Both the position numbers and the translations under genes were made by a program. Below the pieces are notes generated by a model that worked only from the letters and a program-made list of their open reading frames with translations, did no database searches and was not told the origin of the DNA. From positions 196,626,052 to 196,690,051 of the forward strand of contig CP136067.1 in assembly GCA_032622095.1 (NCBI GenBank): a DNA stretch of 64,000 bases, in the 5' to 3' direction. This document shows, one piece after another, positions 1 through 64,000 of this stretch (position 1 is the stretch's first letter; every line of letters starts with the position of its first letter). Origin of the DNA: Siphonodentalium dalli (Eukaryota; Mollusca; Scaphopoda; Gadilida; Siphonodentaliidae).

Positions 1-69
1 ATTTTTACCAATGATTGTGAGTTGAAGTAATTAACTACAGTGTCCTTCCTGTAATGCTAGATACATTCC

Positions 70-735
70 TCAACCCTTCCATGGTGGAAGCTGTGCTGGT
101 GATGCATTAACCCTTTCAGTGCCAAGTCCGATTTTTGTATCAACCCATATACCCTGTGCCAATGCATTCTCTTATATATGCGAGTCGACCATAGGTCGCC
201 TCGCATATATAAGAGAATGCATTGGCCTAACAATTTTTCATCATTTGTTATTATTTTTTACAATTTTTTACAATTTTAATAATTTTTTCTTATATTCTTT
301 AACTCTTTCAGTGCAAGACTTATTTTGTAGGTTTAGTGCCAGGGAATCTTACGTTTTTCATGGGCATCAAAATTATTACTATGAATATACATGGTGATAG
401 TTTTGAGTTATAACATGCCCCTAAGGTTTTATCCAGTTTGTTTTTAAATTCAACCCAAAAAAAAAAAAAAGTTTTTTTTTTTTTAGGGCCCCTGGCACTG
501 AAAGGGTTAAAGATCATGTGCCAGTGCATTCTCTTATATATGCAAGTCTCCCATAAGGAGCCTGCACATATAATAGAATGCACAGGCTTACAATGCCAAG
601 GTATATATTGTTTGGTCAATGTATTCTCTTATATATGCGAGGCTCCCTATGGCAGACTCGCATATATAAAAGAATGCGTTAGATCAGGGTTTTTGCAAAA
701 TTTCAGGAAGCTCTTGTCATGGAAGCTAGGGTTGA
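70..735 (-). mobile_element. TTAA MITE family C, copy C0, interrupted by A1
   Basis: Ends read TCAA-CCCTTCCATGG and TCATGGAAGCTAGGG-TTGA, so both TTAA borders are mutated. Two hairpin modules lie at 530-580 and 616-676. Family orientation is reversed relative to C1. Confidence 0.65.
107..510. mobile_element. TTAA MITE family A, copy A1 (nested in a C element)
   Basis: TTAA-CCCTTTCAGTGCCAAGTC at the left and CCTGGCACTGAAAGGG-TTAA at the right. Contains one complete palindromic hairpin module (169-229). It sits in the TTAA of a family C element; the uninterrupted equivalent reads GCATTAAAGATCATGTGCC (reverse complement of 1620-1645). Termini starting CCC at a TTAA target are typical of piggyBac-derived MITEs. 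Confidence 0.88.
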
Positions 736-938
736 AGGCCAAAAAATGTAAAAGAAATATAGAGTAAATTCTGTTTTTAAATTACAGAAAACACCCTGGA
801 ACACCCACCAAACCCCTCATATATGCTCGGAATTGTTTTTTTATCTGCACCCCCCCCCCCCCTAAAAAGTTAAAACATAAAATTGATTACCCATGAATGT
901 CTTACGTTAACATATCGTTCTGATTAATGTGCCTCTAC

Positions 939-1673
939 TTAACCCTTCCATGACTGGAGCTTCCTGTAGGGAGCCCCATACAGATGGCAGCTTGGTCGTC
1001 TGTGAGGGGCTCCATAAGGGTAGTGTAACACTCCCATGACTGGAGATTCCTGAAACTTTGCAAAAACCCGGTGCCAATGCATTCTCTTATATATTCGCAT
1101 ATATTCGAGAATGAAATGGCCTAACAAGCCTTGAAATAGTGTGTCTGACATTTACAGAATGAGGTCCCTAGAGGGTGAATTTAGTGACACTATCCCGCAC
1201 GGCAGGTTAGCATCATCAAATTCACCCTCTCGGAACCTCATTCTGCTTAGGCCTCAACTGCTATGGGAGACCGAGGATCAGATTGAAGTTGGTGATGTTC
1301 ACTCATTAGTCACCTCGATTGCGCATTTTACATTCTGCAAATTAGGAGATATAGAAACTAAACATTAGGGAAAACTTAACTAAAACATTGTTAATTTGAG
1401 AGAGTAGATACTTCCCAGAAGATTAGGCCCCCAGCAGGTGAATTTAGTGATGCTAGCATGCCGTGCGTGGTAGAGTCACTATATTCGCCCTAGGGGGACC
1501 TCATTCCGCAAATGACAGACACACTATTTCAAGGCTTGTGGCAATCTTTACCTTGACATTGTAAGCCAGTGAATTCTCTTATATATGTGTGGGTTCTTCG
1601 CATATATAAAAGAATGCACTGGCACATGATCTTTAATGCTGGACCAGTGCAGCTCCAGTCATGAAAGGGTTAA
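939..1673 (+). mobile_element. TTAA MITE family C, copy C1, carrying a family D element
   Basis: TTAA-CCCTTCCATGACTGGAGC at the left and GCTCCAGTCATGAAAGGG-TTAA at the right. Hairpin modules are at 1071-1112 (shortened) and 1566-1622. The family D foldback occupies about 1127-1541 between them. Confidence 0.85.
1127..1541. mobile_element. Family D foldback, copy D1 (two internal hairpins)
   Basis: Outer arms CAAGCCTTGAAATAGTGTGT and its complement. Each end holds a hairpin of the type CAGAATGAGGTCCCCAGAGG / TAGTGATGCTA and complement (1157-1250 and 1415-1512), with a ~160-bp spacer. It is inserted in C1; the target duplication could not be resolved. Confidence 0.75.
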
Positions 1674-1702
1674 CATACCCTTTTAATTAATGTTGCCCCT
1701 AC

Positions 1703-1919
1703 TTAACCCTTTCAGTGCCAAGTCCGATTTTTGTATCAACCCATATTTCCTTGTTCATTTTTCAAATTTTTATTGATTATAATAATGTGATACATTGATG
1801 GAAAGAGCTCTTAGAGCTCTTTCCATCAATGTATCACATTATTATAATCAATAAATTTGAAAAATGATCAAGAAAATATGGGTTGATACAAAAATCGGAC
1901 TTGGCACTGAAAGAGTTAA
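1703..1919. mobile_element. TTAA MITE family A, copy A2: near-perfect 217-bp palindrome
   Basis: TTAA-CCCTTTCAGTGCCAAGTC is mirrored by GACTTGGCACTGAAAGAG-TTAA. The two halves remain complementary with only a few mismatches to a centre near GAGCTCTTAGAGCTCTT (about 1806-1822). It lacks the hairpin module found in A1 and A4. Confidence 0.9.
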
Positions 1920-1991
1920 TAGGACAATGGATATTAGTACTATTATAATATTATATCACCTCTAAATATTTCTATCATTTATTTGTTACAG

Positions 1992-2178
1992 CAGAGACAT
2001 CCAAAATGAGAATAAGCGGTGTAAAGCCCGGCCGATGAGACGAGGCAGCGAGTTTGACATGGGAGAAATGATACGCCTCAGTAATGGAACAAACTACGAT
2101 GCGTGTCCACGAAGATACCCGCCGAGACTTTCGGTGGATATTAGTAGTGGAAGGATTAACAGTTGCTCCTTTGTGTAG
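1992..2178 (+). CDS. Possible terminal exon of an unknown gene
   Basis: After a plausible acceptor (TTATTTGTTACAG ending at 1991), one base plus 62 codons run open to a TAG at 2176-2178. The product starts RDIQNENKRCKARPMRRGSE and ends SVDISSGRINSCSFV. The stretch is richer in G+C and CpG than its surroundings and looks conserved in style. The final S-F-V fits a class I PDZ-binding C-terminus, which would suit a membrane or signalling protein, but I do not recognise the family. An AATAAA lies at about 2718. Upstream exons would be to the left of the window. Alternative: chance open frame. Confidence 0.35.
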
Positions 2179-2308
2179 GTATAAGGGATTGCTGTGGTGC
2201 GCGATCTCCGACAAATTGCTCAAGACTTTAACAAAATCTCTGAAAACTCAACGAGTGAGACACACTGACTGTTTAACATAGCCGCAGTTGTGAATTGACA
2301 GGCATGGA

Positions 2309-2372
2309 GGTATGTGTCTTGTGACACAATTGTTTTCCTCTACCAATGAGGTATGTGTCTTGTGACACGATT
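2309..2372. repeat. Short tandem duplication
   Basis: GAGGTATGTGTCTTGTGACA occurs twice about 42 bp apart. Confidence 0.7.
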
Positions 2373-2942
2373 GGTCAGAATTTATTTATCAGCATTACCC
2401 AAGGTACAAACTGGATTGTGCTTCAGCCAAGGAGATATAGCAAGATTGTTCAGCTTTATGTATCAGCGATGGCAAAATGAGAGAAGGGACTGCTCCAGGG
2501 CCAACGAGATGAGTGTGTTGCCTGCGATGTGATTGGTTAGTGTGAGAATTTCAAATTCCCACAACCAACGAATATGTATTTTGTGTGTACATGTATGTAT
2601 ATATCAGCATTGAAAATGGAATACTGTTATGTCAGGTGATATGTATCCTGCTAGCTAATTGGTTAGTTTTTATGTAACAGAATTGCTAAATGGGTGAAAA
2701 GTGAGTTCCTTAGTCAATAAAATATTTTTGTTGTTCACTTCAGTCGGTCAGCAGCAAAGTTTTAACCTCTATAAATGTATGAGAACCATCATGGAATATT
2801 TATTGTGAAAAGCCATGAAAACTTATATCGAAATGGACAAAACTTAAGTTGAATAGCATTCTGTTCAATAGGAATATCCGCTTCAACAGATATCTATGTG
2901 GATTTATTCACTGTTGACCAATTGTACTCAATCAGCAATTTG
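2373..2942. other. Unannotated stretch
   Basis: No gene, repeat family or RNA was recognised between the short duplication and the 18-bp tandem repeat. An AATAAA at about 2718 could serve the possible exon at 1992-2178. Confidence 0.4.
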
Positions 2943-3031
2943 ATATGCTAGGTCCATGTGATCTGCTAGGTCCATGTGACATGCTAGGTCCATGTGATAT
3001 GCTAGGTCCATGTGATATGCTAGGTCCATGC
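2943..3031. repeat. 18-bp tandem repeat, five units
   Basis: Unit TATGCTAGGTCCATGTGA is repeated about five times with single-base changes. The short open frame (MLGPCD)n across it is a by-product of the 18-bp period. Confidence 0.9.
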
Positions 3032-3479
3032 ATAATCAAGCAATTCAGTGATCCTTGGGGTCTTTTTATTCAGCACATGTTGTATACCATGCACATGTTC
3101 AATGCAAACCAGAAGTACTTCATTTTGCTTGTTTTAGAGGCATATGGCTTGAGGAAATCGTCAAAACTAAAATGTCATATAGCACGAATTAGTAATTTTT
3201 ACTTCTAAAATGTTGTATAAAACCATAAAATTATGTTTTCCTCGTCATCTAGGAAACAAATATTTGTAGAATATAAATATATGTATTTCCTGTAAAATTA
3301 GATTTTTGGAAGATACAACATTTTAGAATCCCACAGACGATATTTGATTTTGATTTTGAAATGTCATATACAGTCATCATCAGCAGTCAATCATAGCAAC
3401 TAAAGTGATTAGGTATCTGTGTCTGTATCTGTAGATATTTCAGTGCAGGAACCTTCGAGTTATACATGTAGATGCACTA

Positions 3480-3835
3480 GTGCAGGTGCTAACACGGCCG
3501 AGTAACTTTATAATCCTGGGGTGACTCTAGTAGCGTTCTTTAACGTACACACACACGGGTATGTACAGGGGCCACCATAATTCTCCGAGCCCGATCAGAC
3601 AGCATACTGCACACACGACAACATCCCTAATGAAATTTTGTAATGGGGGGAGTCAGTATTTTGAATTCGGATCTTTATTCAGTGATCTCGAACGAGACTT
3701 TTCAGCCTGACAATCTTGGTGTCTGACCGATTTCTGATTTTTGTCCGAATACCATGACCAGGTTGCGATCCACGGTCCACTAGAACCAGAGACCAGTACG
3801 CCACCTCTCGGCTAATGACTTCCCTATTCATGTAA
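3480..3835 (-). mobile_element. tRNA-derived SINE
   Basis: On the minus strand the 5' end carries an A-box-like TAGCCGAGAGGTGG (about 3805-3822) and a B-box-like GGATCGCAACC (about 3760-3770) at tRNA-like spacing. A body follows that includes TACGTTAAAGAACGCTA, a stretch seen in marine invertebrate SINEs. It ends near CTCGGCCGTGTTAGCACC. Immediately beyond lies a scrap of the hairpin module (3834-3855). Confidence 0.55.
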
Positions 3836-3859
3836 TAAGAGAATGCATTGGCACAGACT

Positions 3860-4246
3860 TTTCGCCAAATTTTGGAAGCTACAAGGGTTAACGGAGAAAT
3901 GAAAGTCACATTATCCAGAGAGAAATTATTTTATTTCGTGGATGACAAAATATTTGAGAGACATGATTGAATCATATAAAAAGAATCCTTTCAATCTTGT
4001 CTCATCTTGACAAAGATGAATCAGATTTACATAAAGCACTCCTCAAATTATGTATATGGCTGTGAATCGTTATAATGAGACCTTTTAATTTCACTCAGTA
4101 GGTCCTCTGTCGAGAAATTTGCATTCCAAATGTCGTGTTATTCTCATTCTTACTCACGAAATGCGACAGATGGAATTACATTGAAAGATATATGACAGTG
4201 CCCAGTATAATTTATCTCTGGATAATGTGACTTTTATTTGTTCACA
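3860..4246. other. Unannotated stretch
   Basis: AT-rich sequence with no recognised gene or repeat. Confidence 0.4.
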
Positions 4247-4514
4247 AGCCATTCCATGACTGGAGCTTCCTGAAATTTGGCAAAAACCCTGTTCCAATGC
4301 ATTTTCATTCTCTTATATACGCGAGTCTCCCATGGGGAGCCTCGCATATATAAGAGAATACATTGGCCTAATAATATTTACCTTCACCTTGTAAGCCAGT
4401 GCATTTTCTTATATATGCAAGGCTCCATATGAGAGACTCGCATATACAAGAGAATACACTGGCACAGGGTCTTTAATGCTGCACCAGCACAGCTCCCGTT
4501 ATGAAAGGGTTCAA
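4247..4514 (+). mobile_element. TTAA MITE family C, copy C2
   Basis: Starts CATTCCATGACTGGAGCTTC (left TTAA lost) and ends ATGAAAGGGTTCAA (right TTAA mutated). Two hairpin modules lie at about 4295-4372 and 4394-4462, joined by GGCCTAATAATATTTACCTT. Confidence 0.75.
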
Positions 4515-4686
4515 GGATCCTACCTGATTTCACTTGTTTTAAACGATAAAACAGATTTCTATTGGCAATTATTATCTTAATAATGAATAATATTGTATCC
4601 ACACAACTTGTATTATAAAAGTGTGGGCTTTAACGATAAGGGTAAATGTGATAGACGTCAGTCCTGATTCTCTATATAGCCCATGT

Positions 4687-4775
4687 TTAATTCTTCCATG
4701 ACTGGAGCTTCCTGAAATTTTTTGAAATCTGACGCCAATGCGTTCTCTTATATATGCGAGTCTCACGTAAGGAGC
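4687..4775 (+). mobile_element. TTAA MITE family C, copy C3 (truncated)
   Basis: TTAA-TTCTTCCATGACTGGAGC to half of a hairpin module. The similarity stops at about 4775. Confidence 0.7.
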
Positions 4776-5585
4776 TCTGCTTTCGTGAAATATACCCTTG
4801 TGCCATCCATAACTTATTTGATAAAAGTTTCTTGATTAAGATGCTTGTTGTGTCTATTTATACAGATAATCAGTGTCAAGGACGCCGGAGCAGTGGGTGC
4901 CCCTCCTTGCCCTCAACCAGGAGGGCAACAGGGGTGAAAGTGTCCTTCAACAGATTCAGAGTTAATTCAGCCTGATCTCTAACTGTATACCGCTCAATTT
5001 TACAAATGTGATGACACATTCAGTGCCATCTTGGGTCGATAGACTATAGCCTACAGAGCACAACATGTGTTGGTTATGGATAATATGAATCATAGGTGAC
5101 ACATAGTGGAAACCACACATGCTGTGCCTCCAATTTGCTTTTTATTGGTGACAACGCTAATAATAATTTATGTAACAGCATGCAATGGCCCCGGTGTAGA
5201 CAACATGACAAATATTGTCATTGATTGTGCAATCTTGTCTGGATTCCGGCCCGCAAGGCCAGCATGATGTAAATGACGTCATGAACCGTGTCATGATGTC
5301 TTCTCTGGTTTTCATTAAGCTGACTAACGAAATTAGTCTAAATGAAACTAATTAATGCCAAAATCACATGGAAATTCTTCAGAAGTTGTGAAGTTGACAA
5401 TTTTATTTTATTCTCGTTGGTCCACTGCCGATATTTGCAATTTAACAATCTCCAAACAGTTGCTAACCGGAAGTCACGTGTCAATTTCACCAAAAAAAAT
5501 GTACACCCCACCAGAATTTGGCTCATCGCTACTGATCGCTATAGAAAATATAGAAACAATGCGGAACTCTTAATTATTTGGTCAG
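4776..5585. other. Unannotated stretch
   Basis: Includes overlapping short open frames on both strands at 5338-5620 with no recognisable protein. No repeat family was identified. Confidence 0.4.
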
Positions 5586-5895
5586 GCCTTAAAATGGTGT
5601 GTCTGTCATTTGCAGAATGAGGTCCTCAGAGGGTGAATTTAGTGATGCTATCCCCCATGGTGGGTTCATGGCGGGATAGCATCACCAAATTCACCCTCTG
5701 GGGACCTCATTCTGCTTAGGCCTTAACTGCTAAGGGAGACTTATGATCAGATTGAAGTTCCCCAGTTGAAGTTTGTGATGTTCACCCATTAGTCACCTCA
5801 ATTATGCATTTTATCTCCTGCAAATATATAGGGGATATAGAAACTTTCCAGAAGGGTAAAAGTATCTAAAAATAATGTTAATTTGAGAGTATAGT
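5586..5895. mobile_element. Family D foldback, copy D2 (right hairpin missing)
   Basis: Left arm GGTGTGTCTGTCATTTGCAG and an intact first hairpin (5615-5715, GAATGAGGTCC ... GGACCTCATTC), then the family spacer up to ATGTTAATTTGAGAG. The copy is cut at the start of a hAT-like end. Confidence 0.7.
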
Positions 5896-6025
5896 AGGGC
5901 TTTGTGAACTGTTTCGAGATTCGGTTCAATTCAAAACCGTTGTGATGATTATGTCTGGTTCGAAACCTTTGATTGGGATTCAGATTTTATAAAACCTTTT
6001 AGTTGGTTCTGCAATATGACCAAAT
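5896..6025. mobile_element. Possible solo left end of a hAT-like element
   Basis: TAGGGCTTTGTGAACTG followed by CGAGATTCGGTTCAATTC resembles the TAGGG termini with subterminal ATTCG repeats of H1-H4. No matching right end was found. Confidence 0.3.
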
Positions 6026-7264
6026 CAAACACCACAGAACTATCATGAATCACTAAATGTAGACGCACAATCCTAGCGATGCCCACACAGAAAAAGTTGG
6101 CATATCTAACCATAACTCAAAATTTTAAATTGGCAGAATTTTTTTTATTGATTGATATATACATTCATTTTATTTTAAGGCAATCAACTATGAAACCATG
6201 TCTTACATAGTGTTCAGAACCAATAGAATCCTCATCTTCCAACACTTTGACATTCATGAATTGAATTAAGTTAATCCTTTTATATTCGGATGTTCCATGA
6301 TGAGTAAAGTTACTTGTTCCCATTCTTTCATTTCTAGGGACATGGTTTCTTTAAACCCAGGTTACTTAGAATAATTTGTTATATATATGAGGATATTTGT
6401 GAGTCATGGTAACTTATTTATGTATTCATGTATGTCTCAATTTAGACTGAATTCTATCTGGCTCATTTATTTGATTCCTTCCAAAAATATCAGTCTCTTC
6501 ATGTGTGTTTAACAGGGCCTTTACATTATACCATCAACATCATGGAATTTCTGGTATACAAACATAACTTCTCTCCTCTGGGTCTGGGCGCGTAAAGTTT
6601 GTAGACAATACCCAGGGCCCGGAACCTATACGTCATAATTTTCTCGAAAATGGCAGCAAGATATCTCACATCGAAGTAGGTATTCATAATATTCTTCACT
6701 TTTACAAATAACTCGGCCAAAAAAGATAGAAAATGAGCTATGTATCAATTTTTGCAAGCTTGATATAAATCCCGTCCCATATAAATAGGACGGTTGAGAT
6801 GATATAAGCGTTCAAGTGACTTCTAGCTGTCAACATTTTTCGAGGTTGTGAACTTTGAACACCAAAATCTCATTAAAAACAGATCTGTTTATTTTTAAGT
6901 ATCCAAGATGAGTTGAGTTAGCTCATTAGTATAATAGATCTAGTCTATTGGAAAATATAGAGAACAAAAAGAAAGTTGAAATTGCCACACATAACATCTT
7001 GCCACCATTTGCATGCTAATTATGACATAGATTCCTGGGCCTGATATCCCACACTAGGAAGGATACTGATATCCCACACCAGGAAGGACACTGGAAACTT
7101 GGTCTAACGGAATGATTGTGTATCCACAGTCTGGGATATTATGAGATGATTGTGTGTGTATACCATGGATATATTTAGATCTGAGTACAACAAACTTCAC
7201 AAGTCAAGCATCAAGATACTATAACATTCTATATTTGTTGTGGCAAAATCTGTAGCTGAACTAC
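6026..7264. other. Unannotated stretch
   Basis: AT-rich; a short minus-strand open frame at 6526-6720 has no recognised domain. A ~20-bp direct repeat (GATATCCCACACCAGGAAGG type) occurs at about 7040-7085. Confidence 0.4.
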
Positions 7265-7394
7265 TACAGTAATGCCCTAAATAATCGACTCCTCAACCAC
7301 AGCAGAATTATGGGTAACTTTTCCGACTAAATCCTGAAAAGTTATCCATAAATCTGCTGTGGTTAAGGAGTCGATTATTTAGGGCATTACTGTA
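7265..7394. mobile_element. TA-target foldback family E, copy E1 (short)
   Basis: TA-CAGTAATGCCCTAAATAAT at the left and its complement ending CATTACTG-TA at the right. Central part deleted; 130 bp. Confidence 0.85.
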
Positions 7395-7538
7395 TTTGTC
7401 GATAAACTCTGCATAACATGCGAGTGATGTTTTGCAGTCAAATTTAATACGGACTATAAAATGGGACATTTCAAGTCTCACTTTCCACCAAGGAATCCAG
7501 TAAGAATTGTTTCACATACCTTGTTTGGAAATAGAACA

Positions 7539-7728
7539 TACAGTAATGCCCTAAGTAATCGACCTCTTAACCAAAGCAGAATTATGGGTAACTTTTCAGG
7601 ATTTAGTCGGAAATATGGCTTGTTGCCATTCATCGGAAAGCTCTCAAGCCATATTTCCGACTAAATCCTGAAAAGTTACCCATAATTCTGCTTTGGTTAA
7701 GAGGTCGATTACTTAGGGCATTACTGTA
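7539..7728. mobile_element. TA-target foldback family E, copy E2
   Basis: Full-length 190-bp near-perfect foldback. Landmarks are CAGTAATGCCCTAAGTAATC, GCAGAATTATGGGTAACTTT, GGAAATATGGCTTGTTGCCA, then the complement. Flanked by TA, as for Tc1/mariner-type MITEs. Confidence 0.9.
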
Positions 7729-9239
7729 GCTGCCTAACTACTCAATATTTTCCTGCCACTCGTATTGAATGTTATAGTCTGTTGGATCTTGAAGTGCGAC
7801 ATTAAATGCTCTCAAATCTAAACCACACAAATGTCCTATGGTCCTGAAGTGAACAGTCAGGTGATAAGCCTAATTTTATTACATGTTATTAACAATGGTG
7901 ATTTCTGTTGAAATTAAGCCTAGAAATTACTGCATCATCACTACAAATTGCATTGTGAAATTTCATAAATAACATAAAATAACTTTTTAATTTCTTCTGA
8001 CAAGAATGGTCTCCCATTTTTTATGGCAAAATGCAATTTCCCTCATGTATAATATTTTCCTTCGAAATACAAAGTTGCAGCTTTAAATTCATGGAGTCAG
8101 GCAGAGTTCGGACTTACTGTCTCAATCGAGAAGTGTGAGTTGTATAGGGAATGTATATATAATTGTGTACATGATTACATGTTGCCATTTTTATTTTTTA
8201 TCTGAGATTATGAATTTGTATAGTTTGATAGCATAAATCCCTTTAAAATGTACTAATTATTTTCATGAATGTCTCATCAATCACCTTCACAGTTATTTTT
8301 AGAACATTCTTATGTGAGTTGGACATTGATAGAATTATGGAGTTAAAGGGACCCAATTCACTCGCAGTGGGTAAATGTAACCCATAGAGAGCCCCACATA
8401 GACTAGAGCAGACGACACTTCGTAGTGCATGCTTCTATCTGTATGAGGCTCACAATGGGTAAATGTGCAAAAAATATAAAAGTCTGTAAAAACCTCACCA
8501 CTGAAAAGAACATGGGGAAACAGATCAGCTTTGTTCTTATATACATTATTAATAGTTCTCCAATAACAAAATATTGCATGTTGAAACTATTGTTATGTAA
8601 ACAAAACTGTTACAGTGATTTGTCAACAAACAAATAATAGAATTAAGTTAGTTGTAGAAATTTCCCCAAGTCAAGTGGAACCTGAAATCAAGACTCGCCC
8701 TTATTTTGTGGTAGTGCCATTACCAGTCTCTTTAAAAAGACGATGATAATCCTAACAGATGTACGTCTCTAGATTTGTCCTCTAAATTTCATTTCTACAA
8801 CAACGCGGCATTCCCAACATGATATAATAAACCATTTCCAAGTATGAAGTGCATTCCTGGCATGGTAAATGTTGTGAGAATCGTACTATTTAGAAATAGT
8901 TACAAATAGAACAAGATGCGAAAGAATAATCAGTCATGATTATCATTGACTGATAAAAACTCGAAGATGATGTCACCTACATTGCGAAGTGATCTGTTAT
9001 GCCATAAACCAATGAAATCATGTGCGTGCTTCGCCATGCTCCAATGAAATGGGGGGAATCCCATAAATTCCGTAACTGATTATGAATGAGATATCCAGAG
9101 ACGTAAATATTGTAAAATTTCCATCTGCTTTTTAAAGAGACTGCCATTACCTAACAAATTTCGTTGCATTCTGGTCTGTATGAAAAAGTTATCATCTGGC
9201 CTCGCCTATAATCATTATGCTATCATACTCATTGATAAG
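7729..9239. other. Unannotated stretch
   Basis: AT-rich sequence without recognised genes or repeat families; scattered short open frames only. Confidence 0.4.
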
Positions 9240-9454
9240 TACAGTAATGCCCTAAGTAATCGACCCCTTAACCACAGCAGAATTATGGGTAACTTTTCAG
9301 GATTTAGTCGGAAATATGGTTTGTTGCCATTCATCGGAAAGCTCTCTGAGAACTTTCCGATGAATGGCAACAAGCCATATTTCCGAGTAAATCCTGAAAA
9401 GTTACCCATAATTCTGCTGTGGTTAAGGGGTTGATTACTTAGGGCATTACTGTA
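9240..9454. mobile_element. TA-target foldback family E, copy E3
   Basis: Full-length foldback, TA-CAGTAATGCCC to GGGCATTACTG-TA, with centre near GAAAGCTCTCTGAGAACTTTC. Confidence 0.9.
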
Positions 9455-9535
9455 TAAACTGACAGGCGGTAACACACGAGTGTGAATCAGTGTATATATC
9501 CTATTTCAAACTCACAATTCTATGTAAGAAAGTTT

Positions 9536-9783
9536 TAATCCTTTCTATACTAAATATTCATTATTAAGTAGTTATCCCATAGGAAATGTTCAGTTAATAA
9601 ATTCAGGTCGTTTGTTGAACATATTATCTGAACATTTCCCTCTAATAAACAGAACTCCTTCTGTACGTGTATTAACTGTTGTCTGCTTATATTACCTGTA
9701 TATCCCTCCAAATCAATAATAGACTATTCCAAAGTACACTTTTTTAACTTGATGAGAGAATACATTTAGTATAGAAAGGGTTT
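9536..9783. mobile_element. Foldback element, family F (TTAA-like)
   Basis: Ends CCTTTCTATACTAAATATTC and ACATTTAGTATAGAAAGGG are inverted; the left is preceded by TTAA. An inner hairpin GGAAATGTTCAG...CTGAACATTTCC lies at 9586-9640. Related fragments occur at 26272-26366, 28904-28997, 49696-49770 and 56142-56690. Confidence 0.55.
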
Positions 9784-9894
9784 GTTTACATGTAGCAGGA
9801 ATTTAAAAAATGGTTATATATGTATATTAGATCATCGTTTATGTTTCAGCCATATGTATAAGAGGAGGTAGACAAAGAAGCAGTCATGCTCACA

Positions 9895-10217
9895 TTAACC
9901 CTTTACCCAACAGAACGGCCCTGTGCCAAAGCATTCTCTTATATATGCGAGTCGACCATAGGTCGCCTCGCATATATAAGAGAATGCATTGGCTTAACAC
10001 ATTAAAAATTAAAAAGATTTTTTTTAGGCCAATGCATTCTCTTATATATAAGAGAATGCATTGGCACAGGGCATAACTGTAACTATCACAATGTGGTCAA
10101 GGAGCCGGTTCCAATGATATCCATATTTGTATGGTTATATTGAGACAGACCGAAGATATTTTAGGCTGTTGAAGCTTTATTTGGCCGGTTTTGGCCGTTT
10201 TGTTAGATAAGGGTTAA
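9895..10217 (+). mobile_element. TTAA MITE family B, copy B1 (second hairpin collapsed)
   Basis: TTAA-CCCTTTACCCAACA at the left. The right end is degenerate (GTTAGATAAGGG-TTAA). First hairpin module is intact (9917-9994). The second is reduced to two fused arms with the loop region gone (10028-10064). Confidence 0.85.
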
Positions 10218-10344
10218 CATAGATCATGCCATGAATCTCTACTTTGTCTAACGGCCGTAGAGATCATATTCCACCAGTACACAACCTGGAAACTTTTTGA
10301 AGTTTTGACAGGGAACCTTATAAAATTGAAAAAATAACACAATT

Positions 10345-10735
10345 TGAGTCTGTCGTTGGCAGAATGAGGTCCCCAGAGGGTGAATTTAGTGATGCTATAT
10401 CCTGCACAGTAGACTAGCATCACCAAATTCGCCCTCCGGGAACTTTATTCTGCTTAGTCCTCAACTGCTATGGGAGACCTAGGACCAGATTAAGTTCCCC
10501 AGTTGAAGTTAATGCATTTTATCTTCTGCAAATTAGGGGATAAAGAAACTGAACAGAAGGGAGAAAGTAACTAAATACAATGTTAATTTGAGACTGTAGA
10601 TACTTCCCAGAAGATGAGGTCCCCAGAGGGTGAATTCAGTGATGCTAGCCCGCTGTGCGGTGTAGTATAACTAAATTCACCCTTTTTTCTTACCTCTGAC
10701 CTTATTCTGCAAAAGTCAGACACACTGTTTCAAAA
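10345..10735. mobile_element. Family D foldback, copy D3
   Basis: Arms TGAGTCTGTCGTTGGCAG and AAGTCAGACACACTGTTTC, with two GAATGAGGTCC-type hairpins at about 10361-10450 and 10612-10715. Same layout as D1. Confidence 0.75.
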
Positions 10736-10835
10736 CGTAAATGCACAACGTAAATGACATAACAGATTTGTCTAAATATTCCTTTATCCTTTGTTAATAT
10801 GCACTCTTGTTTAATTTGGTTCAAGTTGGAGTATG

Positions 10836-11054
10836 TACAGTAATGCCCTAAATAATCGACTCCTTATTAACCACAGCAGAATTATGGGTAACTTTTCAGG
10901 ATTTAGTCGGAAATATGGCTTGTTGCCATTCATCGGAAAGCTTTCACTGAGAGCTTTCCGATGAATGCAACAAGCCATATTTCCAACTAAATCCTGAAAA
11001 GTTACCAATAATTCTGCTGTGGTTAAGGAATCGATTACTTAGGGCATTACTATA
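10836..11054. mobile_element. TA-target foldback family E, copy E4
   Basis: Full-length foldback between TA dinucleotides; centre at AAGCTTTCACTGAGAGCTTTC. Right terminus reads CATTACTATA. Confidence 0.9.
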
Positions 11055-11488
11055 CGTGGTCTATGGGAAAGTCAGGGGATCTAAGCCACGGTATTCCTGT
11101 TCATTAGTCAAAACCATGCTGCTCTCAGTCTACCCTCATTAGTATTACATGTACCTTACCTCCACGACAATACTAACGATCAAAGGGGATAGCTGGCCAA
11201 ACTAGTGTGATATGCAATGCACATAATAGGAATAGGGAATAACCTTATATATAAGTATATATTCGATTGGCAGCATGCAGGGTCAAACTGTAAGGTAGAC
11301 TTGTCTCCTCGCTATCTGGTCAGACCACTGCCATCACGTGCTGGTATCTATTTAATAGAAAAGTAAAAAAAAAATGGATGTCGCCAAGTTTTGTTTATAA
11401 TACACTTTTCTTGTCCAGTGGCTGACATGTTTTTATTTAATTCTGACCAATGGGCATAGTAGATGCCTGGCGGATTATTTTGTGCTAC
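11055..11488. other. Unannotated stretch
   Basis: No recognised gene or repeat. Confidence 0.4.
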
Positions 11489-11703
11489 TACAGTAATGCC
11501 CACAGTGTGTGACCCTTTAACCACAGCAGAATTATGGGAAATTTTTCAGGATTTAGTCGGAAATATGCTTGTTGCCATTCATCAGAAAGCTCTTAAAAGA
11601 GCTTTCCAATGAATGGCAACAAGCCATATTTCCGACTAAATCCTGAAAAATTACCCACAATTCTGCTGTGGTTAAGAAGTTGATTATTTAGGGCATTACT
11701 GTA
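11489..11703. mobile_element. TA-target foldback family E, copy E5
   Basis: TA-CAGTAATGCCCACAGTGTG to GGGCATTACTG-TA; foldback arms intact around AAGCTCTTAAAAGAGCTTT. Confidence 0.9.
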
Positions 11704-11887
11704 GTTCCTCAGCATAATGCAGAATGAATGATAACCGAAAAATGTCTTAACAAAAAAATTTATGAGAAACATGTATTATGTATGTGATGTCAGTGATCTG
11801 ACCAGTATAGTCTGGGGACAAAATTCTGCTTGGCAGTTGGGTCAAACGTATACATATGAATAATTTGCAGTGACTTGCCTTTGCGGA

Positions 11888-12051
11888 ATCATTACTGTTT
11901 GTTTATCGGCGATAAATTTGTCCTGAATTGAAGGACTAAATATTGACAATTTTGGTTAATTCAGACTTGTTCTCTGAAAATGTATAAGTGTAGTTGGGCT
12001 TTACGGTTATATTAGTTTAATGCTACATTCTTCCAGTGGGCAATGTGCCTA
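11888..12051. repeat. Dispersed repeat G, fragment
   Basis: GTTTATCGGCGATAAATTTG and the following stretch to the ATGCTACATTCTTCCAGT region resemble 60645-60790. Low similarity; family unknown. Confidence 0.4.
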
Positions 12052-12966
12052 GCTAATCACTTATCAGTTCGATCACTCCTTGCACCCAGACATGTGCGTT
12101 GTGGTGGCCCTGTGTATAGCGGCTCAATGGCAGGAAAACACCTTTCACCATCGCTCTCGGTTATATGTAAATTATACTCAAACAGACAAGCGAGTGGGGG
12201 ATGGCATTTACGCCATGTGAGAGGGTGATAATTTGTTTTTATGTACACTGATTAGCTTGGAATTTGAATATAGAAGACTGTTCTATTTATTGGAAAATGT
12301 GGCCAATGTGCAAATAAAAAATCTTTTTATCATACAAAGTGTGTGATAACGATTTAGAAAACCTATGCTGTACAGACACTTTTTCGAATGCGTGTATATC
12401 TCGTTTATACAATGGCACCCAATCCCAGTTCAATATGCCCACTTTTCATCGCAAAAATGAGGCCAACATAAATTCGCTACGAGCATCTCATAACAAGTTC
12501 GAAGAGTGCTATAAACATGCCCAAAATACAGCCGAGTACATCGATGTAAATTAAATTTTCGAATACTTGATCCAAACATATTGAGTATGTTTCACAGCAG
12601 TCAGAGAGCTTGGATGTCGAACTTCACTCACAATCAAACTTGCATGCATTGAATATGCGGACATTGTTAAAATTTTATAATATTTGGGACAAGCCCGCTT
12701 TTCGTATCAGAATTTTTAAAGAATACACTTTTGTCAAATAAAACCATTCATTGCATCAAGGATTGCGTCAATTGTTGCACCTATCATCGGTGTTAACATA
12801 GAAAAAGACAGCTTTCTAGAAAACAAGTTGTTTATGGAAAACAAATTACGCTAACCAGGAGCGATGGTGAAAACTGTTTTCCCCGCCGGTGAGCCGCTAT
12901 ACACAGGGCCACCGCAATGCACAATCTGTGGGCAAGGAGTGTGGACTTACTGATATAAGTACACTA
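12052..12966. mobile_element. ~0.9-kb element with ~140-bp terminal inverted repeats
   Basis: Left arm 12052-12195 and right arm about 12830-12966 are inverted copies. Exact blocks include GGCCCTGTGTATAGCGGCTC and TTTCACCATCGCTC, with indels elsewhere. The interior (12196-12829) holds a 71-codon open frame (12339-12554) with no recognisable domain. No target duplication resolved. Confidence 0.75.
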
Positions 12967-13620
12967 TGTCTTGAGTATCTACGTACACGCTAGTCTGGGT
13001 GAACTCAGTCTGTGTCTGCACTGGTCCCAAATTTCCGTTTGCCAAATGAAAATATTTTTTTGGCACATACATGTATGAATTTTTTTGGCAAGTGGCCGTA
13101 CGATTGGCGTCAGCTCGATAGTCGGTGAACAATCCCATTTATTTAAAAAAAATATTACTTCAGTGTCGGACATCAACAAATTCAATACAACTCTCTTCTG
13201 ATTGGCTCAGATCAGACTTGCCGGCTGACATTTACCTTATAATTTTTTTAAAGTAATGAGATTCTCTTATATTTGTTCCAGATTTCGTAGATGTCCCATA
13301 TAGTACAGGTTCAAGCACCCAAACTGCATACAAACATCATAGATAAATGGCCAGCTTCCCCTTTTATATGAGATGTGTATAATTTATTGATATATGTATA
13401 TAGATGTACCTCTCACTTGTTATTAAGAATATGTATTTATTTACATGCATTACATTGAGTATAAAAATTATTTTATTTACATTCTCGTGAAGTTTCAGTT
13501 TTTTGTTTCTTTTTTGTTGTTCCATCATTTGCCTGTTATCGTTTGCCCCATACATTCATCATCAATAAAACATTAAAACCCTCAAAAGGTTTCAATCTAC
13601 TTGTTATTATACCCCTACGA
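12967..13620. other. Unannotated stretch
   Basis: AT-rich, with short open frames on the minus strand only; nothing recognised. Confidence 0.4.
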
Positions 13621-13680
13621 TTAACCCTTCCATGACTGGAGCTTCCTGAAATTTTACGAAAACCAAGTGCAATACATTAT
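13621..13680 (+). mobile_element. TTAA MITE family C, fragment C4
   Basis: TTAA-CCCTTCCATGACTGGAGC through CTTCCTGAAATTTTACG and then divergence; only the left end remains. Confidence 0.75.
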
Positions 13681-13916
13681 CATATTCACATGATAAATTA
13701 TTTCTCATGAAATGGCGATTGAAGATAAGTGGAGAAACTCAATTATATGCCTTCCATACATATGCCTTCACATGCATATTCTAATGAATTACATACAGGC
13801 CTACATCATTCTGTACAACACGCATATGGAACTTTCCATATTTGCTCAGCTTTGTTGATTAGATGTTACTATTTTATTTATCCGTAAATATGATGCGGAG
13901 TGAGGATGGTGAGGTG

Positions 13917-14310
13917 TTAACCCTTTACCCAACAAACCAGCCAAAACCGGCCAAATAAAGCTTCAACAGCCTAAAATATCTTCGGTCTGTCTCAATAGAA
14001 CCATACAAATATGGATATCATTGGAACCAGCTTCTTGACCACATTGTGATAGTTACAGTTATGCCCTGTGCCAATGCATTCTCTTATATATGCGAGTCCA
14101 CCATAGGTCGCCTCGCATATATAAGAGAATGCATTGGCCTAAAAAAATATCTTTTTTTTAACACTTTTTACCATTTTTTCTTACATTCTTTAACAATTTT
14201 TAATGTGTTAAGCCAATGCATTCTCTTATATATGCGAGGCGACCTATGGTCGACTCGCATATATAAGAGAATGCATTGGCACAGGGCCGTTCTGTTGGGT
14301 AAAGGGTTAA
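13917..14310 (-). mobile_element. TTAA MITE family B, copy B2
   Basis: TTAA-CCCTTTACCCAACAAACC to CTGTTGGGTAAAGGG-TTAA. Two full hairpin modules (14067-14139, 14212-14282) flank a ~70-bp T-rich spacer. The asymmetric unique arm CCAAATAAAGCTTCAACAGC marks orientation. Confidence 0.92.
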
Positions 14311-15049
14311 TGGCGATAGACTCTACTGGGAAAGATGAAGCAACATCACTGTGTTAGAATCAGAACCGATTAGTTTGCCCACGATAAGGGTCGGAACCAT
14401 CGAAAATTAGAGTCGGAGTTGTATATGATAAAAAAGTCAATACCAGCAGATGACACTTTGCCAAATGAACGACATTGTGCTTGCTACAAACTTATTCCAT
14501 AAGGAATTTAAAGAGCAAATTAAGAAGATCGCACTAATAATTACCATTTTCACAATGTTCCAGTTGTTTTCTTAAACAAGACAGTCAATGACTGTGCGGT
14601 CGCTCACCAGACTGCAAAGACTGATAAGAATGGGACTCTGGAGACCACAACAGTCAGAACTTTTCATAATCACTTTAAAAGAAGTAGATCTAAACAGTAC
14701 ATGTGGCCAAATTACCAACTGTACACTACTGATCCCCCCCAACAAGTCCCCTCCCGACTGGGCTCCAGACTCCCAAGTCTTAGGTTGGAATTACACAATT
14801 GACATCTCAAACTTTCCCAATTGTTGGAAATTTCCAATCTCACAAGCGCCTTTTTATAAAATAGACCTGATGGTCCTTGTGAAGGAAGCATATTAAGAAG
14901 GAAACTGTCCTTTGCTTGGCCCCTATTTTTCCAGGTTACCCCATTAAAAATATCTGTATTGCAGTCACACTAGAACATTCCATGCTAAATAAGCCAACTA
15001 GTTCTTGGCTCTTCCATACATATTTTAAGAATTACTATGTTGTGAAATA
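14311..15049. other. Unannotated stretch with a 102-codon open frame
   Basis: Contains an open frame at 14588-14896 (+) of 102 codons with no recognised domain or splice context. I see no support for calling it a gene. Confidence 0.35.
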
Positions 15050-15720
15050 GTTAAGTCTCTTGCAATGCCCTTATTCGACTTTGTGATGCCATTTTCACAA
15101 ATCTGTCACCCAAGGTAATTTCATACCAAATATAAGCAAAATAGGCCATTTCATTCTTGCATAGAAGACATATCATGAATTACTATGGAGAGAAAGAGTA
15201 ATGTAGCTGGCCTTGCACCTACTTGACCTGGTGACCCTGATTAAACAAATCTGAATCACACATCACCAAAGGAGCCTCAATATTAAATGTGAACTAAATA
15301 GAGCTGGTGGTTCTTTCATAGAACACTTTTCAAGTTTGCCAAATATGTTCTGGTGAAATGGTGGGTGTGGGAGAGTTAAATGTCCTGTTGAAAGATTTGA
15401 ACAATACATATGATAGATTGATGTTGTAATTGGGAATTAATGACCTCTAGCAGATCTCCAGGAAATGTTTATAAAAATGTCAGACTTCACTTGCAATTTT
15501 AAATATTTTTTGGAGTTATGTCCCTGGCCCTGCCCACATTTGACCCAGTGACCTCATTTGAACAAATCTGAATGTGAGTCACCTAGGCAATATCCACACC
15601 AAATATGAACCCATACAGTCTTATGGTTCCAGAGGAGAAGTTTAAAAAATTGTTGACGGACGGACGAGGAGTGATGACTATAGCTCCACCGGAGACTCCG
15701 TCTCAGGTGAGCCAAAAACT
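15050..15720 (+). repeat. Dispersed repeat ending in GACGGACG and AGTGATGACTATAGCTCCAC
   Basis: Shares blocks such as GTGACCTCATTTGAACAAAT and the 3' end CGAGGAGTGATGACTATAGC with 17000-17530. This tail is a common invertebrate (bivalve-type) repeat end. No coding capacity seen. Confidence 0.6.
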
Positions 15721-16019
15721 ACTGAAATTATAGAATGACTCCCCCCCCTTTGGATCCCAGAATGCAACAGAATTCAAACTTTTTTAATGGAAGGGGAAGA
15801 ACTCCATCTTTAATATATAGAGTTATTCCCCCTGCATTGAAAATAATTTAACTTTTTACTGCAATCTAGATGACAAAACTCTTTGGCAACTCAATAAAAA
15901 CATGTCCAAAGTTTATTATACTGGATAAGTTGATAATACAATGTTTTGGAGCTTCCTCTTTCAAATGGTATATAATATGGCATATATTTTATATAATGTA
16001 ATCTGGGGGTTAAAAAATT

Positions 16020-16640
16020 AAGTAGTTTACTATTTTATATTCATTTTAGTCTAAATAATTAATTTTGAGAAAACAAATTACATCTCATTGAACAAATCTG
16101 CTAATTCCACCCCCTCAACCCATGGGGACATCCCTGCAAGAATAGGACATCTGTGATTTATTTGGATGCTTGTCTACATTTGCCTAACAATATTTCCTTA
16201 ACCTTGAAAGCCAGTGCATTATCTTAGGTGAGGCTACCTATGGGACACTCACATATATAAGACAATCGCCTGGCATGATACTAGTACCTTGTTATAAAAT
16301 AATAAATATTGGACAAATATTAAAACTAGGAGCTCATTTCTCTTGATCAATGGTCTATTATTTTATATTCATTTTATTTTAGTATATGTAATTGGTTTTG
16401 GAAAACAAAATACATCTCAATGAACAAATCTGAGAAATTTGCCCCCCTCCCCAAACATATGTGGGGACATCCCTGCGAGAATAGGACATGTGTGATTTAT
16501 TTGGATGTCTGACTATATTGGCCTAACAATATTTCCTTGATCTTGAACCCCAGTGTATTCTCTTATATATAGGAGAATACACTGGTGCAGGGTCTTTATT
16601 GCTGTACCAGCATAGCTCTGGTAATTAAATGGTTAATACT
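16020..16640. repeat. Diverged ~340-bp tandem duplication with hairpin-module remnants (C-type ends)
   Basis: 16027-16275 and 16366-16600 align, sharing GGGGACATCCCTGC, AATAGGACAT and TGTGATTTATTTGGATG. Each copy ends in a family C stretch (CCTAACAATATTTCCTT then a hairpin remnant at 16210-16275 and 16553-16586). The right end AGCTCTGGTAATTAAATGGTTAA resembles a decayed C terminus. Confidence 0.6.
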
Positions 16641-16999
16641 AATACTAATAATAAATGTGTAAACTGTCAAACAGTTAGAGTTGTATATGAGATTGCTGTA
16701 AACACATAGGATTAAATTTCATTCACACACCTCTTTCTCTCTTAGCCTGATAAATGTGGATATTGAGATAAAAGTTAATTACTTTATAATGACTGGACAC
16801 ACAGCTGTGAGAACTGTGAGAAGTAAGGCTGGTCAGTTCCTGGCATGTCATATAACTAAAGTGTAAGGCTTTTAATGGGGTGAATCTTGCAGGGATCTGG
16901 TGTGGGGTGGCAGGGACATGTATTGGTGGTGGTGGGGAGGGTTGGGGGGGGGGGCAAGGATTTAAAACAAGGATTTAAATAAAATAAAATTTAAGAGTT
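16641..16999. other. Unannotated stretch with G-rich tract
   Basis: Contains a G-rich run at about 16920-16955; otherwise nothing recognised. Confidence 0.4.
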
Positions 17000-17530
17000 A
17001 TGTCCCTGGGCCCTGGCTCTGCCCCTATTTGACCCAGTGAACCCATTTGAACAAATCTGAACCCCAGTCACACAAGGACTCTCCATACCAAATGTAAGCT
17101 AAATCGGTCAAATGGTTCAAAAGAAGAAGTCATTCTAAGAATTACTATGGAGGAATAGAGTTATGGCCCTGGTTTCTCAACTAATCAACCTGGTGACCTC
17201 ATTTTAACAAATCTGAATGTGAGTCAACTAGGGAACATCCACACCAAATATGAATCCATACGGCCTTATAGTTCAGTAAAAGAAGTCGTTCTAAGAATTA
17301 CTATGGAGGAATAGAGTTATGGCCCTGCTTTCATAACTATTTCACCCAGTGACCTCATTTGAACAAATCTGAATGTGATTCACCTAGGGAACCAAATATG
17401 AACATGTTACGTCTTACGGTTCGGGACGAGAAGATGATTCTTGACGGATGGAGGGACGGACAGACGGACGACGGACGAGGAGTGATGACTATAGCTCCAC
17501 CTGAGACGAAACTAAAAATCACCATTAAAA
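17000..17530 (+). repeat. Dispersed repeat, second copy of the 15050-15720 family
   Basis: Two internal sub-blocks with AAGAATTACTATGGAGGAAT AGAGTTATGG occur twice (17133-17175, 17293-17330). The 3' end reads GACGAGGAGTGATGACTATA GCTCCAC. Confidence 0.6.
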
Positions 17531-17853
17531 TAATGTTAGAATCGGATTTTAAATCGTGTTAGATCCAAAACTGCAGGAATCATTGAACCCCAGTGATAGT
17601 TATATAGACCTTGTATACACTCGCTGAAAATGACCCTGCATTTTAATCACACTGGCAGGCCTATAAGATGATGATTGTGTTATCAATGATCGCCCAAAAA
17701 CTCAACATGAGGACACACCGACAATGTCTTGTCGTTGCAAGAGAACGAACCACTTTTGCTTGTGTATAATATGCAAGCTTTGTACATCTCACCACCAGTA
17801 ACTGACTACACATGTATTTCAGGAAGAGGAAAAGAGACTTTTTATCAAATATG

Positions 17854-18065
17854 TTATTTTTTAATCATAAGATGTTTTGGGAACCACTCAGGGCGAGATT
17901 TCTTCATTTCCACAATATATTTTCCGTCATGCTTAGTTCTGTCCTCATCCTCGCCTTCATATATAAATGCCACTTCCTGTTTCGGAGAATCAAACTTAAA
18001 CATGTCCACTCCCATTGCAGCTTTCATAGCAGCAGTCTCCTTGCGAACTTTATCATAGCACACAC
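17854..18065 (-). CDS. MRPL32: MRPL32 terminal exon
   Basis: Two bases complete the junction glycine, then VCYDKVRKETAAMKAAMG and an acidic stretch (YEGEDEDR), ending in MIKK and a TAA at 17856-17854. The cysteine following the junction forms the second zinc-binding pair C-G-V-C with the upstream exon. The acceptor TGTCTGTTTTCAG lies at 18066-18078. The acceptor and the first 22 exon bases are the first unit of the minisatellite that follows. The acidic tail and final R-P-x-W-F motif agree with the MRPL32 C-terminus. Confidence 0.88.
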
Positions 18066-21000
18066 CTGAAAACAGACAGCGAACTTTATCATAGCACACA
18101 CCTGAAAACAGACAGCGAACTTTATCATAGCACACACCTGAAAACAGACAGCGAACTTTATCATAGCACACACCTGAAAACAGACAGCGAACTTTATCAT
18201 TGCACACACCTGAAAACAGACAGCGAACTTTATCATAGCACACACCTGAAAACAGACAGCGAACTTTATCATAGCACACACCTGAAAACAGACAGCGAAC
18301 TTTATCATAGCACACACCTGAAAACAGACAGCGAACTTTATCATAGCACACACCTGAAAACAGACAGCGAACTTTATCATAGCACACACCTGAAAACAGA
18401 CAGCGAACTTTATCATAGCACACACCTGAAAACAGACAGATATTACATATGTTAACCCTCATAGCACACACCTTAAAACAGACAGCGAACTTTATCATAG
18501 CACACACCTGAAAACAGACAGCGAACTTTATCATAGCACACACCTGAAAACAGACAGCGAACTTTATTATAGCACACACCTGAAAACAGACAGCGAACTT
18601 TATCATAGCACACACCTGAAAACAGACAGCGAACTTTATCATAGCACACACCTGAAAACAGACAGCGAACTTTGTCATAGCACACACCTGAAAACAGACA
18701 GCGAACTTTATCATAGCACACACCTGAAAACAGACAGCGAACTTTATCATAGCACACGCCTGAAAACAGACAGCGAACTTTATCATAGCACACGCCTGAA
18801 AACAGACAGCGAACTTTATCATAGCACACATCTGAAAACAGACAGCGAACTTTATCATAGCACACACCTGAAAACAGACAGAAATTACATATGTTAACCC
18901 TCATAGCACACACCTGAAAACAGACAGAAATTACATATGTTAACCCTCATAGCACACACCTGAAAACAGACAGAAATTACATATGTTAACCCTCATAGCA
19001 CACACCTGAAAACAGACAGAAATTACATATGTTAACCCTCATAGCACACACCTGAAAACAGACAGCGAACTTTGTCATAGCACACACCTGAAAACAGACA
19101 GCGAACTTTATCATAGCACACACCTGAAAACAGACAGCGAACTTTGTAATAGCACACACCTGAAAACAGACAGCGAACTTTATCATAGCACACACCTGAA
19201 AACAGACAGCGAACTTTATCATAGCACACGCCTGAAAACAGACAGCGAACTTTATCATAGCACACGCCTGAAAACAGACAGCGAACTTTATCATAGCACA
19301 CATCTGAAAACAGACAGCGAACTTTATCATAGCACACACCTGAAAACAGACAGAAATTACATATGTTAACCCTCATAGCACACACCTGAAAACAGACAGA
19401 AATTACATATGTTAACCCTCATAGCACACACCTGAAAACAGACAGAAATTACATATGTTAACCCTCATAGCACACACCTGAAAACAGACAGAAATTACAT
19501 ATGTTAACCCTCATAGCACACACCTGAAAACAGACAGCGAACTTTGTCATAGCACACACCTGAAAACAGACAGCGAACTTTATCATAGCACACACCTGAA
19601 AACAGACAGCGAACTTTGTAATAGCACACACCTGAAAACAGACAGCGAACTTTATCATAGCACACACCTGAAAACAGACAGCGAACTTTATCATAGCACA
19701 CATCTGAAACCAGACAGCGAACTTTATCATAGCACACACCTGAAAACAGACAGAAATTACATATGTTAACCCTCATAGCACACACCTGAAAACAGACAGA
19801 AATTACATATGTTAACCCTCATAGCACACACCTGAAAACAGACAGAAATTACATATGTTAACCCTCATAGCACACACCTGAAAACAGACAGAAATTACAT
19901 ATGTTAACCAGACATGACTGGAGCTTCCTGAAATTTAGTAAAAACCCTGTGCCAATGCATTGTCATATATTTGAGAGACTCCCATAGGAAGCCTTGCATA
20001 TATAAGAGAATACATCGGCCTAACAATATTTACCTTGACCTTGAATGACAGTGCATTCTCTTATATATGCAAGGCTCCCAATAGGAGACTTGCATATATA
20101 GCAGGATGTTATGGGAAGTATAGATCTAAAGTATCAAATTAACATTGTTTAACCAACTTCAACTGGGGAACTTCAATCTGATCCTAGGCTTCCCATAGCA
20201 ATTGAGGTTTAAGCAGAATGAGGTTCCCAGAGGGTGAATTTGGTGATCGTGATACTAACCTGCCGTGCGGGATAGCGTCACTAAATTCACACTCTGGGGA
20301 CCTCATTCTGCAAATGACAGGCACATTATTTGCAGACTTGATTATCATAAAACAATATAATGAGAGGAGGACTACAGTAATGCCCAAAGTATATGACCCT
20401 TTAACCACAGCAGAATTATGGGAAATTTGTCAGGATTTAGTCGGAAATATGGCTTGTTGCCATTCCGATGAATGGCAGCAAGCCATATTTCCGACTAAAT
20501 CCTGAAAAAATTTCCCATAGTTCTGCTGTGGTTTAGGAGTTGATTATTTAGGATTATACTGTATGTCTACAGAATTGTGATCTTGTATAAACTTCAGCAT
20601 CAAACGGCTACTCTGTAACTGTGGCATGGAGCTTTCATGACCTAAATGATTTGAGTGAACAACCACTTTATAAATACCTTCTATTTTCTTGACACAATTG
20701 CCAGTTATATTGCCAAATGAAAATTAATTCATGGTTATCAAAAATGTTTAATTAAAAAAAGTCTCACAATAAAATAACACAGTCTGGGTACTAATACAGA
20801 AGGATTTGTCATAAGATATTTTGAAATTTGGTACCCAAACCTTTTTACAAACTGTACCCACAAAAACAGCAATATAAGGGTATGTTAAACCAATCTGTTT
20901 CCAAAGGGGACAAGAATTATGGCTGCAGCCAGGATTGTTTCATTGTCCTTTCAAGCCAACCTGGCATAGCATATATATGACAATTCAGTTCGCCTGGAGG

Positions 21001-23665
21001 TTATCTAAAATGAAAATGAAACTACTCCTCAAATGCACCAGCGTTTGGAAAGGAATTTATCACAGCAGTGAAAACAACACTAATTTTAATTGACAAAATT
21101 GCTGTTGAACAAACTAGGCTCATTCAAATGTTATTTCATATGTTCTCATCTCAAACTTCATGATCCAAATAATCATACAGGCGGAATAAGTGTACCGGGT
21201 GGACAATTCTGATGAAGCCAATAAGAGTACAGGGCGAAAAAACATTACAAGGTGGCAACTTCCAACAAGAAAGTAAGTCAGTATGATACACTACACCATC
21301 AATCATATATATATATATATTGAGCAAATATCCATGTCGAAAGATGAGAAAATTGTAGAGTAAGCAACACTGACAAGCTGTATGAAATCACATGGGGAGG
21401 AAAAGCTAGAAATGCATTGGAATCAGATTCAGATCATGTTCTTTTATCATAGGAGTTACCAAACAGATTTCCAGCAACATGTTTGCATTTTCTTTGCCTG
21501 ACCTGAATCAGAGTGATGTCTCAAGCAATTCTAGAAGGCCTGCAGTTGTAGCCCGCCTGAATATCCCAATGTTTAATAATCATACTGTCTCAAAAAAACA
21601 CCATACAGGGCGACAGAATTAAAAAACAAATCGTTCAAATTCAAAAGCTCCCATCTAGAGATGATCCTAAACATGCCTGTATATTATCAAAACATGACTT
21701 CAACAACTATGGGCTGCAGGGTGTGCTGAGGGATTTAAATGTAAATATACCAAGATGGCTGCTGGTGGCAATGTTTTTTTTTATACAAATTTTGGAAACA
21801 ATTTGATGACTCCCACCTAGAGGGCATATTGAATATCCATATGAAGTCGGTGATGATCGGATGAGGGATGTGACCTGTAGTGTGTGCCGAAGGATTTAAT
21901 CATGCAAGGACTAAAATCCATTTTCACATTAAGTCCCATATCTCAACTAAAACTGAATGCATGAAAACCAGCTGTACGTAAATATCCGTTGCCCCATGGT
22001 GTTTCATCTGCATATCAACGATCATTCAAATCCGACCGCCAGTGACTGAGATATAGAGCTCCATAGTTTGGATGGACAGAGGACTAGAAGCACGGCCAGA
22101 TGCATGGACGGATGCACGGAACCCCATTTATAATTCGGGTACAGTGTATGCTTATTTTAATCCCAAAAGTAGTACATTTTTGTCACCAGATTATAGTACA
22201 GTTATGCCCTAAATAATCGACTCCTTAACCACAGCAGAAATATGGGTAATTTTTCTGGATTTAGTAAGAAATATGGCTTGAGAGCTTTCCGTTGAATGGC
22301 AACAAGCCATATGTCAGACTAAATCCTGAAAAATTGCCCATAATTCTGCTGTGGTTAAGGAGTCGATTATTTATGGCATTACTGTACTGAATACACCTGT
22401 CATTAAGCCCATCCCTGAGAATAAGCCCAGTCAATGTTTTTGCTCCCAAAAATCATGGGGTGGTGCTAGTAGAAAAGCCCACCCCCAATTTTAGAACTTA
22501 GAGGGCGAGTATATATTGATAACAAGTTAACTCTGAATGAAGATGAAAAAATTCATGCACAAAAAAAACAGCATTACTCCAGCTGATTTCCATTGGCCTT
22601 GAAAACTCATTAATACCACCTGCCCCATTGTGTTTCATAAATGCTGTATTACAAGATATAACATGATCTTTGTTTCTTGTTTTGAATATTTATCTGACAT
22701 AATAAAACACAGAACAAACTATTTTCATTAAATAGAATAATATACATCATGATTGATATTAAAACACAACATTAGATTGGCACTATGAATGCAAACTGAG
22801 ATTTTACATGTGGGGGGGGGGGGGTCCTCAAAGGTAAGCCCAGTCCCAAATTTATGTGTCAAAAAATTCATGGCCCCTCGGGCTTACGCTGAATTGGTCA
22901 CTCTCACAATTGTTTTGTTTTGTTATAAAGGTACCCAGGTTCTGAAAATTGTGATAAAGCTACCCATGTTGGGAAAAAGAGTAATAAAGGTACCCAGGTT
23001 CATCGAATCTCAAATTAAATGAGATGTAAATGTCTAAAATTTGCCCAACAGTTGCTTTCAGTTTTAAATTGTTTGAACTGCTCTAAATTGAAAGGATGTA
23101 GTCCCGATGAAGTATATCAACTAATGTATCCTTTGATATGTAATCCTGCAGTGTAACACAAAAATACCCCGTCAACCGCAGATAAACCTGGGTACCTTTA
23201 TCTCGATTAACCCAACCTGGGCACCTTTATCACAATTTTCACAACCTGGGTACCTTTATCACAATTTTCACAACCTGGGTACATTTATCATAAAAAAACA
23301 GTGAGAGTGACCCATTCAGCCTTACTGATGGGTGTATACAGTACTATTAAACTTACCACAGATTGTTTGATGGGTGTATACAGTACTATTAAACTTACCA
23401 CAGATTGTTTGTGCCTCGTGGTAATTACCGCACTCAAGACATGCTATAATATTCTTCTTTGGCTGGTATTTTTCCATTCTTTTAGTCCAGCCAAACTTTC
23501 GTGTTAATCTTTTCTCCCTGGAACGCCTGCTTTTCGGGACTGCAGCCCACAACATACTGTCAAATATTGAGTCCAATACTGATTTTGAATCATTTTGAGA
23601 GTCTACCTGGCATGCCTTTTGGTTGTACGGTCCAACATCCAAGGCAAATGCTGCACCAGGAAATC
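17854..23665 (-). CDS. MRPL32: MRPL32, mitochondrial ribosomal protein bL32m (last two exons; exon 1 not found)
   Basis: Structural protein of the mitochondrial large ribosomal subunit. It binds rRNA through a basic N-terminal stretch and a zinc ribbon. Two exons are visible: 23665-23399 and 18065-17854. Together they read GFPG..ALDVGP, then LDSIF.SMLWAAVPKSRRS (the bL32 signature VPKxRxS followed by basic residues), then CLEC and CGVC cysteine pairs, KETA..KAAMG, and a C-terminal tail ending near RPEWFPKHL. This matches the layout of vertebrate MRPL32, including a tail with a R-P-x-W-F motif. Intron phase is 1 on both sides and joins cleanly. The visible part is about 159 residues; the vertebrate protein is about 188, so the missing exon 1 should hold the mitochondrial targeting peptide and lie beyond 23665. 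Identification is strong. Assignment of the exact splice sites is inference because both ends of the last intron carry duplicated sites. Confidence 0.9.
18044..19909 (-). repeat. Minisatellite amplified from the MRPL32 splice acceptor (36 x 36 bp + 12 x 46 bp)
   Basis: Blocks along the plus strand are: 11 units of 36 bp (18044-18439), one of 46 bp (18440-18485), 11 of 36 (18486-18881), four of 46 (18882-19065), eight of 36 (19066-19353), four of 46 (19354-19537), six of 36 (19538-19753), three of 46 (19754-19891) and a partial 46-mer to 19909. Almost every unit keeps TGTCTGTTTTCAG followed by GTGTGTGCTATGA on the minus strand, which is the intron end plus the exon start; the 46-mer at 18440-18485 has TTTTAAG instead of TTTTCAG. 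The 36-mer keeps reading frame (12 codons per unit). The 46-mer replaces the exon part with GAGGGTTAACATATG and introduces a stop. The alternating blocks form a higher-order repeat of roughly 400-470 bp. Confidence 0.95.
19906..20100 (+). mobile_element. TTAA MITE family C, copy C6 (right end lost)
   Basis: Begins in the TTAA of a partial 46-bp minisatellite unit (ATATGTTAACC) and continues ACATGACTGGAGCTTCCTG. Two hairpin modules at 19953-20020 and 20050-20100. The right terminus is missing where a family D fragment begins. It marks the 5' boundary of the minisatellite in the MRPL32 intron. Confidence 0.75.
20105..20345. mobile_element. Family D foldback, copy D4 (partial, inverted)
   Basis: Spacer ACTTCAACTGGGGAACTTCA, then a hairpin at 20214-20310 (GAATGAGGTTCCCAGAGGG ... 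GGGGACCTCATTC) and the arm CAAATGACAGGCACATTA. One hairpin only. Confidence 0.7.
20373..20563. mobile_element. TA-target foldback family E, copy E6
   Basis: TA-CAGTAATGCCC at the left; right terminus degenerate (GGATTATACTGTA). Arms intact to a GCCATTCCGATGAATGGC centre. Confidence 0.88.
20564..21629. other. MRPL32 intron sequence, unannotated
   Basis: AT-rich with a short (AT)n run at about 21307; no gene or known repeat recognised. Confidence 0.4.
21630..22140. repeat. Dispersed repeat, inverted relative to 53555-54070
   Basis: Contains CCCATCTAGAGATGATCC, GGTGATGATCGGATGAGGGA and GAAGGATTTAATCATGCA-type blocks. These match the reverse complement of 53580-53800. Internally repeated with a period of roughly 170 bp. 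Confidence 0.6.
22197..22386. mobile_element. TA-target foldback family E, copy E7
   Basis: TA-CAGTTATGCCCTAAATAAT to TGGCATTACTG-TA; foldback arms intact with a small central deletion on the left arm. Confidence 0.88.
22888..23320. mobile_element. 433-bp foldback element with GGTACC-containing subrepeats, 5-bp target duplication
   Basis: Terminal inverted repeats GCTGAATTGGTCACTCTCAC (22888-22907) and its complement with one mismatch (23301-23320). Both flanks carry CTTAC (22883-22887 and 23321-23325), a likely 5-bp target duplication. Each arm holds several copies of a ~29 bp motif with AAAGGTACCCAGGTT and AAAATTGTGAT. It lies in the MRPL32 intron, 31 bp from the duplicated donor. Family not recognised. 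Confidence 0.7.
23327..23411 (-). repeat. 42-bp tandem duplication of the MRPL32 exon end and splice donor
   Basis: Two near-identical 42-bp copies lie head to tail. Each contains the exon end (codons for QTICG), the donor GTAAGT, and intron bases up to GTATACACCC on the minus strand. Because 42 is a multiple of three, the intervening sequence is open (KFNSTVYTHQTICG), so both donors are frame-compatible with the downstream exon. Confidence 0.9.
23399..23665 (-). CDS. MRPL32: MRPL32 internal exon (bL32 signature and first zinc-ribbon cysteines)
   Basis: The acceptor is a pyrimidine-rich stretch ending in CATTCCAG just upstream of 23665. Two bases complete a phase-1 codon, followed by 88 codons and one base before a GTAAGT donor at 23398-23393. 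The exon holds the bL32 hallmark AAVPKSRRSREKR and the first zinc knuckle (CLEC), and ends in TIC-G so that the second cysteine pair spans the junction. A second, identical donor lies 42 bp downstream, ending the exon at 23357. Using it would add 14 in-frame residues. Confidence 0.88.
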
Positions 23666-23975
23666 CTGGAATGAAATTTAAAATATGTAGTAAACTAGAG
23701 GTGTGACAGTCCCAATGAGACTAAGGACTAAGGACACCCCCCCCCCCCCCCCCATAGTGCACATGGGCTACAATAAAGGTAGCCATATTAAAAGGATATG
23801 GCTCTTTCGGTCCTCATGACGGATGTGGGACAAAAATACATTCAACCAGTCTCGTAATCGCAGGCGGCCAGGTTTCCATGGTGTTAATATATGTGGTATG
23901 TTTCATATGTACATTGCTAAACATTTCTAAGTCGAAAGGGGATAACTATAGTAAAAACAAGAGATTGCACCGGAG
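23666..23975. other. MRPL32 intron (upstream side), no exon seen
   Basis: Carries a C-homopolymer run at about 23739-23753. No candidate for MRPL32 exon 1 (targeting peptide followed by a phase-1 donor) was found here. Confidence 0.4.
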
Positions 23976-23983
23976 GTGCTGAC

Positions 23984-25051
23984 TAGGGTCCTGCGAATAT
24001 TCGATATTCGATTCGAGATTCGATTCGAAATTCAAATTCGATTCGAATTCGAGTCGAAAATTCCAACTCGAAATTTCGAATATACACTGACGAAAAAGTA
24101 GGCTGTTTACGGACAAGTACACACGTCGATCATAGCTGTTTCGGTGCCATTTAATTCCCGAAAATTATGAATATATGTACCTAATAATGCTTAATGTACA
24201 TCGCGAAATTTATATAAGTATAATAATAGTAAGTATTGCCAGTAATTAGCCACTATAGGACGACTAAATACATCTGAATTCTAGCTTTGGTAGCATGATA
24301 GCCAAAAGCTCGGAGATCGCCGATGGACCGACGACGCGAGTAAATTATAATAGCTATGAGACTGAGCAACCGCTACCGTTATCCGCCGACTATCCGTCTC
24401 AGATTCCGCATTATGTAATATAGCTGAGAGCCTGAGAGTGTAAACAACACATGTTCCCGGCGTCGAAAAGTGCGTGTGGGTGGTTTATTTTAAACATGAT
24501 AAAGCTGCAGGAACTTACACGTGTGATGAATGCAACATGGTGTATAAATCGCAAGCATCTGGGACAACGACCCATCTATGGAACCATCTGTCCAAGAAGC
24601 ATCCAGCACTACATAAACAGGCTACCCTGCGATTGTTGTTGCATCTTCAAGTTTATAACGACAGGTGTTTCCAAATGCAGATTTCCAATTTTGCATGTAC
24701 ATGCAAACTGTACAAATTTCGCATGATTTTAGTTCCGATAATCCGTTTAGTGGTAATATATTAATCGTCGTGATGGCCGCATGGATGTTTTAATCTTTTT
24801 TTTTCCACGACAATTATCAATGGAAGTTATTTAATAGTATCGCGAATGACAGTTGATCGCCACATAAGTTATGATGGAACTTCATGGAAGTTCATAGGAC
24901 GTATCACAAATCATCTAATCTGATTACCATTGACAAAACATGCCTATTGAAAATGCAACAAACAGGTATGATTCGATTCGATATTCGGTTCGATTTCGTC
25001 GATTCGATTCGATATTCGATTCGATCAAAATCTCCAATTCGCAGGACCCTA
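23984..25051 (+). mobile_element. hAT element H1, non-autonomous, with BED zinc-finger exon
   Basis: Terminal inverted repeats TAGGGTCCTGCGAAT and its exact complement. Flanked by the 8-bp duplication GTGCTGAC at 23976-23983 and 25052-25059, the size expected for hAT. Subterminal regions are built of ATTCGATTCGA repeats in both arms. Length is 1068 bp, too short for a transposase; only a BED-finger exon remains. The right end from 24998 on is included in the downstream 2.63-kb tandem duplication. Confidence 0.92.
24471..24618 (+). pseudogene. BED-type zinc-finger exon of a hAT transposase (decayed)
   Basis: The frame reads VWVVYFKHDKAAGTYTCDEC, then MVYKSQASGTTTHLWNHLSK and KHPALHK: aromatic residues, C-x2-C and the H...H pair of a BED finger, as in ZBED-like hAT transposases. 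The expected upstream residues ASKSA are in another frame (from an ATG at 24450), so a one-base frameshift lies near 24470. No catalytic hAT domain follows. This is a transposon relic, not a host gene. Confidence 0.8.
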
Positions 25052-27625
25052 GTGCTGACATACCCCCACGGTGGCAAATTAGAACCAACAAAGTATGGGA
25101 GAGTTATCTGCCTGGACAGGAAAAAACCCCAATATTTGCATATAAACAAAGAAAAATAACTGTAGAATGGAAAACATGAACAAAACGATTGAAAACTCAA
25201 TTGATTGTCATCATAATAGCGAACATCCATACCATATTTCATTGATATCCGTCAACCGGTGGTGGAGATACAGACAAAAAACCAACACTTCCAAATCTAC
25301 AAAGTTGAATAACTCTAGAACGGATAACCGGAAAAAAATGACTGAACACTCAATAAAATGATTGAACATTCAATTGATTGCCTTCATAGTAGTGAACATC
25401 CATTTCATTGAAATTAATCAACCGGCGGTGGAGATATCTGCTCGGATGGACCAAAAAAAACTACATTTCCAGATAAACAAAGATGAATAACTCTAAAACT
25501 GAAAATCCGGCAAAAACAATTGAACACTCTGTTGAATGCCCTCAAAGTTGTGAAAATTCAAACAAAATTTTATTCAGATCTGACAACTGGTGTCTGAGAT
25601 AACTGCCCGGATGGACAGACGGACCAACAGAAAAAATGGAGGGATAGATGTCCAGATGGACGGAATGACAGACAGACGAATGGATGAGGTCAATCCAGTA
25701 TACCCCCCCCATTCTCTTTGAGAGTGGGGGTACAAAGAGTTTGGATGTATCTCATAATTGCAGGGGCACAGGTTCCGATGATATAAAACACTAACCACTT
25801 TGTTACAGGGGATATACAAACAATATCTACATGTACTTGTTTAAACAATATTCGCAGTTGTTGGAAATTCTAATTAAAATCTGCAGATAGATGCATACCC
25901 AACCCATCCCTTTAATGATAATATAGTGCGGAAGGTGGTCTTAAACCTTAAACTCAAATACGTAATGATTTGCCAGTTTTTGTGATGTTTATCACTTCCA
26001 ACTCCAAAAATCACCAAATTCGTAAATATGTTGACTCTCCATCTGAGTCAAGGGCTTAGAACACATGTGACAGGTTGGTCAGGGACGTAGTTCTGGATAC
26101 GACTGGACAGTTTTGGCCATGCCAAAAACTGGACGATAAACTTTGTGTGAGTTATAAAAATATACATTGGAACAGTCTAATATTCATTTGGATGGGTATT
26201 AAGGTAATAAAAGCAGATGTCAGGCAGAAAAACAGATAATATAAGAGCAGAATGATTCATGTTCATTGGTAGGAAATGTTCAGATAATAAGTTCAACAAA
26301 CGACATATTTTCTGAATATTTCCCAAGGGAGCTACTCGTCAAAGAGTATTTAGTATAGAACAGGTTAAGTGCCAAATCGTTTCTAAATTAAGAAAATTGC
26401 GTTGACTTACATCTTTATACACCCTGATGTACATAATATAATACATGTACATATATCCTATTATTTCTTTTGAGCTTGGAATGGTTTGGTATTTTTTTTT
26501 AGGACCTTTTTTTATTTTTGGATTAAACCTGGTTGTCAATTGATATTCATAAAAGCACCTAGGCTATTGGGTAATCTTTATCTCATCACAAATATCTTGC
26601 CAACATAATCAGACAGAAGGACAGCTATCATAGTCGCCCATTAATTATTCAATCACATAATCCCATCGAAAAACAGCCGATTTATTGCTGAAAAACAACC
26701 CACATGCTCAAAATTCTCACATCTGGTAAATAACCCACATCCGGGAAAAAGTACAACCCAACACACCAGTCAAATGATAGAGACTAACAGAGAATGAAGA
26801 GAGTAAACGTCGGAGGAAATGAAACAAAGTAGAGATTGTATATTGATATACATTAGATGTCAGAATTCAGGTAAAGTCAGGTAAATTCAACATATTTCTG
26901 TACAAGTTAGCAGATGGGACCTTTTCAACAATTCCCAACCGGCCTGAGGTCTACGCAATATCTTGTTTTAAGCGTATATGCAAACAAAATAAAAACCTCG
27001 GCAGATCCGAACTCAACCAATCTCATCACTGGTTACCTTGACTGCTTTAAGTTGCATTGACGGTTATTGCAACCATGTTGAAGCAACATTGGAACCACGT
27101 TGCATTAATACTAGAAACGCGTTAAGGGTCATTTTGCAATGCGGTCGTGGAAAACACTTATTTTGAGAATATGTGTACATGTATACAGTGTATTCTTTAT
27201 AAGATGTAACAATTCAGGTAAAGTCAGGTAAATTTAACATGTCTTTGTTTTGCTCATTTGATGGTCATGTCTGTTCTGTTATCTGGGTAGCTGGGAATGA
27301 TGTCACTTCCTCTGTGACTCATAACCATCCATATCGCCATTTTGTTTCTGAGCATCGTGTGAAAGTAACTGGTGTTCTGAAAAAAGAGTCTGCTCTGTCA
27401 TATGGGTGGCTGGGAGTGAAATCACTTCTTCGGGTGCATTAGAAGCTGGGTAATCAGTACTCTTCGGCACAGGCACTTTGTAGAAAACATTATTTACATA
27501 ATATATAATATATAAGACAAGGCCAGACATCTTTCGGTTTCCGATTCCCAAAATTCGTTCCATTTCTGACTCACCAAACCGATTATGGCCGCGTAAACAG
27601 CATTGTCGCTTCTTTTTCTTCTTTC
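24998..27625. repeat. 2.63-kb tandem duplication, copy 1
   Basis: 24998-27625 is repeated head to tail at 27626-30256 with only about a dozen small differences seen (for example +8 bp at 28245 and -4 bp near 28540). All three junctions share TTTC. The unit includes the right end of hAT H1, a repeat with a GACAGACGGAC-rich tail (25560-25735), a family F fragment (26272-26366) and otherwise unrecognised sequence. Confidence 0.95.
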
Positions 27626-30256
27626 GTCGATTCGATTCGATATTCGATTCGATCAAAATCTCCAATTCGCAGGACCCTAGTGCTGACATACCCCCACGGT
27701 GGCAAATTAGAACCAACAAAGTATGGGAGAGTTATCTGCCTGGACAGGAAAAAACCCCAACATTTGCATATAAACAAAGAAAAATAACTGTAGAATGGAA
27801 AACATGAACAAAACGATTGAAAACTCAATTGATTGTTATCATAATAGCGAACATCCATACCATATTTCATTGATATCCGTCAACCGGTGGTGGAGATACA
27901 GACAAAAAACCAACACTTCCAAATCTACAAAGTTGAATAACTCTAGAACGGATAACCGGAAAAAAATGACTGAACACTCAATAAAATGATTGAACATTCA
28001 ATTGATTGCCTTCATAGTAGTGAACATCCATTTCATTGAAATTAATCAACCGGCGATGGAGATATCTGCTCGGATGGACCAAAAAAAACTACATTTCCAG
28101 ATAAACAAAGATGAATAACTCTAAAACTGAAAATCCAGAAAAAACAATTGAACACTCTGTTGAATGCCCTCAAAGTTGTGAAAATTCAAACAAAATTTTA
28201 TTCAGATCTGACAACTGGTGTCTGAGATAACTGCCCGGATGGACAGACGGACAGACGCACCAACAGAAAAAATGGAGGGATAGATGTCCAGATGGACGGA
28301 ATGACAGACAGACGAATGGATGAGGTCAATCCAGTATACCCCCCCCATTCTCTTTGAGAGTGGGGGTACAAAGAGTTTGGATGTATCTCATAATTGCAGG
28401 GGCACAGGTTCCGATGATATAAAACACTAACCACTTTGTTACAGGGGATATACAAACAATATCTACATGTACTTGTTTAAACAATATTCGCAGTTGTTGG
28501 AAATTCTTATTAAAATCTGCAGATAGATGCATACCCAACCCCTTTAATGATAATATAGTGCGGAAGGTGGTCTTAAACCTTAAACTCAAATACGTAATGA
28601 TTTGCCGGTTTTTGTGATGTTTATCACTTCCAACTCCAAAAATCACCAAATTCGTAAATATGTTGACTCTCCATCTGAGTCAAGGGCTTAGAACACATGT
28701 GACAGGTTGGTCAGGGACGTAGTTCTGGATACGACTGGACAGTTTTGGCCATGCCAAAAACTGGACGATAAACTTTGTGTGGGTTATAAAAATATACATT
28801 GGAACAGTCTAATATTCATTTGGATGGGTATTAAGGTAATAAAAGCAGATGTCAGGCAGAAAAACAGATAATATAAGAGCAGAATGATTCATGTTCATTG
28901 GTAGGAAATGTTCAGATAATAAGTTCAACAAACGACATATTTTCTGAATATTTCCCAAGGGAGCTACTCGTCAAAGAGTATTTAGTATAGAACAGGTTAA
29001 GTGCCAAATCGTTTCTAAATTAAGAAAATCGCGTTGACTTACATCTTTATACACCCTGATGTACATAATATAATACATGTACATATATCCTATTATTTCT
29101 TTTGAGCTTGGAATGGTTTGGTATTTTTTTTTAGGACCTTTTTTTATTTTTGGATTAAACCTGGTTGTCAATTGATATTCATAAAAGCACCTAGGCTATT
29201 GGGTAATCTTTATCTCATCACAAATATCTTGCCAACATAATCAGACAGAAGGACAGCTATCATAGTCGCCCATTAATTATTCAATCACATAATCCCATCG
29301 AAAAACAGCCGATTTATTGCTGAAAAACAACCCACATGCTCAAAATTCTCACATCTGGTAAATAACCCACATCCGGGAAAAGTACAACCCAACACACCAG
29401 TCAAATGATAGAGACTAACAGAGAATGAAGAGAGTAAACGTCGGAGGAAATGAAACAAAGTAGAGATTGTATATTGATATACATTAGATGTCAGAATTCA
29501 GGTAAAGTCAGGTAAATTCAACATATTTCTGTACAAGTTAGCAGATGGGACCTTTTCAACAATTCCCAACCGGCCTGAGGTCTACGCAATATCTTGTTTT
29601 AAGCGTATATGCAAACAAAATAAAAACCTCGGCAGATCCGAACTCAACCAATCTCATCACTGGTTACCTTGACTGCTTTAAGTTGCATTGACGGTTATTG
29701 CAACCATGTTGAAGCAACATTGGAACCACGTTGCATTAATACTAGAAACGCGTTAAGGGTCATTTTGCAATGCGGTCGTGGAAAACACTTATTTTGAGAA
29801 TATGTGTACATGTATACAGTGTATTCTTTATAAGATGTAACAATTCAGGTAAAGTCAGGTAAATTTAACATGTCTTTGTTTTGCTCATTTGATGGTCATG
29901 TCTGTTCTGTTATCTGGGTAGCTGGGAATGATGTCACTTCCTCTGTGACTCATAACCATCCATATCGCCATTTTGTTTCTGAGCATCGTGTGAAAGTAAC
30001 CGGTGTTCTGAAAAAAGAGTCTGCTCTGTCATATGGGTGGCTGGGAGTGAAATCACTTCTTCAGGTGCATTAGAAGCTGGGTAATCAGTACTCTTCGGCA
30101 CAGGCACTTTGTAGAAAACATTATTTACATAATATATAATATATAAGACAAGGCCAGACATCTTTCGGTTTCCGATTCCCAAAATTCGTTCCATTTCTGA
30201 CTCACCAAACCGATTATGGCCGCGTAAACGGCATTGTCGCTTCTTTTTCTTCTTTC
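27626..30256. repeat. 2.63-kb tandem duplication, copy 2
   Basis: Second copy, beginning within the subterminal repeats of H1. An orphan right hAT terminus (ATTCGCAGGACCCTA, ending 27679) therefore stands without its left end. Its right junction at 30256 is followed by unique sequence. Confidence 0.95.
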
Positions 30257-30388
30257 AAAAGTGAATAAAACCTCCTTACACTGTCAAATGCAGTGGAATG
30301 TCTAAAAACAACTTTTGTATACTTTGAAGTGAGAAAATTGCTTCAAACCAGACCGTGAACATGCACTCCACGGTTGGTGATTAACGGA

Positions 30389-30675
30389 ATATGATAGGGG
30401 AACACTCCGACGTTCGTACTCAGATTTCACCAATTTTTGTACCTTGCTTGCCTGTACCAAGAAAATGACCAATTTGATTCTATTTGTCGTTATATATATT
30501 TATTTATTACCCAATTTGTTATTCCTTTTCATAAAAATAAAATAAAACAAGCCGAAGATGATATGTTTAAAATGTCTTAAGCATGAAATTGGTGATAAGT
30601 TGTTATCAGAGACAATTCAGAGTACGTTATACTTGTGATAGTTACGTTACGCACACAGTGTTCCCCTATCGTATT
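30389..30675. mobile_element. Foldback element with ATAGGGGAACAC ends (copy 1)
   Basis: Inverted ends AATATGATAGGGGAACAC and GTGTTCCCCTATCGTATT. The interior shares TTCGTACTCAGATTTCACCA and GTTACGTTACGCACACAGTG with the copy in H4. No coding capacity and no target duplication resolved. Confidence 0.7.
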
Positions 30676-30684
30676 AGCAAATGC

Positions 30685-30790
30685 GACTCTTTCTCATTGG
30701 TCGATATTTAATATACATAATGTTTTTTTTCTGATCGTGTTTTCGTAAACAAAGCCACATGAATATCGACCAATCAGAAAGAGGGCATAT
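30685..30790. repeat. Short inverted repeat
   Basis: CTTTCTCATTGGTCGATATT at the left is matched by AATATCGACCAATCAGAAAG at the right, around a ~55-bp spacer. It immediately follows the foldback element at 30389-30675. Confidence 0.65.
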
Positions 30791-30995
30791 TTTGCCATGA
30801 TTAATGGCGAATCAGGCCATGTTTATGGTTCGATTAGAAAGATTTCTTCCACTTGAAAGTACAAAACAGGTTTATATCGGCTTTCTACAGCACTTTGCAT
30901 GGTAAGGAGGGTTTATATCACTTTTGGAAATAGCAATATACGCGACAATACTGTTTATCCGACCAAAATCGGTGCAGTGAGTCAGAAAATCAAGG

Positions 30996-31927
30996 TTGAC
31001 GTGTTTGGCGCTATTCGCTACCGAATTAGTAACCCCCCTGTGGTAGTATATGAGGTATATATTTCAATATGTTTTTGCTACAAGTTCCCCGTGCTCTTCG
31101 GGACCTAATTCGGTTGAGTCTTGACCTTGACTCGAGTCAAGCGAAGTGAACGTTAACAGCGAGACAAAAATATCATGATCTGTAGGAAGAACAATAATTG
31201 TCTTTATATATATACCTGCCGCTACGGCAGTAAATAACACAATACCTATGAATGTGATAGTTATACAGAAACGCTCAAGAACGCTTGCTAACTCGAAAAT
31301 AGGTAACGTATAATTTACTCTTCTATTTTTGACTCGTAACCAGAGTGGTTAGATATGTCATGTCTACCATACTATATATTTGAGTCTACTATTGGTATTC
31401 TTACCCGAGTTATTGAAGTTTTTTAGCGTATAAATTAGTTTCTGTTCAAAATTCGCGAACGACTTTACCAAAGAAAAATAAAATTTTAACATTTTGGTCC
31501 TAAATAATGACACCCACTATTGGACGATTGTTCATAACAGTCCATTTTAAACTTCTTTCCACGTCGGTATCAGGATCGACAGATAATTCTACGCTTTTCT
31601 TGTCTCTGTGACGTTTGTTTTGCATCGGAAATTTAATCTGGCTTTTAAAACTTACAAAAAATATCGCAATAAATTTGATCTTTTGTCACGTTCCAAAGGG
31701 ACGTATCTGGTTGGACTCCGTGACCGGGGAGGTGGTGACGGATATATCGGCCCCTATATATATAATTAAAATATCGTTGTTTTGCAATTTGTTGGAAATT
31801 TGTACATTACTATTTACATGTAGATCTATTGTTAGAAATTTGCCAACTGACTGAATACAAAGTCTAAAATTGCCTGTATATATATAGGTTACAAACCATA
31901 CAAATCTTCAGAAAGGACTTAAGATAT
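30996..31927. other. Unannotated stretch
   Basis: Relatively non-repetitive, with scattered short open frames (for example 31615-31854 +). No recognised protein and no splice-supported exon. Confidence 0.35.
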
Positions 31928-33965
31928 GGGGCGCTGTCCTTCTATGTATTACCTATTTAATGATACCTATTATTAATTGTATGATATCACAAAATCGAAT
32001 ATGTGATACCATCAATTAGTTTATGATATCACAAAATAATTTTAAGATATCACTAATTTCAATTTGTGATATCATAAATTCATTTTTTTATATCACAAAA
32101 TCTAATTATTGATATCACAAAATAGTAAGCATTTAATGATATCAATAATTCGATTTTGTGATATCATAAATGTATTTTGTGATATCATAAAATTTAACTT
32201 GTGAAATAACTAATACATTTCGTGATATCAATCAATAGAAAATGGCATAGCTGAACTACTAGTTATTCCTTCAACATGTTGTAATATCATAAAATCACTA
32301 ATTCCCCAACATTTTATGATATCACAAAATCGAATTATTAATATCACTAAATGCTTACTATTTTGTGATATCAACTTGATAAATTCATTTTCTGTTATCA
32401 CAAAATCGAATTATTTAATAATTCGATTTTGTGATATAAAAATATTTATTTATGATATCACAAATTGGAATTAGTGATAACTTAAAATCATTTTATGATA
32501 TCATAAAATATTTAATATCATATATTTGATTTTGTGATATCATATATTCATTTTCTGATATAATAAAATGAATTATTGGTATCACTAAATATGCAATAAA
32601 TAGAAGAACGGCGCCCCGTGAATCAGTGAATTAGTGATATAATAAAATCGAATATGTGATATCATAAAATAATTAGTATCTATTGATATCACAAAATGAA
32701 TATATGATATCACTAATTCGAATTAGTGATATCATAAATGAATTTAAGGTATCATAACATCGAATATTTGATATAACAAAATCGATCTTTATCTATGGAG
32801 GAAATAAAGATGTAATAACAATAACAGAATAAGTGACATCACAAAATGAAAATACGATATCATCAAATCGAATGTGTGATATCACTAAATGCTTACAATT
32901 TTATGATATCATATATTCGATTTTGCTATATCATATATTCATTTTAATTTTAAAAAATTATGTTATTATATTATCATAAACTTTATTCTATAAGTCCCAT
33001 AATAAATCATATGGAAAAGGAGTTGATATCTACTGGATTTTCTTATAGATAGGAATGATGGGTTAAAGTGATGTGAAACACTCCGGTAGGATGATCAAAT
33101 AGAAAGTGAGAATAATCTTGCTGAAAGTAGTTATTTTTTACGATTATTGATCAAAATTGACAACAAACAAAATCATTCTTATATATTAATTGAATGCAAT
33201 GACTCCCGATGGCGAAATAATTTGTGTTAGTTTGATAAATCCTCCTGTCAACCTCGAAACTATGCAATAAATGTATAATATCATGAAATGAATTATTGAT
33301 ATCACAAAATAGGTAATAAATAGAAGAATGGAGGCCAGTTATTGAAAAATGAATTTATGATATCACAAATTGGAATTAGCGATATCTTAAAAGATTTGTG
33401 AAATCATAAATATTTAATGATATCATATATTCGATTTTGTGATATCATATATTTATTTAGTGATATCATAAAATGAATTATTGATATAACAAAATAAGTA
33501 ATGCATAAAAGAACGGCGCCACGTGAATCCGTGAATTAGTAATATCATAAACTCGAATACTAGTTGATATAATAAAATAACTAGTATTTATTGATATCAC
33601 AAAATGAATATATGATATCACTTATTTAAAATTAGTGATATCGTAAAATGAATTTAAGATATCATAAAATCGAATAAATTATATGATATCACAAAATAGA
33701 AAGCATATAGTGATATCAATAATTCGATTTTGTGATATATTAAATTCATTTTATGATATCAATAAATATTTTATGATATCACTAAATGCATTTAGTGATA
33801 TCAATAATAAATAGTATTTTCGTCCGAATTATTGATATCACAAAATAAATATAATTATGATATCACAAATTCGAATAAGTGATATCACCGTACTAAATGC
33901 TTACAAGATTATGATATAATATACTCGATTTTGTGATATCTTATATTCATTTTGTGATATGACAA
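31928..33965. repeat. GATATC-palindrome array (about 40 sites in 2 kb)
   Basis: Dense, irregularly spaced copies of TTTTGTGATATCATAAATTCG and related forms, each centred on GATATC. Ends GGGGCGCTGTCCTTCTATG (31928-31946) and TAGAAGAACGGCGCCCC (ending 32617) are inverted, defining a first ~690-bp unit. The section from about 32591 is repeated at about 33490-33660, and an unrelated dispersed repeat (33061-33250) interrupts it. No coding capacity. Confidence 0.85.
33061..33250. repeat. Dispersed repeat G, copy within the GATATC array
   Basis: GGGTTAAAGTGATGTGAAAC, GATCAAATAGAAA, GAATAATCTTG and CATTCTTATATATTAATTG match the repeat starting at 60480. Family unknown. Confidence 0.7.
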
Positions 33966-34633
33966 AGTTACATCAGGTTCACTTGCACGGACTGCGCTTA
34001 CCACAAACCCTCTTTTCGATGCGTCATTAAATCCGACCAAATTTCGACGCACGCGCAGTCAGGTGGTCGTCAGCTGAAGTTGACAGGTGCACGGTCTTGG
34101 AAATATTTGCTCTTTTCATGTTCACCTCCACGACTTAAAATTATTTCATGCTTGTTTTTTGAATAATTCACGATACACACATGGTAAAGATTTAACGTAC
34201 ACCGTGGTTCTATTCAATGACATTAGTCTGATTAGATACCTACTTGACTTGAACTTGAAGTTGAAACGAACTTCAACTTGAAGTTGAATGAATGAAAATT
34301 GTCGCAGATCGGCAGAGGCTTGAGCAGACGACATTTCCGGGTTTATAAAGTACGCGTGTGATACTTCGGAAATTCCACATTTATCGATGCTGTCTATATA
34401 AAATTGGAAAAATTGAGAAATATGATATTTCAACAAGTAAACGGTTATAATATTAATAAGTTAGTAGATCACTAGTACTAGTAGACACTACTAATAGTAG
34501 TACTAATCACTACTATCACTATGCAACTTGCAAGTCTAACAAAAGTCCAAACCAACACAAGTATTAATTAATACTAGTATTTACTATAAATATTACACTA
34601 CTCACTAGAGTCTAGACACAGCCAGAAAAAAAG
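33966..34633. other. Unannotated stretch
   Basis: Includes a CpG-containing patch (34010-34090) and several ACTAGT/AGTACT-rich runs (34460-34620). A 14-bp inverted pair ACTTGAAGTTGAA lies at 34250-34285. No exon could be supported. Confidence 0.35.
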
Positions 34634-36362
34634 GGTCCTCATAAAAGCCGAGCATAACTGAACACAAGTTCAAATAATGGGAAATATAACAAATAAAGTT
34701 CTTACTATCTTACTAGGCCTATGTAACGTTAGTATCATAAGTATGTATTCATCAATTCATGTTCAAGCTATTATTACTATTAGTATTAATACACGAAGTT
34801 TGGTGGAGTTTGGGTCAATATCATATTAAATGAGTGTTTTATTATATCTTTTGTATAACGCGTTTTGTCACAATTTGTGTTCGGCATAAAAAAGCCGAAC
34901 ACAATTAAGCTTCTGTTTGGCATTCAGTAACGGGTAATTAATTAACACGCAGACCATGCATTTACTGTAGCGATTAATGCTAATTGGCTTTATGACATGG
35001 CTGCATTTTGCGTTTAACAATTCCCATCACCAATTTATTTTCACAAATCAGGAACATTAGATTTTCATATTGATACATTATATTAGTCCCTTGAGGCTTG
35101 ATAAACTGTCTAAGAAGTGAAAAATATGGACTATAATTATAAAACAGAAAATCATTTAGACACCCTCTACACATCTTATATATTGCCATTGTTCGATTTT
35201 GCAGATGTCATGATATGGCCCTTACCAAAATGTTCTAACGTAATTCTCATGAGAATCTCACATTAGAATCTCACGTTCGAATCTCAAACCAATGAAGTTA
35301 GAAATAATTTCACATGTGAGAAATTTTTCTCATGTAAGAATTATTTTTTTCTCGCGTAAGAAAGATTTATTTCTCATCTGTATGTGTTTGTGTCACCGTC
35401 ATCGGCATCATCGTCATTATCATCTCCATCATTATCACCACTATCATGCAGTCATCATCATCAATATCCAATAAGTTCTTTGTGGAAAAAATTCAGTCTG
35501 CATTTCTCAAAAGAAATCACGTGAAAATTCACAACCAGAAAAACTGTAAAAAAACGTAAGGATGATAATTTCAGTGTCTATTTTTATCATGAGCTTGGAT
35601 CGGCCCAATGGGTCATCTTCCCTCCTCGGTAGTCAGTCAAAGACTAATATTCATTAAGATAAACTAAAATCAAGGCTGTCAGATGCCAGTTCGGAAATTT
35701 GGATATTCCAGGGTACTAGTATTTATTGAAAGATTTCTACATATTCCATTTAGAATAATCACCAAACTGTCTGAATGGACTTGCGATAATAAATATTTTA
35801 ATGAGAATGATGTACACGAAAACGGCTGACAAAACAAGTTTTTCTCACGAATTTGCAATCCAGAAACCAGAACATTTACATTCTCTTACAAGAAAACAAC
35901 TTGCTGGGAAAATATAAAGTTCTTGTAATATCCTAACAGTTGCAGACAAACTTTTTTATATTGCGTCTCAGTATTTTCATCTTATGGTCTATTTATTTGC
36001 AATAAACTGATTTACAAAAAAAAATAGCCTGGTTTATTAGTTCCGTTTATGGTTTATAGATAACACTGATTGCAACTAACTGTCAAACACTTAAAGATTA
36101 TAGGCGAGAGACAGCCATCGACAACACAGCCTGCCGGCTGGTGACTTAATCCCACATGGAAGATATTAATTATCACCTACTAGTATCAGCCGATAGACTA
36201 TTCCATGGCAAAACTTTGTGTTCGGCTTTTCTATGCCGAACACAAACGTGTTATACAAAACATATCTAATAAAACACTAGTAAAAGCTTGCCTATGAACT
36301 TTATTTGTAAAATCTCCCATTATTTGAACTTGTGTTCGGTTATGTTCGGCTTTATGAGGATC
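34634..36362. mobile_element. 1.73-kb element with long inverted ends and inner hairpins
   Basis: Left GGTCCTCATAAAAGCCGAGC and the next ~45 bp are mirrored at the right end (TATGTTCGGCTTTATGAGGA). A second inverted block (GTGTTTTATTA..TTTTGTATAACGCG; 34833-34865 and 36248-36280) encloses a perfect-looking TGTGTTCGGC hairpin in each arm (34877-34906, 36214-36245). The interior has a (CAT)n-like microsatellite at 35395-35465 and TTCTCATGAGAA motifs near 35245. No transposase recognised. Confidence 0.75.
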
Positions 36363-36664
36363 GGAAAAGAAAACTCTTAGAAGTTAGATATAGGGCCCTG
36401 CGAATCGGGGATTTCCTTTCGAATCGAATCTCGAATCGAATCACGAGAATGATTCGCGAATCGAATCTCGAATCGAATCTACACCTTTCGCGGACATCGA
36501 AATTTAACATGATTGTACCGGAGAAAAGTTGAACAAACACCATTAGATTCGTGTAAATCATAAACAACTCGACGTGTGTATTATTTTCATTTCTTCTGCG
36601 TAAGAAATTAAGAATATAATGTACTATTTTAGTCATTTACATGGCTCGGGTTCAAACATCGGTG

Positions 36665-37142
36665 TTAAAGGTACTCAATCCGATCAGAGGGTCCTATATT
36701 ACTATTTCTTTGGCTTTGGGGGTAAAAAATAATTGATTCGAGTCGAGGAACCTACCAATCAACGCTCAGGGTGATCAGATATCGATATTTGAAGTTTCGT
36801 TATTTCTATTCTTTCTGTCCCAGAACACAGTCAAAATTGCGTTATTATTACCACTTGATTTTAGAGATATCCATCCTTGTCTGTTTGAATAGTGTCTTGG
36901 TGTAGACATCTCGAGCAGATTACAAAGTTAAAGGCAATTATTAGTACTCATCTCGAGAAAATAATAAATTTCAAAAATCAATATCTAATAACTCTGAGCT
37001 TTGTTTGATGGGTTCCTCAACTCGAATCAAATATATTTTACCCCCAAAGCCAAAGAAATAGTAATATAGGACCCTCTGATCGGATTGTTGTTGTTGGAAT
37101 CTGTTGAGATGGGGACCCTCTGATCGGATTGAGTACCTTTAA
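36665..37142. mobile_element. TTAA-flanked foldback element nested in H2
   Basis: Inverted ends AGGTACTCAATCCGATCAGA bounded by TTAA on both sides. The inverted similarity continues through CTATATTACTATTTCTTTGG and the following CTTTGGGGGTAAAA. The right arm carries a second copy of GGACCCTCTGATCGGATTG, so that terminus is duplicated. The TTAA flanks suggest a piggyBac-type target, though the termini do not begin with CCC. A stray copy of the terminus (TTAAAGGTACTCAAT) is at about 62918. Confidence 0.7.
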
Positions 37143-37375
37143 CCATCGCTCAAAAATTTTTGATAAAAAAATCAACAACGTTACGATACAGACTCAAAAG
37201 GTCTCCATCAACGACAACAAATGTTAGAAGGGCTGCATCAAACTTTTTTTTTGTGTCTGGCATAATTATGCGTTTGGGGACGAAATGTTGGCCCATCGAT
37301 CGTGGACTGTTTCTTGGGTGCAGAATCATGATCACCAACTTGCGAATTTTCTGGAAGTTCAACTTTAGGCTTTTT

Positions 37376-38296
37376 ATACGCCCTTTTGAAAAAAAGGCCG
37401 TATTATAGTATTGGTCCGTCCGGGCGTCCGTCCGTTAACCTGTTGTCCGGATGATAACTTTAGTTAGAGTGAACCAAAATTAGTAAAATTTGGTATGTGG
37501 GTTTATTAGCCGAAAATTAAGTTCAAGTTCGAATTTGGGTTCCGCCCGCCAATTTTCACCGGAGTTATGCCCCTTATTTAACGTTTTTTGACTTAGAAAA
37601 TCCTTGAAATTTGTTGTCCGGATGATAACTTTATTATAGTTTATCGGAATGAATCCAAATTTGGTATATTACTTTCTCCCACCAAAACACAGGTCAAGTT
37701 CGAACTTGGGTTCTGTCCGACCATTTTTGGCAGAGTTATGCCTCTTTTTCGACTCAGAAAATTCAGTTTTTCTTATGTTTTTTGGTTTCCGGATGATAAC
37801 TCGATTTTGGAATGTTTATACGCAAAACCCGTTTTTTTGTGGATTACATATATCGAAATACAGCTCAAGACCGAATTTCGTTTTAATCCGATAATTTTTG
37901 CGGGAGTTATGGCCCCTTTTTTGACGTAATTTGACTTAGAAAATCCCTGAAATTTGTTGTCCGGATGATAACTTTAGTTAGAGTGAACCGATTTCAATCA
38001 AATTTGGTATGTGGGTTTATTAGGAGAAAAGACAGCTCAAGTTCGAATTTGGGTTCCGTCCGCCAATTTTCACCGGAGTTATGCCCCTTATTTGACGTAA
38101 TTTGACTTAGAAAATCCCTGAAATTTGTTGTCCGCATGATAACTTTACTAGAGCTTATCGGATTCAATGATAATTTGGTATATTACTTTCTCCCACCAAA
38201 ACACAGGTCAAGTTCAAATTTGAGTTCCGTCCGCCAATTTTTACCAGAGTTATGCCCCTTTTTTATCAGTTTCCGCCGACCCAAGAGAGGGCGTAT
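37376..38296. repeat. Tandem-repeat element with ~170-bp units, nested in H2
   Basis: About five diverged units each contain TGTTGTCCGGATGATAACTT, then a variable block ending in GAGTTATGCCCCTT. Unit starts are near 37441, 37614, 37790, 37955 and 38128. The block is bounded by short inverted ends ATACGCCCT and AGGGCGTAT. Repeats of this style (GTCCGTCCG followed by GATAACTTTA) are common in marine invertebrate genomes; exact family unknown. Confidence 0.6.
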
Positions 38297-38843
38297 ATTG
38301 CACGCCCAGCGTAGCTCTTGTTTTAATTTTCCGTCTGTGTCGTTCTCTCGAACAGAGCGGGGTGCTTCTGCTGGACATGCAGCCTAAGGTGTGTTGTACC
38401 CGTGGGTTGAACAGACAAAAGCGTGATGCAGTGCTTATACGCATATTTGTTCTCGCCTTTTAATAAATTGAACAGGCAACGAAACTCAGCCATTTTGGTT
38501 TTGTATTATTTTGTAAACACGCGCCTCAGGAATTCCCAATTACGTCACTTCAATAGTCATTACGACATTACCTACTTTGGTTCTATTTATAGATTATTGG
38601 TCGACGCGGCGATCCGTTTGATCTCGATGTCTCGAGCCGCACGAATATTTCTTTGTTTATAGGGCATAACATATTTGGGTTGTTTTCATCGGGTTATGAC
38701 AGTTGAATGAGTTGATTGCATATATATGATGTCTGATCATGAATGATTCGAAAATACTCGAATCGGACAGTCGGAATCGAATCGAATCAGGACGACCGAT
38801 TCGCGAATCAAATCTCGAAGCTTCGCAGGGGCCTAGTTAGATA

Positions 38844-40159
38844 CACAATGCGCTTAGGGCCCGCTTATTGGTGATAAGGGCTTTACAAATAGTATTATGA
38901 CAGAATTGAAAAATTCTTAATAGTTTTGGAGTTAAAGTAGTTTAAAGGTGAAAAAACTAGGTGTTTGTTTTTGTTTTTTGTGTTGGATAATCGGTTCCCA
39001 GTTCTTTATGACCAATCTCCAAAGTGTGGATGGACCCAAAATGACCTTTATACCTGTTCATACAGGTTGTTTTTCATAATAAATTTAAAATAACAGTAAA
39101 ATTGTTCTAACTCTGAAAATATACTCAACCATTCTGCATGAAACTTGTCACGTGTTCTCGGGGAAATATAGGTTCACGTGTTGACTAGACAAATATGCAA
39201 ATTAGTTACTCAGACTTTGACTAATTGGCATATAATTTGCATATTTAATGAGGAAATTGGACTAAAAAAATCAGCGAAAAAGTGACTTTTCAGGGAATTT
39301 ATACCCAAAAAATGTGAAAATTTATGTCTTGCATTAAGAATATGACAATCGTGTTGTTATCGGTCCATCACGACAAACCATACTAGGTGACCATGGGTTC
39401 ATTAGTTTGGAAATAAGATGTTATGAATAGCAACACCTCTTTTTTGTCGACACATACATGTATGTATTCGCAGGTAATGTATGCTGCATGGGGTTTAAAA
39501 AAACAACTAAAATAGCAGATGAAATTCGTATAATAGTGCAATTATATTATTATAAATTATGTCATGTCCCCACTAGTATTAATCATAAATTTTATTTACA
39601 ATAATAATTATTTGCATATTATTTCGCCCAACGGCGATATATAATACGCAAAAAGTTTGCTTAGCATGTGTCAATAGATTTCGCATGGGCATCACGGATT
39701 AAATGTTAGCCCGAAATTAATTTCTATTTTCATTGTTATCAAATGGAATCGTATTAATCCAGCCCCAAATTGCATAATACCCTCCGGATCAGCCCAGACC
39801 ATCCACATGGTGTTTAGGCGGTATTTTAGAGACCAGACTAGTGCAGGATTTCATGAAAAGTTCAAAACCCATACACGCACTGTTTGGGGCCACGGCCACG
39901 CAGGAGTGTGGCGATATTAACCCCTAACTTTCCAGAATTTCAATATGGTATCCGCATTGTCATTACTTGCAGACTGGACTCCCATGTCGCCATCGTACCG
40001 TTAAGAACTCCACACATATATGTAGCGGAACTACCATCGAGTCGACTACATTCGCTTAGAAACAAGTGGGAATCGCCCACCAAAGCCATGTCGCGATGAA
40101 GCAAACCAGCCAGGACTGCCCATGGGCCGTCTGGGCGATTTTAATGTACACTCAGCCTT
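38844..40159. other. Unannotated stretch
   Basis: No recognised gene. A somewhat CpG-richer patch at 39880-40140 includes short open frames on both strands without identifiable domains. Confidence 0.35.
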
Positions 40160-40565
40160 GTAGGGACGTGATGATATAGGAGGTTGGGTGTGCATACTTA
40201 TAGTGCACGGGGACACTGTCGAGTCTGTTTGAACACGTAACATGCATGTTTTCACGACTGGTGACATGTAGGTACATGGTGAACACTATATGTGCATGTT
40301 CTCAAGACTTGTCACATTTAGGGATGCGGCGATAGCAGGTTGGGATGGACATACTTATATTGCATGGCACAATGTCGGTCTATTTGGACATTTCATGTGT
40401 ACGTTATCGAAGCTGGTAACAGGGACGCGGTGACAGGGGGTTGAGGTGCACGAAAACTCATATTATCTGGGACACTGTTGGGTCTGTTTGAAAATTGCAT
40501 GCGCATGCTCTCAAACTGGTCAAACGTAGGGATGTGGCGTACTTATATTGCATAGGACACATTCT
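40160..40565. repeat. Degenerate ~115-bp tandem repeat, about four units
   Basis: Recurring blocks: GGGACGTGATG / GGGATGCGGCG / GGGACGCGGTG / GGGATGTGGCG, followed by CATACTTATA-TTGCA and GACACTGT-GGTCTGTTTG. Confidence 0.65.
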
Positions 40566-40568
40566 TAT

Positions 40569-40668
40569 ACTATGATTAAGTCTGTACTTTCAGTTTTTCC
40601 ACACACGTATTTACCTTTGATTAAGTCCGTACTTTCAGTTTTGCCACACACATATTTACCTTATTGTT
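40569..40668. repeat. ~48-bp tandem duplication
   Basis: GATTAAGTCTGTACTTTCAG TTTTTCCACACACG is followed by a near-identical copy about 48 bp on. Confidence 0.8.
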
Positions 40669-41255
40669 AGTAATATCCAAATGGCTGTTAAGTCATAGCG
40701 ACTTTTGTTTCAAATCTACACATTTGCTTCTGGTTTTGCAGGGGGATTTTCCCATGAAAATAAATAAGTGTGCCCATATGTTTTTGGGTCCCGACTCCCA
40801 AGAGTACTAGTTCTGTTGTATTCCAAACATAATGGTTACGGTATCAGGTCTGTCTGAATTTTCCAACATGTTGTCTTTTTCTCATACTTATTTGAGATCT
40901 GAGAAAAGGTTTCTTAGACATATCTGTTATATATTTTGAAAGATCTGTGTGTGTATCTGTCTGTGTGAGTGTGTTAACCCATCTCTGTGAGGACATTCAT
41001 ATAGTAAAACAATGTCCTCACAATGTTAACAGTTTTTTGTCTTAAGGCGACGGAAATTTGTATTTTTAGAAATTTTTGATATTTTTTCGTCCGCACTAGG
41101 CGGAAATGATACTACGCATGCGTTACAAAGATTGCCGTTATTTCGTTAAAGGTACCCTCCGAGTTTGTAATATTTACGAAATAACGAGGTCCTCACAACT
41201 ACGGTATTGTTTGAATTTCTAAAGAAATGTCTCCACAACGTATGTAATACAAACA
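40669..41255. other. Unannotated stretch
   Basis: Contains an interrupted pair of short inverted blocks (GTCCTCACA/TGTGAGGAC, 40988-41025) and nothing recognised as a gene. Confidence 0.35.
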
Positions 41256-41960
41256 GGGGTGTGTGTGTGTAATTGATGAACTCAAAAACGACCGACCCGA
41301 TTTCGATGAAACTTGGTACGTGGGGGTATTTTCGGCCGGGGGTTAACATAGGCCTATTGATTTTCAGATCCGAGGTCAACTTTTCACGTGCCGAGGTCAA
41401 ATCTGTTTTTACGCCATTTTGCGCTAATATATTTCAGTTCGGTGCTCACAAATCGATTCGATATAGCGCGAATAATAAATTGCCAGTCATATAATTTGCA
41501 CGGTTAGAATCTGTGGCGCTTCATCTTTCCAATGATGTATCACATGCCTGTGTACGTTTAAAGTTTCTACCTTAATTATCGGGAAGAACGCAGGACCATG
41601 CTTCGCTCATCGAAAATCATTGCGTAAATATATTACGCCATCAACATATCGTGACGTGATCGCGTTAACTCTTAACCGGCCGATGTCGCGTTAACTCATC
41701 ACCGGCCGAGGTATCCGCAAATGACATTGGGCTATATATCTCGGAAACGGGTGGAGCTATCGACTTGAAATTTGGTATGTGAATGTATCTTGCCCCGGAT
41801 ACGAATTTTATCGGGTCGCCGAGCCCGTGCAACGCCAGCTTCGCGCATGCGCAGACCAGATCTCGGAAACGGGTGGAGCAATCGACTTGAAATTTGGTTT
41901 TTGAATAGCCCGGACGAAGTCGGGTCACCTTCTATATTATATATATTAAGTACCGGTATC
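41256..41960 (+). repeat. Dispersed repeat region upstream of FBXO47
   Basis: ACCCGATTTCGATGAAACTT and the twice-repeated TCTCGGAAACGGGTGGAGC...ATCGACTTGAAATTTGGT (41737-41780, 41863-41905) are typical of interspersed repeats in marine invertebrates. It ends 17 bp before the FBXO47 start codon, so any core promoter must lie within or beyond it. Confidence 0.55.
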
Positions 41961-41977
41961 TTATTTTTAAAGCAAAG

Positions 41978-42158
41978 ATGAAGGTTATCGACATCAAATC
42001 ATTTCTACCCTGCAAGAAACCACGGCGGTCAGAGAGGCTCGAAATCAAAGAGAAGACTCATGAGTCCCACAGATACAACTTCTTGATAAATGGACCATTG
42101 GGATTATTCGATCTGCTGCCATTGGAACTGAAATTCCTGATCTTGAGATATTTAAATA
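41978..42158 (+). CDS. FBXO47: FBXO47 exon 1
   Basis: Sixty codons from ATG plus one base, then donor GTAAGT at 42159. Encodes a basic N-terminus and the first helix of the F-box (FDLLPLELKFLILRYLN). The region just upstream is repetitive, so promoter signals cannot be read. An exon further upstream cannot be excluded, but none is needed by homology. Confidence 0.85.
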
Positions 42159-45100
42159 GTAAGTACATGTACTTCAATTAGCGAGTAATCAGATAGAGAG
42201 GGATAAGGTTAATCAGTCCTCGAAATTGGCCTCAGCAATAAGCAATATTGCCATGGGAAATGCCATGGCAACATTTGGAATCTAACATATGCCACATTAT
42301 TAAATTTGCCAGGGGATATTTATCCTAATTTCGAGGGCTGGTTAAGTAAAGTTTCATATTTAGCGACAACCAGTATTCTGAGAATAAAATGCGAATGTGG
42401 TGATTAATCATTTAATAATATTAATATATCTCGATAGGTTTTTGAACTTTCTTTAATATATAGTACAATCTAATTATAATATGTCAATTACAAGAATTTA
42501 TGTGAATGAAGTATATGTCCAGGGACTAAGAGTAAAGTTCCTATCAGAATTTTCACAAGGGGGACTCACTGGGTCAATGGAATTGTGCATTATGCCAATA
42601 ATTAATAAAATTCATCAATTATTTTCTGCCAAAAAAGAAAATGCAGCGATTGTTGTTATAAAACATAAAATTAATTAACCATGGCATAATGGAACTATTC
42701 TTTGTTGAATATAACTTTAATAATTTATAGAAGGATTTTTGATTGCCGGTACCCAATTTTGTTATACATCGTCTTAAATTTGACATTTTCTGATATAATT
42801 TTACTGTATGGGATTCATATCTGGTTGATTGTAAAATTGTCACAAAACATTAATGGTTTTCTAAAAGAAATTTATAGAAAGTTAGAAACCCACAACAATT
42901 TTATACTAAGTAAAATTAGTCTGCATCATTTTGGTTTGGTGATATTTTATTGATGTAATAATAATACATGTATTATAATTAGGTATTTTATGGTGTGCAC
43001 TTCTCACCAATAATAAATGTGTCTGTTCATTTGATAATTTAAAATTTTCTATTTATTCTGACAGAACATATGCAATTTTTTTAATTTTAATTTTAATTTT
43101 AATTGATTTCAGTTGAAGAGTTGAGTGTACTTACAATAACAACCAAGGCCTTTCGGAATTTAATTGAAGGATTCAGAGTTCTCAGTCCAGTTGGCCGGAA
43201 GTTTATTCCAAAGTCTTCTCTCCATCAATTCCTCAATGTTGAAAAACAAATAGAATTTGTGAACAGGTTTAAAAATTTAGGTGAGTTGAGATAATCTGTC
43301 ATCACCATTTCTAAGCGATATAAGTAGTTCAAGCCTTACCAGGATGGCGATCGGCATCATCGGATTTCCTAAAATGCAAAGAACACTAAATTACATGCTT
43401 TCTAAAACCAGGAGATGGTAAGTCCCATCAGGCTTTAAATTTCGAAAATCAGAATCAGCTGCTTTTACTAGTATCAAACTAAGAATTGTGATTCTGATTC
43501 TCGTTAGATTTTAAGCCCTGCCCATCAATAGGGCTGCAATGATTCAGACCTTCATGATGCGATGAGAATCGCGATTTTACTATCACAATGCGATGCGTAT
43601 CGCAATGCAAATTTTTGGCAACTGATGGCTGTGAAAACTAGATGAACCACTTAAGCATTTTCCGTATGTATATTCTCATCAGTGTTCATATCAGCATATT
43701 AATTGAAGTAAATTGAAAGACCTAATTAAAATTACCAAAACACATTGCCATGCAGGTATTAGAAATTAGACTATAGCAGCTAATACCGTCCCCAGATCTG
43801 CCCAGATGGAAAGTTTTGAGTGGAAAAGTTTGGATCTCTGACTATATATTAATAACTCTGCATACATGAATTGTTTTGCATCGCATCACACCCTCCCAAT
43901 ACGATGCATTGCATCGTGATCTTTAAAACATGATGCATCGAACATGTGATGAATCATTGCAGCTCTACCCATCAATGTAGCAAAATTTGCCCTCGAATTT
44001 AGGAAGGGGGAGTATTGTCCTGCACTATATTATATTCCAAGCCAAACATATTTTCAAATGGCATTTTGATAACTCATAGTAAGTCACAACGTTGGTGAGT
44101 TCATTGATATAATCTATTCGTGCCATTCTCTTCATAGTCAGTATGTTCACAAATGAACAATTTATTACTTGTGTTTCCTGAAGTCATTCACCAGCACATG
44201 TGATAGGATGATGGTTATTATATTGTTATCTTTCAGGATTGCTCATAAAACGATCAACTTGTCTTTATTCCACAAAAGACAGACTGAAATTCCTATCAGA
44301 CTTCTTGACAAAGGTAGGTGTCAGTCTCGGCCTGCAGATTTCAAAATTGTGGGTAACATGTTTTTTTCATTTGCCTGTTTTGTGCTTTATAGGTAACCCA
44401 TAGGTTACCAGAAGAGTACACAAACTGTTATAATCACTACAATTAACTGGTATTATAAACTATTAAATGGGCAAGTCATTGGACAAATAATTTGGAATAT
44501 CTCATTTTGGCCTTGATTGAGCAATATGTGCAAGGTGAGAATCAATGATCACGAGATCTACAGAAAACCTTGGCCCAACCTTTTTTTCGTTTGCGGGATG
44601 GGAAAAAAGAGAGAGCAAGACTTAATTGATGTATTTTGAGGCTTAAAGCCACTACGTACTGGGCTTCATATTTGTCTATATTATTCTGTTTTGGACCATT
44701 CTGTGTATGTACATGTATCTGTATATTGATTACAGGTGATGTGTTGTAACACAGATTTCTGTCCAGATACATCTAGATGTATTTCTCTCACATGTTACGG
44801 CAAATTCCTGCATACAGTGATCTCGGGCTGGGATGAAACAGAATGCCAGCGGGTGTTTGATTGCCTTTCTCAACACACAAGTATGATAAAGAACCTCAAG
44901 ATTGTTCTTAATGCTAAACCAGGTCTGTGATTGAACACTTAATTTATATGTACATTTACATGCAATAATATTTATTAAATACAGAACAGTTTCATACATT
45001 TTTATAATGAAGTTGGAGGGGTGGGGGTATACTGGAATCAGCTTGTCCGTCCATCCATTGTCCGTCAATCCGTCGGACACAAATTTGTCCAGAGTTTTTC

Positions 45101-48100
45101 TCAGTCGTTTTTTAATCATTTTCCGTGAAGCATGGCACAGACATCAACCACCATGGGAACCTTTGTGCCTGTGACGTCTGTCGGACTTATTTTGGTGGAG
45201 TTATCCCCCTTTTTTTTAATTAGAAAATTTTCTTGCAACATGCATAATTTTATTCCTACATTTTTAGGTCAATTTAAAAAAAATTCGGCACAGATATTTA
45301 GTACCATGGGACCTGTGCACCTACGATTATGATGTCTGTATGACTTTTTTGGTGGAGTTATCCCCCTTTTTTTACTTCTAAATTGTTTTGCAACATGCAT
45401 AATTTTGTCCGAGCTTTTATTCCTACATTTTTAGGTCAATATTTTTGAAACTTGGCACAGATGTTTAGTAAGTACCATGGGAACCTATGCACCTGCGATT
45501 ATGACATCTGTACAACTTTTTTTGGTGGAGTAATCCCCATTTTTTGCAACATGCATAATTTTGTCAGAGCTTTTATTGCTACATTTTGAGTCAATAAGTT
45601 TAGGATCAGGGTTAGGGGTTACAGATGTTCACCCGCAATGGTAATCTGTTATTTTATTATTTTAACTTAATGTTTACTGACATTTGAAACATCTTAGTGT
45701 TTTAAAACACGGACGGTATACTTACTAGTAGTCCCATTGGGACAGTCACACCTCTAGTTGATGTTATATAGTTCTAAATGCTGCTATTAAAGTCTATTTC
45801 TGATAGAGTTATTCATCTTTTATAGAGAATAAGTCTGATTTGTCTCATAATACAGTATGAATGATTAGCTAATACAGGATTGATTTATCTGTAACTGTCA
45901 TCCAACTTCTGAATATTTCTCGATTAATATGTGCTCGGTATTGAAAATGCAATTTTGAATATTTGCTATCTTATTTCATAGGAAAATATCTGTTAGAGTA
46001 CCCATGATTTGATAGGCATCCTCTTGAAGTCTGACTATTGTTTATAATTTGTATTCAGGTATTCATTTTGCATTGAATTTGATACAAGCATGCATTATTG
46101 CTTTTGTTATTTTTCTTTCAAATTTTCAGCATCAATCAGTAATTGTAATTTCCCGATACTGTTTGTGCGCGTGTAACAACCAACAAAATTTGTTTCGAAC
46201 ATGAACATTTCTTGTAAAACCACTTGATCCTTACTCCTTATAACCAAATAAGCATACATGTGCACTTATTAATTTCTGGATAAATTTCCCACCCTGTACA
46301 TTTATTAATTTTGGCTGCAAAAATCTGCTAAACAGTCTATCGATCTTCAATGGGAGTGAACAAACTGGAGCATGACTGTTGAGATTGGAGATACAAATTC
46401 TATCATTATTAAAGTAAATGACTAAAAATGAAAAAATGGAACCTTTACATATATCCAATGGGATAATAGTACAGAAGTTTGTAAAATTAATACCAGTATA
46501 TAAGTCTGGCCATGTCGATCGCAAATGAAAATTCCAAAGCAGTTCCACCCTGTACTGTTATTCTGCATGGTACTGTTATTTAGTTTGGCAAAATTTCTCA
46601 CCCTGTACTGTTATTCCACCCTGTACTGTTATTTGGCACTCAAGAGTATGAACACTGATATTAATTACACTTGAATTTATCAAATCCAATTTAAAAAAGC
46701 ATGAAATCATAGTAGCATCAAAACTTTCATTTGTAAGAATCTGAGTAATTGCCCTCATAATTGGCTATGGCAATCAGCATTGCCGAAGCCATTTGCTGAA
46801 GCAAACTGGCCCCATGGCAATGGTTGCTGTAGCGGATTGCCGAAGCCAAAAAAATCTGAATTAAGAGGGCTGAATTTATTGTGGGGGTTGGAAAAATTAG
46901 TGACTTTACCACCATAGCACTTTAATAGTTGTCATGACTTCATTGATAGGCGTCATGCAGTTTTTACTCTTACAAATTTTAATTGACAGCCCTCATAATT
47001 GGCTACGGCAATCAGCAATGCCGAAGCAATTTGCTGAAGCAAACTGGGCCATGGCAAAGGGTTGCTGTAGCGGATTGCCGAAGCAAAAAAATCTGAATTA
47101 AGAGGGCTGAATTTATTGTGGGGGTTGGAAAAATTAGTGACTTTACCACCATAGCACTTTAATAGTTGTCATGACTTCATTGATAGGCGTCATGCAGTTT
47201 TTACTCTTACAAATTTTAATTGACAGCCCTCATAATTGGCTACGGCAATCAGCAATGCCGAAGCAATTTGCTGAAGCAAACTGGGCCATGGCAAAGGGTT
47301 GCTGTAGCGGATTGCCGAAGCAAAAAAATCTGAATTAACCCTTTACCCAACAAACCGGCCAAAACCGGCCAAATAAAGCTTCAACAGCCTAAAATATCTT
47401 CGGTCTGTCTCAATAGAACCATACACATATGGATATCATTGGAACCGGTTCCTTGACCACATTGTGATGGTTACAGTTATGCCCTGTGCCAATGCATTCT
47501 CTTATATATGCGAGTCGACCATAGGTCGCCTCGCATATATAAGAGAATGCATTGGCCTAAAAAAAATCTTTTTTTAACACTTTTTACCATTTTTTCTTAC
47601 ATTCTTTAACAATTTTATAATTTTTAATGTGTTAAGCCAATGCATTCTCTTATATATGCGAGGCGACCTATGGTCGACTCGCATATATAAGAGAATGCAT
47701 TGGCACAGGGCCCTTCTGTTGGGTAAAGGGTTAAGAGGGCTGAATTTTTTGTGCAGGTGGAAAAATTAGTGACCTCAGTGCCATATAGCACTTTAATCGA
47801 TGGCATGACATAATTGATAGGCATCAGTTTTTTCTCTTATAAATTTGAATTGATGAGAGTTGAGTTATGCTTGTGCTCTCACATTAATATCAGTTCAGGA
47901 ACATAACTAATATCTTCTATTTGATATAATCACCAGGAACCCATGCAGATATGGAGTATGCAGCAAGAGTTTACTACCGACGAGTTTACATAGATCAGTG
48001 TGTCACCATACAAGACAAAGCTTTCTGGCTGTCTCGGATCTTGAAACCCTGGCCAATGGTTCAACAATCAAGGCTACTCTACATTCTGTTTGGTCCTCAT

Positions 48101-51100
48101 GTCGATGGTAATGCTATAAGCAGTCTATATTAACCCTTTCATGATGAGAGCTGCACTCGTGTGGCATTACAGATTCTGTGCCAGTGCATTCTCTTATATA
48201 TGCGAGTCTCCCATATATAAGAGAATGCACTGGCATAGGGTTTTCGCAAAATTTAGGAAGCTCCAGTCATGGAAGTGTTAACTGCAAACCCACAATAAAT
48301 AGTGGGTCTGATTACTTTTCATAGACTTTCTATTTCCGGAACCATGGGATTGCATGCCAATAGTGCCAATCATAACTCACTGTTATCAGCCCCAAGATAA
48401 AAGTGTCCAATCAAAGTGATTAATGTAATGCGATGTGATGTAATTTGGGGGAAACCTGCATGCTTCCAGAAAATTACATTTCTGCGAGACTACTATAGAC
48501 TCAATATGTCAGTATGACTCTTAAGTGTACCTTTACACATAACACAGGATGCAGATTTCTTCATCAATTAACTCTTTATTTAATAAATGGATTCTCCCAT
48601 CAGTTACATCCATATGCATTGGTGGAGAATATGTTCTGATAATAGGCAAGATTTCCGATAGGGGCCCCGGGGGAATGTGGCCGTATTTGTGAAGCACATA
48701 CCCGGTGCCTTGTCGGGAGAAAATTTGGATATTTATTACTGAAAAGTAGCCATTTCCTTGCACTTGAGACAACAAGCAAGAACATTGAAGCTTCATATAG
48801 AAACCAATTTAAAACTGATCGTCTTCTTTGATCTCAAGATAATGAACTAAAAGCATGTAAGCACCACAACATACAATGGACACAACGACTTTTATAACAG
48901 TAGCAATATTAAAAGCCGATATCAAAGGAGCTACCCCAGTTGGCAAAATACACATTGTCACACTCAGAGTCAAATGTACTCTAGCAGTAACAAGTGTTAC
49001 ATCATGAGCAGAGCTCATGTCATGTGCTATACATATGTTCTGCATGCCTGCCTTTCTTTGTACTTTGTTCACAGTACCAATCAAAACAATTTGGTGTAAT
49101 ATCAAAAGCCATTCCTCAGACGGAGATGACCTCAAGATGGATTCGTATAATGGATAATTTTGTATTCATTGGATAGGGAATAAAAACACTGATATTAACT
49201 ATTGATATTTTAATTATTTTATTTTTAATTAAACATTTCTTTGATACAGACCTTGTTTTGAGGTAAAAGGTCTGAACTGTTTGTCGCAGTGACTGCCAAA
49301 ACTCACCTGTGTTCATGGTTGTAGCTCAGAATTCAGCCCCCCTAATGACTTACCGATGTATATTGCGCATTTTGAGGGGAAATAGTGGATCAGAAAGTTG
49401 GGACTTATAGACAGAAATCTATGGTAAATTAAAATACGAGAGGCTGATTACTACTAAACATTCGCCGACAAAGCGTTTACTCAGGATGGTGTAGACAACA
49501 TTACTGTGCACATGGTCCATGCTACTGATCATGTCTTATTCAGGCACCAAGTGTAGGATTCCTTGCAATCTTTTAATCATCAGTGTCGATTATTGCTCGT
49601 TCTGTGTAAAAGGAGGGCTGAGGTAGATCTGTGGCTATTTTGTGACCAATATTAAGTCAAGGTTGGGGAGCCTGCCATAATAGCGGAAACCCTGTAATAT
49701 GTTTATTGGTGAATTTATTATCTGAAGATTTCCTAAGGGAACTAGTTGACAATGAGTACTTAGTAAAGAAAGGGTTATTCATTAAATTCTAATTTTAAAA
49801 TGTTTTCATGTTAGGCTAAATAAAATAATACCTTTGTTTCCAGTAAAGAATCGAGGGCAAAAAATTAGGAGGGAGTTTTATTTTGAGTTAAATTTGCATA
49901 TTTTTGAGGAATTGCGTTTTTGGATATTTGTTAGCTCACTAACTGTGGTTTGGTGTGTTTTGTGAGTGCGATTTTGCAAGTTAATTAGGCTAATGACTCA
50001 TGGAATTAAAAATGGCAACATAAACTAATAGAAACTGGAAGAATAAAGTCAAGTTGGGAGAATGAGATTGGGAATTTTCAGAATGTAAATTTGGAACTTG
50101 GATCTTTGGAATTTTTTTTATATTGCAAAGTTTACGGGGGCCATCCGGCAACCGGGCGGGAGGGTTATCAAAAACAAAGGTGTTATATTTATTGGCCTTA
50201 GCTACAATAATTACAAAATAATTAATTTAGTAGATATGTGTACAAATGAATTCATTAAATGATACTTGATACATTTTACCTGTTTTGAAGAAAAAAATCC
50301 TCGTTTTGTTATACAGACAATACTACAAGTTTCATGTTGGTAGTGTGAATTAAATTGCAAGTAAATCCAGTTTGTTTTAGTTTTAATTTGACTGTGAAAA
50401 TAGTTTATGAACACATTCATGAAAGAATTTGGATATTCAGTCCTTCCCACAAGGAAAATTCAGCGAGAGCACTGACATTTGCTCTCAATATTCTGAAGAT
50501 GTGTGTAAGTGCGTCCATAATATAATTGTTAGTTGGGTTTTTCTTAAACAAAATGACATTGTAGGATAGACATATGTCCAGTTACACTTTCACATGCCCA
50601 TAATTTAACTGAGATGAGAAAGGTTCTAATTATACCTTCAAATAGTTCAATATCGAATCAACGATCACAGTGTCCATAAACATTTTGACAAGAGGGACGA
50701 GTGAATTTTAGCACCTATGTATTCACAAATACAAGTGCATACGGGTACGAGAGGAAACGCTCCCATTTCCTGGGAAGGACTGGATATTACCAATTCTTAT
50801 CTTGTCTTGACTTGTACTGCAATTAAGGTTGTCACCATATAAATTTAGATGGTGTAACAAGTATATTTCTGATTAGAACATTAATGCATTTTGATGATTT
50901 TGATTTTATGATGCATTTTGTTTAACCCTTTACCCAACAGAACGGCCCTGTGCCAATGCATTCTCTTATATATGCGAGTCGACCATAGGTCGCCTCGCAT
51001 ATATAAGAGAATGCATTGGCTTAACACATTAAAAATTATAAAATTGTTAAAGAATGGTAAAAAGTGTTAAAAAAAGATTTTTTTTAGGCCAATGCATTCT

Positions 51101-54100
51101 CTTATATATGCGAGGCGACCTATGGTCGACTCGCATATATAAGAGAATGCATTGGCACAGGGCATAACTGTAACTATCACAATGTGGTCAAGGAGCCGGT
51201 TCCAATGATATCCATATGTGTATGGTTCTATTAAGACAGACCGAAGATATTTTAGGCTGTTGAAGCTTTATTTGGCCGGTTTGTTGGGTAAAGGGTTAAT
51301 GCATTTTGATGATTTTGATTTTATGATGCATTTTGTTTAATTGGAGAAAATTCCATCAAACTGTAGAACATTCAGGTAGAATAAATAATATCACTCACTA
51401 GGAATGTAGGAACATTTGGACAACTTAGAATTTGGCACCAAAACCGCATCAAAACAGCCTTAGATGTAAATACTTCTCTGCATGAACTCAACATATTCTC
51501 AGTGCCAGAATGTCTCATTCACTGGCAGCAATTAAGTTTATACTATATGTGTAGTATATACTCTTACAGGGTGCGTCCTGTGGAACGAGATGTGTGAACA
51601 CACTCTATCTGGTGCAGAGCAGGTGTCCAAAATTTTCTGTGACATGTCAAATGTTCTACAGATCCTGTACAAATACCAGCAGGAGTGGACTGAAGATGAT
51701 GTTGTCAGTCTCATAGATGAACTAACAAGTGAGCCATAGGATACATTATGCAAATAAGGTTTCCGTTTTCTTAATGTGAGATGTTTCAGCCACAATTAGA
51801 ATATAAGTTACTGTGGTGGGTTGATGGCATCATTCTTATGTTCTGCCGAGAGTCCTGGTCATTCATAGTAATTTAAATTTATTCCGAATGATTGACACCA
51901 AATGTCAAAATATCATATAGGTCTCTGCATAACGTTCAACGGAAATGATGTTATGAAAAAGCAGTCTGCATGTGACAGGTGATGGAATTCTTTGGTTGTC
52001 TTGATTTCCCTTATGTTGACGGCCGGCCCGAGACCTAAACATGGCATGTATTGTGAGGGTCTCTGACATATCATTGATGCTGTATCTTACTGGAGGTGGA
52101 ACATGTATTTTTGTTTAGCCTTACCATGCTCTGTAAATTTATGGCAGGAATGTTAATACCGGTACATGTAGTTGAAGAACAAGGTCAACAATTATTTAAC
52201 AAAATATTATTTACTGAGGAATTGAGCACAGGAGGTGTGAAATCCCAAACTAGTAAATATGCTTTGGCGAGGTCGGTAGGCGGGCAGGCAGTCGTCTGTG
52301 TCTGTGTTCGAAAACCAGGTTTGTCCAATCTTTAATATGAGAGTGGTATGAGGCTGATACGGACCCTGGCTCTTACGGACCCTGGCTTTTACGGACCTCC
52401 AGCTCATACTGACCCTGGCTTATATGGACCCCGGCTGTTACGGACCCTGGCTTTTACGGAGCTCCGGCTCATACGGACCTCATTCAAATTAAATTAAAAT
52501 TTATTTTATGTTATATTTGTATTTAATTCTTTATATATCTTCTAAATTTTGTATATCTTTTAAATTTTTTATCTTTCACTTTTTTTTACTTTCGGATTAT
52601 TTCCTGTTAACTTTAAATAATATTTATGTTTGTTACTCACTTGTTGTAAGAGAACACGAGGTATAACTGACTTATATCCGTTGTGTTTTGGCTTGTACAC
52701 ATTTATTGAATGGTGTTCATACCTGAACATTAAAATGATAGGATAGGATAGGATAATGTCATTCACAATACACACATGAAACATTACAAATACAAATACT
52801 AGTAGGTATAGTAGACTAAATATATATGTATATTGTCAGTGGTGACATAGTCATTCCTGTCAACCCAAGTGACACTCAACACTAATTTTTGCCATTTATG
52901 GGACCATCTCATATTATACCAAACAGAATGTATGCAACAAATGAATAAATATGAGCCAAGGTTGAGTGCAAAATACACTCATGTGCTCTACTGTATAGAA
53001 CGATGCGAAGAACATATGAATTTTGACAAAAATGAGATGGTCCCATAAATGGCGGATTTGGTGTTACGTACCCCTATAATCCCTTTACTTTTGTATAAAC
53101 ACGTGTGTGTGATGCTTTCGCTGCTGTATAAACAGACACGCTATGATGAGTGGTCAGTGATTGATGATCAGCATGAATCCACTGATTTCGATTTGTTGTG
53201 AAAACAGGTTTGTAAAAACAAAGATGGTATATAGATTCTTAAGATTTTAAGATCGACAATGGTTTTAAGAAAGGCAACAGAAAGCTATAAGTATCCAGTG
53301 ACGTCTATATGCTTTGATTACAAGCGGAACCAGAAGATATGCATTTTGTCAGTATTTTAATTTATTTAAATAAAGAAAAATATACCTAATTTAAAAACTT
53401 TAGTTTAATTTTAATTGAGGTCCATATGAGCCGGATGTCCATAAAAGCCAGGGTCAGTATAAGCCAGGGTCTGTATGAGTCGGAGGTCCGTAAAAGCCAG
53501 GGTCCGTATCAGCCAGGGTCCGTAAGAGCCAGGGTCCGTATCAGCCGGCATTCATGAAAACTTTGACCCATTTCGGTAATTGAGTCTAGATCATCTCTAG
53601 ATGGGAGCTATCAAATTTGAATGATTTTTTATGAAAAACATTGTTGCTGGCAGCCATCTTGGATTTTACTCTTTGCATCACTAAATCCTTTCTAAAGCAC
53701 ACCCTACAGATCATATCCCTCATCCGATGATCATCACCAAAATTCAAATGGATCCTTGGGGTGACCTTTAGATGGGTGCATGCTTAACATTTTTTCCTGT
53801 GCCAATGAATTGAATTTTGAATATCAACAGCCGTGACAAATTTCATAATGATCCAACCAAAGGTACAACTTGTAGCCCATGCCAAAGGATTTAGTCATGC
53901 GAAGAGTAAAATCCAAGATGGCCACCTTGAAATCCAAGATGGCCACTGGCAGCCATGTTAATTTGCCGAATGACCCCAAAATGACTCATTCCAATCTAAA
54001 TGTCAATTTCAACAGCCATGGCAAATTTCATAATGATCCAATTATAAGTGTCTGATCATAGCTATCCAATCAGGGGCGCCAGAAGCACCAAAGGGCAAGT

Positions 54101-54583
54101 GGGGGCAAACCAATCAGGTGGGCACTTTTCCAAAATTTGCATAAATAAAAATGTGACAAAATGAGACACAGAAATTTAGTGAGAATTGACACTAATGTTT
54201 GATATATTATAATAAATAATGCATGTCTTGTCATTGACCTTGCCAAAATAGTGGTCCTCGAGGAGGAATAGTCCACTCTCCTGTGAATCATGGACTATTC
54301 TTCTTCGAGGACCACTATTATGGCATATATGCATTATCTATATATTAAAATCAGAATGGATGAATATCAAATGGTTTAATTCATTTGACATTGATTATTT
54401 ATTATCCAAGTGAATTTGAACACTTTGCATATCAATCTAGGTTTTCCAGATGAATGGCTGGCAGAAAATGTGGCACATTTGTTGATTCTATCTGGTGATG
54501 TCATTTCCAGCAAATTACTAATCAGCAAAGCCATCAATGGTAGAATGATGGAGCTGTCCAGCATTACTACCTCGTTCTGTCTA
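41978..54583 (+). CDS. FBXO47: FBXO47, F-box only protein 47 (seven exons, C-terminus not found)
   Basis: F-box protein expected to act as substrate adaptor of an SCF-type ubiquitin ligase. In animals FBXO47 and its nematode orthologue PROM-1 are meiotic prophase factors. Exons are 41978-42158, 43113-43280, 44237-44313, 44736-44922, 47937-48107, 51570-51728 and 54441-54583, giving 1086 nt (362 codons). All introns are GT-AG and all phases agree. Recognisable landmarks in order: an N-terminal basic region (KKPRRSERLEIK), the F-box (LLPLELKFLILRYLN then IEELSVL), GLLIKRSTCLYSTKDRLKFL, LTCYGKFLHTVISGWDETEC, KAFWLSRILKPWPMVQQSRL with LYILFGP, EWTEDDVVSLIDEL, and FPDEWLAENVAHLLILSGD with SKAINGR. 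Human FBXO47 is about 452 residues, so roughly the last 80-90 residues are unaccounted for. The start ATG has A at -3. The introns are full of MITEs. Confidence 0.92.
42215..42341. mobile_element. Small foldback, CAGTCCTCGAAA ends (FBXO47 intron 1)
   Basis: CAGTCCTCGAAATTGGCC at the left; CTAATTTCGAGGGCTG at the right. The same family is at 56442-56565. Flanks GGTTAAT and GTTAAGT are only similar, so target duplication is uncertain. Confidence 0.6.
43113..43280 (+). CDS. FBXO47: FBXO47 exon 2
   Basis: Acceptor TTGATTTCAG ends at 43112. The split codon ATT (Ile) continues the F-box as IEELSVLTITTKAFRNLI. Donor GTGAGT at 43281. Phase 1 at both ends. The rest of the exon (FIPKSSLHQFLNVEKQ) corresponds to the region just after the F-box in vertebrate FBXO47. 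Confidence 0.88.
43529..43967. mobile_element. hAT MITE H3 in FBXO47 intron 2
   Basis: Termini TAGGGCTGCAATGATTCA and TGAATCATTGCAGCTCTA, flanked by the exact 8-bp duplication CCCATCAA at 43521-43528 and 43968-43975. Subterminal GCGATGCGTATCGCA and GATGCATTGCATCG motifs replace the ATTCGA repeats of H1 and H2. 439 bp, no coding sequence. Confidence 0.9.
44237..44313 (+). CDS. FBXO47: FBXO47 exon 3
   Basis: A short 77-nt exon, acceptor TTTCAG at 44231-44236, donor GTAGGT at 44314. Encodes G-LLIKRSTCLYSTKDRLKFL and SDFLTK, closely following the vertebrate GLLFKRCTLLLPTKERLKYI segment. Ends in phase 0. Confidence 0.88.
44736..44922 (+). CDS. FBXO47: FBXO47 exon 4
   Basis: Acceptor TTACAG at 44730-44735, donor GTCTGT at 44923. 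Encodes VMCCNTDF, then CISLTCYGKFLHTVISGWDE and the following helical stretch. The LTCYGxFL and GWDExEC motifs are conserved with vertebrate FBXO47. Confidence 0.9.
44990..45765. repeat. Tandem-repeat element in FBXO47 intron 4
   Basis: Three diverged ~160-bp units share ACCATGGGAACCT, GGTGGAGTTATCCCC, TTGCAACATGCATAATTTTG and TTATTCCTACATTTTTAGGT. Left border has GTCCGTCCATCCATTGTCCG. Similar in style to the element at 37376-38296. Confidence 0.65.
45766..46748. other. FBXO47 intron 4, unannotated part
   Basis: Includes three short GTACTGTTATT repeats at about 46552-46632; otherwise nothing recognised. Confidence 0.4.
46749..47855. repeat. Three tandem ~237-bp units, each containing a 123-bp foldback (FBXO47 intron 4)
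   Basis: Units start at 46749, 46987 and 47224. In each a foldback runs from CAGCCCTCATAATTGGCTAC to AATTAAGAGGGCTG, followed by a 114-bp spacer. The third foldback is split by MITE B3. Solo relatives are at 55846-55888 and, inverted, at 57778-57890. Confidence 0.88.
47335..47734 (-). mobile_element. TTAA MITE family B, copy B3 (empty site present next door)
   Basis: TTAA-CCCTTTACCCAACAAACC to CTGTTGGGTAAAGGG-TTAA, 400 bp, two intact hairpins (47488-47556, 47636-47704). The uninterrupted target TCTGAATTAAGAGGGCTGAA occurs in the two preceding tandem units (46855 and 47093), so the insertion duplicated exactly TTAA. Confidence 0.95.
47937..48107 (+). CDS. FBXO47: FBXO47 exon 5
   Basis: Acceptor CACCAG at 47931-47936, donor GTAATG at 48108. 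Encodes the best-conserved block of the family, KAFWLSRILKPWPMVQQSRL followed by LYILFGP. A 152-bp MITE (48130-48281) begins only 23 bp after the exon end. Confidence 0.92.
48130..48281. mobile_element. TTAA MITE family C, copy C7, 23 bp after FBXO47 exon 5
   Basis: TTAA-CCCTTTCATGATGAGAGC to GCTCCAGTCATGGAAGTG-TTAA with a single hairpin module (48181-48234). 152 bp. Confidence 0.85.
48282..48808. other. FBXO47 intron 5, unannotated part
   Basis: Short minus-strand open frames only; nothing recognised. Confidence 0.35.
48809..49135 (-). CDS. Unrecognised hydrophobic ORF inside FBXO47 intron 5
   Basis: An open frame of 108 codons with two hydrophobic stretches (around residues 55-75 and 78-99) and an acidic C-terminus (EIKEDDQF). 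It lies antisense within intron 5 of FBXO47. No conserved motif was recognised and no splice partners were identified. It may be a chance ORF, a retained transposon fragment, or a terminal exon of a nested gene. Confidence 0.15.
   Translation of the reverse strand: MRSSPSEEWLLILHQIVLIGTVNKVQRKAGMQNICIAHDMSSAHDVTLVTARVHLTLSVTMCILPTGVAPLISAFNIATVIKVVVSIVCCGAYMLLVHYLEIKEDDQF
49136..50880. other. FBXO47 intron 5, unannotated part
   Basis: Contains a family F fragment at about 49696-49770 (TTATCTGAAGATTTCCTAAG ... TAGTAAAGAAAGGGTTA). The rest is AT-rich without recognised features. Confidence 0.4.
50922..51299 (+). mobile_element. TTAA MITE family B, copy B4, between 45-bp direct repeats
   Basis: TTAA-CCCTTTACCCAACAGAAC to GTTTGTTGGGTAAAGGG-TTAA, two intact hairpins (50953-51021, 51089-51156). 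Flanked by two identical 45-bp sequences, each bounded by TTAA (50881-50925 and 51296-51340). Confidence 0.93.
51570..51728 (+). CDS. FBXO47: FBXO47 exon 6
   Basis: Acceptor CTCTTACAG at 51561-51569, donor GTGAGC at 51729. Encodes GCVLWNEMCEHTLSG, a helical stretch, and QEWTEDDVVSLIDELTS, matching EWTADDVISLVDEL of the vertebrate protein. Phase 1 on both sides. Confidence 0.9.
52352..53546. mobile_element. 1.2-kb element with ~150-bp inverted ends made of GGACCCTGGC subrepeats (FBXO47 intron 6)
   Basis: Left end GGCTGATACGGACCCTGGCT continues as seven or eight diverged ~16-bp subrepeats up to 52500. The right end (53400-53546) is the inverted counterpart. The interior has a GGATA microsatellite (52736-52755) and a second inverted pair CCATTTATGGGACCATCTCA (52893-53050). 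No coding capacity recognised. Confidence 0.8.
53555..54070. repeat. Dispersed repeat (inverted relative to 21630-22140)
   Basis: Blocks CATCTCTAGATGGGAGC, GCCATCTTGGATTTTACTCT and CATATCCCTCATCCGATGAT. Repeated internally with a similar period to its relative in the MRPL32 intron. Confidence 0.6.
54246..54317. repeat. Isolated 72-bp hairpin (FBXO47 intron 6)
   Basis: AATAGTGGTCCTCGAGGAGG AATAGTCCA pairs with TGGACTATTCTTCTTCGAGG ACCACTATT around a ~14-bp loop. It lies 124 bp before exon 7. Confidence 0.75.
54441..54583 (+). CDS. FBXO47: FBXO47 exon 7 (last one visible)
   Basis: Acceptor ATCAATCTAG ends at 54440. Encodes FPDEWLAENVAHLLILSGD and SKAINGRMMEL, matching the vertebrate REWLLENNARLLMLSGN and SKAVNGRTIEL. 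The most consensus-like donor is GTGAGT at 54584 (phase 0); GTAAAT at 54588 is an alternative. No continuation with the vertebrate C-terminal motif (MDW.VK...) was found downstream in the window. Confidence 0.85.
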
Positions 54584-54587
54584 GTGA

Positions 54588-55345
54588 GTAAATATCATTA
54601 CCCGTATACCCAGTTTCCTTTGTCTTCCCCAGACTAGGACATCGATTGTGGCAAACGCTGGCCGACAATAATCAAGTCATTTGTCTTCTATTGTGTATTT
54701 TGTTAAAGACGTACATATTTTGCACTTATTTCTGTGAATCAATCAGGCAAGTGAGTACCCAGGCACGTGGCCCACTGAAAGAATATAGAGCATTCCACTA
54801 ATAATAGCGAAAATCTCATATGCATTGATTGTACCAGTTCAGAAAATACAACATCTGAACTCTGCACAATTGTAATCATTTAATTCTAAATTTGTGATGA
54901 ATATTATGGCGATAAACAAATGTCATTGAGTATATTGCCAATAAAATATGATGCATATAATAACTATATATAAAATCCAAGCATTTGTATGTGTGTTTGT
55001 TTGTAACTATGTCATCGCATTTGGTGCGTTTAAAAATATATCACCCTCATGTTTGATTGCACCCAAATTCGACCATGATCTTAAATTACGACACGTAAAA
55101 TTTTGGTTCAAGACAACCTAAGATATAAAGCATTTGCCAAAGGTTATGAAGGCGATATTTTCCCTGATGTAAAATGTTTCTCTGAAGGCGAATGTGCTTT
55201 CAGCGGCACCCGTCATTATGAATCACCAAAGCCAAATTCGGGATAAACTCTGCGCACCGTTTGCTGGCTTTCTTTATATCGTTATCAGTGGTGACAATAT
55301 TTTCCTGCTATCAGTTGTAATCCATCTTGTTTGATCTCAGACTTA
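54588..55345. other. Downstream of FBXO47 exon 7, unannotated
   Basis: No exon matching the expected FBXO47 C-terminus was recognised here or later in the window. Confidence 0.35.
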
Positions 55346-55735
55346 GAGGGGCATAAATGAGCATTCCTCATAAGCTTAGAAGATATGTAGTAAATTGGTA
55401 CATATATGTTCATATGACCAGGGGAATGTGATGGGATAGGCACCTTGACCTCAGATGACTACTTAAAAGGGGACTAATAAATTACTGGACCAATAAAGAG
55501 CATTTATCATCAGCTCAGAAGATAAATTGGTGCACAGAGGTAACATGGCACAGGGAATGTCATGGGATAGGTGCCGTTGACCTCAAATGACTTAAAGAGG
55601 CACTATTAATTAGCAATTTGTTATCAGCTTAAAAGATAAATGGTAACTCTATCCGGAGAGTGTCATGCAATAGGCGCTTTTACCTCAGGTGACTAAAAAT
55701 TATTTCAAATGACTTGAAGGGGCACTAATAATTTA
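55346..55735. repeat. Diverged ~120-bp tandem repeat, about three units
   Basis: Recurring ATCAGCTCAGAAGATAAATTGG, GGGAATGTCATGGGATAGG and TTGACCTCAAATGACTTAAA. Confidence 0.65.
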
Positions 55736-56163
55736 CTAATTCTTCACACAATTTTCATGCATGTCATATTTGTCTCCCGTTATTTTTGCTGGCAATCTAT
55801 TCATATATAAGATTGATGTTGTGTGCTGCCAAAGAGATGCCAAAGCGGATTGCTGAAGCCAAACAGTCTGAATTAAGAGGGCTGGATGGTATACGTCTGT
55901 GGGGAAATAAAAAAGTAAAAATAAAGACCAACTGCCCACACTGATTTGAAAAAATAATTGCCCATGAAACAAAACATTCAATTTGTTTGGCCTAATATTT
56001 GAATGTCTTGTTCTTGGAGCACATGCTGTCTGTAAATTAGATAATTTTTTAAGTATGAAGTATTGAAATAATCAGCAAACATATTATTTTATAGTTTAGC
56101 ACTGCTATAACAATTCTTTATTCTGAGGTTGTGTTTGACAATGTTAACCCTTTATTTACTAAA

Positions 56164-56345
56164 TACAGTAATGCCCTAAATAATTGGCTCCTTAACCACA
56201 GGAGAATTATGGGTAACTTTTCAGGATTTAGTCTGAAATATGGCTTGTTGCCATTCATCGGAAAGACATATTTCCAACTAAATCCTGAAAAGTTACCCAT
56301 AATTCTCCTGTGGTTAAGGAGTAGATTATTTAGGGCATTACCATA
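56164..56345. mobile_element. TA-target foldback family E, copy E8
   Basis: TA-CAGTAATGCCCTAAATAAT to GGGCATTACCA-TA, 182 bp, inserted in a family F element. Confidence 0.88.
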
Positions 56346-56441
56346 CTCATTTACGAGTGGTACCCTTAGGAAATGTTCAGATAATAAGTTAAAAAAATGA
56401 GGCCGTTTATTGAACTTATTATCTGAACATTTCCCATCAAT

Positions 56442-56565
56442 GACAGTCCTCGAAAATGGCCACTTCAATAAGCAATGCCATTGGAACTTACATGGCAACT
56501 TGTGGAATCTATAATGCCACAGCATTAAATTTGAAGTGGGACACTTTTCCTAAATTCGAGGGCTG
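56442..56565. mobile_element. Small foldback, CAGTCCTCGAAA ends (copy 2)
   Basis: CAGTCCTCGAAAATGGCC to CTAAATTCGAGGGCTG; flanked by CAATGA on both sides, a possible 6-bp target duplication. Confidence 0.65.
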
Positions 56566-56691
56566 CAATGAATAGGAATCCCTTTGTACTGGTGTTATCT
56601 CTTTGTTATCTGCTTATATTTCCTGACATCCCTCCAGATGAATATTAGACCATTCCAGTCTGATGGGAGAATCCATATAGCAGATAAGGGG

Positions 56692-56987
56692 TTAACCCTT
56701 TCAGTGCCAGGGGCCGATCTCATCGGCCCTAATTTACGGTCTGTAAAATCGGCCCTATTTATTTTTTATATTTTTTTGGGTTGAATTTTTTTTGGGTATG
56801 CTTAAGCATGCTATAGCGAATTTAAAAACAAACTGGATAAAACCTTAGGGGCATGTTATAACTCAAAACTATCACCAAGTATTCATAGTAATAAGTTTGA
56901 TGCCCATGAAAAACATATATAAGAGAATGCATTGGCACAGGGTATATGGGTTGATACAAAAATCGGACCTGGCACTGAAAGGGTTAA
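56692..56987 (-). mobile_element. TTAA MITE family A, copy A3
   Basis: TTAA-CCCTTTCAGTGCCAGGGG to CCTGGCACTGAAAGGG-TTAA. Only half of the hairpin module remains (56911-56937). Confidence 0.88.
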
Positions 56988-57777
56988 ATATCCTTGTTAT
57001 AAAAGCCAGCTGATCCCCACACAAACAGCTTAGTACCTGACTGAAGACAGTTTTCTTGTGATCAATTCTGAATTGAGTGATACATATTATATAGCTCCCA
57101 AGCAGACTCAATGGTAATGGAGTTTGTCTTGATCTATATAGTGAGGAATGTGTAGTTATATGTAATTTTATAGAAATACCATTAACAATCAAATCAGTCT
57201 GAGCTGATTGATGACTTCATGGAGCTGATTGTTTTCCATCAGTCTTATCCGATGACATGACAAGTATTAGGCCTCTCGAAGTCATTCCTTTGGTCTTAAT
57301 TTATGGAGAAGTCTTTGAGATCAGGCTCCTAAGGAAGCTGATTTTCACAATGTTAAATATGTGATTGTGCCTAAGTGTTCAGTTTGTGTGGGCACGGATC
57401 AGCCAAGCTCGGTTTCAAAGAGGGAGAGATCATTCATCCCTATTCTGTTATTAGCGAAAAATGTATTGTTATCAGGGAGAAATCATAACCGCTTATACCA
57501 ATAGGTATTATGCAAAACAAGTGCTTATTAGACCATAAGACGCTAGAAATAATCCAGTTAATTTCATTGATATATGCATTAATGTTTTCTTTCTTCTGAG
57601 ATATATGCATATTTCATGTGGCGCATTTCATGGAAAAGAAACCTTCGATATCTCCCTCTAAACTATAGCAGACAAAAATATCCTAAGTCTGGGAAATTCC
57701 AATTTGCATCCCCCCCTTGATTTGGAAATTTCCAGCATAACACCCCCTTTATGGTTGGAAATTTCCAACTCGTGGCT
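56988..57777. other. Unannotated stretch
   Basis: No gene or repeat recognised. Confidence 0.35.
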
Positions 57778-57890
57778 ATTTCAGATTTTTTGGCTTCGGC
57801 AATCCACTACGGCAACTATTGCCATCGGTCCAGATTTCTTCAGCAAATGGCTTTGGCATTGCTGATTTCTAGCCAATTATGAGGGCTGAA
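57778..57890. mobile_element. GAGGGCTG foldback, solo copy
   Basis: TTTCAGATTTTTTGGCTTCGG CAATCC to CAATTATGAGGGCTGAA: inverted relative of the foldback found in the 46749-47855 array. Confidence 0.7.
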
Positions 57891-57892
57891 CT

Positions 57893-57972
57893 GGGGTGAT
57901 AATGTGAAGCGCTCAGAGCCCCTTATAAGGGGGGGGTAAGCGCTATATATAAGTTTCACTATTATTATTAGA
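57893..57972 (+). mobile_element. SINE 3' tail
   Basis: GTGAAGCGCTCAGAGCCCC followed by GGTAAGCGCTATATATAAG and (ATT)n. This is the shape of a widespread SINE tail with AAGCGCTATATAAAT. Only the 3' part is present. Confidence 0.5.
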
Positions 57973-58602
57973 ACAATAATTGTCCGAGCTTCGTCAAGAC
58001 TACTTGTACTCACGCAGCATTAATTGTATTGAAACTTAGATCGAGACAATCGTCCACCATCGACTTTGGTATGAGAATCATTGATTTTGTCTTAAGGCCT
58101 AAGGTATATCAGTAGGTCTGAGACATGGCTAGACAATCTTTAAGTTCATTACATCAAATCAAACTCATTAACAGTATCTCCCAGGCAGAAGAGATGTCCG
58201 AACTGAGGTATGAGTTTACTCCCTAGTAATTGGATAATCATGTGGGCTTGGCTGTCCTCAATTTGCGCTAACAAAACTGACAACAATTTGCTATTATTCC
58301 GATGTCTGAGATAGATGGGAAATGAACCTGAAATTTGTTCTCTTAATAGGTTGACATGATATTGGTCTTATCCCAGACTTCTCTGAGGAATTTCAGGCTG
58401 ATGTGACATCCTCACGGAAGAGGACAAAAGAATTAGTTTATTTAAGCTTTTTGTGTGGGATTCCTTGGAAATCATGGTCATGTGTGGGCAAATTCGATTG
58501 TTCAATTGATAAAGACTGCTAAATTTCCTATTTGGAAAATTCAACAACACATAAAATTAATTGGATCGGGACAACATTTTTTCTCTCAAGATTTTGTTGT
58601 TG

Positions 58603-58633
<31 letters not shown>

Positions 58634-59868
58634 ATTAAATGGTATGACATATCTCTATGCAATTTTTTCCTCAAGTGACCTCAATATATCTTTGTTGAAT
58701 TTCTTATTTTCCACAACAATTGACTTCTCAAATTATTTGCACAACTCCCTTTCCAAATCAATTCCACGGTGGAACCGTGGAAATCATATTTATCACATAA
58801 TTAACCCACAAAACCAGCTTCATAATATTGGTAAGACACATGTGTAATATTAGCGCATGTGATGACATCACGCCATTATTTAAATGACTTGCGATTGCTG
58901 AAATTTATGATTGTTGTTTACGATGAACACTTCGCGTTTTTTTTATCATGTGATAAAAGGTATCTCAAACTCGTTCTATTTTATACGTAATTTTTCAACC
59001 TCATCCACTAAATTTTATTTGAGCCTCGGTAAACCTTGGCTCAAATCAAATTTAGTGAACTCAGTTGATAAATTCCGTATAAAATAGAAACTCATGTGAG
59101 ATCCTCTATTTCTTTTCTCTTACATTCATCTGCCAAAAAAGTGACTGTTGACAGCAATTCTATTTTTGATTAGTTCTTCCTTTGTAAAACATGTATTTGT
59201 GCATATTTATAGCAGTTCATGATTGCTACCTTCGATTTCCCATTGATTTGCCAATTGAGTTCATCCAGGCAAGTTATCCGACCACTTGATATCTTTATTC
59301 ACTTGAGAATTCACTCTTTACCTATGTACTGTCGTGTCTGGAATAAAAGTGCAGTCTGGAATATAAGTGCAGGGCGGAAAAACTGACCAGAATTAATATA
59401 AGCGCAGACTGCATGGATTTTAAGTGCAGGGTGGATATTTTCATAAAAATACAGCCTTGCACTTTACCAGTACATGTAGCAGTGAATGGGTACCTGACCA
59501 AAAAGAGTGGGGATGGATACTAGTACATACTTGTCCTAATAAGCTTTTGAAAACAGAGGTTCTGTTTCAAGGTGGTAATAGTACTACCGTGGTGTTACTG
59601 CTTCTTATGTACCAGTAATTAAATTCCCACCATAAATAGTAAATACCAATGATCTTCCATGGGTAAGCTAAGTGCAGCGAATCAAAGATTGTATATACTA
59701 TAATACTAGTAGAGCATCCATATATCATAAGTTCGTCACATGGCCAGACAAGAAATTCAGCAAAGACAAGCGTGTTTTTATCAAATTAATTCCTGCAGCA
59801 TTGACCCAAAAGACACCCCAGGTTGCCACTTATTCCCATGTCGTTATACGACCCTCTCATCAAACAGT
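57973..59868. other. Unannotated stretch with poly(T) tract
   Basis: A T-run at 58603-58629; otherwise no recognised features. A weak inverted pair GAGCCTCGGTAAACCTTGGCTC lies at about 59021-59042. Confidence 0.35.
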
Positions 59869-59974
59869 AAGAGCTTTCCAATGAATGGCAACAAGCCATA
59901 TTTCCGACTAAACCTGAAATGTTACCCATAATTCAGCTGTGGTTAAGAAGTCGATTATTTTGGGCATTACTGTA
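59869..59974. mobile_element. TA-target foldback family E, copy E9 (right half only)
   Basis: AGAGCTTTCCAATGAATGGC to GGGCATTACTG-TA; the left half is missing. Confidence 0.85.
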
Positions 59975-60107
59975 TTTGTCTCCATATTTGGAGGAATAAA
60001 CATCTCTCTGACCATGACATGGTGAAACAGCCCTCGTAATTATACCTATGCCAAAATACAATGCCATAGAAAAAGCTGTAGAAGTCAAGATAGAATTTCC
60101 TACAAAC

Positions 60108-60486
60108 TTAACCCTTTACCCAACAGAAGGGCCCTGTGCCAATGCATTCTCTTATATATGCGAGTCGACCATAGGTCGCCTCGCATATATAAGAGAATGC
60201 ATTGGCTTAACACATTAAAAATTATAAAATTGTTAAAGAATGTAAGAAAAAATGGTAAAAAAAGATTTTTTTAGGCCAATGCATTCTCTTATATATGCGA
60301 GGCGACCTATGGTCGACTCGCATATATAAGAGAATGCATTGGCACAGGGTATAACTGTAACTATCACACTGTGGTCAAGGAGCCGGTTCCAATGATATCC
60401 ATATTTGTATGGTTTTATTGAGACAGACTCAAGATAATTTAGGCCGTTGCAGCTTTATTTGGCCGGTTTGTTGGGTAAAGGGTTAA
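60108..60486 (+). mobile_element. TTAA MITE family B, copy B5
   Basis: TTAA-CCCTTTACCCAACAGAAG to GTTTGTTGGGTAAAGGG-TTAA, two intact hairpins (60138-60206, 60276-60341). It abuts the start of dispersed repeat G. Confidence 0.93.
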
Positions 60487-60800
60487 AGTGATATGAAACA
60501 CTCTGGTAGGGTGATCAAATAGAAATGGAGAATAATCTTGTTCAAAGTAGCTGTTTTACAAATATTATATGTAATTGACAACACACACCGTCATTCTTAT
60601 ATATTTATTAAATGCAGTGACTGTCGATGGCGAAATCGTTTTAGTTAGTTTATCGCCGATAGATGCGTCCCGAATCGAGTAGTAAATATTTACAATTGAG
60701 CATAGTTCAGACGAGTGGTACGGTTGATTTGCTTGAGATTTTCGGCGATGTTAGTAGAATGCTACAGACCTCCAGTTGGCATAGCACCTGAATACTAACT
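60487..60800. repeat. Dispersed repeat G, longest copy
   Basis: AAGTGATATGAAACACTCTG through GATGGCGAAATCG and TTTATCGCCGATAGATGCG. Matches 33061-33250 and, more weakly, 11888-12051. Confidence 0.65.
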
Positions 60801-61688
60801 TATCTGTTTCATGCACCCTAACAAGTACATAATATGTCTTTAAACCAATGACGTAGGAGAAACATGCAAATTTATGGTTGGTGACATACATGTACATGTA
60901 GATGTGAAATAACAATTTCTTTTATTATCCGCTCAATCCACATAGAAGCCAGTAAAGGATATATCTCTTGTGTTCACTCATTCTTTAGCTCAGCACTATT
61001 ATTTTGAGCTGCAGTGTCATTGCCACTTACATTTTCAACTCATAAGTCAAACTCCATACAGCGCCCTCTACGCTATCGCTGCGATATATCACTGCCACAA
61101 TGAGTGTACTTTGCAGACGATAAATCTATTTTTACATATCGTCGCGGAACTGTATTTACTACTATTTAGTCACCTATTATCTTGTTTTGACCACCAAATT
61201 TTTTTTAAAGTTTGCAATAATGGTAATTGTTTCGGTATTGATAAGAACAATATGAACTGAGCCAGACATAGACAATTTTAATCCTAAAACATAAGAACTA
61301 AAAACACGTAAGAATTCCTTACCAATTAATATCATTATGGCAGTGGTATCTCAGCGGAGCGATGGGAGATAACTCTGCCTGGAGTTTGCTCATAAGTATC
61401 TCTGAGCTTATTGTCCTTACAGACACAACTAGACTAAATCATCTGTTTCCCTGGGTAAGCAGGAAGAAATAAATGAGTTATGTGTGTCTGTCTAGAAGAC
61501 GTACACACAGTCACGGTGCAGTATAGATTACCAATTCAATTTCATTCAGGAACAATCAATTCTTTTGCGCTCTTAAATTTAAGTCATTTTTCACACGGGT
61601 GACAGGAAGAAACTCATTTTTTAGAATTGTTATTATGTTTCACACTACAACACTTCTACTGCTGCGTCAAAGGTTCCTGGCTCTGTTA
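60801..61688. other. Unannotated stretch
   Basis: A 96-codon open frame (60970-61260 +) has no recognised domain. No repeat family identified. Confidence 0.35.
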
Positions 61689-62181
61689 TACAGTAATGCT
61701 GTAAGTAATCGACTCCTTAACCCTTTGAGTGCCAGGGGCCGATCTCATCGGCCCTAAACCTACAAAATAAGTCTGTTAAAGAATATAAGAATAAATTATT
61801 AAAATTGTAAAAAATTGTAAAAAATTGTAAAAAAATAAAATTGTTAGGCCAATGCATTCTCTTATATATTCGAGGCGACCTATGGTCGACTTGCTATATA
61901 TGCAAGGCGACCTATGGTCGACTCGCATATATAAGAGAATGCATTGGCACAGGGTATATGGGTTGATACAAAAATCGACCTGGCACTCAAAGGGTTAACC
62001 ACAGCAGAATTATGGGTAACTTTTCAGGATTTAGTCGGAAATATGGCTTGTTGACATTCATCTGAAAGCTCTCACTGAGAGGTTTCCGATGAATGGTAAC
62101 AAGCCATATTTTCGATTAATCTGAAAAGTTACCCATAATTCTGCTGTGGTTAAGGAGTCTATTACTTAGGGCATTACTGTA
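61689..62181. mobile_element. TA-target foldback family E, copy E10, interrupted by A4
   Basis: TA-CAGTAATGCTGTAAGTAAT ... GGGCATTACTG-TA. The left arm is split at GACTCCTTAA / TTAACCACAGC by MITE A4. Other E copies show the intact site GACTCCTTAACCACAGC. Confidence 0.9.
61717..61998. mobile_element. TTAA MITE family A, copy A4 (nested in E10)
   Basis: TTAA-CCCTTTGAGTGCCAGGGG to CCTGGCACTCAAAGGG-TTAA. Contains an enlarged hairpin module in which the GCGACCTATGGTCGACT part is repeated (61850-61948). Confidence 0.93.
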
Positions 62182-62205
62182 GGAGATTATAGGTTGTTAC
62201 AAGCC

Positions 62206-62340
62206 TGATTATAACGTGTCTGTCATTTGCAGAATGAGGTCCCCAGAGGGTGAGTTTAGTGACGCTATCCCACATAGCAGGCTAGCATCACTAAATTCAC
62301 CCTCTGGAGACTTCATTCTGCTGAGGCCTCATCTTCTCGG
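62206..62340. mobile_element. Family D foldback, copy D5 (one hairpin)
   Basis: ACGTGTCTGTCATTTGCAG then a hairpin GAATGAGGTCCCCAGAGGG ... CCCTCTGGAGACTTCATTC (62233-62320). Truncated after GAGGCCTCAT. Confidence 0.7.
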
Positions 62341-63024
62341 GAAAGTTTCTTTATTATCAAATTTCTATAGAAACTTATTCATATATATTCTATTTACGAG
62401 ATGGATGTTGATTTGCTTGTGTTCCATAGAGTATGGATGCAAGTTGGTCTGACATTTTGTGTGGAATGCATTTCGATGATATATCCCTGCATAAATCCAC
62501 ATAAGTTTGAACATATATACCAGTAGGTCTGCACCAGTGGTCATGTGACCTATTAAGAGGTGGTTAAATAAATGTAGAGGTTGGATGTGTGTCACCGCCT
62601 ACAATATATCAACTGATAATTATACAATAATATTCAATGTAACATTGGGACTATTGGTTGTAATATTTTAGCTGATATCTTCCTGAATATACCTGAAATA
62701 CAGTCAAACAAGTATAAATCCATGATGGCCGCCAAGGCCACGTGACCTCTATAGGGTGGTCAAAGCGGCTACAAATGGCCCAAACAAATTATACCCAAGG
62801 ATACCAGAGGTACACCACATTATCCATAAACACCCACAATCCATGTATATACATGTACAGAATGCATGGGATGGGGGGGACTGTATGTGACGCTGTGTGG
62901 CATCAAAAGACCTATATTAAAGGTACTCAATAGTGGTGATGTTTTTACAGACTTTTATTATAAATTGAATATTATAGTTATATTCTAATTCATATAATAA
63001 TAACATTGATCGATATAATTGCGC
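62341..63024. other. Unannotated stretch
   Basis: No gene recognised. Contains a stray TTAAAGGTACTCAAT at about 62918. Confidence 0.35.
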
Positions 63025-63032
63025 TAAGTAAC

Positions 63033-63739
63033 TAGGGCCGTATCAATTAACAGCTCTTCGATTCGATTCGAATCACAATGTTTCCCTGACGATTCGTGCA
63101 TCACGATGCAGCTACTCTGGAGTACATGTATGATATCTGATATCAGTGGGACAAGCGGGTCATTTAGAGCATACTTTATCATGATGACTGTTCAATATTG
63201 TAACACTGATGGGGTACTTGTGTTATCAATGAAACTAATATCAATTCTTAATATTTATTCACATCTGGATATGATCAGAAATGTTTTCAACGATTGTAGT
63301 TGCATCATTTTGCGGTAAAATTCGGTTGGCAATTATCGCAATACGATAGGGGAACAATTTTACGTTCGTACTCATATTTCACCAATTTTTGTACCTGGCT
63401 TGCCTGTCCTGAGTTTCACGGGAAAATGGCCAATTTGATACTATTTGTCGTTATATACATATTTATCACTCCATTTATTATTCATTTTCATAAAAATAAA
63501 ATAAAAGAAGCTGAGGATGACATGTTTAAAATGTTTGAAGCATGAATTTGGCGATAAGTAGTTTTCAGATAGTTACGTTACGCACACAGTGTTCCCCTAT
63601 CGTATTGCGATAATCGCCAACCGTAAAATTCGGGGTTGCGAAAATTCAAAAATACAGAATCGAATTGGCAATGAAATGAATCGCATCAAGAACCGGAAAT
63701 CGCGATGCATCAATATCGTGATGAATCGTTAAGGCCCTA
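63033..63739. mobile_element. hAT MITE H4 with nested foldback
   Basis: Termini TAGGGCCGTATCAATTAACA and a right end reading CGTTAAGGCCCTA, flanked by the exact 8-bp duplication TAAGTAAC at 63025-63032 and 63740-63747. Subterminal CGATTCGATTCGAATCAC on the left and CGATGCATCAATATCGTGAT on the right. A foldback element (63313-63631) sits inside. Confidence 0.88.
63313..63631. mobile_element. Foldback element with AATACGATAGGGGAACA ends (copy 2)
   Basis: Arms share TTATCGCAATACGATAGGGG in inverted orientation and extend outward to GGTAAAATTCGGTTGG. The interior (TTCGTACTCATATTTCACCA ... ATAGTTACGTTACGCACACA) is closely related to the copy at 30389-30675. It is nested in hAT H4. Confidence 0.7.
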
Positions 63740-63747
63740 TAAGTAAC

Positions 63748-64000
63748 CCAAGCTAGGGGTTGAAGACTTCTCCCTCTGGAGATTTTAGGGAAACTTCAGC
63801 CCAAAATTGGGAGAAATGGGGAGACTTAAGAAATACTGTTTTATTTATAACATAATTAAAAAGATAAAATAACAAGATAATACATGTTTAGCAGCAATAA
63901 AATACAGCACAAGTATAGTTTAGATAGATAACCTGACATTGTATTTCTTCAATTTATAATGTTTATTTAAAAATAAAAAATGTTGACTTTATCTGAAGAA
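63748..64000. other. Unannotated window end
   Basis: AT-rich sequence; nothing recognised. Confidence 0.35.

Follow-up and report, generated by a model that had tools for sequence, protein, structure and literature searches.

A splice-acceptor minisatellite in MRPL32 of Siphonodentalium dalli and the occurrence of tandem junction copies in the same genome

Tandem duplication over an intron–exon boundary is an event of an already known kind. In potato, such a duplication in the RdRp gene produced a new intron, proven at the RNA level, whose donor is a GT from the exon part, and two fission yeast genes, SPOG_01682 and SOCG_00815, have exonic 24-bp arrays with AGGT in which introns run across four and two duplicates, respectively (available part of PMC4974935, where the yeast cases are cited). 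A 2012 review, in its accessible portion, names tandem duplication as the sole route of intron gain demonstrated in vivo (PMC3443670). The MRPL32 array of the scaphopod Siphonodentalium dalli resembles the potato case in duplicating an intron–exon boundary, but that event was a single duplication with an RNA-proven new intron, whereas MRPL32 has 48 acceptor copies, described here from DNA; the fission yeast arrays share short tandem units with AGGT but are purely exonic segments present in few copies (PMC4974935, available part). In intron gain by this route the copies supply both splice dinucleotides, as they do here; the difference is that an existing junction has been copied many fold, in donors as well as acceptors (accessible portions of PMC3443670 and PMC2891723). 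Coding repeats are described in the available text of a prawn lectin paper (PMC7536079). Ordinary intronic minisatellites have unit length, head-to-tail order and block copying in common with the MRPL32 array, but the MRPL32 unit holds a splice acceptor and coding sequence. Known recursive splice sites have strong donors and are placed singly in long introns, and their acceptor and donor stand back to back (CAG|GT), as in the MRPL32 units; those units, in contrast, read GTGTGTG and lie in tandem by the dozen. A recursive site also requires a donor strong enough to serve after the first step; the donor of the MRPL32 units has a moderate score. Zhuo 2007 and Gao & Lynch 2009 reportedly deal with intron gain by tandem duplication.

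The window (the whole stretch of DNA that was analysed, 64,000 nucleotides) contains two exons of MRPL32, which encodes the mitoribosomal protein bL32m, and a duplication at the donor of the intron between them:

17854..18065, minus strand: last MRPL32 (bL32m) coding exon; begins after the exon-proximal acceptor, whose AG ends at 18066, and closes with the stop codon (open frame, phmmer)
23399..23665, minus strand: upstream MRPL32 exon with donor GT at 23398 (sequence, open frame, phmmer; 5' end, with acceptor at 23666, placed by eye)
23326..23411, minus strand: exact 42-bp x 2 tandem duplication over the donor of the same intron, which adds a further in-frame donor GT at 23356

Both identified exons are intact and their reading frame is open. 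When joined, they matched mitoribosomal bL32m with phmmer (E 2.6e-23) and Pfam PF01783 (Ribosomal_L32p, 4.2e-7), in agreement with the gene assignment made in a first-pass annotation of this DNA, and the bL32m alignment runs through the junction ICG|VCYDKVRKETA with zero extra residues. QueH and SopD, which also appeared for the joined exons, were below their Pfam cut-offs and were rejected. No Pfam match was obtained with the last exon alone or with an open frame of 348 residues that takes in some of the array. A protein search of the assembly matched just these two exons and found no second MRPL32 copy. The donor duplication had previously been overlooked. The upstream part of the gene (window positions 25000-30254) contains two stretches, about 2.6 kb apart, that look near-identical by eye, and Tandem Repeats Finder lists an identical repeat row at each of the positions 25335 and 27963.

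At the acceptor of the last exon, two features frame the repeated region:

18043..19909, minus strand: minisatellite of acceptor plus exon start (Tandem Repeats Finder, unit list, interval counts)
19878..19909, minus strand: uninterrupted intron end GGTTAACATATGTAATTTCTGTCTGTTTTCAG at the outer array edge (unit list)

The array comprises 48 acceptor copies on the minus strand, separated by 47 intervals (35 of 36 bp and 12 of 46 bp), which confirms that this MRPL32 boundary has been amplified into a minisatellite. Tandem Repeats Finder reported a 36-bp period over 18043-19753 (45 copies, 93% matches) and 46-bp blocks up to 19909 (100% matches), so the units are head to tail, within the size range of minisatellites (about 10-100 bp), and highly identical. 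Each 36-bp unit consists of 13 intron bases and 23 exon bases, and each 46-bp unit of a longer intron end that includes TTAAC and about 13 exon bases. As judged from the unit list and from the bL32m alignment through the junction, the repeated unit carries sequence from both sides of the intron–exon boundary, as in a tandem genomic duplication that spans such a boundary. By eye, TTAAC is carried by the 46-bp units and absent from the 36-bp units; an argument for a branch point built on this by-eye observation and on the branch-point consensus was set aside. Within the window the 26-mer TGTCTGTTTTCAGGTGTGTGCTATGA has 36 exact matches, every one of them on the minus strand; the plus strand has none. 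The earlier statement that almost every unit contains this sequence thus holds exactly for 36 of the 48 copies, and the other 12 differ from it by small changes.

Three aspects of the array had escaped the first-pass annotation: the AG|GT junctions, the block structure, and the uninterrupted intron end. The exon part begins with GT in 41 of the 48 copies, making their junction AG|GT, the copied exon GT that characterizes intron gain by tandem duplication. Clusters of 46-bp units begin at 18855, 19327, and 19727 (spacing 472 and 400 bp), and the 36-bp units between them have variants in common, in partly the same order, which indicates block copying as well. The intron end at 19878..19909 is probably the ancestral copy. 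When the exon plus one unit was used as a query against the 2.23-Gb assembly, 44 matches were returned, all at the MRPL32 locus, by a search that skips common words. Introners are similar copies dispersed over many genes, and in this same search the unit matched MRPL32 alone; a mobile element was accordingly rejected as the source of the array.

The extra acceptors have different consequences for the protein depending on their position, and two segments mark the transition:

18066..18425, minus strand: ten 36-bp units whose inclusion leaves the frame open, encoding VCYDKVRCLFSG repeats (unit list, frame check)
18426..18471, minus strand: first 46-bp unit outward from the exon, which as exon reads VCYEG-stop (unit list, frame check)

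The 36-bp unit preserves frame, as had been proposed. Eleven of the 48 acceptors (exon starts 18425 to 18065) lead into a frame that is open to the normal C-terminus, with products of 70 to 190 residues counted from the split glycine codon. The 11 nearest units had been described as open, with 12 residues per unit; there are indeed 11 open acceptors, adding 0 to 10 units of 12 residues each, but the added units number at most ten. The other 37 acceptors run into a stop. The stop ascribed to the 46-bp unit is found where it was placed, but it does not account for the next 11 acceptors outward (exon starts 18867 to 18507), which stop earlier, in a TTTTAAG variant unit that precedes the 46-bp unit. 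Since 37 of the 48 acceptors would truncate the protein, a working MRPL32 must avoid or remove these 37.

Whether the MRPL32 array is special was assessed by a survey of exons from conserved families (chaperonin, kinesin, MCM, and myosin) in the same genome. The matches taken were 30 and a further 20 of 53 for chaperonin, 113 of 123 for kinesin, 23 of 24 for MCM, and 24 of 85 for myosin; copies that were probably redundant, an MCM match lying in a frame of 707 residues, and a large part of a myosin cluster were left out, by a selection made before those regions were looked at. A cluster of myosin-head exons at about 274.2-275.5 Mb of G000 C4 has numerous members that are nearly identical to one another and score the same or almost the same. 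The first 30 loci gave rise to the idea, and the 180 later regions were picked before inspection. The 210 records (208 after L001 and L002 were dropped before counting; 73 gene clusters) include some near-identical paralogue pairs, and 46 of the 210 matches contain a stop, attributable to intron overhang or to pseudogenes and counted together. L001 and L002, both chaperonin matches, differ from the split genes in that their frames run without interruption for 604 and 648 residues. A tandem detector with a period range of 15-250 bp found 69 arrays in the 210 records, 21 of which overlap the exon match, and none in 60 control records of resampled sequence. By eye, 19 of these 21 were called as junction-spanning, with junction positions set by hand; the remaining two, L106 and L208, were dropped because the repeat reaches the acceptor without copying the AG. 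Their arrays, of 40 and 20 bp, may supply the pyrimidine tract of that acceptor.

Tandem copies across a splice junction were thus present in 19 of the 208 exon records, about one exon in eleven, and in 16 of the 180 later regions, at odds with the earlier view that the MRPL32 array lacks a counterpart. The records are:

Donor arrays (n=14): L021, L025, L040, L079, L081, L087, L095, L102, L107, L117, L157, L165, L169, L193
Acceptor arrays (n=5): L007, L110, L138, L166, L210

Copy numbers can be high: the chaperonin exon L025 has nine extra donor copies, five of which keep the GT, and the kinesin exon L081 has at least ten. Two duplicated donors and one duplicated acceptor (L169, L025, and L007) lie within about 35 kb of each other (G000 C2, about 20.44-20.48 Mb) and are apparently junctions of a single chaperonin gene. 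Frequent use of the extra copies would be expected to favour periods that are multiples of three. Selection for in-frame periods was proposed after four cases (36, 42, 39, and 63 bp) and was dropped when the wider survey gave 7 of 19; remainders of 0, 1, and 2 occurred 7, 6, and 6 times, and multiples of three made up 5 of the 16 arrays outside the first 30 loci. Inclusion of the nearest extra copy would shift the frame in 12 of the 19 arrays, introduce an in-frame stop in two, and leave the frame open in five. The surveyed families are conserved, so the copy that touches the exon is presumably the working one. Among the extra copies, MRPL32 included, GT or AG is kept in 118 of 126 versus about 108 expected, a figure that is biased upward because similarity-based copy finding favours intact dinucleotides and that includes doubtful far copies in L210. 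Retention at about the expected rate suggests that the junction copies are not being purged.

The placement of arrays relative to the junction was also considered. On the donor side, array coverage was 6.1% at the junction versus 4.9-6.1% in the intron at 60-300 bp, and on the acceptor side 3.4% versus 3.8-4.8% in nearby intron, a comparison that lacks independence, since an array at a junction continues into the intron. Beyond 350 bp, for the first loci only, donor-side coverage was 0.3-2.5% and acceptor-side coverage 1.5-12.8%. Among the 180 short records, donor-side array ends fell 12 times in the last 90 exon bases versus 15 times in the next 300 intron bases (one-sided p 0.012, with the L040 endpoint set by hand); the corresponding acceptor-side numbers were 6 and 15 (p 0.35), giving no excess. 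Enrichment of arrays at junctions therefore stands as a tentative reading and not as a finding, the coverage profile being flat near the exon and the endpoint excess confined to the donor side. Junction cases also cluster in genes, with seven same-gene pairs versus 2.2 expected (p 0.014). Like the array-end test, this is a small, post hoc comparison; together, the donor-side excess and the clustering suggest that placement is not plainly random.

The reading favoured here, at a probability of roughly 0.6, is that the MRPL32 array is a young passenger minisatellite, one case of a common junction-crossing duplication that splicing tolerates. The array would have grown over the acceptor of the last exon through successive rounds of tandem duplication and through the copying of blocks, in a genome where short tandem duplications may cross junctions about as freely as they arise in nearby intron. 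A duplication of this kind always leaves one intact junction adjoining the exon, and splicing from that exon-proximal copy would keep the protein unchanged and make the array a passenger. Such tolerance would also explain the retention of GT and AG in extra copies, given that one intact junction always remains beside the exon. The alignment of bL32m through the MRPL32 junction without added residues supports the passenger reading; the donor-side end excess (p 0.012) and the gene clustering (p 0.014) count against it. A further difficulty comes from the rule that the first AG is used in splicing, which is not easily reconciled with the presence in MRPL32 of 47 additional acceptors ahead of the one that fits the protein. 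Direct use of the exon-proximal acceptor is nevertheless most likely, and the array itself is probably young and probably without a selected role.

The main alternative to direct exon-proximal use is removal of the excess units by splicing itself. The exon start GTGTGTG would act as a donor, and runs of units would be spliced out as GT...AG introns, stepwise or at once, so that the array would be transparent at any length and would retrace the tandem-duplication route to new introns dozens of times over. Consistent with this, 41 of the 48 copies are AG|GT junctions, and the unit donor CAG|GTGTGT scores 5.07, above 10 of 15 hand-called donors of this genome (range 0.8-7.88). However, the usual donor is GTRAGT, from which GTGTGT differs, and a single 36-bp unit would be very short as an animal intron, although two or more units would suffice. 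Among the six acceptor arrays, AG|GT occurs in three (MRPL32, L007, and L210), versus 30 of 173 called acceptors (p 0.07), but the other three (L110, L138, and L166) lack it, and the donor arrays are left unexplained. The potato RdRp duplication, where the donor of the new intron came from the exon part, is a precedent (PMC4974935, available part). On balance, self-removal of the array is rather unlikely.

The first-pass annotation had suggested that the array acts as a splice decoy of variable length, or that it gives rise to MRPL32 isoforms in which VCYDKVRCLFSG is repeated. The 11 open acceptors, with which between none and ten 12-residue units would be added, would permit such isoforms, and the duplicated MRPL32 donor is likewise in frame; set against this are the 37 of 48 acceptors that truncate, the lack of any insertion at the junction in the matched mitoribosomal proteins, and the lack of frame preference in other junction arrays. 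With no excess of multiples of three and the nearest copy breaking the protein in 14 of the 19 arrays, the survey lends this function no support, and the in-frame period of MRPL32 is what chance would give one time in three; a decoy or isoform role is thus improbable. The same truncating acceptors could instead mean that splicing is disturbed and MRPL32 reduced, with the assembly having caught a deleterious allele, but the coding exons are intact, the assembly yielded no second MRPL32 copy, and similar arrays occur in other conserved genes, which makes a failing gene or allele very unlikely. That the array, read here from one assembly, or its length is an assembly error is very improbable: the units differ from one another by variants arranged in ordered blocks, the frame is intact where the array meets a real gene boundary, and comparable arrays exist at other loci.

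The potato RdRp boundary duplication is a published counterpart of the kind that had been thought missing (PMC4974935, available part), and what looks unusual is the copy number, at 48 acceptors, together with how often such arrays occur locally, in 19 of 208 records. In a mostly openly accessible literature, the titles and abstract openings of the papers listed showed neither a splice-acceptor minisatellite nor a genome-wide report of duplicated junctions, and no counterpart appeared in the available parts of PMC9311317, PMC9860276, and PMC3488318 (for the last, a reference list).

Junction repeats in this genome look like a widespread, tolerated quirk and not like a purpose-built switch. Tentatively, S. 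dalli may represent a lineage with a high rate of tandem junction duplication (19 of 208 records, up to 48 near-identical sites) in which the spliceosome reliably selects the exon-adjoining copy, or else removes the others one unit at a time. The donor-side excess and the gene clustering hint that junctions could be true hot spots; in that case transcription or splicing would itself drive the duplication of its own signals. The choice of the spliceosome among identical sites has been studied mostly with engineered duplicates; here, natural examples are found in conserved genes for which the correct protein is known, where donors or acceptors have between 1 and 47 extra copies. The frequency of junction duplication also bears on the origin of new introns and alternative sites. 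The main value of the finding extends beyond the MRPL32 array: the genome as a whole seems to contain numerous natural experiments on how splice sites are chosen.
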